Part shown: piece after piece, positions 1-64,000 of the stretch
Position numbering within the stretch: position 1 is the first letter of the stretch
Layout of the letters: the number at the start of each line of letters is the position of its first letter
Assembly: GCA_963281255.1 (NCBI GenBank)
Contig: OY725497.1
Coordinates: 4,580,968-4,644,967, forward strand
Length of the DNA: 64,000 nucleotides
Direction: 5' to 3'
DNA from: Aphrocallistes beatrix
Lineage: Eukaryota; Porifera; Hexactinellida; Sceptrulophora; Aphrocallistidae
The notes under the pieces: model-generated
The model's database searches: none
What the model was told of the DNA's origin: nothing
What the model saw: only the letters and a program-made list of their open reading frames with translations
Program-made: the position numbers and the translations under genes

Positions 1-2
1 AG

Positions 3-497
3 GATTATCTGAACAAACGCATCCTCTCTCTCGTGACTGAGAAGCTAGCCATGATAGACGTGTTCTCGATGAAGTCCACTGTCCGTCTACAGGCAATCGA
101 TAATCTCACCAAATTCTCAACCCCCGCGGTCATGCAGTCGCTAGCCGAACTGCTCGCAGAAGAAGATGCCAACGTCCGGACAGTGGCTTGCATTACCCTC
201 GGGAAACTCGGGAAGGCCGGGGTAGAGCTAGCTCCGGGAACCATGGACTCACTCATGCGCATTCTCGGAGACAAAGACCGACTCGTGCGAGAAGCTGCGT
301 GTATAACGCTCGGGAGATTGAAAGCTAACCAGGCTGTCCCCACTCTCGTGAACATCTGGAGGAACGATTTCATCCACACTGTAAGGGTAGCTGCGAGCAA
401 TGCCCTGAAACAGATGGACAGTGAGCAAGCGAACGAAGCTGTGTATCTAACTGAGAAACTTCTCAGCGAAGTTAAAGCTTTGAGTGAAGCGAACTGA
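3..497 (+). CDS. HEAT-repeat protein, 3' end only (HEATR4-like?)
   Basis: The reading frame is open from the left edge of the window (codon starting at base 3) to a TGA at 495-497, so only the last 164 residues are present and the gene starts outside. At least three helical repeats of HEAT/PBS-lyase type are visible, with the recurring pattern VRxxACxTLGxL (VRTVACITLGKLG, VREAACITLGRLK, VRVAASNALKQM). Such repeats form a superhelical protein-binding scaffold. The arrangement resembles the C-terminal part of HEATR4 of animals, but repeat proteins look alike, so no symbol is given. The frame ends in a short acidic/amphipathic tail. That it codes is fairly certain; the family assignment is not. 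Confidence 0.75.
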   Translation, partial: DYLNKRILSLVTEKLAMIDVFSMKSTVRLQAIDNLTKFSTPAVMQSLAELLAEEDANVRTVACITLGKLGKAGVELAPGTMDSLMRILGDKDRLVREAACITLGRLKANQAVPTLVNIWRNDFIHTVRVAASNALKQMDSEQANEAVYLTEKLLSEVKALSEAN

Positions 498-1125
498 ACT
501 TTATTCCCTGTTGTTAGTTCCCTTAGGTTGTGTGAGTGACACGTATTCTATTTTTATCTTGATTCATGAGTATGTCTATTTATATACATGTTTACTCAAC
601 TTCTTATTTCGTATTTGAGCCAACACTAATCTGACAATCCCGTAATTCCATTGGTCACTGTTGGTTGGTTGGACACTACCCCCGTATCTAATTTTAGTAA
701 CATTATAATGGCATATTTGGTGTCATTTTCAACAATGGCGTCATCAATGCTAAGTACGCATTTCATGGAGTTGGTAATGTTGTTGTTGTTCTGTTTGTTA
801 TTTTATCGGTCGTAGCAGTTCATATCTCTGCTCCATCAATTCATGACAGATTCCATCAAATTGTATGAGTGTTTAGTACAGTGTAACTCTCGACATTCCA
901 CGGATTTATAAAATAGGAAACCTCTTCTGAGGTACGGCACATTTCTGAAATATGGTACGAACCCATTCTCCTGATTAACATTTCTGCTATATATAAATGA
1001 TACATTGTGAACCTTCGAGATATGGCACAGGCATTCCCATAGTGTCGCATTTCAGAGGTTTACTTTTGTGGAACCTCCCCCAGATACAATTTTTTTAAGA
1101 AAATCTGGTATATATTTATCTTAGA
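498..1125. other. intergenic, AT-rich, no gene seen
   Basis: This is the 3' flank of the HEAT-repeat gene. It holds short open frames on the minus strand that have no codon bias or splice sites, and I see nothing conserved. Confidence 0.5.
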
Positions 1126-1197
1126 GGCTTGTTGGTCTAGTGGTATGATTCTCGTTTCGGGTGCGAGAGGTCCCGGGTTCAACTCCCGGACAAGCCC
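1126..1197 (+). tRNA. tRNA-Pro (anticodon CGG)
   Basis: A 72-base tRNA folds cleanly. The acceptor arms GGCTTGT / ACAAGCC pair over seven bases, with discriminator C at 1197. The A box TGGTCTAGTGG and B box GGTTCAACTCC are intact, and the loop TTCGGGT carries anticodon CGG between a CTCGT/GCGAG stem. There is no intron and no encoded CCA, as expected in a eukaryote. A T5 run at 1202-1206 is the RNA polymerase III terminator. The sequence is very close to animal cytosolic tRNA-Pro. Confidence 0.95.
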
Positions 1198-1201
1198 TAT
1201 C

Positions 1202-1206
1202 TTTTT
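1202..1206 (+). terminator. Pol III terminator of tRNA-Pro
   Basis: A run of five T starts five bases after the tRNA 3' end. Confidence 0.7.
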
Positions 1207-1482
1207 GACTAAAACCCAAACAATACACAGTTACAGAGCAGAGTCCCTGGTTCGAATCTCACAGTTGTTAGATTCGTTTATTTGTTAAATTGTTCCAATT
1301 ATCCATAACGATTTTATTTTACGTATCCCTGGTCATTGCATTTCAAATATTTGGATATGTACGTACTTGAGTGGGGAATAATTATAATTTACACAATACA
1401 TTGCAATATACATTTTGAGTGCAATAACTCGAATTCATAATTCTAAAATATTATTTACTATTTTATTTTTTAAGTAAACAAA

Positions 1483-2271
1483 TCACTCCAATCTTCTGAT
1501 CTTAAACTCTGAACCCAGCAGTCCTGGCATTTTGAATCCATCCAAAGTCTCCCCATCATCTGAGTAGAAAAGCAGTTTCTCTCCGTGCACCCCTTTCACT
1601 TGTCTCTCGTGGCATGAATGGCCATTTTGCTCTCTTACTCGGACCTGTAGCTCGTTATTCCCAACTTCCACCAAGTTCAATTTATCATACCCTAACCCGT
1701 ATCCAACTAAATCCAACCCTAACACCTTTATCTTCATAACCGACACATTGTGTACTCCGTAGTTCCCTGTATATCTCCTCAACAAGTCTAGTCTCGCCGG
1801 GCTATGCTTGCTGATCAGGTCTCTGGTAAGACTGTGAGAGACCAGGGATGGGATCAGTTCTCTGTAAATACGCGCAATTAGCCAGTCGAGCTCGTAGTTC
1901 ACTGCTCCATTCCATAGCGACACAAACCCAACCTAGGAATGTACATAAAATAAGTTGTATTGTTCAATAATAACTTAATCAAGCTTATCATACAACACTA
2001 TGCTAGCAATTTCTTCATCATCATCATGAATTTTGTTGAATGGAATGAATTTGTGTTAACTATCCCTGTTCCACCACTGTTGCATCAGTTCAATTCAATT
2101 ATTTATAGAATCAAGTATTATGTATTTTGATCTGAACTCACTAATACAAACACCATGGATGTCGAAATTTGTTCGTATTTAACATATTTTCCTCCGTAAT
2201 GGGTATAATACAGAAGTGGATGCGTAACGATGGTTGCCTTTCTACCACTTAGAAGTAATTACATTCAGTAA

Positions 2272-2312
<41 letters not shown>

Positions 2313-4201
2313 CGAGAAACAAATGAGTTTAATAAGTACAATATTATCACCATGGACTGACCTGGAGTTCTGTGATGTATGAAAATACACATTTGTATCC
2401 AGGCAAATCCCCCACGTAGAACCTGACAAGGTAGCCTGCCACCATCTTCAAGTGGAAAGGCATTCCTAAGAGGGACCTTCCGTCCGGGAATATAAAGCTT
2501 GGGTGTCCCATCTGCTGCCTCCACGAAGGCGACACGAAACTCGTAGCAATCTGACCCCCAAACCTGAAAAAAATGTGTAACACATCTGAATTTAAGTTAT
2601 TTCTGTTTGCGCTGACTCGTAATAGTTCTGCACGTGAAATTTGGTCCGGATTTTACGAAAAAAATTTCAAATTTTATTCATGATCTGTTGCATTTGAATA
2701 CAAATAATAGAGAATATTTATATTTCATTGGTGGAGTATATTTTATGTCGGTTAGTTACAGTTACAGTGGAAAATTGATTATTTCAGTGAACATATCCGT
2801 ACATAATGATCTTATAAAGCAGGCACCTCACTCTCCCTTACAACTCATTGTACCTAGCACTTCTTATTGTTAATTACCTATGAGCTTCGTAGAACAACTC
2901 TGTGAGTTGGCAGAGATCCTTGACACAGGAGTACATCTCGGCCGCGGGAGAGTACCACCCTGTGGTCATATTGAAAAACACCTCTCTGAAGTTCTCTGTG
3001 TACCCAGTTGCTCTGTCTTCAGGGGCAGAGTCAATGTCCACGGAAGTGGAGCAAGATCCCATCGGAGATAGGATTTTATTTTTCAGTAAGGAGGCGTAGC
3101 TCGATGAATCTAAGACGGTTATCCTAATCAACTCGTGCATCCGAATTTTAAATTGAAACTTTTGCAATTTATTTTCTCTCAAATTCTAACATTAGACGAG
3201 GTGTTAATGGGAATTCGTACTAAATATAGATTGCTAGAATTTAACAAAATTCCACTTACTTGTGATGTCCACTAAAAAGTGTCCGAGGATAGAGAATGCC
3301 AGGTTGCTAAGGTGCGGAGTATGGAATGCAGGTCCGACATAGTGCTCAGGCCTGATTCCCGCTAGAATCTCATCTGTCGTTTTCTCACAGTAGTTGTGCG
3401 TGACGTAATCAACGGGGTGTTGACACACACCCCATTTCGGTAAGCCACTCATGTGTGTTAGAATCTGTCTGAAAGTCAGTTGTGTGTGAGAGTATGGGTT
3501 TATCAGTCTATATTTAGAATCGTACTTGGACAGTGGATCATCTATTGAATCCAGTGTGCCATCATCTACCAAAGCGAACACGAGAAGAGCTGTGTATATC
3601 TGAGAGAGGGGAATACGTCAGTAGATATTGCATTTACCAGATTATCTCAACCTTTTTGGCTCTTGAATACAAACCACAATTTTAGATCTGATTCTAATAA
3701 TATCTATGTTCAACTAGGTATACCTATTCTAATTTTAAATCGTTATTGACATTATGTTCAATTGTCTCTTAAAAATCTCTTAACATTTTCCTAAGTACAT
3801 TTTGATATCAAAAAAATTCCAACAGATCAGGAAATTTATCTGTGGCATAAATATGGTTAACACCTACTGTAGACACACAGTACCTGAGTGACTTCTGATA
3901 TCTTGAATGGTGTTTCTGTGTTCGGCCGTCGAGTAGATCCTGCTTCGATCGATCCGATCCCATTGGCCCACAGAACGGCCCCTTTGTAGCTCACACCTGC
4001 CATAATCCCTCTGGCGGAAGTCTCCGATATGCTGGACTGAAGAAGTTGCTTCACTCTCTTGAGGGAATGTTTCAAGGACACTGGGATATAATTCTTAACC
4101 GGCGCCGGTTTGGGTTGGAGAGGGCAGTATTTACTCGAAAATGCAGAATCAATTACTGCGATTAACTGAATTGTTACTATTATTATAACGCGAATTAGCA
4201 T
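1483..4201 (-). CDS. secreted beta-lactamase-like (serine hydrolase fold) protein, catalytic motifs lost
   Basis: Five exons (minus strand) are 3884-4201, 3260-3599, 2878-3109, 2362-2563 and 1483-1932. All introns are GT-AG and the phases join exactly to give 513 residues. An N-terminal hydrophobic signal or anchor (about residues 5-20) precedes a short linker with CPLQPKP, as in the LACTBL1 branch of the class C beta-lactamase/PBP-like family. Fold landmarks are present: LDDPLSKY-like, the LTxxQILTHMSGLPKWG block, SNLAFSILG, YASLLKNKILSPMG and GDLPGY. The catalytic SxxK, expected at FRIGSISK, reads FKISEVTQ across the exon 1/2 junction, so Ser becomes Glu and Lys becomes Gln. The YxN motif reads LSN, so Tyr is lost. 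The third motif is YVG. The protein is therefore probably a non-catalytic binding protein or an inactive enzyme. Exon 5 carries the domain after the barrel. A TATA box lies 55 bases upstream of the ATG. Confidence 0.85.
2275..2313. repeat. (AAC)n microsatellite
   Basis: About twelve perfect CAA/AAC triplets lie in the last intron of the beta-lactamase-like gene. On the minus strand they read as a poly-Cys frame, which is an artefact. Confidence 0.9.
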
Positions 4202-4254
4202 TTTTTCGCTTTTAAGACAGTTTGGGTTATTTGATACGAGTTTCTCTCTCTAGT

Positions 4255-4264
4255 CTTTATATAC
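4255..4264 (-). promoter_or_regulatory. TATA box of the beta-lactamase-like gene
   Basis: On the minus strand GTATATAAAG lies 54-63 bases upstream of the start codon at 4201. This fits a start site about 25-30 bases downstream and a short 5' leader. Confidence 0.6.
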
Positions 4265-4744
4265 AACCTTGCGATCTGCAACACCTTAACCTTCTAGTTC
4301 TTCTAACAAAGCCGAATCGAGCTATATTAAGCGGACGTTTTTCGATCGATAGAGCAGAGTTATCTTGTCCTTATCTGGTAGATATTTTCCTGTTTGAGCG
4401 ATTAGGTTCATCTTCATTCTGCGGTTAAGAATTGATATCTAAGTCTGGAGATTAGATCTTATTATGATTTTTCGGTTTGCATAGTTATTTCTTGGCTTTA
4501 ATTATAATCACTGATTATCTTTGGGAACTTCCTAGGATTCTGCGCTGTGTATCTACTGAATGGCATGGCTGTTTCCTAACATTTATTAGCTTTCAATGTA
4601 TGATACCTAGTGCATTGAGCTTTTATCACAGAAATATTTAGCACGTGTTGAATCAACTATGTAATCGTAATCTCCACATTTTAACAAGTTAGTGAACTAA
4701 CATTCAAATTCTGAATCGATTCATCATCCCATACAACTCATGTG

Positions 4745-5223
4745 CACCAACCGGACAAAAGTATTCCAACACTTGATTCTTTTCCATACAAATAATACTA
4801 AAATGGGTCTATTCATGAAGAGGGTTGCTTCTAAACGGTATGGGATACAGCTAATCGGGTTCCAGATTCGAATAATACGCATTCAAATTAGTCACAGGTT
4901 AATTTTTCTAATTAATCATTCATTCCTAACTTTTTGTAATTATCAATCAGTGCCACTTTATGCCACATACACCCATTTTGACCACTATACATGATGGCAA
5001 TGAATTACCTATGGTGGCTCAGGCTGATAAGATTGTTCATTGAGTTGAGTAATTTATTAGTTATGTTAAACTATGACTAATTCGAATGTGTAGATTTCGA
5101 ATCTGAAATCAGATTTTTAGTATCTCTTAGAATTTGAACGTATTGCCCTTCATGAAAAAATCCGATTTAGTATTATTTGTATGGGAAAGAATCAAGTGTT
5201 GAAATACTTTTGTCCGGTTGGTG
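4745..5223. mobile_element. MITE, family 'CCGGACAAAAGTATT'
   Basis: Long terminal inverted repeats (about 60 bases) start CACCAACCGGACAAAAGTAT on the left and appear as the reverse complement on the right. The right flank is TA and the left flank is TG, so the left side has probably mutated. The interior has no coding capacity. It is related to the element at 23438-23808, which has clean TA duplications, so a Tc1/mariner-type origin is likely (inference). The element fills most of the gap between the two neighbouring genes. Confidence 0.75.
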
Positions 5224-5287
5224 TATATACGACACAATGATGTTTCGTTATTACACTAACTTATAGAAATACGTTCACTTTAGAGGA

Positions 5288-6358
5288 ATGGAAAGAGTAG
5301 AGAGGCCTTCTGAGATTGAACATAAGAAAGATATTTGGGCAGCAGCCTTGGATTTAAAGCGCCAAGCTCCTAATAAGCAAGTCGAGTCCGCCATTTTTCT
5401 GCTTGGGAGTTCGTTCTCTGGTAAAACCTCGATTATCCTCCGTTTCTTAGATCGAGACGAGCCCGCCAATCCATCTATAGCCTTAGAGTACACGTACGGC
5501 CGGCGCACAGTCCCGGAAACCTCCCTACGACAACTCTGCCACATTTGGGAGTTGGCAGAGGGTGGGGCGGGAGAGTTAAGCGGCCTCTTGAGTATCCCGA
5601 TCACTTCGTGCTCTATAAATAGCCTGTCTATCGTTCTCGTACTGGATCTGTCTAAACCGACAGAATTGTGGCTGACATGGGAATCTTGCATTACGGCGCT
5701 GAAGAGTAGGATTAACCAAGTGGCACAAAAGTGTCACAGAGAAGAAGTGGCCTTGCTGAAGTCTCGTGCCACTGCACCATATGGCCCCGACCACCCCGAC
5801 AAAGATCTTTTGGCGCCACTCTTAACTCGGTTTGTGATTATCGGCGCAAAATACGACTTATTTAAGGAATTCCCGATTGAGCAGCGGACTGTCGTCTGCA
5901 AAACTCTGCGTTTCCTTGCGCACATCCATGGTGCGACTCTCCAGTTCTTCTCAACCAAGTCTGAAGGCCTCTGCACCCGAGTTAGGAATCTCCTCTCGCA
6001 CCTGGCCTTCGAGAACCCGTCCAAGCCCAGCCAGACCCTCTCCCTGGACCCGAATAAACCGATCATTGTCCCCGCGGGTCGCGACACTCTCGGACAAATC
6101 GGGGCGCCCTCATTTCCGGGCGACCACTCTTTCAAAGCGGATAGCTCCAGCATCAAAACCCCTTCTGACCTGTGGAAGACAGCCTTCGTGTCCTATTTCT
6201 CCCAAGAGGACAAGACACACGCACCCAGACAAGACCCAGCCACAGACCCGAAATTCCTGGAGCCCAGAATCGATGCGATGTTCGCTAAGAAACAAACAGA
6301 ATTGGAAGATTTGATAAAAGAGAAAGCGACAGCCAAGAAAAATCGGAAAGAATCTTAA
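5288..6358 (+). CDS. DYNC2LI1: cytoplasmic dynein 2 light intermediate chain 1
   Basis: A single exon encodes 356 residues (human is about 351). It is the light intermediate chain of dynein-2, which drives retrograde intraflagellar transport in cilia. The P-loop-like GSSFSGKTS is at residues 40-48. The family blocks DRDEP..ALEYTYGRR (about 57-75), the LVLDLSKP strand, VIIGxKYDxF, the CKTLRFxAH stretch and GQIGAP follow in order along the whole length. The C-terminus is a charged helix (ELEDLIKEKATAKK), as in the family. The ATG at 5288 is the first in-frame start after upstream stops and aligns with the family start. No intron is present, although several neighbouring genes are multi-exon. 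The assignment is very firm. Confidence 0.96.
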   Translation: MERVERPSEIEHKKDIWAAALDLKRQAPNKQVESAIFLLGSSFSGKTSIILRFLDRDEPANPSIALEYTYGRRTVPETSLRQLCHIWELAEGGAGELSGLLSIPITSCSINSLSIVLVLDLSKPTELWLTWESCITALKSRINQVAQKCHREEVALLKSRATAPYGPDHPDKDLLAPLLTRFVIIGAKYDLFKEFPIEQRTVVCKTLRFLAHIHGATLQFFSTKSEGLCTRVRNLLSHLAFENPSKPSQTLSLDPNKPIIVPAGRDTLGQIGAPSFPGDHSFKADSSSIKTPSDLWKTAFVSYFSQEDKTHAPRQDPATDPKFLEPRIDAMFAKKQTELEDLIKEKATAKKNRKES

Positions 6359-7324
6359 TTCCATTTTTTACGGTTGTCTCTTGTATTAATTTAGTTACAT
6401 TGCACTTGAAAATTGATCAGATTGCATGTGATATATATTTAGGATTGTGAAGATTCAAACTTAAACCTAACTTGCTCGACTGTTAAAGGGTTTGAATTAG
6501 AAGCTTGGCCTAAGTGGTGGGTGGCAGTGCGACACATGTCTACAAACGAACCTAACATCCTTGAATTTGCCAGTTCATGTAACTTCATTCCACAAACATT
6601 TGAACATTTATCATTAGTAATATTCTGCATTTTTGAAACGTGTAATGGTCTGATAGAACATGTTGTTCGCTTTATACACGTGTATTCCCAAATCGGGAAC
6701 GATGCTCGTTTAGACCACACAATTGTGCAATTATGCCATTGGAATCGATTTCATCCGAAATCTTTTGATCTAATCTCTCCTGATTGCTACGTAATGATAT
6801 TAATCAACTCGAACTTTGCACTTACACGTTTCACAGAGCTGTTATTTCTCTCAAATCCTTAGCAATAACATAAGTTTTGATTACAATGTTTAATATTCAT
6901 CATCGGCATTCCATTAAAAATTTTTAATGCACTAAAGTTCCCTCATTGCTTCGTTCAGAATTATTTAAACTATCAAATATTAGGAGAATTCTCAATCACA
7001 ATTTTTTTCGATTAAAATTTATTGTTGATATGATTATAAGGGCTTCGAGGTTAGTGCACCCAACGAACAAATTGAATCTTGGCATGTCTGTCCATTTGGA
7101 TTTGATGTATTTCTTGGAATATTTAGTGCAATTGAGTAAAGTGTCCCGATATAAATAATTTAATTAGGTCAGGTTTCCATTAATCCCTTTTTCTTTTGGT
7201 TCATGGAAGATATCAGAGGTTCCACGAATCTAGGAACTCATATAACAGCGAAAATCGTGTGAGAAACCTGAGTGATTCTTTCGGTTAAAACAGCCTTACA
7301 TTTGAACAATTTTCACGAGTTACA
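6359..7324. other. intergenic, no gene seen
   Basis: An AT-rich stretch holds open frames of up to 113 codons (for example 6521-6862) without splice sites, recognisable domains or a TATA box. I see no coding support. Confidence 0.5.
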
Positions 7325-7326
7325 TA

Positions 7327-7497
7327 CAGTCGACTCCGCTTAATAGGGTCACATCGGTCAGAGGACATTTTGGCCCGATTAAGCGGAGAACCCTATTAAC
7401 CGAAACTATTTTGTATTAGCTTCTATTTGTGAGAGCTATTCCGGTCCTGCCAAAAGTGGCCCGATTAAACAGTGGCCCTATTAAGCGGAGTCGACTG
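7327..7497. mobile_element. MITE, 'CAGTCGACTCCGCTTAATAGGG' family, copy 1
   Basis: A 171-bp element has near-perfect terminal inverted repeats beginning CAGTCGACTCCGCTTAATAG and TA duplications on both sides (7325-7326, 7498-7499). The ends and TA target fit a pogo/Tc1-mariner-type MITE. It shares its interior with 15637-15824, where the interior runs in the opposite orientation. Confidence 0.88.
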
Positions 7498-7590
7498 TAT
7501 TTTCGAAAAAGATCCTTTTTCTAAATCAATTCAAATACATTCCTAATTACAAGTCTCACGACTATGCAACTAGCCAACTATCTTATGACT

Positions 7591-7600
7591 GATATAAATA
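7591..7600 (+). promoter_or_regulatory. TATA box upstream of the 7648 gene
   Basis: GATATAAATA lies 48-57 bases before the ATG at 7648. Confidence 0.5.
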
Positions 7601-7647
7601 CTCGGGAGAATGTATGGCAATATCTTTCGCTAACTCTCGAATTCTGA

Positions 7648-8760
7648 ATGGGTAGGATTACTGCTTGTATATCAAGCACCGTAGCGTGCCTTGTCTGCTA
7701 TTTTATCATCATGATATTCTGGATAGTTTTTCTCGCTTTACAATTTTCTGCCACTCCTGAAAACATTCCAATTCCATTCTCCATTCCTTTCGGATCTGAT
7801 ATGCGTATTGACTATCAAGACAGTCCTTGTAGCAGCATCGAGATTGACACAGTTGACCCTGTGTATGAGTTTACTGTGTACTTAACCATTGAGGATGAAG
7901 TCCAAGCCAGAGAGAGTGTAGAACAGGTTCTGGTCAATGCTACGTTTGGGGTTGGGAGGAATTCGGGTCAGCTGTCGTACTACGGAGTGCCAGTGGTCGC
8001 TAGGGGAGATGAAGTCAGTTTGTCTGTGCGAGCTATCGACCAGGCGAGTGCACCGCAATCAGTGGACATCTCTGTTTACGATTTAGACGGTTTCTCGCAG
8101 CTAAATGCTAACTCAGCCACAAACCCCAAATTCATTTATAATCTCGACAGGTCCTGCCTCCTCTCTGCCACTGGATGTGTCGCCAGTCCGACTGTAGAAT
8201 CTGAGGGTTGGGTCTACTTTGTTTTTGAGAGTGAACCCACTCCCTCCTCACTCCTCGTGTCCCTTAGTGCCACTGTCCGTAAGTACGATCTCGACCAATC
8301 AGTTTCAAGAGGCCAATGCACTCTGAACAGTTATTCCAAACAGTGTCGATTATTAACACCAAAAGAGACTTACAGAGTTAAGTACCAGCCGGTCACAGAC
8401 TACATTCCCTTCTCCCTCACCTACAAACCCCTTACCCGACTCCCTGCCAGTACCCTGCCACTTCAAGCCATCAACACCTCCACCGAACTCACATGGACGT
8501 GTATAAGGGCGGACACCTGGAGTAACACAGTCGTCTTGAGCATATTCAGTGTTCTGTTCGGTTTCATGTCTATCTTGGGGGTTGTTGTTATTGTTTCTTT
8601 TTGTTGTGATCGTTACATCCCGCAATCAACACGTACATCCTGCTTGAAGTCTCATTGCACTAAATCTGCCTCCTCTAAGCGTGAAATGCAACCACCGGAA
8701 TATTCAAACGTTGAGTCGTTGCCTCCATCTTACGACAACGCAACAGCAAATAAGGTGTGA
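7648..8760 (+). CDS. two-TM membrane protein with cytoplasmic PPxY motifs
   Basis: A single exon encodes 370 residues; I do not recognise the family. One membrane segment lies near the N-terminus (about residues 12-32). An ectodomain of about 260 residues, beta-rich and Cys-poor with a few paired cysteines, follows. A second segment of 24 hydrophobic residues spans about 295-318, and a 50-residue cytoplasmic tail ends the protein. The tail starts with a CC pair (a possible palmitoylation site) and ends with two PPxY motifs, PPEY (349-352) and PPSY (359-362). In known biology these bind WW domains of NEDD4-family ubiquitin ligases. If both segments span, both termini face the cytosol. A TATA box sits about 50 bases upstream of the ATG. 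Coding support is strong (length, bias, promoter); the function is unknown. Confidence 0.8.
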   Translation: MGRITACISSTVACLVCYFIIMIFWIVFLALQFSATPENIPIPFSIPFGSDMRIDYQDSPCSSIEIDTVDPVYEFTVYLTIEDEVQARESVEQVLVNATFGVGRNSGQLSYYGVPVVARGDEVSLSVRAIDQASAPQSVDISVYDLDGFSQLNANSATNPKFIYNLDRSCLLSATGCVASPTVESEGWVYFVFESEPTPSSLLVSLSATVRKYDLDQSVSRGQCTLNSYSKQCRLLTPKETYRVKYQPVTDYIPFSLTYKPLTRLPASTLPLQAINTSTELTWTCIRADTWSNTVVLSIFSVLFGFMSILGVVVIVSFCCDRYIPQSTRTSCLKSHCTKSASSKREMQPPEYSNVESLPPSYDNATANKV

Positions 8761-9186
8761 CTTTAGGAATATTAGTTAATTACTTAATTAACATTGTTTG
8801 TTGTTTGTTGTTTTATGTTTTTATTGTCATTTGACACTCAATTAAATGTTGATTAGTTTGAAATTAATTGAGTTTTGCCTTTGATGAAAACATAAATTCG
8901 CTAACGAATCCCAGTATCGACTTTAAAAGTTCTCTTTTCAAAATGTCCAATAACATTCTGTGAGTTTCATGAGAACAGCAAGCCATGCTTTGAGAATTCA
9001 TGTTTGAGTGACAATGCAAGTTTGTGACACGAATCAATTATTTGAGTTTTCAATAGCTTAGAATCATTAAAAGTTCTTAAATCCACGCAATATTCCACAT
9101 TCGTTAGTTTTAGGAGATTCGGTTTGTCTTTACCCGAATTCAATCTCGAGTTGCTAATTGATAAAATCTGACCAATGAATTTAATG
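8761..9186. other. intergenic, no gene seen
   Basis: This is the 3' flank of the PPxY membrane protein, AT-rich, with nothing recognisable. Confidence 0.5.
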
Positions 9187-9194
9187 CTTTAGAC

Positions 9195-9544
9195 CAGTGT
9201 TTCTCAAACTAATTTAACACACCGCCCCCTAATCAGGATTTTACTGTCGACACCGCCCCCGCCCTTACTCATGATCCGTAAGCATCAACAGTGTAATTAT
9301 TGTATTAATTAGTCACGGGAAACCATTGACAGTGTGATTATTGTACTTTCTAGCTCTAACGTTACAACTACAGTGAATGTTGAAATTTGTTTCAAAGATT
9401 GACCATCAATATTCTGGAATACACATTTTTTTTGAGGTTCGAATATCTACACAAAACACATTAGCGCCCCCTTACATTATAGCGCCCCCCAACAACCTTT
9501 CAGCGCCCCCTGGGGGGCTCTACGGCCCACTTTGAGAATCACTG
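9195..9544. mobile_element. hAT-type MITE with 8-bp target duplication
   Basis: A 350-bp element starts CAGTGTTTCTCAAACT and ends TTTGAGAATCACTG. It is flanked by the exact 8-bp duplication CTTTAGAC (9187-9194 and 9545-9552). The terminal sequence and the 8-bp duplication are typical of hAT elements. No transposase is present. The right half holds several GCGCCCCC tracts. Confidence 0.92.
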
Positions 9545-9645
9545 CTTTAGACGAACAGCAATTCGTGAATTGATACTTTTTACCATTCAATTTCCTGTTG
9601 ACACTTTCACTGTTCTATAATTAGATAATTAGCGAATGAGGTGAG

Positions 9646-11576
9646 ATGAGTTCTAATTCGGGTCAGAACAAACGTGCGCCCGATTTAGATCCCCAGACTC
9701 GTGGGGCGGGCAAAACGACACCCCAGAGCACAATCCCCAATCTCTCTCCTCCCCCTGCCACCACCACTGGTTCCCATTCTGCCCCCAACTCCCCAACCCA
9801 TCCGGTCTCTCCTTCAAAATCCGAAAAGACCTCCGATAATGCGTCCAAGACGAGTCAGCTAGAAGCTGAAGTCGTGAGGATGAAATCCAAACTCGACGAA
9901 GTTAAGCGGACGATGCGAGATAAAGAACTGAGGGATGTTTCGGGGAGGATTTCTCCAATCGATTTATCGCAAAGTCCACTGCCAAATGCCCGCGTCCGGC
10001 GGACACTGAAACAGCACTCGGGGAAGGTTCTCTGCGTTGATTGGTCCTCCGATGGTGTCCACTTATGCTCATCCAGCACGGATGGAGATGTGATCATATG
10101 GAATGCATTCACGAAAGAGATCGTGAAGATAATCCCATGCAAGATCCCATGGTTAATAACATGTGCATTCTCGCCAGTGGTGACATCTCACGTCATATGT
10201 TATGGTGGACTCGACAACAGGTGTTCCATTATGCGGATTTCAAAGCAACCTCCCAACGAGAATAAAGTGGTTTCCAAAGCATCGTTTGCGTGCCACACTT
10301 CTTTTGTGTCGTGTTCCTCCTTCCTTGGAGAGGACCAACAGCTGTTGACTGGGTCTGGGGATGGAACTTGTATTCTGTGGGATGTCGAAGGACAGAAAGC
10401 GGAACAAACTTTCAGATCGATAGGCACACAGATTTTGTGTTTGGACACGAATCCCATTAATCCGTGGAATGTGTTCTGCACTGGGTCGAGTGACAACATT
10501 GCTCGCATCTTTGATATACGAAGTGGCGCATGTGAAATGATGTTTGAGGGCCATGTGTCCGATATTAACACCTTGAAGTTCCTCCCGAGTGGCGATTCCT
10601 TCATTTCCGGGTCAGACGACAGCACTTGTAGACTGAACGACTTGAGATGTGATCAAGAACTCCAGGTACCTACAACGGACAATTATTTCATGCAACGTCT
10701 TATCCATGGTCCTATTATACTGCCACAGACATGGCGACTTGAGCCATGATAAAAGCGGGACATAATGGGGAAATTTCATGTAAAACCTTTTCACAATTAG
10801 CTCAGTGAAGAGCGAAAATGTCAGTCGAGACTGTTAGTGCAGCTCCATTGAGTGACTTGTAGGGCATTTGCATAATGTACATCCATAATTGCGTTTATAG
10901 TTTCTCCATGTCAACCAATCAGATTTCAAGTTTAGAGAGTCATTGTAATTCATTTATGTTCATTGAGTCAGGTATAATCCCTGGATTCTGATTGGCTAAT
11001 ACATTTTGACACCTTTTGAAAAAAGGTGTGAAAAATTTCCAGAATTTGGACCCAGGTCAAAATCTCCACCATGATATACCACTTTTTCACAATTAGCTCA
11101 GTAGAAGAGTGAAAAGGTAGGACATCCTTCTTTCTCATGTACGTGTCTGAATCTACACAGTTTAGTTCATAAAGTTGCTTAGAACTGAAACATTCCGCAT
11201 CCGTAATGATTATTACGGAAACAAATTCTTGGTAAATCATTACGTAATTGTGAATACCAACAATTTGAGAAACTATTTACGTAACAGACGCTGTTGTTAT
11301 CCACAGTGTATGGTCTTATCCATACTAACTCTGTAGGTGTACAGAAATGACAGCATAATATTCGGTGTCTCTTCCATCGATACCACCCTGAGTGGAAGAG
11401 TATTCTTTGCCGCCCACGACGACTCAACCATCAACGCGTGGGACCTACTTCACGGCAAAAGAGTGGCCAACTATCTCAACTTCCACGACGACAAAGTGAC
11501 ACGATTGAGATTGTGTCCGGATGGGTTTACAGTGGCTACCAGCAGCTGGGATAAATCTATCAAGATCTGGTGTTAG
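9646..11576 (+). CDS. GNB5: G protein beta-5 subunit (WD40 propeller)
   Basis: Two exons, 9646-10665 and 11337-11576 (GT-AG, phase 0), give 419 residues. Gbeta5 pairs with R7-family RGS proteins through their GGL domain and accelerates Galpha-i/o turn-off at membranes. After a Pro/Ser-rich stretch (residues 1-65) and a coiled coil (about 68-95), seven WD40 blades run from RRTLKQHSGKVLCVDW (about 117) to the last blade ending DKSIKIWC. Diagnostic Gbeta5-like blocks are GGLDNRCS, LTGSGDGTCILWDVE, SGDSFISGSDDSTCRL and SIIFGVSSID. The Pro/Ser-rich N-terminus makes it longer than the usual 350-395 residues. The intron carries copies of two dispersed repeats. Confidence 0.95.
10850..11085 (+). repeat. 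dispersed repeat 'CCAATCAGATTTCAAG', copy 1
   Basis: This stretch shares long collinear similarity with 38690-39065 and with the reverse strand of 49840-50175. Landmarks in order are CCAATCAGATTTCAAGTTTAG, a GATTCTGATTGG block, TTTTGACACCTTTT, GTGTGAAAA, AGAATTTGGAC and a CCACCAT block. It lies in the GNB5 intron and is non-coding. Confidence 0.8.
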
Positions 11577-13891
11577 ATATTTCATAGAGATAATAGCTCT
11601 ATTTCTATCAGAGTTGTTATAACCGGTGCTTTGTTAACATTGTGGATATATTCTATGAAAACAATTGCTCAGCATTCAAATGCAAATTATTGCAATTGTT
11701 TCAAAAGATATTTTCGGGAATTGTTCTTATTACGCAAAAGTGAGAAGCGTTTTGTGAGGGCGACAGCTTATCACACCTTGATTTCTCTGTAATGCATTAA
11801 TTAACAAATGTTGCTCATCAGCTTGTAAGAACTAATTCAAATTCTGATAATGATTTCGTTTCGACAATTGTAGCTTTCTTAGAGGTAACTGACCATGTAG
11901 TTCCTTGTATGAATAAGAATACGAAGACTTTATTTCCTAATTGTTAATGTTTTCAGGATTGGGATTGTTAATAGTTTCATTATTTGTAATATTCCATTAT
12001 CCTCAGGTCCATGAATGAAAGTCAATATTCCGTTGCAACGAATACAATAGTCGCTTATTATGAACCCGCTATCAGGGACTGAATTGTTCATAACAGAGTG
12101 ATATTAAAACGAAACCACTCAATACTAAAAACTATGACTCACTATGAAATTAGGATCAAATGTAAATGCATAATAAACGAATATTCATATTAATCCGCCC
12201 TGACTGTAGTCAGTTTGTGTTTGTGATTGAAATATGTTTATTCATACTTGCCAACTGTCCCGTTTTTGGCGGGACGTCCCGCTTTTTCCACTCTTCTATT
12301 GAGCTAATTTACGAGAGTCCCGCTTTTACATAAATTTCCCTTTTTTGTCCCGCTTTTTTCGCTTTTATTTTATGTATAATACTTTTCCATTGCGTCCCGA
12401 TTTTTATCATGATTTTATCATGACTCAAATTGCCATATAAGTTTATTTTGAAAATGCATACATATATACGCATACTGCACGCCATTTGATTGTCAGCATA
12501 TTTTGGGATAAAATATTTGGTTCTTAAGAATTCCTACTATGTAGGCCAATTATATTTCAATCTTGCATTTTTGATAAAAAAATCACACCTTCATATCAAC
12601 CTACAATAAATTCACACTTATGTTAGGTTAAGACTTGCATAATTATGACACAGTGTCATTAATAACTGCAAACTGTTGACTAATGACATGAGAAACTTTG
12701 AGTAATAATATTATCAGGATTCCTCATTCCTTATGGCATATCAGCCAATCCACCTTCAGAAAGATGAGATATCCCTTTTGAATACTTAAATATATACGCT
12801 AGCATGTCTAATATAACGACACTAATAACCTATCAGGAGATAAAATGCAGTTGCAATAACATTCAGACCACTGTGTATAGGTACCGATACGCAGTAGCGT
12901 AGCCAGGGGGGAACAAGGGGAACAAAGGCCCTCCGTCAGGATTTAATGTACTAAATTTTGTGTGAAATTATATTGATTTCAATACATACTCATTTTTTTT
13001 GAGACTGAAAAATGATTGGCTCATGGGAACCAATTAATTGCCCGGATTCTCTGTCATTGTAAAACGATCTACGCATATGATCAGTCGATAAGCTACATAT
13101 TATCCAGCAAAGTGTCTGTATCTACATGGCCACCCACTGATTCCTATGTGGATACAGACACTGGTGCTTTGTGCAAGTGTGGCAGTGTGGTACGGTAGGC
13201 GTGGCTTCGCCGTACCATTTACAATACAAAAACCAGTTTTAAATATTTAGAACGGCGTAGATTGGATAAGCAAAACAAATTCTTGTGTGTGATATGCTGC
13301 CAAAACAGGAGGTGATAGCATATTTAATCAAGTATTAATAGTTGGTATCGATTTACAAACTGATGGTTGTTCCATCAGAATCGATAAAATGATGGCTCAC
13401 TTAGCCACCACACATTTTTTATCTGTCGAGCTAGATAATTTTGCGATAGTTTCAATTAGTTGATAGATCTTACTATGAAACCTCTTTTAATTCCTATTCA
13501 TATATAGTGTTGATTTGTTTTCTCAAAAAATGGTATTACCAAGACGATTGTACGTAACGAATTGTTTGATGAAGTTGCAATACATAAAGTTTATTCTCAT
13601 ACGCCATCCATCTATAGGAAAAAGTGGTTATGGAAATCTAACAGTCCGAATTCTCCTAAATATAGGTACTATGTAGGATTGTAAATGTGCCCTGGCATTT
13701 ATTTATATAAATGCTATATCCATATTTTGACACCTTTACACAAATCTGTATTTTATGGTGGAAACGAAGTTTCAACAAGTTTATATAACATTTACCACAT
13801 AAAATTTAATAGATAATATACGTTATTATCACACTTCTGAATGCATTTCTACCTGTAAGTGCTACAACACTTGAAACGACACAGAATACAT
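11577..13891. other. long intergenic region, repeats only
   Basis: No supported gene. At 12248-12370 there is an element beginning CTTGCCAACTGTCCCG and rich in GTCCCGCTTTT. It is related on the opposite strand to 10745-10820 and to 24120-24215, which ends CGGGACAGTTGGCAG. A fragment at about 12046-12085 matches the CAGTC..GGG termini seen at 43564. The frame at 13016-13198 is not supported by anything else. Confidence 0.5.
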
Positions 13892-13893
13892 TA

Positions 13894-14187
13894 CAGTACA
13901 CCCTCGCTAATCCGAACAGCTCTGTTCCAATGTTTGAAAAATCGTTCGGATTAGCGAATTTATTCCGATTAGTTAAATAACACTAATTCAATAGGGCATT
14001 AATTATAATAAATTTGTATTGTTATATTATGAAGGATATTATTTCGCTATGATTGCTCATTTAACGAGGTTTATCAATCTTATTGATATATTTAAGTTTA
14101 TAAACGTTTATTCAAAGCATAGAGGCGAACAAAATTATATTTTGGGTGTTCGGATTAGCGAGGGTTCGGATTGGCGAGGGTGTACTG
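13894..14187. mobile_element. MITE, 'CAGTACACCCTCGCTAATCCGAAC' family
   Basis: A 294-bp element has terminal inverted repeats CAGTACACCCTCGCTAATCC and the reverse complement, with TA on both sides. Inside, the motif TTCGGATTAGCGAGG recurs near the right end. It is non-coding and pogo/mariner-like by its ends. Confidence 0.88.
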
Positions 14188-14879
14188 TATTATGTTCTGT
14201 ATATAAGCATTTGCATATGGATATGGAATGTTCGCCATCCACGCATACCACCCTAATCGTAACCAACACCGCCATAGCATCTACCATTGAACCTGTGTAG
14301 AGCCAATTTCAATGCTCCAAGTATTTAGATATGGAGAATTTGCTTTGGAACTGTGAGGTGGGTGATTAGGCATATTATGTACAATTCTGTCTATAGAAAA
14401 TGCTTTGTTACACTTGCTAACAGTTCTAATAGGTGCACGCGAATATGTTATGAAACAGCTGTTTTTCACAGTTTTACCGAAATAGATATACTTATGATTT
14501 AAAGCTGATTCGTCGATTTTGAGAAACTACATCAACTCTCGCTCTAAACAAAAACTTTTCTTCCAACTGTGAAATTTAGAGGTATGATTGTGTGGAAATC
14601 CTCTACTAGAGTTGCTTCAAAATTTCTAATTGATTCCCCCATGCATTGAAGACAATAGAGAATCTTCCAAATGTGTCATTGTATTCTCTGGTTTCTATTT
14701 TGGGTACGTGTGATATTACAAGATACCTATTCATTACCCAGCCAATGTGATATATAGTTAGCTTCACACCTGTTCTTTCACACCCTAGTCGTTTCCCTTT
14801 CACTTCGATGGACAATAATTCGCATTATTTTACATAAATCACACGCGTTTGCCTATGTCAAGCGTTACATGTACGACAG

Positions 14880-14888
14880 TATAAATAG
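14880..14888 (+). promoter_or_regulatory. TATA box of the IGFBP-Kazal gene
   Basis: TATAAATAG lies 66-74 bases upstream of the ATG at 14954. Confidence 0.65.
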
Positions 14889-14953
14889 GCACAGTTCCAT
14901 TTATTGATATAGACTTCGTATTATTCCTGTTATTATTGTGTTTATTTCAAACA

Positions 14954-17900
14954 ATGGCGTTTTTGCAGAGTTTAGTGACAATTTTGTTTTGTTTCGTTTT
15001 CATTTCTATTCTTAAACAAACAGAGAATGCTTTGGCAGAGGAATATACGTGCAATGCCCGCTGTTCGTCTTATGCCTGTATGACCAATGCCACTCTCTGT
15101 CAGCGGAATAGATTCCTTTCCCAGTGTGGTTGTTGCCATTTGTGCGTCAAAGGTAATAATGAATTGTGTGGAGGAGAATTCGGGAAGTATGGGATATGTG
15201 GGAGAGGGTTGAGATGTACAGTTAGGATTAGACGGTTCCTCCTCTCAGAAAATGGTCCCACAGGATTATGCAAACGTAAGTAACCAATTTATTCCTGTAA
15301 GTAATCACTTTTTGTAAATATTGCTAGAGCAGTTTTGTAAATATTATCGGCTGCAATATTTTCAGGTCAGTCAGTAGTTTTGTTGTAATAAATAAGCGAA
15401 CCCAATTTTAGCTCTTAAACTGTAATTTAATGAATTTAAGACACGTTTAATCCTAAAATAAAATGTTCTTTCAGTGTTTTAGATCTTTTTCAGATAATTT
15501 ACTCTCTCCTGTTGTTTATTATTATATTTAATTATAAACCGACTCAATGGAGTGGCTGATAACATGTAGCATTTTTAACAAACTCAATAATTGTGTCGAC
15601 TCCAGATAACAGTTACTAGCTTATAAAAGCTATATACAGTCGACTCCGCTTAATAGGGCCACTGTTTAATCGGGTCAACCGCTTAATTGGGCCACTTTTG
15701 GCAGGACCGGAATAGCTCTCACACATAGAAGCTAATACAAAATATTTTCGGTTAATAGGGTTCTCCGCTTAATCGGGTCAAAATATCCTCTGACCGATGT
15801 GACCCTATTAAGCGGAGTCGACTGTACTTTAATTTTGTGGGAGTAACAACAATGTTAACTCGTGTTGTTTACTGTAAATAAAGTGAACAATAACAACAGG
15901 GTCTAAGTACGAATATCACATGTGAACGCGTTACTTTCATGATCTCAACTTTGTATTATCTAAAGTTTTCACTGTTGAGAATTTGTGATATATGAAAACG
16001 TACCGGATAAGACATTTCAACAATTAGCTTCATTAACCGTACAATCTGAAAATGCATATTTCCTTTTGAGTAAATTTTTGGGTTCAAATCAATAATAAAT
16101 TTTTACTATGGCAGTGATAGATGGTGGCATTCACCACAAATTCTACCACTTTTCACTGTATTTCCATTTTGGATTCGGCGAGTAGATTCTAATATGCTTG
16201 ACATAATGTAGGCAGCTGAGATGTCATGTTTTGCAAGTTCTTGATTAGAATATCAGTTTTTTCTAATACTACATAGTTTCAATACTAAAGTTGAGTTTGC
16301 AAAGAGTTGTTTACAACGAGGACAATACTGGACATATTCCTGTGAAACTAATACTCTGTTAATATGGTAATTGCACCACATAAGGTGGGATAAGCCTGTT
16401 TCAATATATTATTGAATTGTGAACCTCAGTTATGTTGAAATTTGAAGAGTCACAACTTCCCTGACTTTAATAAATCCCCAATGAGTCTAGGAATGTTGCT
16501 AATTTGGGCGGGCAAACCATTAAACGCGGGGGAAGTTACTATAAATAGAATATACTCTGTATTCCGAATTTGGGTTCAATTAAACTGTTAGTTTTGCTAA
16601 CTGAGTTCGAATTATTGTTCTGCTTCGAGATGTTGTAATGTATTGTATTGTGTTGTATTGTATTGTTGCAGAAATCAGCCAATCAAATATTTAGATGACC
16701 AACTATTCTATTTTTAGCTATCGCCTGCCTCCAGAAATGCAAGCGTCCAGCTCCAGTCTGCGGTAGCAACGGTTTTATCTTCAAGAATTTATGCGAAATG
16801 GGGAAATTTGCATGTTTAGGCGGGACGAAGATAACTTCCAGACCTCTGAGTGAATGCATTAGCAATAGTAAGTCGCGACACATTCTACTTCACAGTGATA
16901 TTATATTACGATCGGAATGTTCAGGAATTGTGAGAAAACCCAGACAAACAAAAAACACTAAAATAGTTTCGCCACTTTTGTTATTTTCGGCTTAGTAATT
17001 AATTTCAACCTATTTTTGGTTCGAAAACTTATTTTTAACTTCGCCCGTATTTACCCTTAAAGACCACGACGAACAATTTGGTCGTAAAACGCTATTCTAA
17101 GCGGAACAACTCATTTGACGCAGCCTCCACATGTCTACATGTCTACGTGTTAATTGGATGTCCCTTATAGACAGTTTCAGTTCAAGTTTCAGCTTAGGTA
17201 GAGCAAAATATTTCCATTAGTATCTGACACCTACATTCCTGTGTTTCAACCAACCAAGTTCAGAATAGTTCCCATTGTCCAATGAGATATCCTCACTTTG
17301 TTACTAATTCACATAAGAATTGTTTTGATCCGTTGAAATTTGCTAGTTACCTCGATTAATGTATTATCAGTGAGTATCGTAGGACGTTGCGAGAGAGTAA
17401 GAGGAGCTTGTGACTTCGTTCTGCAGTCAAGTGTACACTCAAGCTTCCACAGTGTCCGTAGGCAATCCTTCGGGAATTGCCACGGACTAAGCAGCTGTTC
17501 ATCAAGGAGGTATGCGGCGAAATCCAAATGCGCCAACAACCTCCTGACCTACACGAGTAGGTGTCAGAAGAACATTCATGCCTGCATCCTGGGGGAGAGA
17601 TTGAAATGGGGGAGCAGTGGAAAGTGTCAGAAAGGTAAGTCATGATGACGAGAATAAATTACGTTCCTGTTTTGCTATAATCCAAGCCTACAAATCTATT
17701 GGTCAGCTCCTGCATTAACTATATGGCACTCGAGCCATCTAGATTGTGGTTTTCAGTCTATCTTGATCTCACCTGTAATATAGCAGTACTATTAACTTAC
17801 AAAGTATGTACCTTAATTTACATCATACTCTTACCCTTCAGGTTTCAGTAATCATGACTGCATGTGAAAGTCCATACCAGTTTTTATAAGTCTTTCGCAA

Positions 17901-20715
17901 CTGCTCTACTGTCCATATAATGCACTACATTAGATCAAATTTAATGTTGTCGTTAGATTAAATTGGATTTGATGGAGTTTCTAATGTTCTCATTTTGCTT
18001 GTATGGAATCATATCCATTTTAGTAAGGCTTTCGAGTTAGCTATTTTCAACTGTCTATCTTAAAATGACTATGGAACTCAATCTATCCTAATGGATGGAT
18101 TTTCATAACAACGACCTAGCCTGCTCGGAATTTACTATATACCAACTTATGAGATACCGTATTTCCGATTTTATTTATAATTATTTCATTTTTGGTTTAT
18201 AATAGTCCATGTATGCATTAAGTTACAAGGTCCATACTAATGAACTGAATTAGATCTTGATTGATTCCTAATTAGTTATAATCTGGCATACATGATACGG
18301 TAGCTGTTATTCAGTTAATAGTTATAATCTGGCATACATGATACGGTAGCTGTTATTCAGTTAATAGTTATAATCTGGCATACATGATACGGTAGCTGTT
18401 ATTCAGTTAATAGTTATAATCTGGCATACATGATACGGTAGCTGTTATTCAGTTAATTAGTTATAATCTGGCATACATGATACGGTAGCTGTTATTCAGT
18501 TAATAGTTATAATCTGGCATACATGATACGGTAGCTGTTATTCAGTTAATAGTTATAATCTGGCATACATGATACGGTAGCTGTTATTCAGTTAATTAGT
18601 TATAATCTGGCATACATGATACGGTAGCTGTTATTCAGTTAATAGTTATAATCTGGCATACATGATACGGTAGCTGTTATTCAGTTAATAGTTATAATCT
18701 GGCATACATGATACGGTAGCTGTTATTCAGTTAATTAGTTATAATCTGGCATACATGATACGGTAGCTGTTATTCAGTTAATTAGTTATAATCTGGCATA
18801 CATGATACGGTAGCTGTTATTCAGTTAATAGTTATAATCTGGCATACATGATACGGTAGCTGTTATTCAGTTAATAGTTATAATCTGGCATACATGATAC
18901 GGTAGCTGTTATTCAGTTAATTAGTTATAATCTGGCATACATGATACGGTAGCTGTTATTCAGTTAATAGTTATAATCTGGCATACATGATACGGTAGCT
19001 GTTATTCAGTTAATAGTTATAATCTGGCATACATGATACGGCAGCTGTTATTCAGTTAATTAGTCATAATCTGGCGTACATGATACGGCAGCTGTTATTC
19101 AGTTAATTAGTCATAATCTGGCATACATGATACGGTAGCTGTTATTCAGTTAATAGTTATAATCTGGCATACATGATACGGTAGCTGTTATTCAGTTAAT
19201 TAGTTATAATCTGGCATACATGATACGGTAGCTGTTATTCAGTTAATAGTTATAATCTGGCATACATGATACGGTAGCTGTTATTCAGTTAATAGTTATA
19301 ATCTGGCATACATGATACGGCAGCTGTTATTCAGTTAATTAGTCATAATCTGGCGTACATGATACGGCAGCTGTTATTCAGTTAATTAGTCATAATCTGG
19401 CATACATGATACGGTAGCTGTTATTCAGTTAATAGTTATAATCTGGCATACATGATACGGTAGCTGTTATTCAGTTAATAGTTATAATCTGGCATACATG
19501 ATACGGTAGCTGTTATTCAGTTAATAGTTATAATCTGGCATACATGATACGGCAGCTGTTATTCAGTTAATTAGTCATAATCTGGCGTACATGATACGGT
19601 AGCTGTTATTCAGTTAATAACGTCACAGCCTAACATGCATTTTCTCCGAGGGCGTAATGCCCCAAAGGAATGCCTCTCAGATTGTCAAGAAATACTAATT
19701 ATAGTACAGCTGTGTTAATCCATGATTATGCCTCTAAAATGTTAATGTCGTGTGCTCCTAGACAAAATTCTTTGACACGTTGACTCCACCTGCTAAAGAC
19801 TAATGAGATGTAACAACCTTGTGTCACATGGAAATAGGTGTTCTAATAGCATCAACACACACAGCTCACACTCTTAACTAGCTGCACGTTGTTTTAATTA
19901 AGTACATGGCTTGAAACTAAATACTTTAACTGTCATTGCACAGAACTCCGTCTCGGCTACTTATCATTAACATGGTGAACTGAGGTTTGATAAGCTTTTG
20001 AATAAGAATCTTTTTCGTTAAATCGCTCCTTAACGACCTAAACTATGTGAATACAGCTGATGTTTAGTGAGTCTGTTTGCCTGGTGCTGGTGATTACCAT
20101 TACGGTGCGCAGTTAGAGCAAGGTACTGCATTGTTGACATGATACGATAAGTTTTGTATTGTTCTTATTAGCAACCAGACTAAGCCTTTGCTATGTCTTC
20201 CCAGAACGCAGGCTTTACAGATAACTAAACTGCTTATCTCAATGATAGGATTAAATGCAAATTTAGTGTAATTGATTGGTTTAGCTAATTTATGTAAACA
20301 TTCAATCAGTGGAAACACGCATAGCTTCAATTCCAGAATGGTTTGTGATTTAAATTCAAATTGTATTCGAAAACTACTGAAATAATAACTAAATTGGACG
20401 AATTTTCGTATGTTTTCTCATCAAAATATTAACCAATAATCCTTCCACCAATTAGAATGCACCTTTCTAAGTTCTAGCTGACCAATCAGATGGTTAGGTT
20501 CATTTTCTGTTTTGTCCGCATATTTCACAGTTTCTCGTGTAGGTATTGTGGAGCGGATCCCACTGGTTGGACCTTTCGAGGCTTTTGGAATTTTATATAT
20601 AAACGGAACTGAGAACACCCCTCGACAAGTCTTCACATTCAGTGGGGATGATTCAGGGTCCTCCGGACAGGAACCTCAGATCTACAATTCCTCAGATCCC
20701 AACTCACTTACTTAG
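14954..20715 (+). CDS. secreted IGFBP-Kazal-Kazal protein
   Basis: Four exons are 14954-15275, 16718-16867, 17383-17634 and 20543-20715. All introns are phase 1 and GT-AG, and the joined frame gives 298 residues. Residues 1-30 are a signal peptide. Exon 1 then encodes an IGFBP N-terminal-type module with exactly 12 cysteines, including the CGCC signature (QCGCCHLC). Exon 2 encodes a Kazal domain (PVCGSNGFIFKNLC...C). Exon 3 encodes a second, more divergent Kazal domain (SKCANNLLTYTSRC). Exon 4 gives a Cys-free tail with N-glycosylation sites. Symmetrical 1-1 exons are the hallmark of exon shuffling in extracellular proteins. KAZALD1, IGFBP7 and the HTRA1 N-terminus share the IGFBP-Kazal order, but here no Ig or protease domain follows. 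A growth-factor-binding or protease-inhibitor role is inferred. Confidence 0.85.
15637..15824. mobile_element. MITE, 'CAGTCGACTCCGCTTAATAGGG' family, copy 2
   Basis: A 188-bp element in intron 1 of the IGFBP-Kazal gene has the same termini as 7327-7497, an inverted interior and TA on both sides. Confidence 0.88.
16503..16560 (+). repeat. GGGCGGG/CTATAAATAG cassette, diverged copy E
   Basis: TTTGGGCGGGCAAACC is followed by an ACTATAAATAGAAT block. The hairpin arms seen in the other copies are eroded. It lies in intron 1 of the IGFBP-Kazal gene. Confidence 0.45.
18274..19618. repeat. 29-copy 46/47-bp tandem array
   Basis: Twenty-nine head-to-tail copies of a 46-bp unit (AGTTATAATCTGGCATACAT...ATTCAGTTAAT); some are 47 bp with an extra T. 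Most are identical. Variant copies (CGGCAGCTG, AGTCATAATC, GGCGTACATG) recur as blocks around 19030-19145, 19310-19420 and 19550-19600, so a multi-unit block was copied. The array lies in intron 3 of the IGFBP-Kazal gene. Confidence 0.98.
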
Positions 20716-21058
20716 TAGATTTTGACAGGAAATCCATCTACAAACAAATCACACTAAATATTAGTATTTTTTATTTTGAATTTTGCACGAAGAGTTGTTG
20801 AATATTAAACTGAATGCAGGGTTATAATTATTATTATTTTCAATGACAAAACAACTGATTTCTGGAATAAATGTTCATTTACTCTTCTACAGTCACAAAT
20901 CATTATCAAAGTAATCGCCAGACCCATTCACTTTCTTCTTTTGTCCGTTTGTCACTCAAGGTGACTTCTATAAACACGGAGATAGTCTTTCCAAATTACA
21001 TTGAAATGTATGAGAGAGAGATTTGCTGGAAATAATCTCATTTTCTCAGCGATACCAA

Positions 21059-21427
21059 ATGGATTCTGTTCTGACTTCACTGTATGTTGTTCTTTCTGTC
21101 GTTTTCGTCCTAATCTTGATTTCTCTTTTGATCCTTTCCCTTTGCGTTCGTGCGTTGATTCGTTCTGAGAGGATTCGCAAAGAAATGGAATGTGAATTGG
21201 CACTGTTACTGCCACCTAAAACAGGGGCTTTATACCAAGTGGAACAACCTGGACACATTTTAGACACTCAACCCTCGGCACCTAATTTCTTCCCTCAAAA
21301 TCAGAGAGAAAGGGGAGATTGGATTGGCTCTCATCTCCCAAATCACGTCCTCGATGAGGGAGACCACCCACTACTTTCCAGCCCAACACCTCCTCCTCCC
21401 TACCACTCACACGCTGCTTGTGACTAA
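21059..21427 (+). CDS. small single-pass membrane protein with PSAP and PPPY motifs
   Basis: A single exon encodes 122 residues; I do not recognise the family. Residues 8-30 form one strongly hydrophobic segment, followed by the basic stop-transfer RALIRSERIRK. This predicts a tiny ectodomain and a cytoplasmic tail of about 90 residues. The tail has PSAP at 72-75 (consensus P[T/S]AP, the TSG101/ESCRT-I binding motif) and PPPPY at 111-115 (PPxY, NEDD4-family WW ligand). This pair is known from budding and MVB-sorting adaptors. Upstream, CTATAAA at about 20967 may be its TATA box. The ATG at 21059 is the first ATG of the frame; an earlier CTG is not needed. Weak points are the short length and unknown homology. 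Confidence 0.6.
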   Translation: MDSVLTSLYVVLSVVFVLILISLLILSLCVRALIRSERIRKEMECELALLLPPKTGALYQVEQPGHILDTQPSAPNFFPQNQRERGDWIGSHLPNHVLDEGDHPLLSSPTPPPPYHSHAACD

Positions 21428-21559
21428 CACCTCTCACTTGTTGTTGTTTACTCTGCAAACAAAACAAATATTTAACACTTCTTTTCTTCTGTGTGTGTGC
21501 TTGTATTTACTATTACTCAGTATGTATTTATTATTCAGAAGTACTATTTTAAAATGCCA

Positions 21560-21632
21560 CTTTTACCTGGGGTCTTTTCTATTTATAGTCTGGACCCCAA
21601 ATTTATATGGCTTCCCGCCCAAAATGACTTAA
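21560..21632 (-). repeat. GGGCGGG/CTATAAATAG cassette, copy D
   Basis: Read on the minus strand: AAGTCATTTTGGGCGGGAAG, then GGGGTC, CTATAAATAG and GACCCC, so the decamer lies in a hairpin loop as in copies A-C. It sits just 3' of the PSAP/PPPY gene and points the opposite way. Confidence 0.75.
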
Positions 21633-21780
21633 ACAGGAGATGACGCAACACATTCCTGGTATAGGCGGGGTTAAATACTGTCCATTCCTTAGTTAGGATC
21701 CACACGACACATTTGATCCGCCAGAGCAATGATAGAATATCACAACAGCTGATCTCACGAACTATCGCTTTATCGAAATC

Positions 21781-22186
21781 CAGGGATTACTTGCTACTTT
21801 TTTTTTACTTGCTACTTACTACCTTTTTATTTTTTTGGAGAAAAATAAAAGGTAGTAAGTAAATATTCTGGATGGCGAGCAAAAAAAAAGTAGCAAGTAA
21901 ATTTCCGGGACACCCTGATGAAATGAACAGGTTAAATTAAGAAAATTCTGTTTCTGAAATGCTCAAATATTTCTGCAAATCGCTCGATGCGGCCTAGTTT
22001 CTGTCATATATTGTATAAACAATAATTTCTTCCCCTCACGCCAACTAGGTAAAAAAATAAGTAGCAAGTAAAAAAAGAGTAGTGTGAGTAAAACTAAATC
22101 TAAAATGGAGGAAAAAATAAAGTAGCAAGTAAACGGTTGGCAAAAAAATACGTACAACTTTTTTTTTACCAGTTCTGGAATCCCTG
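21781..22186. mobile_element. hAT-type MITE with 'AGCAAGTAAA' internal repeats
   Basis: A 406-bp element begins CAGGGATTACTTGC and ends GGAATCCCTG, flanked by the exact 8-bp duplication TCGAAATC (21773-21780, 22187-22194). The interior holds several T-rich/A-rich inverted blocks around GTAGCAAGTAAA. A second copy is 57261-57536. Confidence 0.92.
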
Positions 22187-22194
22187 TCGAAATC

Positions 22195-22973
22195 CTGATT
22201 GTGCATTTCGAAATTACCCTTACTTGTGAATATTAGCATTTCCTCGATCATGATAATGCTATCAACAGCACAAAGTGAAAATCTTCACACATCGATAACA
22301 CATAATTTACCGTTAAAAGGTCGAATCAGTTATTAAATTCCTAATTTCCAGGATTATACGTAATAACTGACATTTTCAGGGATTTAACATTATACTGATT
22401 TGGCGTTTTATCGGTAGCATATACATATTTTATAAGTATACCACACAAATAATGTTACAATCTTTCAGATTTGATTCTAACCTCACTCATGTATGCTCCA
22501 AACCATTCCACTAAACTCTCCCAATTAAATAACATAACCTTTATAGTGACGATATCATTGAAATGTATTGTTTCAAAGAAACTTGTTCTCGTTATTACAG
22601 TTAAATTGGTCCATTATTATTGCTTTCAGGACTAAGGAGTTCACAACGAGTATCAATTTCACGCGTGGTATTCAATTGATTCATTGGCCAATTTACTACA
22701 TGAAGATGCTTCATAATGTTATCTCTACGCAGCTAATTGAGATAAATTGATTGGATGTTCAGCTTCTAATTGTTCCCTAACTAATTTTAGCCCAAGGTCG
22801 CTAAAATAGATCTAAATAGTGGAATATATCACTTTGAGATTAATAATGGGGAACTTTTAGTGTCAAAATCCGAAGTAATGACTGCTTAAACGATGGTTTT
22901 TGTGACTTCCAATTTCAAAATTGAATATTTCCTTAGCTGTGACACTTAAACTCTCAAGTGGAACAGAATCAAA
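22195..22973. other. intergenic, no gene seen
   Basis: This AT-rich stretch has no supported frame or repeat ends. Confidence 0.4.
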
Positions 22974-23174
22974 ATGGCGACAGTAAGTATTTACTTTAAT
23001 TAATAGTTGTCCCAAATTGTGTCTGATCCAAATTCGGGTTTCTAGAAATCCCCTTCTAACCCGCGTACCCGTGTGTCATCCGCCAAGAGGTGGGGGAGCA
23101 GCGCAAAGCCAATTTCCTCTCAAACCCAGCCCTCTAGACCAACGACACAAGAACCACAGGACCAGGGTTCAATT
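22974..23174 (+). CDS. two candidate 5' exons of an unfinished gene
   Basis: ATG GCG ACA (22974-22982) is followed by a GTAAGT donor. A 63-bp intron ends in TTTCTAG, and a 129-base open exon (23046-23174) ends in GTGAGT, phase 0. The 46 residues are Ser/Thr/Pro/Gln-rich and basic (SNPRTRVSSAKRW, QTQPSRPTTQEPQ). I could not find a convincing next exon before 25308. A phase-0 join to CAAATG at 25305 (weak acceptor GACTAG) would make these an alternative N-terminus of the kinesin-13 gene, but that gene has a full conserved start of its own. The exons may also be a decayed gene. Confidence 0.35.
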
Positions 23175-23437
23175 GTGAGTTTCGAATGTCTCTATTATTT
23201 CTATAAAATTTCTAAAATTTAATCGAATTTCGTGCGAAAACAGATGATATTCATTTGATATTTTGCAAACTAAAGTCTTGTGGATTTCGAGAATTCAACT
23301 TTTGGGTGCTGCGAAGCTTGCGAACACTTGCCTGAACCATGGATATACCAATGATGCTTTGAAGGTGAAACTTCAAGTTTAATCATGCAACCTCTGCAAG
23401 GAAAAAGCGGGGCATAAGTATTATTCAGCGGGATATA

Positions 23438-23808
23438 CCCTAATCGGACAAAAGTATTTGAAATTCTTACTATTTTCCATCATAATTAGTTATAAAGTGG
23501 GTCTATTCATGAGTGAAATGTAATCAAACTGTTACAGATATTGTAATTTCGATTTCAAATTCATGTCTAATGGTAACTGGAGTGAAAAGTGGCACAAAGT
23601 GACATAGATTGATAATAATTCAACCTATGAATGAATAAGGCAATAGAAGGCTTCAAACCTGAGTAATTCGAATGTGTAGAATATGAATTTGAAATCGAAA
23701 TTCCAGTCTGTCACAGTTTGATTACGCTTCTCTCCATGAATAGACCCACTTTATGAATAATTATGATGGAAAATAGTAAGGATTTCAAATACTTTTGTCC
23801 GGTTAGGG
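23438..23808. mobile_element. MITE, family 'CCGGACAAAAGTATT', copy 2
   Basis: A 371-bp element starts CCCTAATCGGACAAAAGTAT and ends with the reverse complement. TA is present on both sides (23436-23437, 23809-23810). It is inserted in a GTCCCGCTTTT-family repeat, directly before the 20-bp array. Confidence 0.88.
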
Positions 23809-23810
23809 TA

Positions 23811-24110
23811 AGTATTATTTAGCGGGACATAGTAGTATTCAGCGGGACATAGTAGTATTCAGCGGGACATAGTATTATTTAGCGGGACATAGTAGTATTC
23901 AGCGGGACATAGTAGTATTCAGCGGGACATAGTAGTATTCAGCGGGACATAGTATTATTCAGCGGGACATAGTAGTATTCAGCGGGACATAGTATTATTT
24001 AGCGGGACATAGTATTATTCAGCGGGACATAGTATTATTCAGCGGGACATAGTAGTATTCAGCGGGACATAGTAGTATTCAGCGGGACATAGTATTATTC
24101 AGCGGGACAT
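23811..24110. repeat. 15-copy 20-bp tandem array
   Basis: Exactly fifteen 20-bp units alternate between AGTAGTATTCAGCGGGACAT and AGTATTATTCAGCGGGACAT (some TTT). The unit matches sequence left of the adjacent MITE (GTATTATTCAGCGGGATAT), so the array grew inside the older element after or around the insertion. Confidence 0.97.
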
Positions 24111-24215
24111 AAGAATATTTGTATTAGTCCTACACACTGAAAAGCGGGAAAAATCCTGGTCTTTGCGGGACATTACTTTCAAAATATGTCCGAAAAAGCG
24201 GGACAGTTGGCAGGT

Positions 24216-25307
24216 AACATGTTCCTAGAGTTGGTATTTGGTCTAAGACTGAGACTTAGTACTCTGGTATGCTAAATCTTTCTGGTGCCTTGCACTTTCA
24301 ATTAATTTTCGTAACAAATATTTTGTTTGACTTGTTACTTCCAATTGTGATAAAATGTCTTGAATATTGATGCGAAATTTATCATTCCTGCGTTAATTCA
24401 ATAATTACCTTTCGTTTATTCGTAATTGTCATTTGCGATTCGTTATCAAATATGATTTTGGTATTCTTGTTATACGTTAAAAGCATGTGTTGTCTGCCGT
24501 CATATCCATTAAATTTGTAGGGATAATATGTACTCCGAAATTTCTAGAAAATGGGATTACATTTAAGGAAATAACACATTTCCTCCAAAACTATTTGGAC
24601 ATCATTTTGATTGACGTCATCAATAATTCTAAAATGAAAAAGGAGGCCAATTCATTCAAAATCTACAATTCAAACTACTCAGTTTAGAAGCTTGCCATAG
24701 ATTAACCTTTTCTAGAGCGTAGTTACTAACACCTGTGCCACCTTGTGCCACTTACAACTTGCCATAACCATAAAATATAATGGGAACAAGTGGAAGGTGG
24801 TACAAGTGATTTAATACCTGTTAGCCATAATTGATAAATAAAAAAATAGATATTTTAATACAAACGTCAAATCAGTATTTTCTATCTTTATTTCAATAAA
24901 ATTTTTCAGCGGAATTTTTCGCATCACAGATATTTAGCTATGAACTGAGTTTCAACTTTCTTGTACGAGGAAATACAATTGCAGAACGAAATTAGTATTT
25001 TTTTATGTTTTATTTATTAATCACCCATTTTATAATCATTCCCTTGTTTCATTGTTTCACACAGTCAAATATTCTGATAGAATATTCGTCTAATCGTACA
25101 TCAGCTGTACTTTGGTAAAATAGAATCTCGAATTATTTTTAGAAATTCCTAAAAATAGAATCTCCCTGTTTCTCTGAGTAACTACAGTTCTGTCACACAA
25201 CAGTTACTGAGTATAGAATTTTACTGGAAATAAACGGGATTATTTAGATAAATTCAAAAGTCTGACATTTGACTGAGTATTATGACACATTCTGCAATGA
25301 CTAGCAA
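24216..25307. other. intergenic, no gene seen
   Basis: This is the AT-rich 5' flank of the kinesin gene. The frame at 24487-24687 has no supporting signal. No clear TATA box lies close to 25308. Confidence 0.45.
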
Positions 25308-27476
25308 ATGAGTCGTCCTGCGGCGTCCACCATCCTCACAGAGGGGGTCGAGGTGCGAATCGAGCGGAGCAATGGCAGAGTCCATTTGGCGATGGTGAAC
25401 AAAGTGAATTGGGACACCAGGTCAGTGGCTGTCGAGTGGCAGGAGAAGAATCAGGCCAAGGGAAAGGAAGTGGACATCGACGCGATTATCTCTCTCAACA
25501 CGCAGATCTCCCTGCCACACGGACAAGTGGACGTCCACCCCCAGCAACCAGACACCACCACAGCTATGGAGCAAGAGAGCTTCGCACAGCCGGAGTCCAT
25601 CAGCGCCGCTCTCTCGCAGGCCCGCGCCGCGAACTCGTCTCTGTTCCGGTCCGACCGCCAGCTCCGCAGCTCCAAGCAGCCGCCGCCGCCGCCCGTGCAG
25701 CCCGCCAGGTCCGAGAGCAACCTCTCCCTCCTCGCGCGCCCGCCGTCCAGCCGCGCCCAGCCCGGCCTGAACCGGTCCCTCATTCCGGTAGCGCCGGCTT
25801 CCTCCCACGGCCGCAGACAACCGTCTCCGATCTCGGAAATGGAATCCGCGCCTGCCGCCATCGCCCCGGCTGGAAGCCCTCCGGACAAAAAACGCGCCGG
25901 CTACAAACGCCGGTCGAATTGTGTCCGCGAAGTGGACCGGATTCAGCGGAACCGCGAGGAGCGCCGTGTGTCGCACGTGCAGAAGCGCACCGACCCGACA
26001 CACCCACAGGGAGACCTGCAGCGGATGATCCGGGACTACCGCGGGAAGCTCGTCTTCAAGCCACTCGACCACAACGACCCCGCCACTCAGCACAGAATCA
26101 GCGTGTGTGTCCGCAAGCGGCCACTGAACACGAAGGAGTCACGCGCCCGCACGCTGGACGTGATCACGATTCCACACAGCAACCTCATGTACGTGCACGA
26201 GCCCAAGACGAAGGTGGACCTGGCCAAGTACCTCGACAACCATCCTTTCCGGTTCGATTACGCATTCGATGAGACTACGGACAACCGGACGGTGTACCGG
26301 TACACTGCCGCGCCGCTTGTGGAGAGCATTTTCGAGCGCGGAATGGCAACCTGTTTCGCTTACGGGCAAACTGGGTCTGGGAAGACTCACACTATGAGTG
26401 GTCAGTTTGGCGCCAACGGAGAGCAAGACCCCTCAAACGGGATCTACGCCCTGGCCACCCAAGACGTTTTCCGGCTCCTAGAGCAGAGGCAAGAGGACCT
26501 GATCCCGCTCTGCTCCTACTTCGAGATCTACAGCGGCAAACTCTACGACCTGCTCGACGGGCGCAAGCGTCTACAGATCCTGGAGGACGGGAAGCAACAG
26601 GTGCAGGTGGTTGGGCTGGAGGAAGTGGAGGTGTCATCTCCTGGGGAGGTCTTGAGACTGATCGCGCAGGGGAACACGCTCCGAACGAGCGGGAAAACCG
26701 CCGTAAACCAGCAGTCCTCGCGCTCCCACGCCGTCTTCCAGATTCTCCTCCGCAAACCGTCCGGGCGTCTGCACGGGAAGTTGTCCCTCATCGATTTGGC
26801 GGGCAACGAACGCGGGGCCGACACGGCGAACTCGGACAGACAGACCCGCATGGAAGGCGCCGAAATCAACAAAAGTCTTCTGGCGCTCAAGGAATGCATC
26901 CGCGCGTTAGGCCGCAAAGGCGCGCATTTGCCATTCCGCGCCAGCAAACTGACGCTGGTCCTGAAGGACTCCTTCATCGGCGACAACTCCCGGACCTGCA
27001 TGATAGCCATGATCAGCCCGGGGCTCGGCTCCGTGGAGAACACCCTGAACACCCTGAGGTACGCCGACCGGGTGAAGGAACTGGTCCCGCTGGAAGGGGG
27101 GGCCCAGGTCGGACCGGCGGGCTATAGCAGCAAAGACGATCTGATCCAGACGCTCGAGGTGCAGAACAAGTCCTCTGAGGATGTAATCCACTTCCACGAG
27201 GCCATGCAGGATCTGGTGGACACGTACGACGAGTTCGTGAGTTTCAATACCAAGAATCTGCAAACCGAACAGGAATTCTCCAAACGGAAGGCTGAGCTCC
27301 ATGAAGCGGCAGACAATCCGGACTACCTCGTGGACGAGTACGTCAGCTCGCTCTCTGAGATCTTAGACCGGCAGAGAGAGAACCTGAAAGAGCAACAAGA
27401 AATGCTTGAAATGTTCCGTGAAAGGTTGCACGCCGAAGAGACAGCGAGTAAGCGTGTCAAGCGCTTGCATATATAG
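25308..27476 (+). CDS. KIF2: kinesin-13 microtubule depolymerase (KIF2/MCAK family)
   Basis: A single exon encodes 722 residues. Kinesin-13 motors use ATP to strip tubulin from microtubule ends (spindle, cilium length). The N-terminal localisation domain (residues 10-66: VEVRIERSNGRVH, VAVEW, GKEVDI) matches KIF2A/2C. A Pro/Ser/Ala-rich linker and a basic neck (RRSNCVREVDRIQRNREERR) follow. The motor runs from about 262 to 590, with the family-specific KVD finger at 302-304, P-loop GQTGSGKT (353-360), switch I NQQSSRSHA and switch II DLAGNERG (from 499). A coiled coil follows to the C-terminus. The ORF is conspicuously GC-rich, unlike its AT-rich surroundings, and has no introns. A retrogene origin is possible. 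Confidence 0.97.
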   Translation: MSRPAASTILTEGVEVRIERSNGRVHLAMVNKVNWDTRSVAVEWQEKNQAKGKEVDIDAIISLNTQISLPHGQVDVHPQQPDTTTAMEQESFAQPESISAALSQARAANSSLFRSDRQLRSSKQPPPPPVQPARSESNLSLLARPPSSRAQPGLNRSLIPVAPASSHGRRQPSPISEMESAPAAIAPAGSPPDKKRAGYKRRSNCVREVDRIQRNREERRVSHVQKRTDPTHPQGDLQRMIRDYRGKLVFKPLDHNDPATQHRISVCVRKRPLNTKESRARTLDVITIPHSNLMYVHEPKTKVDLAKYLDNHPFRFDYAFDETTDNRTVYRYTAAPLVESIFERGMATCFAYGQTGSGKTHTMSGQFGANGEQDPSNGIYALATQDVFRLLEQRQEDLIPLCSYFEIYSGKLYDLLDGRKRLQILEDGKQQVQVVGLEEVEVSSPGEVLRLIAQGNTLRTSGKTAVNQQSSRSHAVFQILLRKPSGRLHGKLSLIDLAGNERGADTANSDRQTRMEGAEINKSLLALKECIRALGRKGAHLPFRASKLTLVLKDSFIGDNSRTCMIAMISPGLGSVENTLNTLRYADRVKELVPLEGGAQVGPAGYSSKDDLIQTLEVQNKSSEDVIHFHEAMQDLVDTYDEFVSFNTKNLQTEQEFSKRKAELHEAADNPDYLVDEYVSSLSEILDRQRENLKEQQEMLEMFRERLHAEETASKRVKRLHI

Positions 27477-28026
27477 AATTCTACAAATTCCTTACTCATT
27501 GTGTAGTGTACTGTGTGTGTACTCGTAGTATTGGTTGTAACATCTCACTTAGTATTTACTAATGTAACCGATTTGTGTCTAATTTTAGAAATAAATGGGT
27601 TTGCGCCACAACTCGAAACCCATTTCTTCATTCGGATAGCGTCCAATGAACAAACGGCAATTTAGAATGGAAAATAGTTTCAGGTTTAAATAGAAATGAC
27701 CACAAAATTAAGTAATTTATCGTTCAAATAAAGTTTGTTTTTGGGTCAAAAGAATACTTTTAAAACACAAACTCGAGGTTCCACCCTAGCCAAGTTGTAT
27801 TTTTAGAATATTTACATGATTTGATTGGCCAATAAACATCAATGACCACACAAACATTCAATTAGTCATCTTAACCTGTGAGTTCTCTGCTCTAGGTTAT
27901 CCCACTAGACTGCAATATCTCTAGAATTTGAAAGTATTTATCAGGAGCATTTTTTTCGAACTCTCCTGTTGGATGTGAATTAAATTTATCACATTTTTTT
28001 GTGAGGATGAACCTATAATCCATTAA
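27477..28026. other. 3' flank of kinesin gene
   Basis: This AT-rich sequence has an AATAAA at about 27590 as a likely polyadenylation signal and no gene. Confidence 0.4.
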
Positions 28027-28034
28027 GGGGGTAG

Positions 28035-28381
28035 CAAGGCTGGATTCGGTTAACCGCCGTCAATCTCGGTTAATGGTTAAGGAAATCTTAGATCGGTTAG
28101 CCGATCTGCTTTATTTTCTAAATATTCACACTAATTTCTTTGTTTTTCGAAGGAGATTCAAGAATTTTACTTCTAAAAATTTGTAAATGTAATAGAATTC
28201 CTATTTTCCACAAAGTATATTTCGAGACCACTGAAAATTATCAATTTTTTTAATATCAGGTTAAAGCTTGGTCCAAAATCCATACTTCAACCAATTAATA
28301 CTGGTATCGGTTAACCGGTTAACCGCCCTGGAGGAAACCAAAATAACTGAACCATAAAATCGGTTAACCAACCCCAGGACT
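28035..28381. mobile_element. hAT-type MITE, 'GGTTAACCG' rich
   Basis: A 347-bp element is flanked by the 8-bp duplication GGGGGTAG (28027-28034, 28382-28389). Its ends are only roughly inverted (CAAGGCTGG / CCCAGGACT). The interior has many CGGTTAACCG-like blocks near both ends. It is non-coding. Confidence 0.75.
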
Positions 28382-28978
28382 GGGGGTAGTCAATTGGGTG
28401 TATACATTGAGAAATTTTTTCTCTACGGTATCCTGGAAGATAAAGGGTAGAGGTTAATTGGTCAGGAGGGTGTGAATATTTTCAGGGGAGAGGAGGAGGG
28501 CTAGATACTCTGTGTATGACTAATATCTAATTCTTTTTATTTGAACAAATATAAAAATGAAATACGAGTTTATAAAACTGTCGATGTGTCACAATAATTA
28601 ATAAAGTAAAGTGATTATGATACAGACTGCATATATGACTTGAACGGTGACTTAGAGAGACAAAGTGCGCCAGAATCTATTTATAACTCTATAATGGTTG
28701 CTAACCTACTTTAACTGTAGAATGCCGAGCGTTTATATGGCTTCAGTGGCATAGAAAATGGCTGGGAGACACCGATATCGGGACAGTGTCCCCAGTTGGC
28801 ATTCATTCTACGGTTAAAACTAAAATATTTCTCTTTTACCGATTCCACCTATAGGGACATGACCGACCTAAGAGCGGACTATCTCCCAAAGGAAGACCTC
28901 TGTCTTCAAATGTATATCTCAAAAAGACAATTGCTAAAGGGTAATGATTTGATAAAGTTTGCTTTATTTCGTAACATA

Positions 28979-29199
28979 CCCGGGTAAACTGGGGCGACTT
29001 TGTCCCACAATAGTAATGTTAATAAAATATACTCTAACTTAGAAATACTGCGGTTTAAATATCTTTGGATATATTGGAGAGTTACATTCAACATATTTTC
29101 AATGTGATTACATTGATTCATAAGTTCGAGTATATTTTATTAAAATTGCTATTGTGGGACAAAGTCACCTCTTAGGGCCAAAGTCGCCCCAGTTTACGG
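28979..29199. mobile_element. MITE, 'GTAAACTGGGGCGACTTTG' family
   Basis: A 221-bp element with terminal inverted repeats CCCGGGTAAACTGGGGCGAC and the reverse complement (..GTCGCCCCAGTTTACGG), TA on both sides. Inner arms ATTGCTATTGTGGGAC also pair. Confidence 0.85.
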
Positions 29200-29420
29200 T
29201 ATTGCTAGTTGAAGTTTCTGAGTGGATACATTATCCGTGTTTAAGCATAGGCGCCCAATTGGGACACATTATCCCAACCATCGGTAAACCCATAGAAATT
29301 CCAAGCCACTTAAGACGACACTTATAATACTTCGAAGCCATTCGATATCTTCATCAGTCCACTGTCAAACTTATTTCTCGATTCTAGAAATTCAATTAAA
29401 ACGACCATGGATTTTGCTAA

Positions 29421-29515
29421 CTCATTTCCGGTTGTCATTTTGGGCGGGGAAACCTTAGAAGTGTGGGGTCTATGCTATAAATAGAATTGACCCCAAGTAG
29501 ACGTCAGGTTAAGTT
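29421..29515 (+). promoter_or_regulatory. GGGCGGG/CTATAAATAG cassette, copy A, serving as core promoter
   Basis: TCATTTTGGGCGGGGAAACC, then GGGGTC, GCTATAAATAGA and GACCCC. TATAAATAG at 29476-29484 is 74-82 bases upstream of the ATG at 29558 and is the only good TATA box there. The same module occurs at four other places away from starts, so the promoter appears to come from a dispersed element (inference). Confidence 0.6.
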
Positions 29516-29557
29516 CCATAGTAATGAGTACGGTGAACAATCCCCTGCCTGAATAAC

Positions 29558-32500
29558 ATGGACGATCAGGTGAAGTGGCAGATTGGAATTAAATGGGTTA
29601 CTAAGAATTGTGTCTAGCTGGGAGGCACAGGAGGTACCCACAGAGGAGTTGAGTCAAGAAGAACTGGACAAGCTGGTTGCGGATGAAGTGGAGAGTTTGA
29701 GAGAGAAGAAGAAAGCGCTGGAAGGAATGCTGACGTCACAGGGATTAGGCGCAAGCGACCAGGTGACTAATTCCGTAACAGATGTTCTATTATTAGAATT
29801 CGTCCAGCGCATTGATGTACCATAGCATTGAGGTAGCTAAAAATAGCACTTACGTTTCTATCAAATGAACAATTGAACTCTAGCAATTGATTGGCCAATA
29901 GTATAATCAATGCAATATTCTCAAAATTACCTCTTTTAAAAAAACTTTAAATTTAAAGTGGTTTAATCCATGCCACTAATTTCACACCTCTGCAGACGCT
30001 ACATCCTGACTGGGTGAAAGGAGAGGTGATGATTCCTGACTTTCATTGTGCTCGATGCAGAGACCTTTTCTATGGACTCACAGACGAACCTTGCGAAGAA
30101 GAACTGGAAAGACTTAAAAGGTTACCACAAAAGTTCTGAAATTGTTTGTTGACATTTGTCGCCTCTCAAGTTTTACTTGTTTATGCCAAAGGTTGAGAAT
30201 GAAAATGAATTCTGCATTTATATTTGGTGGAAAGATGTCATAACTATCAACCTTGCAAATCTGAGATTTGATGAAGGAACCTAGAAATGTACCAAATCTC
30301 TTTGAATGCAACATTTGCGAATCAATTAAAACTCAATTTGTTGTATAAGGTTGTTTGTTTGTTTGTTTGTTTGTTTATTTGTTTACACACCTGGACAAGT
30401 GACAGTTTCTAGGTTTTGAAGCGATTTTTCGCCTAAAAAAATGCACTTTTAGATTTGATCAATCAGCGTTGAGTATTTTTAGCGTATAATACACGGATTT
30501 TAGGAGAGTATAAATAAGAGAGATTTCAATGCATACTCATTATTGGAATTTAATTCCTTGAATGGTTAGTGTGCATCCCCACGATTACATAATCGTTATG
30601 TTTGTATTTATCAGAGCATAGGCAGCTCAATTCAGGGTATTATGCAGGGGAGAGCTGCATTTGTCCTAAAAGTGTGTTTTTTCTGAAGAAAGGGGTGTGT
30701 GTAGAGGCATTTTGGTCGGGGAATATATTGTAATGCTAGGATTTTGCTGTTTTTAGGAGTGATGTTTATTTGCAAACTGAAATTCGGACAAATGCGTACT
30801 ACAAATTCGGACAAATGCATACTTCAAAATTCGGACAAATGCATGCGTCCCTTATACAGCCCTCCAGATACACTCCTAATCTCAAACCCATAAATTTTCA
30901 TAGGCCTAAGTCGATAAATAACATAATATAAGGTAAATTGGGTATTATTCTGGATTTCACGCTCCTAAACACTTAAAATCATAGCCTAAAGGAGCGTCTC
31001 GCGCTCCTAGATAATTCCTTGGCAGCGACTATCATTGGATTAGCAGAGGCGCCAGGATGGCGCCTCATGCGTGCATGAGTGTTCTCCAGCCGCGCAGCAA
31101 GCTAGATGCACTTACCCTTTGGAGTAGACATAACGTAGGAGTGCAATGTTCAAGTATGTGAATTTAGCTGATCCTATCGACTTGGTGATAAGCCATGAGT
31201 ATTACTTCACATGCATTTCAACTGCGTAGGGAGTCTCATCAGATTTAAGACATTTTGAAAGAGATAGGGACATTCCGAATACTTTTGAAGCAAGATTACA
31301 TTTGTTTGTGGGGACAAAGTATGCAATAACATGGCACAATTTGATTAGTGCTGATCCTAATATATCAGATGTCCTATTGGCAGAGACATTCTTGAAAATC
31401 TACTGGAACGATTTTTACTAACTTGGAACAGAAATTCCTTAAGTACATTATTTGTACCCCGGGTATCGATTATTCATATTTCACACCTTGCCTCAAAACA
31501 TGACAAATTGTCCTGACCAATGAAATTGCAGGGTTTTCTTTTACATTAAAATGGAATATAATTGGAAATGTGGATTGAACAGGACACAGTGGCGTAGCAC
31601 TGACTCAAAAAGTGGTCCGGCTAAAAACATGTAAACCATGAGTGGACTCGGAATTTTGCTATATCATTTGTCCAATAAAAATAAAACGTAATATTATTCT
31701 GTGGATTCGTCGTAATGGATCCACTTCCACTGCTCAAACCACTTTACATTGAATGCTCTTTGCACAACATTAGTCAACCCAAAATAGCGTTTTGGGAAAA
31801 TAAAAGTTTTTGGATGATGGGGCTCTTTAGGTAAAGGCGATGCCATGAGAGATATAATTCAGCTAGCAAACTTGATAAATAAGGTCAGACAAAAGATATA
31901 CATACATTGGAATGCAAAAGCACAAACTTATAAGTCAGCGAATAGGAAAATTCATGGTCCGGCCAAAAACCGGACCCGCCGGACCGGCTAAAAAAGTGAT
32001 CCGGCCAAAAACCGGACCTGCCACACCTACTCCTACGCCTATGAAGCATGCATCATTATGAAGACTCTAAACTCGAAATCTGATTGGCTGAATTGAAAAT
32101 ATAATACTTAACATTTATAGTTGCATATACGTATTATAATTATAAATTAATCATATTATATATATCACACCGTTGACATTATGTCTAAGCATGGCCTACT
32201 TAATATATATTAAGTAGGCCATGGGCTAAGATAGGGTATTTGTCTATATAGAATTTCACACTTCTCTAAATGAATATTTCTGAATGTTTAGTTACATTTC
32301 GCGTGTCTCTAAGCACTAACTGGAGTTGCAATATTTCGGTATGTCGACCGACATTTTAAAATTTATTCTGTCTCTATTCTAGAGAGGGATTGTGGGGTGG
32401 AGGAGAGAAGAATGAGGAAGAACTCTCTCCGAAGTCTCGCCGCCAGAGAGAGACCGGAACCAGAAGCCCGTTGCTGAAGAGAGGAGAAACCGGACGGACT

Positions 32501-33616
32501 GATTCAAGCCATGAAAAAAAAGGTTCGAGGATTTCTTCAAGCGTTGGATCGAGACACAAAGCCACTGGCAGGGTGGATGGTGGGACAGAAGGGACACATG
32601 GAGAGGGAAGGGGGATCAATAATGGCAGGACAAGGGGTACTAGGTCCAGCGAAGATACGCTAGCGGTAGATAGGAATGTTGACAGCGATATTTCAACCGC
32701 GCGGAAACTAAATTCATCTGGAAAAGGCAATGGAGAAGAGAGTGAGTTAGTACATGGAGATGTGTGTGATGGTGATTGCATGAAGGATACACATATAATG
32801 CAAGATGAAGGGAGGGAAAGGGGTAGTGACAAAATAAGAGATATCAGAACTAACTCGTCTTATGGTTCTAATTCCAATGGAGCAGGGGCGTATCTAGGGA
32901 AGAGTGGTGAGGTAGGTGGGTTTAAGGGTGATAAACTGGGGTCAGGAAAGGGAAAGAAAGATAGGAGAGTGAAATCTGACAGAGGTGTGAATGGTTCTGA
33001 CACTGTGTCGGATTCAGAAAGTAGTGGCGAGGAAACGAGTGGCACGTCTGGTCGGAAGAAAAGATCCCACAGGAGGCGTGAAAAAGTGGAGGAGGGTGAA
33101 ATTGGGGGAGTGTTAGATGGCACGGACGGAGACGGGGTGGGAGTGTCTATAAATAGAAACAGAGCGAGGAATGGAGTGAGTAAAGATGGCGCAAATGTGT
33201 CAGAAAGTGTCGCGCTGGGAGCAGACACAATTTCAGAAGAGCAGTTGCGGGCTGAAGGGAGTGAAGCTAGCAAGAGAGCGGAGGAGGATAGGAACAGAGA
33301 GATGAGTGGTGGGTTCTCTCACAGGGATGTGTCGAGTGAGTGGGAGAGAGTGGCGTCGAGGGATAGGAAAGTGTCTCACAACGTGGCAGAGGGCGTGGAT
33401 GGGGGGGACAGAGACAACCATATAGAGAGGAGGGGTGTCCTTGCTTCAGCTGGTCCCTATAGACAGACAGAGGGGACAGAAAGAGATCTCCGTTCCCCTT
33501 CCCAGATTCTGTCCGGCCTCCTGAACAAACGTCCCTCCACCGCGAATGCAAGTCTACATTCACAGTTCGGTTTTGCGGTGTCGAATCCTTACACTTTCTC
33601 CTATTACAATTCGTAA
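29558..33616 (+). CDS. unrecognised 500-residue protein with long hydrophilic low-complexity tail
   Basis: Four exons, 29558-29569, 29631-29762, 29996-30120 and 32383-33616, are joined by GT-AG introns (the first is only 61 bp). The total of 1503 bases divides by three. Residues 1-48 hold an acidic coiled helix (EELSQEELDKLVADEVESLREKK). Residues 49-90 hold a compact block with HPDWVKGEVMIPDFHCARC and more Cys (DEPCEEE), possibly a small metal-binding motif. Residues 91-499, one exon, are Gly/Ser/Arg/Glu/Asp-rich, predicted disordered, with RRKRSHRRR-like basic clusters. The last about 50 residues (LRSPSQILSGLLNKRP ... NPYTFSYYNS) look ordered. I do not recognise the family. The exact phase fit of all exons is the main support. 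Confidence 0.6.
30121..32382. other. intron 3 of the 29.6 kb gene; repeats
   Basis: A (GTTT)n run at about 30350-30380. A repeat at 30845-31030 is shared with 45395-45750. A perfect 34-bp palindrome lies at 32190-32223. Near 31950-32040 two copies of a GGTCCGGCCAAAAACCGGACC-type sequence occur in tandem. No independent gene is supported. Confidence 0.5.
30845..31030 (+). repeat. dispersed repeat 'CGCTCCTAGATAAT', copy 1
   Basis: It is collinear with 45395-45750: CAGCCCTCCAGATA, CCCATAAATTTT, ATAAATAACAT, GGTAAATTG, TTTCACGCTCCTAAACACTT and GCGCTCCTAGATAATTCC. This copy lacks the MITE found in the other, so it shows the empty site. Confidence 0.75.
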
Positions 33617-34330
33617 ATTCCACTCTCCACTTAGCATCACCAAGGACTAGATTGACTGATTTGCACCTCTCACTTCTATACTTTCTATTCTATTTTTATA
33701 TTTCTTACTGCATGTGATATAATTAGTATTTATATGCGGTGTATGTGAGTATTTCTAGAAGATTCTAAATTTAGCACTATGGTTTGGTCCATAAGTTCTA
33801 TTTAATTACATTGTTTATACAATGGAGTCTCCCAAAGCGGACAACTCCTCTACAACGGACAAACCTCCGTGGAATGTATATACTTCTGTAATAGTTAAGC
33901 ACTCTTCGAGAAGTGGACATCTCTCTAACGGACATGAATGTCCCCAATGTGTCCGTTATTCGGAAACTCGACTTGTTTATTTTCAATTTTATTTGCTTTA
34001 ATAACTCATCCTTTTAGTCTCACAAATGGAAGACGTTAAGTATGAATGTACCAGGGATACGTTCAACGAGAATAAGGTCTTACACTCATAAATTCGTTAA
34101 GGGAATCGATTCTAGATTTGTTTACTTTCAATTGTAAACAAGAATTCTAATACACAAGCTTCTGCTGACTACGAACGATTGAATTAAAACGAATTAGAAA
34201 CATTTTTCAATCAAATTTACTCAATAATTAATCTGACCTATCTAGCTAAGGAGGTATATTAGCATCTATAAATAGAATCATCAGCTGATGGAGCAAGCAT
34301 ATCTAAGTACCGAGCAAGTAGTTAGGGGTG
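33617..34330. other. intergenic between convergent genes
   Basis: At about 33818-33975 lies a degenerate pogo-like MITE (TACAATGGAGTCTCCCAAAGCGGAC ... GTGTCCGTTATTC). Otherwise the AT-rich sequence shows no gene. Two convergent genes end on either side. Confidence 0.5.
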
Positions 34331-37300
34331 TTATACGGACGAATTCCGATCTTCCTCCTCCGCATCGAAGAGAGTAGCGCGAGAAGAAGCCAAGTCCCGC
34401 TTTTCATCGACAGGAACTGTCCTCATCCTAGAAATGGTCTGTTTCATCTGTTCGAGAGCAGTTTGCTGCTGAGTCAGCAATATCTTCACTTCTGTCAGTT
34501 TGTCGAAATTATCTATAAATAGAATTCAATGAATTCTAAGCGACAGAGGAACACTTCAATTCATTATTTTAAAACCAAACGAAAGTACCAATATTTCAAA
34601 ATAGAATTTTCGTTTCTGACAACTGGATACAGTTATCTACTTTCAAGCTAACTTCCTTCACACACTGGGATTCATTCCATGTTTCTACTCCCTTAATTCT
34701 CAAATTCACACCTCTCTACCCTATAAATAGCTACCTTCTTGATACTCCTTCCATTGGTTGCTTTTCATCACGATCTCTCCGAGGTAGCCGTATTTGCCCA
34801 GAGTTGTCCCCAGCCCTCTCCCCAGGATCTTGACAACGAACTTGAGTCGATAGTATGAGACGATTCTCTGGGACTTCGCTTTCGCAGCTGAATAGGTGTC
34901 AGTGACCTAGAGGTGTTAAGTGGTTAAGTGGCGTTAGAACCCTTTTTGGAGATAAGAACTAACAGCTAATGAGGATTTGAAGTGGTTTAATTGGTCTCCA
35001 TGGCAACAGGTTAAGTATTTAAAAGTTTCCTGAGATAATATACAACAAATTATTCCATTAGTTGTGATACGTGAATGCCTAGCAACGTACCTGTGCAATA
35101 AATATGTTCAGGAGCACGACGATAACGAGAGTGAGAGTGACTAGATAAATAGTACAGTCCAGCCAGTTTAGACGGTTGAACAAGAAATTCCCATCCAACA
35201 CATTCTCTCCTTGCAATAGCAACCGCATGAACAAAAGGAATGCCCAGTAGAGCTCGTTGTACTGGCCAAGTCCTTCATCGCCTGTGATCTCTAGGATTGT
35301 CATGTTGGACTTTGGTAGGTTGGGACCGAATGGCGCCCTGATGGCGATGAAGAACGCCTCCGCGCCTACTAGGATTATGGTCCCAGAGACCAACACGAAT
35401 TTGGGCACATCTTTGATTATGATTAGCGTGATGGTGTGGACGTAGGTACCGAAGCCTGGCAGGAGACGCAGGACTTTAATGAAACGTAGGAAGTGGATCA
35501 CAACCGCCAAAGCACCGAACACCCACTGGAAGGAAATGTCAGCCAATCTCATTGGTAGGATCAGGAAGAGGAGAAGTAGCCCGATAATATCGAAATAGTT
35601 GTATGGGTCCTTTATATATATCCCAACCACTTCCTTCGCGATCGTCGCTATTGAGTTTTCGACGTCTCGATTTTTCTCGGCGGATTTTACCAATATTTTT
35701 TGATAAACTTGTCTCGATTCGCCGACAACTTCAAATATTTCCAGCAGCACTGAAAGAACCCAGAACACTGCCACCACGATTTCGAAAATGGCCCTGATTA
35801 TGTCCCCAGTGGTCGAGTAGATGAGTGGATGAGTTGTCACAGCCGCCGTAGTCAAGATGTAGAACAGACAAAATAAGAAAACGATGAAATACAGGATTTC
35901 CACCCAGAGGTAGTAGTTCCCTACCCTGCTCATCTTCTTATCCACAACAACACGAACGGTTGGATGGTATGCTAGATCGTGATCTTCTGTTTCACCTAAC
36001 ATCTGTAGTGCCACGCCTCCAATCGAACTGAATTCTTTGTCCAAAGGTGTGTTGCCATGCGAGTCATTCTCAAGATAGAAGGAGCGGACTATCACTAAAA
36101 ACAAACTAGACTAAACACCATCCATGGTCCATGGTGTGTGTAACCATTCCTTTCAGATATTAAAGTAACAGAACGGGGACGTTGCATTAGTTCGAATTTT
36201 GATGTTGTCATTAGTTCGAATGAATTTTCAAGGTACTGTCATTGAGTGGCATTTTGGAAGAAATATTTATGAGAACTGAGGGGAAAGCAGATTTACTTTA
36301 GAGAATAGTAGAAAATTGAGGATGAAAAGGCATTTCTGAACGAAGGGGGTAGCTGAGTGCTATTATAGAGAGCTATTTATAAGAACTGAGGGAAAAGCAG
36401 CATTTTCTGCTGAGAATATGAGAAATTGGAGAAACTTTTAACAATTGTATTAGATGAAATTCGTACCTCAAAAGTATGTTGTTAACTTCGGTGTTAGCAA
36501 CACTACTAAATGACAACATCAAAATTCGAACTAATGCATGCGCTTCAACAGAACCAAACTCACCTTTTCTTGCTTTCAGCGTTGGGATTCTGTTGAGCAG
36601 ACATATGATCGACTTCTTCAGATGGAGCTTATTGTACTTTCTCAGTAAATTATGCAGCTGTTTCAGGGCATTAGATTCTGACTCCTCTTTCAGCATTCCT
36701 GACAACACTTGGTCAAACACCTGTTCGTCTTGGATGGTGGTCTCGTTTACTTCCAGAGCATAGTCCAGTGCGTTCTTGCCCTGTTTGTCCCGAGTGAAGA
36801 TAGAAGCTCCAGACTCAATCAGCACCTAAACGCACTCATTCTTATCCATGGTTCAATTCTATGTTTCACGTACTGAGTTCCAACGTTGATTCTTAAGATA
36901 TCACCATGACAACGCATCCATTGTTGTATTTAATTAAAACTCAGCAATGTACTTTATTTCGCTAAGTCATTTTGGGCGGGAAAACCTTAGAAATGTGGGG
37001 TCCATGCTATAAATAGAATGGACCCCAGGTTAATCTCAATTAGCACCGGAATAGATTCTATTTATAGTAACGCACCGTGCAAAATAACCCAGAAATGTGT
37101 TAGAAACGCTTTGATTATCAACGAAATTCAATTCAACGTACGTTGCATCCTACTGAACCTGACAGTATAATCATACCATATATGGTATGATGTAGAGATG
37201 TGCGCTTAATAAGAGAACAGAGTTAGACTCACTTTGATTGTGTTGGAGAATCCGTTTCTGGTTGCCGCGATCAAAGGTGTTTCTCCTGTGATGTCAGTCT

Positions 37301-39946
37301 CCTCGATGTTCTCTCCTGCGGACACGAGCACTGGCACGATGGTACTCCACCCCTCCTCTGCCGCCGTGAACAGTGCAGTCCTCCCTACACGACATACCAG
37401 CTGAGTTCCATAGCAACCACTTCGGGCTTATGGAATGTTTATAGCAACATATGGAATCTTAATATTGATCTTTTGAGCTGAGCAGTCAGAATTTTGAAAG
37501 TTAGAATTTTATCGATTGCCACAGATTGGAATCGTTTTTTAGTTGCTATACACAAGCAACAAAGCTGCATTCAAATGCAAGGAAATAGAACTGTTCTATT
37601 TCCTTGCAGCATATTGCATTGTGTATGGTGACATTAGAATCTATGTGTTGCCTAAAAACCGGACCAATTTTCAAATTATTCTGGACTAAAAGTCCGGAAT
37701 CGAACTATTCCCTACTAAACCCATTCAAGCCACCCACTAGTTGTGTCTTCTCTAAATTGCGACAACTTCAAATTCTAACCAATGCAGCGTCCCTAAATCT
37801 ATTCACTGAATAGCCAATCAGATTCCCGGGATCTTTCTCACCTCTTTTGTCCTTCCAATGCAAAGCGTTTCCTCCCTTCACCAAACTATGCACGATCTCC
37901 AGTGGCACCCCATTGGCCACCGCCACGTGGAGGCAGGTCAAGCCATCTGCGTTCTGAATCTCCGGGCGGGCGCCATACTTCAGCAGCAGTGTCACGGCAC
38001 CAGGATGGCCTAGAGGGTTCAACTATAAATAGAATGGTTGTACTATAAATAGAAGGTTGTACTATAAATAGAATGGCTGTTCTATAAATAGCCAATTCTT
38101 ATCATCACCATTGGCAGCGGCTAGATGGAGCGGCGTGTTGTGCACTACTATCACGCCCTCGTAGTCGTTGTAGATCTTGGTCTGGATGTTGACGTCGAGG
38201 TCTGGGTATTCCAGGAGTAGGTTCAGCTGATCGTTCCTTCCCTCCTCGGCGGCCTGATGGATCGGGGTGCTCCAGCTCGAGAGGATACTACTCATGTCTC
38301 GGACGTCGAAAGCGGACATTTTTATTGAGCGGGCATTGCTCATAACACTGGAGACACTCTCCAGACTTTCGTGGTGTGGCGGTTTCTGTCCAAGGCGATA
38401 CGGCGTGTAAGGTTGCTCTGACATCTAAAAACAGCCTTCATTAAACTCCTGTCTTGAATCAGTGGAGATTAGCTGTACTTGAAAATGTTTCTAATCAGAA
38501 CCAATGTGTATCCCACATCATTGAGTTAGCTATTGCAATAGTATTAAACCTATCCTCGTTGTAAGATTTATAAATGTGACAGAAAGCCAGATAATTGATT
38601 GGCTGCCAAGAGTCAATCAAACGCTGATTGGCCAAGTATGAAAGTGCCATTTTGAAAATGTTCAAAAATCGCTTTGAAACCTAAAAATTGTCACTCAATT
38701 TTCACCATACCAACCAATCAGATTTCAAGTTTAGGGAATCATTGTGTGATCCCTATTAGTCAATAAAATCAAAGCCAAGTGTAATGTTATATCCATGGAT
38801 TCTGATTGGTTTTAACCCTTAAATGGCGCTAGATTTTTGTTAACTCATTTCCGGTTAAGTCATTTTGGGCGGGGAAACCTTAGAAGTGTGGGTGGGGTCT
38901 TTGCTATAAATAGAAATGGCCCCAGGTAATTTAAGGGTTATTAATACGTTTTGACACCTTTTGTGAAAATGTGTGAAAATTTATCAGAATTTGGACTTCC
39001 GGTTCAAATATCCACCATATACGGAATATTTGGCCCAAATTTGGTCCAATATAATTTCCAGGAGCGAGCAGACATACCCGATCATGACATAAGACATCTC
39101 CATACTAGGAGCTGCACTAAAACCAACATGGCTAACAAAGCAGATTCTCTTTGTATAGAATTAACATTGTTCTTGCACGTGGGGCAGTGTATAGTAAAGT
39201 GACTTTAAAATTGCACAATGCACAAAAGTTTACGTTCAAATTATCACATACAGGCTCTAATGCATCATTGTGTTCCTCTGAATAGGATCTGATTTCCTAT
39301 ACGAGCACATTCCTAATGGTTTCCATGTATTCAGTTATTAAGAGATGTAATTAAGGTTTGAATGCCCTCATTTACATTCCAATGGAACTTTCTTGTAGCT
39401 ATTGTACAGATTTAAAATGTATTCCCAAAGCTTTCTCTGCAAAATCAAAATCACCTCAATTAAGTCATAATTGTGGGCATTGATAACCACTTGTTTACGG
39501 AGTGGCATCGAATCTAGAAATTGATTGGTCAGCACTTCTGATGCTATTCATATCACCGAATTTATTATTTTATAATTGCAATGTTATTGAACCATGAAAC
39601 ACTCAGATGTCACTAATGGTTGGGAATGTTGAGTGCTTGTTCTATTTTAATCAGAGAATTTCAACCCTAATTTCTCTAGATCTATCATTGTCTATTTATA
39701 TCCAATCGAGAGTTCGCTAATTCTGTCCAAATAAGATAGATTTTTAAAACTCACTCTTTTCAAGTGTTTCCTTTTCTTCTCTTCCTCCTTCTCATGATCG
39801 AGGTGCAGCTTTATCTTGGGATGATGGTGGGGGTGGGGAGGAAACGGACTCGCTGGTCCGCTGTAAGGAACATTTTCTGATCCGGGATTAATGAAGAGAC
39901 CCTCTTTGTCTTTAAAAAATTCCTTTTCTCTTTCATGTCGAGCCAT
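34331..39946 (-). CDS. TRP channel with N-terminal ankyrin repeats (TRPV/TRPA-like)
   Basis: Exons on the minus strand are 39755-39946, 38109-38424, 37842-38009, 37233-37384, 36564-36825, 35091-36094, 34734-34906 and a last exon near 34331-34512. The product is about 815 residues. The Asp/His/Lys-rich N-terminus is followed by four to five ankyrin repeats (HNTPLHLAAANG, DGLTCLHVAVANG, GRTALFTAAEEG, GETPLIAATRNG, GKNALDYALE). A linker leads to six membrane segments in the 1-kb exon. S6 runs into LLNIFIAQVTDTYS, the TRP signature. The C-terminal exon is a coiled coil (KLTEVKILLTQQQTALEQMK). The first seven exons join perfectly. The last junction is off by one base (exon 7 ends phase 2; the coding frame of exon 8 needs phase 1), so the end is unresolved. 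The first exon join assumes phase-0 splicing onto the ATG at 38424, which could itself be an alternative start. Size fits TRPV-type better than TRPA1. Confidence 0.85.
36955..37035 (+). repeat. GGGCGGG/CTATAAATAG cassette, copy C
   Basis: AAGTCATTTTGGGCGGGAAA, then GGGGTCCAT, GCTATAAATAGA and ATGGACCCC: a perfect 9-bp hairpin stem around the decamer. It lies in an intron of the TRP gene, opposite to the gene's strand. Confidence 0.85.
38023..38091. repeat. four tandem CTATAAATAG decamers
   Basis: CTATAAATAG occurs at 38023, 38043, 38062 and 38082 (spacing 19-20). Together they make up most of a 99-bp intron (38010-38108) of the TRP gene. Read on the gene strand each is CTATTTATAG, a perfect MEF2-type site and also an acceptor-like sequence. 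Confidence 0.9.
38690..39065 (+). repeat. dispersed repeat 'CCAATCAGATTTCAAG', copy 2 (interrupted by the cassette)
   Basis: Same order of landmarks as 10850-11085 but split by 38816-38937. It lies in the first intron of the TRP gene. Confidence 0.8.
38816..38937 (+). mobile_element. GGGCGGG/CTATAAATAG cassette, copy B, complete with inverted ends
   Basis: A 122-bp unit begins CCCTTAAATGGCGC and ends ATTTAAGGG. TTAA precedes it, and TTATTAA follows. It interrupts the CCAATCAGATTTCAAG repeat at a point where the other two copies of that repeat are continuous. TTAA target and CCCT ends suggest a piggyBac-type MITE (inference). The interior has TTTTGGGCGGGGAAACC and GGGGTC ... GCTATAAATAGA ... 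GGCCCC. Confidence 0.8.
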
Positions 39947-40262
39947 ACTGTTCCTCCTAAAAAATTTAACGAATTATTCTTTTGGAGTATGAGTTGTATT
40001 TTTGTTGATGAAAAAATATAAATCTTATTTTATTTAGCTTTTGTTGATTTGTGAGTGATTTTTCAAACCTAAAAATACTGAAATTTAATTGCTCATCTTC
40101 CAACTGTTAAAATAATTTAGTGTATAATTCTATTGGGCGATTTATTGCAGATTATCTATGCAGCTGTGAGCCTAAAATAGATTAACATTCTAAAAATAAC
40201 TTACAAAATATATCTGTTGTCTTATTTCCGTAATATCAACTAATTTTAAAATTAGAATTATA

Positions 40263-40297
<35 letters not shown>

Positions 40298-41264
40298 GTG
40301 ATTATACTTTTCACGAATTAAGTTCTTTACAAAACAATCAAAACGTATTCCAAAGTTTAATAGAAGCATTGAATTAGTACAGAATCGTTAAAAGACGGAA
40401 TAAACTGAATGAATTAAGCAATCAAGATTCATATTCAAACCATTCTTACAGGATTTCTATCCTTTTTAGTTAGAAAATAATAACCAAATACAGTGGATGC
40501 CGGTTATAAGAACACCGTTGGGAACTGCATAGAATGTTCTTATAACCGGCATAAATTATGTGGGGTATATGTCAACCATTTCCTAGTAGAATGTTCTTAT
40601 AACCGGTGTTCTTATATCCGTAATCTACTGTACTGATATTTGGTTCAGCGAATAGTCTAGTTTTCAAACTTCGTAAAATTAATATTGCGAGTTAACTAAA
40701 AATAGAAATCTGGACTGGAATTAGTAGCAAACGCATCCATGGTTTGAAACCGGATAAAAAGTCAATTACGCAGGTAAATATGAACTAACCATCCTATAAT
40801 ATGAACTCACCATCCTATAATGTGTGTATTTTGGAGGTGGTTTCACTTGTATTGACATTGAACTACAAAACAAAGTAAAATCAAAACAAATAAAATTTCA
40901 GATAATGTTACAAACTCCACTTTCTTACCTCAAAATAAACCGTAATAGAATAATTAACATCGCCAAATGTATCGAGAGAGTTAGCCAATCAGCGATGTCG
41001 TGAGAACACCCATGAAAACAGGATCACACCATGGATATTTCAAGCTAATATTAAAATACGTAAATCGCTTAAACTGACTGGGGCAAACTTTCATTCTTGT
41101 AACAATTGTCACAACAGAAAACTGCCTGAGATATCGCAGAGAGAGGAACGCAATAGTAATACAGTGCTAGATACAAAATGGGTGCAATTTGCCTATTTCA
41201 GTATTAATGCATTATTAAGACATGAAATCAGATAATTCCAATGTGTCTAGTTGGTTGCTAAGTC
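39947..41264. other. region between TRP start and CLK end
   Basis: It contains an (AT)n microsatellite at 40265-40296 and a MITE at 40491-40630. A possible 3' splice site (TTTTTTTAG) 15 bases before the TRP ATG suggests a non-coding first exon further upstream, not located. The 3' UTR of the kinase gene fills the right part. Confidence 0.5.
40491..40630. mobile_element. MITE, 'CAGTGGATGCCGGTTATAAG' family
   Basis: A 140-bp element with TA on both sides. Its inverted arms include GGTTATAAGAACACCG and the reverse-complement CGGTGTTCTTATA. GTTCTTATAACCGG occurs twice inside. Pogo-like ends. Confidence 0.85.
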
Positions 41265-42905
41265 TCAGTCAAGATCAGAGAAGTAAGGAGCCTCGTTCTT
41301 ACGGCAGTCACTCCTGAGGGCAGAAGGCAAGGGGCTGAAGAATGGATGCTGGATAGCTTCACTGGCGCTGAGACGTTTGTCGGGGAGATACTCCAACAAT
41401 CTGGCCACCAGATCGAAGAGCAAATCCTCCTCGTGCGATTTCCCCATCTGATACCGCTTCAGATTGTAGCAGTGCTCCCTCACGTACTTCCCTTCACTCG
41501 ATCTGTCGTCCCACTCAACACGACCCCGGTAGAAGTATTTCTCCTTGCGAGTCGACTCAATCATTCTGCGAGGAAATGGACCAAGGATGCGTTCCATCAT
41601 GGCGAGGTGTTCTCTGTTGTCGTGGGTTTGGAAGAGAGTATGGCCGCGATACAGTTCGAAGATGATCGTACCTATGCTCCACATGTCGCATGGGTGGGAC
41701 CACCCAAGCTCCAGCAACACCTTTGAAAGACAAACATTATGATCTATTAATAGCTTCAATCTTTTTATTAGCATATTTTGTTGTAAAAAGAGAATTTTGT
41801 CCTATAAAGTTTTATAATTAAACCAACGGTTGAATTTCAGAGATTGTAGCTAAATTTAGAAGTGGAACACGAAATATATTTAGTTTAAAGTGGGCCATCA
41901 TTATTATATATTATTAATGTATACAAAAGAAGTGGCAGAGTTAAACGGTCCACTTACCTCAGGCCCACGATAGTGTCGCGTGGACACAATGGTGCTATGG
42001 TGCTCCTCATCATGAGTTGCAGACCCGAAGTCTATAAGTTTGATGTTAGTGCTTTTGAGGATGTTAACTGTCCGCTTACTCCGCTTACTGAACCGCTCAA
42101 GACAATCCGAACTCTCGAACATAACATTCTCGGGTTTCAGGTCTGTGTGAGTGAATCGCTGTTCGTGTAAGAACTTCACGGATTTTATCAGTTGGAACGA
42201 AATCTCGCGGACCTGTTCAAGTGGGTAAGGTTCATAGTCGTTGTCTTTCAAGAAATCGAAGACACTCAGTCCTAGCAACTCAAACACGATACAAATATGT
42301 CCGTTGTGGTCGAACCAGTCTAGCATTCGTACACAGAGTCTCTTTCCCTCGGCGCTGGATTTAGAGATGGACTCCAAAATCCGGATTTCGATCTTGGCCG
42401 AGTAGCGGTACTTGTCCACGTTCTTGATTATCTTCACGGCTGATTTATCTCCGTTGTATTTGTGTCGACAGTGTGCCACTTTTCCAAACGTCCCTTCACC
42501 GAGTGTCCCGATTATGATGTACCTCGACCCCAGGATGTCCCCCGGGTGGTATATCAAGTGTCCCTCCTTGTCGTCTTGGGTGGGCCCTTCCACCTTCTGG
42601 GATCGCTGTTTCCGCTTTCTCCGATCGCCGCCACTCTTTTCTCGCTGTCTGGAGCGCTCGATTGTGTCGCTGTGTCGCTTCTGTCTGCGGTGGCGGTGGC
42701 TGCTGCCAGTGGTTTCGCGGTAGGTGGTGTGCGGGCTTTGGTGCTGTGTCGAGGTTTTCCGGTGGCTCCAGTGCTGATTCTCCGGACTGTGTGATCGCCC
42801 GCTCCGACTTCGAGATCGGAATTCGGGGTAGGAGGGAGGACAGACCTTGTCTCTGTTCTCTCGGAAGAAATGCGTTCGGAAATCGCTTCTTCCTGGCCCT
42901 TCCAT
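41265..42905 (-). CDS. CLK: CDC2-like (LAMMER) dual-specificity kinase
   Basis: Two exons, 41958-42905 and 41265-41720 (GT-AG, phase 0), give 467 residues. CLK kinases phosphorylate SR splicing factors in the nucleus. The N-terminus (1-120) is rich in Arg/Ser/His dipeptides, as in the family. The kinase domain starts at about 126, with glycine loop [13 protein letters not shown]-type Lys in SAVKII, and the LAMMER-specific catalytic loop [11 protein letters not shown] in place of HRD. DFG (LIDFGSA) follows, then the signature [12 protein letters not shown] at 353-364. The APE motif reads GPE (RHYRGPEV), a small deviation. The chosen ATG is the first in frame; upstream codons use TTG only. The length fits CLK1-4 (about 480-500). 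Confidence 0.96.
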
Positions 42906-44142
42906 CTCATGTGCACTCAAGAGCTAACTCATCACAAATAAATTTGATAATTATGATAGAACCCTCCCTTTTTCTAGGGCCTATAGATTTTCATTTGTGC
43001 CCCCTAGATTTTAGAACCACACGACACCACTGGAAACGTTTGAGAGAACAGCATATACCACTCTAACACTCCCATTCTGAGTAAGTTCACTACCCTGATA
43101 TATTAATATATAGATGTATAGGGTGAGCAGAATATTTCGGCCCAAAACCGGATTGTATTCCTCCCTAAAATCACTCGATTCTCTCATTTATATTAATGAA
43201 CCGTTCCTTGTGACGTAATCCTATCAGTCATAACTGATCACGCCTAAAGGAACGATAGCACGTGTCAATTGATTATGCGCACTGGGCTTTTTAATATATG
43301 CATTGTGTGATCTAAATATATCTAATTACACGGAGGAATGTGTATACAAAGATAACAGTGACTAGTTTAGAAACTTGTGATTACATTTCTCAGGCAATTT
43401 ACATATATGACAGACATACCTAATTTACGGAATGGAACGGAACGGAACCATTCTGTTCTGTTCCGTTCCATTCCGTAAATTAGGTAAGTCACTCTTGGAT
43501 TCGTTTCAAGGGCAACCCTCATTGCTTCTTGAAACGTTTCGAGATGGTTTGTTTTTAAAAATACAGTCAGGGTCGCAATTTATGAACCCGCTTAATATGA
43601 ACATTCGTTTATTATGAACTAACCTCCTGGTCCCAATTTCAGTTTTTAGATAGTATTTGTATTGAATGAAGTTCGCTTAATATGAAGTATCTCTTTTATG
43701 AGCAGATTTTTTGAGTAAAATAATTTCGTAAAACTCAGTTGAAAGCTTTGTTTTCTCCAAAACAATCGATCGATTAATCGATACAATTGTGCAATTTTAA
43801 AACAAGTTTTTCAAATTGCTGAGAAATTGTCCAAAATTAGTATTTCCAATCTTGTGCAAATTACGCCAACTTTCAGCTGAAAAAATTAATTTTAAAACTT
43901 TGTACTTCTGTTGTTACATTTAAACTCATTAGGGTGACATGAGCACTTTGACCAAAAAATGTTTTTCTGAGAAAGAAAATTGGACATTGTAGTCTTTCAT
44001 TTAAAATCTACTCAGCACACTCAAATCATTTCCGCATTCCACTGTGTTATTATTCTGAGCATCCATTGTCCTCAGTATGAGTACGACATTCGAGTTTCTT
44101 CTTAGCTCCTAGGGTGTACATCCATTGAGATCCATATATATC
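42906..44142. other. intergenic between divergent genes; palindrome and half MITE
   Basis: It holds a 70-bp near-perfect palindrome (43417-43486). From 43564 there is a CAGTCAGGGTCGCAATTTATGAACCCGC left end with no matching right end nearby; the related right-hand sequence is seen near 55480-55500. No gene is supported. Confidence 0.55.
43417..43486. repeat. 70-bp near-perfect palindrome
   Basis: The arm TACCTAATTTACGGAATGGA continues as ACGGAACGGAAC, then a 6-base loop and the reverse complement with one mismatch. The arms contain GGAAC repeats. Confidence 0.95.
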
Positions 44143-44147
44143 TATAA

Positions 44148-44158
44148 ATATAACTACT
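44148..44158 (+). promoter_or_regulatory. possible TATA box of the 44.3 kb small gene
   Basis: CTATAAATATA lies about 110 bases upstream of the ATG at 44268. Confidence 0.4.
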
Positions 44159-44267
44159 CACTTACTTATATTCACCAATCAACAAACTACCTATACACAC
44201 TTTGAAATTCTTTTATTTTTCGTTTTTCAATTGTTACTGTCGTGAACCGTTCGTTTATTTTACTCTA

Positions 44268-47200
44268 ATGATGGACCCCAATGCAACTCAGAGAATCATT
44301 CATTCTTTACAAAACGAGAGAGCTAAGCTTCTTGCAGGAATGGACGCTAATCCCTACAAAAGGTTTGCAGTAGTTTAGAATTAGAATATTTAATCACTTC
44401 ATTTTATTGAAATGGAAATATGTTTATTTTTGTTTACTTGATTTTTATAACTATAATCGCCCTTCTTTCTGAGAAATTGTGGTTTAGCAATCCGATCATT
44501 CTAGCTCCATATGTTATAACCTAGCACTAACCGCATCAGTAATGGAATGTTGACAATTATAACATGAATATGTTTGCATGGAAATATTTCTAATAGGCCT
44601 AATTCTTTCTCTTTGAAAACCAGACATAACACTTCATGTGAGTGGTTCTTGCCCAAGAAATTTTGCAAAATCATGTGTGCTTAATTATATCCGGAATTCT
44701 ACAAGTCATTCCTGTTCCGTAGCATCATGTCTCTGCAGAATGATGATTTCGAATAATTAATTTCAAATTTCAGGATCGTTTCCCTAAATGAAATTCGATA
44801 AAAGCCGATATGTCACATCTAATTACTTACTCGAACTTTTAAGTATTCAATTGTCTGCCCTTAATCACCACTTCCTAAGTCTTTTTTTAATTAATACAAT
44901 CCAATGCTATATCAATAAAGTTTTCAAATTCCTTCAGGCTCTTGATAATTGAGCAATTATGACCTCGACCAGATAATTAGTTTACTTGACTGTATCGATT
45001 TAGGATTGATTTCTAGCTAATTCCATTGGTCATTTGTGAGAACCTTTCCCACTTTTAATTGTGACACAGATGGAATTAACCATAAACTGAGTTTCCTCTA
45101 TATATAATATAATAATTTTTCTGATGACTGGGGAAACTTAAGCATAAACTGTGTTATAATCCTGGGTGGTGTTCTAAAAAGTCACACTATTGTTCAATTA
45201 CTGTTTTACCCATGTTTGGTGGCTCGTGGCTCTAGAATGCTATCATGAGTCTGCTGCTCTGATTAAAATATGTTAATGATTTCACTGTCTCATTATTCAG
45301 ATATTTAGAAATTGATATAGGTTTATATTGCATATACCTGGATTACTTAAAACCTCCATAATATATACATTCCGGAAGTTCACCATTCCCCGAGACCAGA
45401 GTATTATACAGCCTTCCAGAGATACCCATAAATTTTAATACGTCTAAATATATAAATAACATTATAATGTCGGTAAATTGTGAATACAGTGAAGATTGGA
45501 TATAACGACAACTCGCAAATAGCGACCATTTTTCCTTGCCCAGAGCGAAATCCTAAGCTTATATTGTGTGTGTGACCCTAAGATCGGATATAGTGACAGG
45601 TCGCAAATAACGACATTTTTCTCTTGCCCGATGGTATGTCGTTATATCCAATCTTCACTGTATCAAATTTTCACGCTCCTAAACACTTTCGGGCTTAAAA
45701 TCATTGGCAAGGACGTTTTGCGCTCCTAGATAATCCCTTTCCCTTTCCCTGTTCCAGCCAATTAGCCATGGAAGTACAAATGGAAGTGTATAATTCGACA
45801 GTTTTTTCGTTTCTCAACTGCAGTTTCTGCTGTAATTCATTAGAATAATACGCATTTTCTTTGAAATATTATCGTTAATTGACCAATTAAAACAGTTACA
45901 ATCTACCCCTTAATCACATTTTCCAATTTACATCATCATGTTTTCCTCATGTTTCAGACATTCCATCCATATCATAGCAACCAACCAGTACGTCAGGTGG
46001 AGCGATGTGCAAGTGAATTACAGCTGTGTACACAAGCATTATTTAGAACCAAATTTACCCGATACCTTGTTCCTACCACTGAACATGTTGTCAGATGGCA
46101 AATGATGATTCAATTCATGCAGTGTAACCCAACTAACTTATCCTACCAGTCCGTTCTACACTCAATTACAAGATTATATATTTTGCAATCAATGCTAGTT
46201 TTCTGTGGAAATAGGTCAGAGTTGTTACCGAGATATTATCAAGAAAATCTGTTCATGAATTCTATCGTCTGCCCAAATTTCTTGTTCAACCTTTTTGGTT
46301 GTTGTTAACAGGTGCCTACTAGCTCCCAGGTACAAGGTTACGTCGGCGTATTCAAGATTATGATGGCCTCTTGTAACTACGCCCACAGGTTAAATCACTT
46401 AAAATTCTTAGAAACGATCACCATTCTTTGCTATAACGATTAGTTAGAGTTTAAAAAGGTTGAATTATAATCTTTTCTGACAATAACAAATTGGTATTAA
46501 CTAATTTAATATATTTTTAGAATGGCTTGAGGCATCACTCAATCGTTTTATGTCGCTATGCATATTATTGCTATTGTAATAGCCACTAATGTCAACCTTC
46601 AATGACAGCTCTATGACATGATGTTTTTATATAATATAATTCTTCATTAATCAGAAACTGTTCAATCATTAGGGATTCTCTCTTTATGTTTTATCTCAAC
46701 TGACCTCATGAGCATTTAGTTACAGCATTCAAGTTGTCTGGTGTCCATATACGAATTGAAATCGACTGAAATTACAATTCACAAGTAGTCGAGATAAATC
46801 TGTGCAAATTAGCCAATCAAACGTGAGGATCAGACAGCAATATTCTGCATTGGAAATGATGAGAAATTATTTAAACACTTTATTTATGTATACATGTGAG
46901 CTATATCCAGAAAATCACATCCATGCGTAACATATCTGACACTTTTCCAAGCAAAGTTGATTTTGTTACCTGTGTCTGTGTTCTAAACTTTCAATTAAGT
47001 TCTAAACTTTCAATTAAGTCTGGTCAAAAGACAATTACGTTTTCAACTTTTCATTACTTCGTTATCACCGTCTCTGCCACTGAAGAAATTACATGCATTC
47101 CTATAGCCACATGCAGACTCTAATCTAATTCCGCGCCCGATCATGATGATTAAACTACAAATACGTTGTCAATACTATACACGATGTTTTACAGTGTAAT

Positions 47201-48272
47201 AGTATTAGAAGTTTACAGTGTAACGTATTGAAGTATAAATAGAGATCACATTATCTCATGGCTGTTTTGTGTTTTAGGCAAGAGTATGAACTCGAGTTGA
47301 GTCAGATAGAAGAAAACATTCGTCAACTACACTTCTCAATCCCTGGATTCAACTCTCCACACAGAACAAACAATTGTAAGTTGAGATAATAAATTATGAT
47401 TACTTCACATGAATAATTACATGATTGGACAAAGATGTTCAAACTGAGATATGAGTGAGAGCGGGGGAGTTAATCCTATCTACTTAAGTATCAAATTTAG
47501 ACCAATTTACACGTATAACGATATCATCGAGCACTTCAGTTAATAGAGCTGGAATTGCAAATGGAATTCTCGGTTCTTTTAAAACACACTATTTTACTCG
47601 CCGCCCACTATGCATTAACGCTCCTACGTTTAATTATTGATAAGGAAATGAGGAGAGAGAAGAGGGATTAATGGTTTTAAAAGCACAAGTAGGTATTGCT
47701 ATTTACTTATTGCATGTATTACCTTTGCTTACTTTCCAAGGCTACAAAAATTGCCCCCACTGCAATCACCAAATTAACACTTTATTGTTCAAATTAACAC
47801 AATTATAAACAGCTTTGCTCATTAGCGAATCCACTTAGCAGCAATTTAAGTTCAATTGAGATATAATGTGTTAACCATTCCGTACTTTCCCACTCATTGG
47901 TACAGACGTATTTTGGGGAATTTTGTATTATGATCGAGTGATCTAGGTTTATCCATCCATCAGTCTCAATTGAAACTTTGATATTTTGAAATTAACCAGA
48001 GATTTCACAATGTAGTCTGTACAGAGCTTGTGGTAATGTCTCTACACAATAGCAGTACTAGAATACTCTGACTTTAGGGAAAAAAATTATACTTGAAGAT
48101 GTCAGCTGGCTCTTGTGTTAGGAACTGGTATTGTTATGGTTACAACAAGAATGTTTGTGGGCTTGTTGAGCCTACTAAGTCTTCTATTTAAAAAGAAATT
48201 CTTCCATTTTCAGCTGGACTAAGTTCAGCTCGTTTAGGAGATATCACTTTTGACCGAGATATCTACTATTAA
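44268..48272 (+). CDS. unrecognised 105-residue four-exon protein
   Basis: Exons are 44268-44362, 46323-46388, 47278-47375 and about 48214-48272. The donors GTTTGC, GTTAAA and GTAAGT and the acceptors TACTAG, TTTTAG and TTTCAG join in consistent phases 2, 2, 1 to a TAA. The product is small and soluble. Residues 1-31 form an amphipathic helix (QRIIHSLQNERAKLLAGMD). A second helix-rich block (EYELELSQIEENIRQLHF) follows, with a short tail ending DITFDRDIYY. It resembles the small coiled subunits of large complexes, but I cannot name the family. The tiny second exon and its choice of acceptor (TACTAG rather than the earlier AACAG, which gives a stop) are the weakest points. Both ATGs at 44268 and 44271 could start. 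Confidence 0.5.
45395..45750 (+). repeat. dispersed repeat 'CGCTCCTAGATAAT', copy 2 with MITE inside
   Basis: Collinear with 30845-31030 on both sides of the element at 45487-45660, in intron 1 of the small gene. Confidence 0.75.
45487..45660. mobile_element. MITE, 'CAGTGAAGATTGGATATAACGAC' family
   Basis: A 174-bp element has terminal inverted repeats of more than 20 bp and TA on both sides. Inner arms repeat CTCGCAAATAGCGAC / GTCGCAAATAACGAC. The empty site is visible at 30845-31030. Confidence 0.9.
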
Positions 48273-49071
48273 TAGGACGATTTTTTCACCAAAAAATGTT
48301 TACTATCCTTGCATTTACAAATATGTATTATCTTTAAATAAAGATCTGATTATTTCAATTCTGGTGAGATGTTATTTCTCAATAAAAGCCAGCCTAAAAC
48401 TCGATTACTGAGTAGAAGTCTCTAAAACTTATCTTCGAATGGGAGATACATCGTACTTCTCTGCCTGCTACGATTAATTCCATTCACTATCACTGAATTG
48501 AACAAAACGGCTTCACGTTTCATTCGAGATTGAGCTGATAATTGAATTTGACACATGGAGATACCATTGCTCTTATATCTTAACTTAATTTAGTTTGAAT
48601 ATAACTCTTTAGAATATTTAAAGAATCCATTCTGAGGATTTTCCGTCATGATAATGATAATAATCACAACAGAAACAGTTCGTTCAATACCTTGTTGGAA
48701 TTTGTTTTAAATTTGTTAAGGGATGGAATTAGAAATATACTTGAGACCTGGAAGTAACTTGAAATAGCGTTTCTAAATTTAGACACATATTGAGTACTCT
48801 GCATTAACCTAGTATAGGATGTAAAATAACCGTTGACGAATGAAATTAGACTTTTTTTGCGCCAGTGATTAGCAAGGCAATTCGACACCAGAAGTTGCGC
48901 ATTAAAAACTAGGTTTCAGACACTTTCACTTTGCTCTTAAACGTTCCCCATAAACATGACCTCTTATGCATAAACATGACCTATAATGATCTTTGCAAAT
49001 TCTAGAGATTATAAATTCAACATTTTGTAAGTTATATCATAGTTTATCATATAATAGCACCATCTGGAGTA
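48273..49071. other. intergenic; 5' region of beta-catenin
   Basis: This AT-rich stretch has no gene. A 5' UTR and promoter of the beta-catenin gene are expected here, but no TATA box stands out. Confidence 0.45.
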
Positions 49072-52000
49072 ATGGACAAGTTCCAAACCAATCAACCTTC
49101 GCACGATTCCGGTATTGTCACGAGGATAGGCAGTCCTGGTTTTGAGGACGATGACTCGAGCACAGAGAGTGGCTCAATGATGTATAGATGGGAGCAAGCT
49201 CAGCAAGGCGCCTGCGAAACCACCTACCCGACACATAGAGGTAAACTTTACACAACAAACCACTTCTCATGTTTTTGCGCCACCACATTCCTGACTTCGA
49301 TATCCAAATAGTGATTTGTCCGAATCCCATTAAGTGAACCCAAAACTGTCTCAAATAATCAAAATGCAATGAATTTGTTCAGAATTATATCACAGTCTGA
49401 AGTGCGCTGTGTAAGGATTCGCTGGCTGATTCAACTGAGCGCCATTGTAAAGCTGGGCTGTAATCATCCCTAGCTCTGCTAGAAATTCCCACCAGCACCC
49501 ATCATCCTATTGGTTGTTTATATCCATTTATGTTAGCTGAACTAATCGGAATTCTTTCCATAGTTACTGAAATCGAGGCAAATATGTCGAGTGGGCAAGC
49601 AGATCGATTGAAAGCTACTTTGTTTCCTGAAAGTAATGGCGCCCAAGCGACACAAATCGACACGAAACCCACGAATGTTCAGCGACTCAGTGCGCCATCT
49701 CAGGACATAAAACAGTCACTCTGCAACCTTCTGAAGCACCAGGTTAGTTCATATTTGTTTATATTTACTGTTTATTCATATGTTGTGATAATCACTTGAA
49801 TCAGCAATATAATTAAACTGTACATTAGCGCGTGTTTGTTCCTGGAAATTCTATTGGACCAAATCGCACCAAATTTGGACCATATATTCCTTATATGGTG
49901 GAGATTTGAACTTGGATCCAAATTCTGAAAATTTTCACACATTTTCACAAAAGGTGTCAAAATGTATGGCCAATCAGAATCCAGGGATTTAACATTACAG
50001 TTGGCTTTCATTTATTGATAATAGGGATTATACCTAACTCAATGCGTATAAATGAATTACAATGTCTCTCTAAACTTGAAATCTGATTGGTTGAAATGGA
50101 GAATTGTTTAAAACGCAATTAAGGATGTATATTATGCAAATGCCCTACGAGCCAATCACTTACTGGAGTTGCACTAACAATCTGTCGACTGACATCTTTT
50201 AATTAAGACTGAACAACTTTCTAACTAAAGGAATGTACTAGAATACATTTTAACCAATAAGTTTTCAACATAAAACTAATTTCAATTCCACACTGCATTA
50301 ACACTGAAATTATTAGTAACTGTACAATCATGTGAAATACTATTCTACGATCCTTTCTAATTAAATTATGAAACTTGGAACCATAGTTAGTTCAAGGAAC
50401 TGTAACTGCGGGCTGAAGTATAGTATTAGTAAGTGGATTCTGATTCTATTTGTTGACAACACAAATTATATGAAACCTCAAGTGATGAAATCTAAGCACC
50501 ATCCATTTCTATGGCAAGTATTTATCTGGCCTTAAATCCCCTAAACCATAATCAGTATCCGTTTTCAAGTATTCGGATAACGATTTAGTTGTGCCAGTAC
50601 TTTTTTTGCCTCTTTCGCGGAATATAACCTCAAATAAACCGGTTTATGTCATACTAAGAGTGCCACATGTGTGTTTTCTGATTGACAATGGCAGGGGTGA
50701 ACTCTCCCATAGTTATCCCGAACTTTTCAAGCCATTAACTGGTGCGTTTGAGGTTTCAGTGAGTTACAAGTGTTCCAAATTTGCTCCATTCTTCTGCGTA
50801 ACATTATCAGTTTTTTAAAGCTGCAATTAGGCAATGTGTCACCCGTGTTAATGATGATGTGTCTGTTTTCCACTTTCCTAAACCAATTTCCTCAAAAGCT
50901 TTTCATTTTCATCGCCTATGCAACAAAAAGCCTACTAATCAACAAACACACATTCCTATCTACACATATCGTATCGAATACATCTCTAGGAATGATGATC
51001 ACTTGGTGAATACTTGCGAATTGCTCTACTGTGAGAATATCTATTCAACCTCTAATGAGCAATCACGTCTTTTATATTCAATAGTTTAATCAATTATTCT
51101 GGTTTGCAACATCACCGTTTATGAGTTTCAAATTGAGCCATCTGGCTTAGCTAAAGGAAATGAACTGATTGGTTTATTCATTACTTTTTTGCTCCCTTTA
51201 GTCGGACACAGAAGTCACGAGTCGAGTTATTCCTGAGCTGCTACGAGTACTGCAACACTCAGATAGAGATATCATTGAAAAAGCGGCATCGGTAATTTCC
51301 ATAATGCTTCTAGAACAATAATATCGACAATTTGATTGGTTAATTTAGCTCATTTACATTCTTTTGGCAAAAGAGATAATCAAAATCTATAATTTTTGAT
51401 TACAATAGCCTTTGATTTTAAGGATGTATGCTATATAAAAAGTTTTTGAATGACTACTCTAATGATCAGTTTTTTGAATATGTTAGTGCACTCATTTTCA
51501 ACGTGTTCTACGTGCTTAGTGGGTAATCATGCTGGTTGTAGGTTGTGGACAGCTTAGCTAAGAAGGATGCGTCGAGGCAAGCAATACTCTCGTGTCCTAA
51601 GCTCATTGTTTCCTTGATTAACGCCGTCGGAACCAATGTCAATGATGAAACAGCCAAGCTAGCTGCTAACACCCTATCAACGCTCTCCTCAAAGCCTCAA
51701 GGCCGTAGATTGATCCACTCGTGCGACGGAATCGGGTTCTTGGTATGTTAATATTTATATATATCTCAATGCAGTAGCAATTTAAACCTGACACATGATT
51801 GGACAGAATTTCTTGACACCTTCCTGTGATAGATAGGTGTGTAAATATTGCAGAATATAAACGCTTAATTTATTGGTGTGAGCTAACAATTGCATAAGGA
51901 TACACAACATTCCTTCAATACACCTGCCCACATTCCATGATATCACTCTAATAAGTAAGAAGTATTCCAATAATCCTGTGATATTTGCATATTAATTGTC

Positions 52001-55000
52001 CATCCTCTCTTGTCTCATTAATATACCATGCTACTGTTAATCTAATTAAGACGAATTTCATTTTAAATATTTTGGAAAGTTTGTAATAACTTATAGCTAT
52101 AGGTAGACTTATATATTTTTCCATTTTAGCTCTCCTTACTGAAATCTGAAGGAGAATACATTGTAATGTTTGCAATCACTTGTCTACACAACATCTTCAT
52201 GTGTCAAAATGACTCTGCTACTTACAAAGAAACTTTCAGGAGTAAAGGTAAGAATCCGATATTTCAAAGTATTGAAAGCAAACATCGAAATTCGATCGTA
52301 GTAGATTCATGTCTCTAATGATCCATTGTAACCAGGTGGTGTTCAGCATCTTGTACGACTCCTTAACGGAAACAGAGTCAAGCTATTAGCCATCATTACA
52401 GACTGCTTACACCTGCTTGCTTGCAATAACTCTGAAACTAAGCTCACTATATACGACTACAATGGACCAGTGCTGCTAGTGAAGATGCTAACTGAGAATA
52501 CGTATGAAAAGCTACTATGGACTATAGGGCGACTATTAAGGATTTTGGTTCTCTGTCCAAGCAACAAACATGCGATTGTGCAGGTAAGAATCTTAATGTT
52601 TCGCAGCTGTTATTCTTAATGATTCGTGTGCCATTTTATTCTATTCTATCCAATCCAAGGCAGGAGGGTTACCAGCTCTCTCTAAGCACCTGAACAACAG
52701 CAGTCCCCGAATAGCCCAGACATACTTGCGCAGTTTGCTGACTCTCTCTGACATCGCAAGGCCTGAGGTATACTTAGTTACACTTTCGTATTCGCATTTG
52801 TGCTTGAATGTTATTCTGAGTTCTGTTAGGATAATCTCGAGCCGATGACTTTGATGCTACTCAATCTATTGCAAGGGAAATGCGACGTTAACATGATGAC
52901 ATCTGCAGCTGGCATTCTCTCAAACATAACTTGTAACAACCCACAAAATAAGGTCAGATATTCTGATACAAACTAACACCTTAAATTGCCCCATAATCAG
53001 TTTTAACAAAAATTGTCAACGTGGAAATGTATCATCTTAAAAACGTAAACAACCATGCTTCTCAGCCAATGACTAATTCCATGAAGGAAAGTTTGTAAGT
53101 GCCACAATCATAATTCCTCGCAACAAGATACCAGAATGAGTTGAATGGGCGTGGAAACATTGTGCAATCTTACGTCATAGTTTGCACTCGTGAGAAATGA
53201 TGCAATCTGTATAAGTGCAATACAATACTTGATTTGGAGTGGCAATAATTGAGGTGGTATTATATTCATAAATGTGACTCTAGAAGTTCAACAGATATTT
53301 ATATTCTAAATTTAAACTGTGGTGTCTTAGGCTGCGATATGCGACCACAACGGAATCCAAGTGTTGATCAGCATTGTCACCTGCTACACCCAGAAGACAG
53401 ATGTCAACATCAACACCGCTCAGCACAACGAACTCCTGGAGGGGATCATTTGCACCCTCCGCCACGTGACCTCTCGACACCAGAGGGCAGAGTTCGCTCA
53501 GAATGAAGTGAGACTGCAGAAGGGATTGGAGCTGGTCTTACAGCTGTTCCTCACAACGACACATTGGACACTTATCAAGGTAGAATTGAGTAATAAAAGT
53601 GGCACAGTGGCAGTCCTTTAAGGGAATCTAGGGTTTCTGAGTCAATTTGTGTCCCAATCAATCGCTTTTATGTGGAAAAAGTGGTCAAACCTGTGTCCCC
53701 CGAAGTTAAATATAGATTTCTAAGTACCACTTCATCTGTCCATATCCACTTCACACCTATCCTGAATGAGAGAATTACAGATGTCTCCATTTCTAGGCTT
53801 GTCTGGGGCTACTCCGAAATCTTTCTCTCAGTTCCACGAACAGATCTGAGCTGAGAAGACTGTCTGTCATTCCTCAGCTGATCGAGCTACTCCGGCGGTC
53901 ACTCGACATTCTCAAAAAAACAGCTGATGAGATCAACTACGAGGTAAACAAATTCTATTTTTAGGACAGCTTGTTGTTGTTTGTTATTTATTGTTGACGT
54001 GTTTACAGCATCAAGATGGCGTGAATATGGAAGACGTGTTAGTGCTAGTCCTGAGTACTGTGGAGATATTGTCACGGGATGCGATCAACAGACACATGAT
54101 AGGGAAACAGGACATTATTCCCCTACTAGTGGCAGTGAGTTACCATTCTAACATTCCACTCTAGCATTGGCGTTGACAGGACGAATTGTAGAGGAGAGGC
54201 ATATTGACACCTAATGCGTACTTTCAAAACCTTGCTACTTACCTAAATTGCAAAAAAACTAATTTTTGAAGGGAATAATGTTCAAATTCGTAGTTTTGCA
54301 CTAAAGCATCTTTGGAGACTTTTTTTTGCCTAAAGCTCAAAAATTTTAAATTCAAATTAACAAAATTTCCAACTCAAATCCTTGCTATCACCACAGTTAC
54401 CCATTCTAACCATTCCACCCCATGCTAAGACCCCAGCATTCTACCTCACCCATTCTCTCCATCTAGCTCCTCTATTCTGAGCGGAATCGTTTGATCGAGC
54501 ACTGTGCTGGCTGTCTTTGCGAGCTGGCTCAAGATGTCTACAACATTCAGGTGATGGAGAGAGAGAACTGTGCAGAAGCAATGAACAAGCTAATGCACCA
54601 AACTCAGGACGAAACCATAGTGGCGTATGCTGCCATGACTCTACACAGACTCAACGAGCATAGGACCATGGATACTCATAAAATGATGAGTGAAGAAATG
54701 CTGTCCGGACTCATGCCCATGATCCCGCCCGGTCCAGGCAACGTCACTCCGGTGAGGCCCAGTTCACACCTTATCCTAGTGACGAATCTGCTCCATTGTT
54801 ATGCATGTTCCTCTTAGGTAGGAGATTTGGATTATTACCCAATGGCAGAAGATCCGAACTTTTATTTCTACAACCCAGACCAACAAGCATATCTGCAAAC
54901 CCCCCAAGACCACCAGATGGACAATGGACACTGCATTCAGATCCATGTAAGATTCTATAATTAGACACATTCCTGACACCTTTCAAAGTGTTAATATTAT

Positions 55001-55749
55001 CCTGGTTTGTGCCACTTTAGCCAAATTCTCACGCGATGACTCCGTCCATGCCACCGAACCACTCATTCCAAGACCCTCGTCTCCACCCTCCTCCCTACTT
55101 CACCGACAAACCCGACTACTACGACATAGCCAATCAGCAGATACAGGTGAGAGCTAAGCCATTCTCAGCCATATTGCGACACATACCGACACATGAGAAA
55201 GTCAATTGTTCGACTTATCTCATAAAACATTTTAGAATCCTTAATACTCGCGCAATCGACCAAGATTTTGCAAATCGTTTCTATTCAGGTCATCTGAGGA
55301 ATTCATAAAATTTGTGGTTTACTATAGTCAGGTGTTTATTATGAGTCATCAGATAACAAAAAAGTCCATAATAGAGAGAATTCATATTAAGCAAATCGAG
55401 TTAATACTAATTCTATGTAAATACTAACATTGGACAGAACATTAGTTAAAACAAACAAATGTCCATAATAATAAGCGGATTCAAGAAAGTGACCCTGACT
55501 ATAAATAGAATGGATCAAAATAAAAGTGTCTGCCTACGTCACGACACAACCTGATTAATCATATACCAGAATGATCCATCCAGCCACTTAACACCTCTGC
55601 TCTAGGTACCCACACACCAGCAAGAGGCATACTTCCCTCAAGAACTCGGCTACGGTTACAACTCCATGCTGGACTATGCACCTCAAACAATGCGAGAATT
55701 CTACCCCACACACCACGATGTTTCACAGCCTATTTTTAGACATTTTTAA
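49072..55749 (+). CDS. CTNNB1: beta-catenin (armadillo)
   Basis: Fifteen exons are 49072-49240, 49564-49742, 51202-51291, 51542-51742, 52130-52247, 52336-52583, 52660-52767, 52830-52952, 53331-53579, 53797-53943, 54009-54134, 54467-54751, 54818-54946, 55021-55146 and 55606-55749. All phases join to 813 residues (vertebrate 781). The protein links cadherins to alpha-catenin and is the Wnt transcription co-activator. The N-terminus has the destruction motif DSGIVT and the alpha-catenin site region MMYRWEQ. PTNVQRLSAPSQ opens the armadillo domain. Twelve repeats follow, with conserved ITTDC-like IITDCL, TYEKLLWT, GILSNITCNN, LRHVTSRHQ, LIKACLGLLRNLSL and LCELAQD. The C-terminal tail is Tyr/Pro/His-rich and ends RHF; the usual DTDL PDZ ligand is missing. 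The CK1 priming Ser45 position is Glu. Confidence 0.96.
49840..50175 (-). repeat. dispersed repeat 'CCAATCAGATTTCAAG', copy 3
   Basis: Reverse-strand copy in intron 2 of beta-catenin. All landmarks are in order, with no cassette inside. Confidence 0.8.
55325..55501. mobile_element. degenerate MITE, 'CAGTCAGGG..' family
   Basis: AGTCAGGTGTTTATTATGAG at the left and AAGCGGATTC...GACCCTGACT at the right pair imperfectly. The sequence matches the orphan left end at 43564. It lies in the last intron of beta-catenin. Confidence 0.55.
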
Positions 55750-57136
55750 ACACTCAATTATTAATGTTATTTTTCATTTCTTTCTTTTTGAGTAACATGT
55801 ACACATATACAATTGTTTATTTAAAAGTTCTATACAACAGACATCTTTTATCTTCACCCAAAGGGACAATAGAAAGGAAGGGTTAGTAAATATTCCTAGA
55901 CACACAACTACACAGGTATTTGGATGCTATTATGACCTTATAAGGAAGGTGTGAAAACACTATAAACCCAAACCATAACGTACACTATCAGCCCAACTAT
56001 GAAAATATGATAGAATAGTATAATTTGACAGCTGTGGAAAGGTGTGAAGATTCCCAAACTTTATCCCAGCTGTATCTCCACCATATAAGGATATAATGGA
56101 TATTAGTGCGAATTTATACACAGACACTACACACCATTCATCCCATAATACATCCTAATACTACTTGTATGAACTAAAATGATCTGAACTTTCAAAGATG
56201 CGATTTGTATGTCCGACATTTCAAGGATCTCAGCGATTTCTGGGATCAGAGATTTAATTCCCCGACTAAGAGTTTGAAACAGAATTAGACTCACAAAAGT
56301 ATTTAATTCAAAAGTCAATAACAACACAAATAGACAATGTTAAGTCAATAGAGTTCTAATAGAGATGGAATGGGGGCATAGGAATGTCTGAGACAAGAAG
56401 ATCAGCACAGGAAGTCACGAAATGTTTGTCTAGAAAATAAACAACAAATAAACATCAATAAAAAAATCAATTTCGCTTACAAATTATTCCGAATAAACAG
56501 AAGCGGACGTGTTAAAATAACCCAAATGAGAATACCGTATTTATCTGAATAAACGCCGGGGTTAGATGAGATGCGAAAATTTTAAGGTTGGTCAACCATT
56601 TGTTATGGCTAGTTGTATTTATGAATACTCTTAGCGATTTGAGTAATGAGACTGGGAATCGTTTATCTCATTCAAATGTGACTGTTTTCAACTGATATGA
56701 CGCCATAAACATTGTGCTCGAGGGTTTTTGAGGACGAAAAAAATTACCACCGGGGCGCTTATTCGGAGAAAGACGTTATGTGGCAAATGCAGCTAAAGTG
56801 CAGTGAAGTTCTCCGAATAGAAAGCCGCATTCTAACTAGGAATTCAACTGAAATAGGAAAATTAGCAACAAATAATAAGCAAACTTAACTGCACTCAGTG
56901 AACCATGGATAAAAGAACTCAACATTAGAAGTGTATACTTCCAATGAGAAATTAGGAGCAAATATTTCAATAAACAAAAACAGCTGTCTTAAGATATTAT
57001 CGAATCAAAATGTTTTACGATTTTAACCAATCAAAAAATAGAATTGATTTTAGAGAAAAACAGATTTGAATAGCATACTCAACAATTTCTATGTTAATGA
57101 AAATCAAAAATTGCAAATATATTGGTCAATCTAGAT
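55750..57136. other. 3' flank of beta-catenin, no gene
   Basis: AATAAA-type signals occur near 56456. At 56535 a CCGTATTTATCTGAATAAACGCC end matches the nested element at 62885-62999, but its right end is degraded (about 56755 GGGGCGCTTATTCGGAG). Confidence 0.5.
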
Positions 57137-58035
57137 CAGGGCTTCCCAATTAGAAGTGAGGAGCGCCACAACATGGCAATCTCCTAAATGATCAATTTTG
57201 ATTTAGAATGAAAATACAATCCTGGTTCCTTAACAAAGTATTAATGAGGTCAGTAGATTACATATACTTGCTACCTTTTTATTTTTCTTGAGGAAAATAA
57301 AAGGTAGTAAGTAAATTTCCCGGACACCTTGATGAACTGGACATGGTTAAATTAAGAAAATTCTGATTCTGAAATGGTAAAATATTTCTGCAAATCGCTT
57401 GATGCACACTTGTCTCGATCTTATATTACATGACCAATCATTTCTACTTCTCACGCCAACTAAATCCAGGCAAAAATTAAGTAGCAAGTAAACGGTTGGC
57501 AAAAAAAGTCAGTTCTGGAATCCCTGGTAGATTCGATATTTTGTTAAGGTAGACTTATAAGAGCAACTCCAAGGAACCACGCGGATACTAATCCTGTACT
57601 GTTGAGTATATTATGTGTGGCGGTTTCAGGGAATTTAATTTAGGGCCAACTTAAATTCGACTGTTCTATAATTAGAAGACCAGCGTTAATACAGAATCCA
57701 GTTTTTGGATTGGAGTGTCCTGAAACGAGCGAAGCGGGCAAATAAAGTGGTCTTGGCGGTCTACACTTCATAAAATTTTCGAATTTCAAATAGAAGACGC
57801 GCTAAAATATCGATAGAGCTATCCTAACCATCTAAGGAGCAATAATTTCGATCTCATTTATCTCATTTTGGCGCATAAAAATCAAGACGAAAGATAGAAA
57901 GCAACTTTAAAGCTAAATTTGGATAGAAGGGGCATGGGCCTCCTACCGCAACCGATTATGGTATTTAGAATTTTAAATAAATAGTAGATTACGCGCCACA
58001 TTGAATGGTCGCTCGCAGCCATTTAGGAAGCCCTG
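57137..58035. mobile_element. hAT-like non-autonomous element with a second hAT MITE nested inside
   Basis: Ends CAGGGCTTCCCAAT and TTAGGAAGCCCTG are inverted. The 8-bp flanks do not match exactly, so the duplication has decayed. No transposase frame is present. It contains 57261-57536. Confidence 0.65.
57261..57536. mobile_element. hAT-type MITE, copy 2 of the 'AGCAAGTAAA' family
   Basis: Same right end GGAATCCCTG and interior as 21781-22186, with a shortened left end. Flanks GTAGATTA / GTAGATTC match at 7 of 8 bases. Confidence 0.8.
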
Positions 58036-58393
58036 TTCTGATGTTAAATCTTGTTTAAAGCCAGTTTCATAATTTTTACAAAAACATTTGTCACTTCCTT
58101 CAATCAAGAATTTGGTGTAGCTAGCTCTGCCACTAATTCACATTTTATAGTTCCATATTGTAACACTTCTGTGACGTTCATCTATTCCAGTGTCGCTCTA
58201 TTAGAATGAATGCAAAGTACAGTTAGGGAGAGGTGTGAAGTGGTGAGTGTCTCAGGAGTGGAACAGAAACTCAGTTTAGTGTACAGTTGATTGTGAAACT
58301 GAAACGAATGATTAAGCTAGTCAATAGTTAGTGTTGTGAAGTGGGATTACGAACTGACACCAGTTACATATTCTAAATTTAACTTATTATTAC

Positions 58394-61300
58394 CTAAAAG
58401 AGGAGATGCTGTATAGCATACTGATCAGCTGTTAGCTTGAGGAGTTCGATAGGTTCAGTTTCTGGTTGAGAGAGTCCAGTTTCTTGTTCGGAGAGTCCAG
58501 TTTCTGGTTGAGAGAGTCCAGTTTCTGGTTGAGAGAGTCCAGTTTCTGGTTGAGAGAGTCCAGTTTCTGGTTGAGAGAGTCCAGTTTCTGGTTCAGAGAG
58601 TCCAGTTTCTGGTTCAGAGAGTTCAGTTTCTGGTTCAGAGAGTTCAGTTTCTGGTTCGGAGAGTCCAGTCACCTCCAGGAACTTCAGCTGTGTGAGGGTA
58701 GGAATCAGGTTTCTGAGAGGTTGACAGGAATTGGAGCTCAGTTCACAGTTCCATACGCGCAAATATCTAATGGTAGGATGGAAGAGAAGACCTCTACACA
58801 GAATCAACATTCCTGAGTCAGATAGGGAGACAAAGGAGAAATACAAACATAGTAAAGAGGTGAGACTGTGAAGTGTCGAGCACCAGAGAGTGACGTCATC
58901 ACAACTTATATGAGCATTTCGTAGTTCCAACTGTACTAAGTTAGTACAGAACTGCAAACAACGGAGAAATCCATCTAAACTGCTGAATCCAATATTCCCT
59001 AAATACCATAATTCCAATACTCTGATTGAGTGACTGTTTGAGTGCAGCAGCTGTAGCAGACTGTCTGAGAGGTTGACACGAGTAAACTGTTTTCTTATAC
59101 ATAGGCAGGAGAGAGTAGAGAGGTGTGTTATGTGAGGTAGAATAGAGTAGCCATCATCCCATGTTATTTCTCTGAGGTTAGAGAGTGTAGGCAGCAGAGA
59201 GAACAGCTGTTGATGGTATTCAGTGGAAATGTCATAGATGTGTAATCCATTGATGTGTGTGGCAGAGGAAAGAGCTGAAAATAGAACTTCACCTTCAGAG
59301 GTGTTACTGTGCCTATATACTAAGTTCTGACAAGTTGATATCTGATCGGTCAGCAGACTGTGAGTGTCAGGAGGGAATTCATTCTTATATAAACTCAGGC
59401 CTGATAGAATCTGATTGGTTGAGGAGGAGAATAAGGCTTTAACTGTTTCAGTTTCAGTTAGATTACTACCGAACAGGTTTAAACTTAGCTTAGTGTTAGA
59501 CAGCTGAGTGCGTTGGATTGCATTTGCATAAGGGAGAACTTCTGTGTTAGATTTCCTGTATAATCCCAAAGCTACACAATCCACAGAGCACTGTTCAACG
59601 GACTCTAATAGATGGAAGAGTTGTTCCGGAGTGACGTAATCAGAATCCACATAAATGAGGTGGATGTGGTTTAGAAGTGGCAGGGATTCGAGGAGACAGA
59701 GCCACTCGTTGGGAGTCACTGCACTCTCAATGTACAGACAGAATGATCTAGGCAGGAAACGTATGCACGCGTTGAAATATTTCGGAATGGATTCAGAGTT
59801 CGATTCACGTAGCATGGCGTTCAGTTGGAGAAACTTTTCTGTGAATTCATTCCAGACTGTGTATTTGAATAAATCATAACTTCCAAACCTGAGCTGGATA
59901 AATTCAGGAAGTTGGGAGATGGGAACAGTGCGAGGTGTCACGTGTTTGTAGAGGAGATAAAACACATTCATTGACTGGTCGGACAACAGTCCACACAGGA
60001 ACCTCACCACCATGCGGAACTGGGAGAACACGTCGTTCGTATGCACAATAAACCTCACGGACATACACTGGTCGTGCCATTTCGTGCTACGAAGCCAGAT
60101 GGCACCAATGAACTCTTGGACGGTCAGATGAGCGAAGGACCACACCTTCGTGAAGTGACCCATCTTCTCCTCTCTCACATATTCGTGCACGAGACCCAGA
60201 CAGTGGCTAGCCATTTTCACACTTCCAATTTGCAGTGGAACCTTTTTGTCGGAGATCATCTCCCTCATGGCCACGCCCTGGTACGCGATATAACCGATCT
60301 CGTGCAGACATTCCACAACGCCGCTATCCAGCTCACAGATTTCGTTCACTTGCGTTAGTTCTTCGAATCCCATTCGGTCCAGCTGTCGCCGTATCAGGTA
60401 CAGAATCAGCTCGTAGTAGAGTTGTGTCAGTGTGTGGATGCGAGCTCCGTCTTCACTTTTCAGCAGGGCAGCGAACAGGGACGCGTTCACTGGAATCAGA
60501 GACAGCTGTTTCATCTCGTCGTAACGATCGAGGAGACCAGTGCACCGATCGAACAGGGAAGTGTCCTCAAATTGTTTCTCGAAGTACAGGTCTCTCTGTT
60601 CAGGAGAGAACCCCAACACCTGGAAGAAGGTGGAGATGAGGAGGTGGTGCGAAGTTGACACATCTGTCCAGGCGCCAGGCCTGCTGGTCAGTAGGATGAA
60701 GGACCGTGTCAGAGTCTGTCTGGTCAGGAGGAGGAAGAGGAGAGTTTTGTTGAAGGGGACATCTTTAGTGAACTCGTCCAGACTGTCAATAATGAGTAAC
60801 AGTCCCTCTCCGTCTGTCTCTGTGATGTGCTTCGCCAGTTGTGTCGTCCAACTGGGACCGACTGGTAGACCGAGGCAAAGCCATTGACAAATGAATTCGG
60901 AGGTAATCGGGAAACCTTTGTCCACTCGTGAAGACTCCATCTCGTGCCATTCTTGATTCCGGCAGGGGATGCACAGAGAGTAGGAGAATGCGGATACTTC
61001 GTTATTCCCGAATCTGAGTGCGGTGCGGTTGCAAAGGAATGTTTTCCCGCAACCGGGGTTTCCGATGAAACACCATATTTGTGGCTTGGACGGGTCACAG
61101 GATTTAAGTTCGTCAGTGAAGTTTATCGGAGTAACTTTAACTTCTTTATTCGCAATTTTTCTCAGATATTCAATTTCGTTGTACGTCGTCTCATCTTCCA
61201 GTTTCACTCTTCTCGGTTTCTGCTTGAGTATTGTCAGATCGACGTACACCTTCTCTAGGCTGACAGCCGTATCACTCCCTAACATCTGTTTCACGTCCCT

Positions 61301-61924
61301 GAATTGGGTTTCTAGGTGGATTTTCACTAAAGTTTCCCATTCGACAATTTGCTTTCCAATCCGAGTCAATTCTTTCTTGAATTTGGAAGTGAATTCTTGC
61401 TCTTCCATAGTTTCAAAGGTTGCTTTGTACGGTTGGAGTCTTTGTACAAGTTCGTTCAGTTTGAGGCTGTTCAGTAGTTGAGTTAAACTGGACAAGTCTT
61501 TTCGAATCAAATTGTTTGTAACCAAAAGTTGCATCGTAGTTTCAAAGCGAACTTCCTCACTGGTTTTTCCTTTGTAGTGCTCGATGTGCAGCATTTTCAA
61601 GTTTAGGATCGATATTCCATTCTGTAGCGTTTCAATGAAGCTTTTGATGGTTAATGGTTCTGTGGTTAGAGTCACAGGAGAATTAGAGCACAGCCATTTG
61701 ATATTGAGAGCGATAGGAACTAAGTCTGGTCGTACGGAGTTAAGGCATTTGTAGAAACTGAATGGGTTGAATTCTGTCCATCCTCTCAACGCAAACAGAA
61801 AGTCTGTGGCATCACATTCCCAATGGCAGAAACCTTCTGGTACTGACAGAGCATTGAACAGTTTCTTGACGTCTTCTCTGCTCAGTCTCTCTATCAATTC
61901 TTTCAGGTTAGACACACCAGACAT
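58394..61924 (-). CDS. NACHT-LRR receptor (NLR-like) with C-terminal heptapeptide repeats
   Basis: The coding part is one exon of 1176 residues. Residues 1-90 are helical (LIERLSREDVKKLFNALSV ... LRGWTEFNPFSFYKCL) and fit a death-fold-type recruitment domain, by inference only. A helical linker follows. The NACHT ATPase has Walker A GNPGCGKT at 288-295, Walker B LLLIIDSLDEF at about 375-386, the sensor LLTSRPGAW, and a winged-helix/HD region with FAHLTVQEF (the usual F.H.T.QEF). Residues about 750-1080 are irregular leucine-rich repeats. Then ten units of LS[E/Q][P/Q]ET[G/E] occupy about 1087-1156. This is the architecture of intracellular innate immune sensors expanded in sponges, cnidarians and vertebrates. 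An acceptor TTTTTCTACAG three bases before the ATG shows a 5' UTR intron; exon 1 ends at 63142. Confidence 0.93.
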   Translation of the reverse strand: MSGVSNLKELIERLSREDVKKLFNALSVPEGFCHWECDATDFLFALRGWTEFNPFSFYKCLNSVRPDLVPIALNIKWLCSNSPVTLTTEPLTIKSFIETLQNGISILNLKMLHIEHYKGKTSEEVRFETTMQLLVTNNLIRKDLSSLTQLLNSLKLNELVQRLQPYKATFETMEEQEFTSKFKKELTRIGKQIVEWETLVKIHLETQFRDVKQMLGSDTAVSLEKVYVDLTILKQKPRRVKLEDETTYNEIEYLRKIANKEVKVTPINFTDELKSCDPSKPQIWCFIGNPGCGKTFLCNRTALRFGNNEVSAFSYSLCIPCRNQEWHEMESSRVDKGFPITSEFICQWLCLGLPVGPSWTTQLAKHITETDGEGLLLIIDSLDEFTKDVPFNKTLLFLLLTRQTLTRSFILLTSRPGAWTDVSTSHHLLISTFFQVLGFSPEQRDLYFEKQFEDTSLFDRCTGLLDRYDEMKQLSLIPVNASLFAALLKSEDGARIHTLTQLYYELILYLIRRQLDRMGFEELTQVNEICELDSGVVECLHEIGYIAYQGVAMREMISDKKVPLQIGSVKMASHCLGLVHEYVREEKMGHFTKVWSFAHLTVQEFIGAIWLRSTKWHDQCMSVRFIVHTNDVFSQFRMVVRFLCGLLSDQSMNVFYLLYKHVTPRTVPISQLPEFIQLRFGSYDLFKYTVWNEFTEKFLQLNAMLRESNSESIPKYFNACIRFLPRSFCLYIESAVTPNEWLCLLESLPLLNHIHLIYVDSDYVTPEQLFHLLESVEQCSVDCVALGLYRKSNTEVLPYANAIQRTQLSNTKLSLNLFGSNLTETETVKALFSSSTNQILSGLSLYKNEFPPDTHSLLTDQISTCQNLVYRHSNTSEGEVLFSALSSATHINGLHIYDISTEYHQQLFSLLPTLSNLREITWDDGYSILPHITHLSTLSCLCIRKQFTRVNLSDSLLQLLHSNSHSIRVLELWYLGNIGFSSLDGFLRCLQFCTNLVQLELRNAHISCDDVTLWCSTLHSLTSLLCLYFSFVSLSDSGMLILCRGLLFHPTIRYLRVWNCELSSNSCQPLRNLIPTLTQLKFLEVTGLSEPETELSEPETELSEPETGLSEPETGLSQPETGLSQPETGLSQPETGLSQPETGLSEQETGLSQPETEPIELLKLTADQYAIQHLLF
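58455..58665. repeat. 21-bp coding minisatellite in the NLR gene
   Basis: Ten in-frame 21-bp units (GAGAGAGTCCAGTTTCTGGTT on the plus strand) encode the heptapeptide LS[E/Q]PETG near the C-terminus. Confidence 0.95.
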
Positions 61925-62055
61925 TCTCTGTAGAAAAAATAATTAAATATAATAATTGTAGATTCAAAATACATCGCATGGTCAATAAAAAATAGTAAAC
62001 AAAAGTACATCTTAAGTAAAAATATAGTTAGCAAATAATCAGTAAAATATTTTAC

Positions 62056-62575
62056 GATCAGTACCAATGGTCAGTGTCTATTGTCAGTTTATATCGTTGG
62101 TCCCTATGGGTAGCCTCTATGATCAGTACCAATGGTCAGTGTCTATTGTCAGTTTATATCGTTGGTCCCTATGGGTAGCCTCTATGATCAGTACCAATGG
62201 TCAGTGTCTATTGTCAGTTTACATCGTTGGTCCCTATGGGTAGCCTCTATGATCAGTGCCAATGGTCAGTGTCTATAGTCAGTTTATATCGTTGGTCCCT
62301 ATGGGTAGCCTCTATGATCAGTGCCAATGGTCAGTGTCTATTGTCAGTTTATATCGTCGGTCCCTATGGGTAGCCTCTATGATCAGTGCCAATGGTCAGT
62401 GTCTATAGTCAGTTTATATCGTTGGTCCCTATGGGTAGCCTCTATGATCAGTGCCAATGGTCAGTGTCTATAGTCAGTTTATATCGTCGGTCCCTATGGG
62501 TAGCCTCTATGATCAGTGCCAATGGTCAGTGTCTATAGTCAGTTTATATCGTTGGTCCCTATGGGTAGCCTCTAT
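62056..62575. repeat. 8-copy 65-bp tandem array
   Basis: Exactly eight 65-bp units start GATCAGTACCAATGGTCAGT. Variants are TACC/TGCC, TATTG/TATAG and CGTTG/CGTCG. Confidence 0.97.
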
Positions 62576-62815
62576 GATCAGTCAACTGCTAACAGTTGTC
62601 ACTAATAATGTATGATCCTTAGATATGATAAAGTGGTATGTACTAATTATGTCAGATTTAAGTGTTTTAACAGATTTAGGTTCGGGAGAGGTTCTGAAAA
62701 GTCGACCCAGTTTCCAACTCTAGATAAACTTCCAGTTATATTTCAAAATCATATATAACAGGGCATGCCCTATATAATAGCTGACTTTAGAACGAATTAG
62801 TGCGGATAATTATAA

Positions 62816-63083
62816 CAGTAGACCCTCGTTGATACGAACACGGATATGAACAGATATTTTATCTCCAACGGAGGAAAATACATACCGTATTGCTTCGAAT
62901 AAGCGCCCGGGCGCTTATTTATTTCGTGCACCCTTTAGACCCGGCGCTTATTCGAACCGGCGCTTATTCAAGCCCCGGCGCTTATTCAGGGAAATACGGT
63001 ATATTAAATTATTAATACGAATACCGGATTATACGAACAAATTTTTACCATTGCCTGGTGTTAGTATTAACGAAGTTCCACTG
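62816..63083. mobile_element. MITE, 'CAGTAGACCCTCGTTGATACGAAC' family (outer)
   Basis: Outer arms CAGTAGACCCTCGTTGATAC and GTATTAACGAAGTTCCACTG are imperfectly inverted. TA lies on the right and AA on the left. It is interrupted by 62885-62999. Confidence 0.7.
62885..62999. mobile_element. MITE nested in the outer element
   Basis: A 115-bp unit CCGTATTGCTTCGAATAAGC...CAGGGAAATACGG with TA on both sides. Several GGCGCTTATTC repeats lie inside. Confidence 0.85.
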
Positions 63084-63245
63084 TATTATGAAATTTAAAC
63101 ATTCTTAATACTCTATTTATAGAAATAAATCCTTAACTCACTTGTAGTGTGAAAATCTTGAAGTAATTCTGTCTTCAAAGTAGCGTTTGTATATTTGATA
63201 TTTGTAGTTTTGATTATAGTTATTTCTGTATTCCACTAACTACAG

Positions 63246-63256
63246 CTATTTATATA
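63246..63256 (-). promoter_or_regulatory. TATA box of the NLR gene
   Basis: TATATAAATAG on the minus strand lies about 104 bases upstream of the 5' UTR donor at 63141, placing the start near 63220. Confidence 0.6.
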
Positions 63257-64000
63257 CTCTCTCTATAACACACACTATCCACTCGAGTGGATTGAGCCTT
63301 GTTAAGTTGAATATTAATGTGGTTATTCGAGTGCCACCTCTTCTACGAAGCATTTGATGATAACGTGGTGATGGCACAGTTGTGTCGTGTGGTTGTTTAC
63401 TAGCATCCACAAGATCAACTCATCCAAACGCCACTAATCTTACATCATATGATTTGTAAGTAGAACTATCTTACAACAAAATATTGAACTAAAGTGCAGT
63501 AAACAACAACACAACATGTTATTGATGAGTACAGAGGATCTGTCTAAGAGTCATTTTAGCAACAAGGTTCAGTAGATAATTAACCAATCAAATTGTATCG
63601 TTTGATATTTGGTAAACAGAATCAAGATAACCAAGTTGGCAGATGAGAAACGAGTTTCTAGTTGGAGTCAGTGGTGTAGTGAGGAGGGTAGACAGGTGGA
63701 CTTCATTCTCACACCTCAAATAATGTGTCACATAAGGACACTGAGTTATTTCGCATCCTAAGCAACAAAAAAACAGACAAAAATACTGTAATGGAGTTAC
63801 TATGACAACAAACAATGTTTACAGAGACTTAGCGCAAAATACGATGGACAAACAAAATAAGATAGACGGGGACGTCTCAGGGATTTTCGTCTAAGGGTGC
63901 AAACCACAAAACAATTCTGATGGAAGACAGAACACCACTGGCGGGGTATCTCAGTGGGTTTAGGGGCTTTCCTCCTCGAAGTTAACAGTAAAGAGAAATC
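63257..64000. other. intergenic, no gene seen
   Basis: Upstream of the NLR promoter. Short frames have no support. The last 60 bases begin a tRNA-like or SINE-like GGGGTATCTCAGTGGGTTT stretch that is cut by the window edge. Confidence 0.4.

Follow-up and report, generated by a model that had tools for sequence, protein, structure and literature searches.

At positions 38816..38937 of the window, that is, of the whole stretch of 64,000 nucleotides of Aphrocallistes beatrix DNA analyzed here, a unit of 122 bp on the plus strand interrupts a repeat, which raises the question of what kind of element it is and which of its parts the machinery that moves it might recognize. The 122-bp unit, its ends (CCCTTAAAT/ATTTAAGGG), a conserved core block, TTTTGGGCGGGGAAACC, and the decamer CTATAAATAG were all found where an initial annotation had placed them. 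The core block lies at 38863..38879 on the plus strand (it reads TTTTCAATGGGGAAGCC in family D1, described below) and, with up to three mismatches allowed, occurs four times in the window, against 0.12 expected. The decamer (38904..38913, plus strand), whose end lies 24 bp from the right tip, is flanked by GGGGTC and GGCCCC in an imperfect palindrome of 30 bp (38894..38923, plus strand). Blocks of the element are called by motif names, namely GC box, E2F, ETS (TTCCGG, ETS-like) and YY1.

The unit is a real mobile insertion. As the annotation had held, it splits a repeat whose two other copies in the window are uninterrupted; these paralogues, at 10901..11076 on the plus strand and 49840..50103 on the minus strand, carry the empty sites GGCTAATAC and GGCCATAC, respectively. 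A search with the two flanks joined as a single query, which favors continuous copies, returned 40 scored matches from 282 candidates, and 20 of these 40 were fetched; all 20 are continuous at the site, the query itself selecting for continuity. Empty sites in the two window copies and the 20 fetched paralogues thus bear out the claim that the unit moved. The letters at the empty site are CTAA in ten of the 20 paralogues, TTAA in three (all three reading GG-TTAA-TA), and other variants in seven; paralogue L197 reads through with CTGA at the site. The occupied site reads GATTGG-TTTTAA-[122 bp]-TTA-TTAA-TACG, with target copies TTAA at 38812..38815 and 38941..38944 and a TTA filler at 38938..38940 that separates the right tip from its TTAA. 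On these letters, insertion was most probably into TTAA, and a few A/T bases were gained.

The annotation's further proposal that the unit is dispersed holds across the genome searched, 100.5 Mb in 28 contigs. A DNA search with the window unit gave 40 scored matches of 971 candidates at 93-100% identity, the window copy included; the other 39 match it at 93-95% over 115-118 bp. Exact matches on both strands numbered 195 for a pattern combining the GC box with the decamer, 201 for TTGCTAACTCATTTCCGG, 292 for AATGTGTYGCGTCATTTCCGG, and 171 for the family D1 left end, CCCACGCTTGCCACAGG, and the reversed control returned zero for each of these four; TTAACCCTTAAATGGCGC, in which TTAA stands directly on the family A tip, has just five. 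Letters were read for eight loci from the DNA search, the five TTAACCCTTAAATGGCGC loci, 90 of the 195 GC box plus decamer matches (30 loci and 60 stretches), 40 of the 292, 20 of the 201, and 14 further D1 ends. Clustering of 139 copies yielded families A (55 copies), D1 (24), B (18), D3 (9), C1 (4), E (4), C2 (4), and C3 (3), plus one cluster of two and 16 singletons; D2 is a subtype separated by eye, with seven best matches. CCC...GGG tips and TTAA sites are common to all nine types (A, B, C1-3, D1-3, E) as well as to the singletons, and so is a core that ends in CTATAAATAG; the eight types that were aligned are 116-118 bp long. Short, of homogeneous length, present in the hundreds by the three core patterns, ending in CCC...GGG repeats (CCCTTAAAT/ATTTAAGGG in A), and flanked on both sides by TTAA in many copies, they have the features of MITEs, and the window unit is a copy of family A, the 118-bp family type with four extra bases in GTGTGGGTGGGG, among very short elements unable to move alone. 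A different word, TCTATAAATAGAAT, occurs 156 times genome-wide (reversed control, 5), and 67 of the 97 listed places used lie less than 0.7 Mb from a contig end, where 22% would be expected; in contrast, listed D-family words on five contigs lie near ends in 14 of 88 places, with 18% expected.

Four related units reported elsewhere in the window do exist, but each had been given coordinates that span just part of a copy; the boundaries given here were read by eye outwards to TTAA. The copy at 29400..29508 (plus strand), a singleton in the clustering, lies between TTAA at 29396-29399 and 29509-29512, with 24 bp from decamer end to tip. Another singleton, the B-like copy at 36940..37029 (plus strand), has TTAATTAAAA before its left tip and a right end lost or rearranged. 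The copy at 21556..21670 (minus strand) belongs to family E, its left tip CCCC adjoining TTAA at 21671-21674. The copy at 16476..16574 (plus strand) is diverged and internally shortened; it reads TTAA (16467-16470), a TAAAT filler, then CCCC...GGG, with 26 bp from decamer end to tip.

What defines the ends of these elements is a CCC tip together with TTAA, the two often separated by a short run of A/T, and not a long inverted repeat. TTAA stands directly at the tip in 51 of 122 left ends and 30 of 121 right ends, against backgrounds of 1.5 and 1.35 per position. Another 42 left ends and 58 right ends have it 1-12 bases off the tip, where chance would give about 16-18 each, and the remaining 29 left ends and 33 right ends (62 of 243) lack it within 12 bases. 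The bases between tip and TTAA are 94% A/T (299 of 319), compared to 67% further out, with T, TT, TTA, and ATAATTA recurring as fillers. Carry-over from the source site and slippage during gap filling are both possible origins for the filler. Target duplication of the piggyBac type, TTAA, is found, with filler at many ends, but neither filler nor missing TTAA is predicted by precise piggyBac cutting, and both count against movement by a piggyBac-type transposase. Exact TIRs are mostly 3-9 bp in the family types, shorter than usual for piggyBac (type F, the single copy L018, has a longer one). A piggyBac-type TIR is 12-19 bp with a CC[C/T]T tip according to the available text of PMC2872659, and by that description no such TIR occurs in the eight aligned types, all of which begin with CCC on the left followed by T, A, G, or C.

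The view that the unit is piggyBac-like stands as regards the TTAA target and the CCC tip; the autonomous relative with the same ends for which the annotation proposed to look is not among the 30 transposase loci inspected. The genome has at least 108 matches to the piggyBac domain, several with open frames, some longer than 530 aa, and scanning of 30 of the 108, with 1.5-kb flanks, for CCC tips, inverted pairs, and the core found no autonomous element with these MITE ends. Locus L051 has a matching pair of CACATTTT at TTAA, and L055 and L067 have left ends that resemble it, but these ends are unlike those of the MITEs, and the element was set aside as a partner. L067 has in addition a 15-letter inverted pair, CAGCCTTCTATCTCC, and a stretch beginning TTAACCCTACTTGGGACCC lies inside L051 and L055. 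By a count made by eye, 58 of the 108 domain matches fall at 1.7-6.6 Mb of a single contig, C2, that makes up about 8% of the genome.

Between families, the inside of the element is kept far better than its tips. Mean identity among the eight aligned types is 0.54, 0.61, 0.53, and 0.71 in successive blocks of the first 40 positions, 0.93 in TAAGTCATTTTG, and 0.86 in GGCGGGGAAACCTT. The palindrome gives 0.78, 0.74, and 0.80, and the last two blocks 0.62 and, outermost, 0.48; because the alignment slips by one base near CATTTCCGG in the D and E types, identity comes out too low at that point. Among 136 copies, of which 32 without a recognizable tip were left out, the distance from the end of CTATAAATAG to the right tip is 24 bp in 92 of 104, 23 in 11, and 22 in one. 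Tips that are nearly all different from family to family, around a core held at a constant distance from the end, suggest that the core is what the moving machinery recognizes.

Each of the three core-pattern searches fixes part of the core and so risks ascertainment bias; the search by the D1 left end alone serves as a check, for D1 only. That end is listed 55 times on contigs C1-C7, 41 times adjoining the core word AATGTGTYGCGTCATTTCCGG and 14 times not, and 29 of the 55 were read: all 14 without the adjoining word and 15 of the 41 with it (two of the 29, L222 and L223, have identical letters over the stretch shown). The GGGGAA block GGGGAAGCC, with up to two changes, is kept in 28 of the 29, L221 having a deletion; the decamer is present with up to two changes in all 29, exactly in 21; and a right tip lies no more than 135 bp away in 25. 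Because a search by the end alone recovers both block and decamer, the core is not just a product of ascertainment, at least for D1, and from their letters none of the 29 appears to be the end of a longer element.

Within families, with diverged parts left unaligned, the picture differs. Identity by segment outside the search word ranges from 0.935 to 0.986 across 22 copies of D1, a numerous family with two copies identical to its type, and the decamer scores 0.986. This roughly even divergence along D1 points to constraint on source elements rather than on the copies resident in the host. In families A (13 copies) and B (7), the GC block has the lowest identity (0.89 and 0.85) and the decamer reaches 0.944 and 1.000 of aligned letters, respectively; these within-family values for D1, A, and B give no clear sign of host-level constraint on the whole core. 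In D3, the 3' arm is lowest, at 0.85. The uneven divergence in A, B, and D3 counts against the explanation preferred here.

That explanation, to which we give somewhat better than even credence, is that the unit is a non-autonomous cut-and-paste MITE with TTAA insertion and CCC tips, probably moved by a piggyBac-type transposase, and that its right-end palindrome serves as a subterminal dyad site. This palindrome would be bound by a dimeric DNA-binding domain, by analogy with the dimer that binds a piggyBac end; the TTCCGG/CATTTT/GGGGAA block further in would serve the left end; CCC and TTAA would be the other needs of the transposase dimer; and the tips outside CCC would be largely free to change. 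Recombination within the shared core could then let families swap ends. One copy, L217, is a mosaic of a D1 left half and an L055-type right end. A second MITE type, seen at about 533-642 of L055 and about 2915-3036 of L031 (both minus strand), has the same terminal palindrome module on an unrelated body made of repeats beginning CACTTTCA; in these otherwise unrelated copies, GTATAAATAG, one letter off the decamer, stands at 24 bp but faces the other way with respect to the tip, which a dyad site would lead one to expect. A single mosaic and two copies of this second MITE type make a small sample.

A simpler account, in which the families are deletion derivatives of one autonomous family whose ends have merely drifted apart, agrees with the common length of 116-118 bp and with the colinear core. 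We consider it unlikely, since it leaves unexplained why the tips are far less alike than the core, how the mosaic L217 arose, and why the terminal module occurs on an unrelated MITE.

We judge it equally improbable that the core is a portable promoter or enhancer, a set of sites for host transcription factors (GC box, ETS-like TTCCGG, and Mef2/TATA decamer) from which transcription would leave through the right end, a function that would account for its conservation. The decamer speaks for this idea. Given the Mef2 consensus as CTAWWWWTAG in the available portion of PMC3250504, CTATAAATAG conforms to it by sequence match, and the loop fits that consensus as well as it fits a TATA box. Genome-wide, CTATAAATAG occurs 3,701 times, compared to 564 for the reversed word, and the window has 17, where 50 simulations averaged 0.18 and never exceeded 2. 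Five of the 17 are in MITE copies and 12 outside, two of the 12 (5613 and 33147) inside long open frames. Four stand about 20 bp apart at 38023-38091; further examples are at 33147, 34266, 34513, 55499, and 63122. The whole CTAWWWWTAG class is enriched as well, with 39 occurrences in the 64 kb, against 0-6 for 13 classes of equal base make-up, and 11,838 genome-wide, against 4,740 reversed. On contig C1, at least 21 of the first 100 CTATAAATAG have a strictly matched MITE no more than 130 bp away, a warning that transposons supply part of this genome's Mef2-like decamers. MADS-box exons are present in the genome, by a search that cannot separate Mef2 from SRF. Among the papers listed on Mef2 and sponge promoters, none bore on the question by its title.

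A promoter role for the TATA-like and E2F-like motifs named in the annotation found no backing from downstream reading frames. ORFs of at least 60 aa starting 30-350 bp downstream were sought at 33 of 37 loci, the other four being without a scorable core; in what is a weak test, they follow 4 of 33 copies and 6 of 33 mirrored controls. No excess appears at any cut-off tried, the successive counts for copies and mirrored controls (of 33) being 12 and 14, 7 and 9, 4 and 6, 2 and 3, and 0 and 1. Neither is the D1 core clearly better kept than the rest of the element, and a promoter has no need of a near-constant distance to a transposon tip. In the window, a short frame at 29558-29770 that looks spliced, as read by eye, opens with an ATG about 50 bp after the copy at 29400-29508. 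This plausible frame speaks for the promoter idea, and that copy is possibly a co-opted promoter, as a single case.

CORE-SINEs, which are copied through RNA, have differing heads and tails around one conserved central core; the MITEs described here resemble them in having variable ends around a kept core, but are TTAA-inserting DNA elements. Among the papers listed on related MITEs, as judged by titles and the opening of abstracts, coral CMITEs looked the closest precedent. According to the available text of Wang et al. 2010 (PMC2872659), the CMITEs of Acropora are likewise MITEs of about 100 bp with TTAA duplication and CCC tips, in several families with different TIRs and one internal region kept better than the TIRs; families IV-VI have shorter TIRs, CMITEs occur in tandem arrays, and the authors left the conserved inside unexplained. 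The sponge families share the trait of an inside better kept between families than the TIRs, with the end-ascertained check covering D1 only. The 24-bp decamer spacing, the end swapping, and the A/T filler seen here do not figure in that available text. The core sequences differ, the best local match being 13 of 14 letters between TCAATGGGGAAGCC of D1 and TCAATGGGGAACCC, a level that 26 of 1000 shuffles attain when six family types are taken together. For D1, this weak 14-nt match was equaled in one of 500 shuffles, but in A and B the CMITE core is matched no better than in shuffles (129 and 136 of 500), and the D1 match may be due to chance. The four core words looked for are printed in none of the literature searched.

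Terminal repeats are usually held to define MITEs; here, as in coral CMITEs, it is an inner cassette that persists while the tips change. The almost constant spacing of 24 bp, the unrelated MITE with the same module, and the mosaic give the CMITE puzzle a testable form, in which a subterminal dyad site may be what is read. A bolder reading, to which we assign only a slim chance, makes the core a docking cassette for host proteins, in which a MADS-box (Mef2-like) dimer seated on the decamer, 24 bp away from the cut, and host factors on the inner blocks together act as an obligatory architectural cofactor; the 13-of-14 coral match would then be what is left, in a different phylum, of one ancient cassette. 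If this were true, any short DNA with a CCC tip, TTAA, and the cassette could be mobilized, and elements could freely trade ends.

The palindrome lies at bp 15-44 from the right tip and in the clearest families reads GGGGTM, CTATAAATAG, KACCCC. The annotation had described its arms as covarying, and among 93 copies of families A-C they do so at three pairs and fail to at the other seven: U8-D3 is complementary in 84 of 93 copies where column make-up predicts 50.0, U7-D4 in 25 (9.9 predicted), and U6-D5 in 77 (66.6 predicted). Among 44 D copies, U6-D5 alone exceeds chance (25 versus 16.2 expected). Only copies whose decamer has no more than one change were admitted, and these counts rest on few family-level events. 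When DNA folding was compared with shuffles, B gave z -4.79, D2 z -3.85, the window copy z -1.66, and D1 z = +0.56, a D1 stem no better than shuffles (140 of 200). Selection on the hairpin itself, as DNA cruciform or RNA, is therefore very doubtful, for all the two-sided changes between families at those three pairs and the good folds of B and D2, since D1, numerous and with two type-identical copies, barely folds, the window copy does so only slightly, and where an outer G-C pair is broken, the change is almost always on one side; the annotation's suggestion that the fold is selected is not supported. Covariation at three pairs between families, together with a D1 that hardly folds, fits a dyad protein-binding site better than a hairpin or a promoter. 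The arms would covary because two equal half-sites are bound, and not for any need of a hairpin, although the poor dyad arms of D1 count against the dyad site too.

A counterpart is known from piggyBac itself. In the available text of Chen et al. 2020 (PMC7351741), a palindromic 19-bp internal repeat at bp 17-33 of the piggyBac end is bound by a dimer of the CRD (cysteine-rich domain). In both cases a transposon that inserts at TTAA has a palindrome shortly inward of its end, at bp 17-33 there and 15-44 here; the two differ in sequence, in length, and in the decamer at the center, and the transposase for these MITEs is putative. In L051 and L055, at about 890-970 (minus strand), the CACATTTT-ended piggyBac-like element carries TTAACCCTACTTGGGACCCACGGGYGGGTC...TATAAATAG, a palindrome of GGGTC half-sites in everted order.
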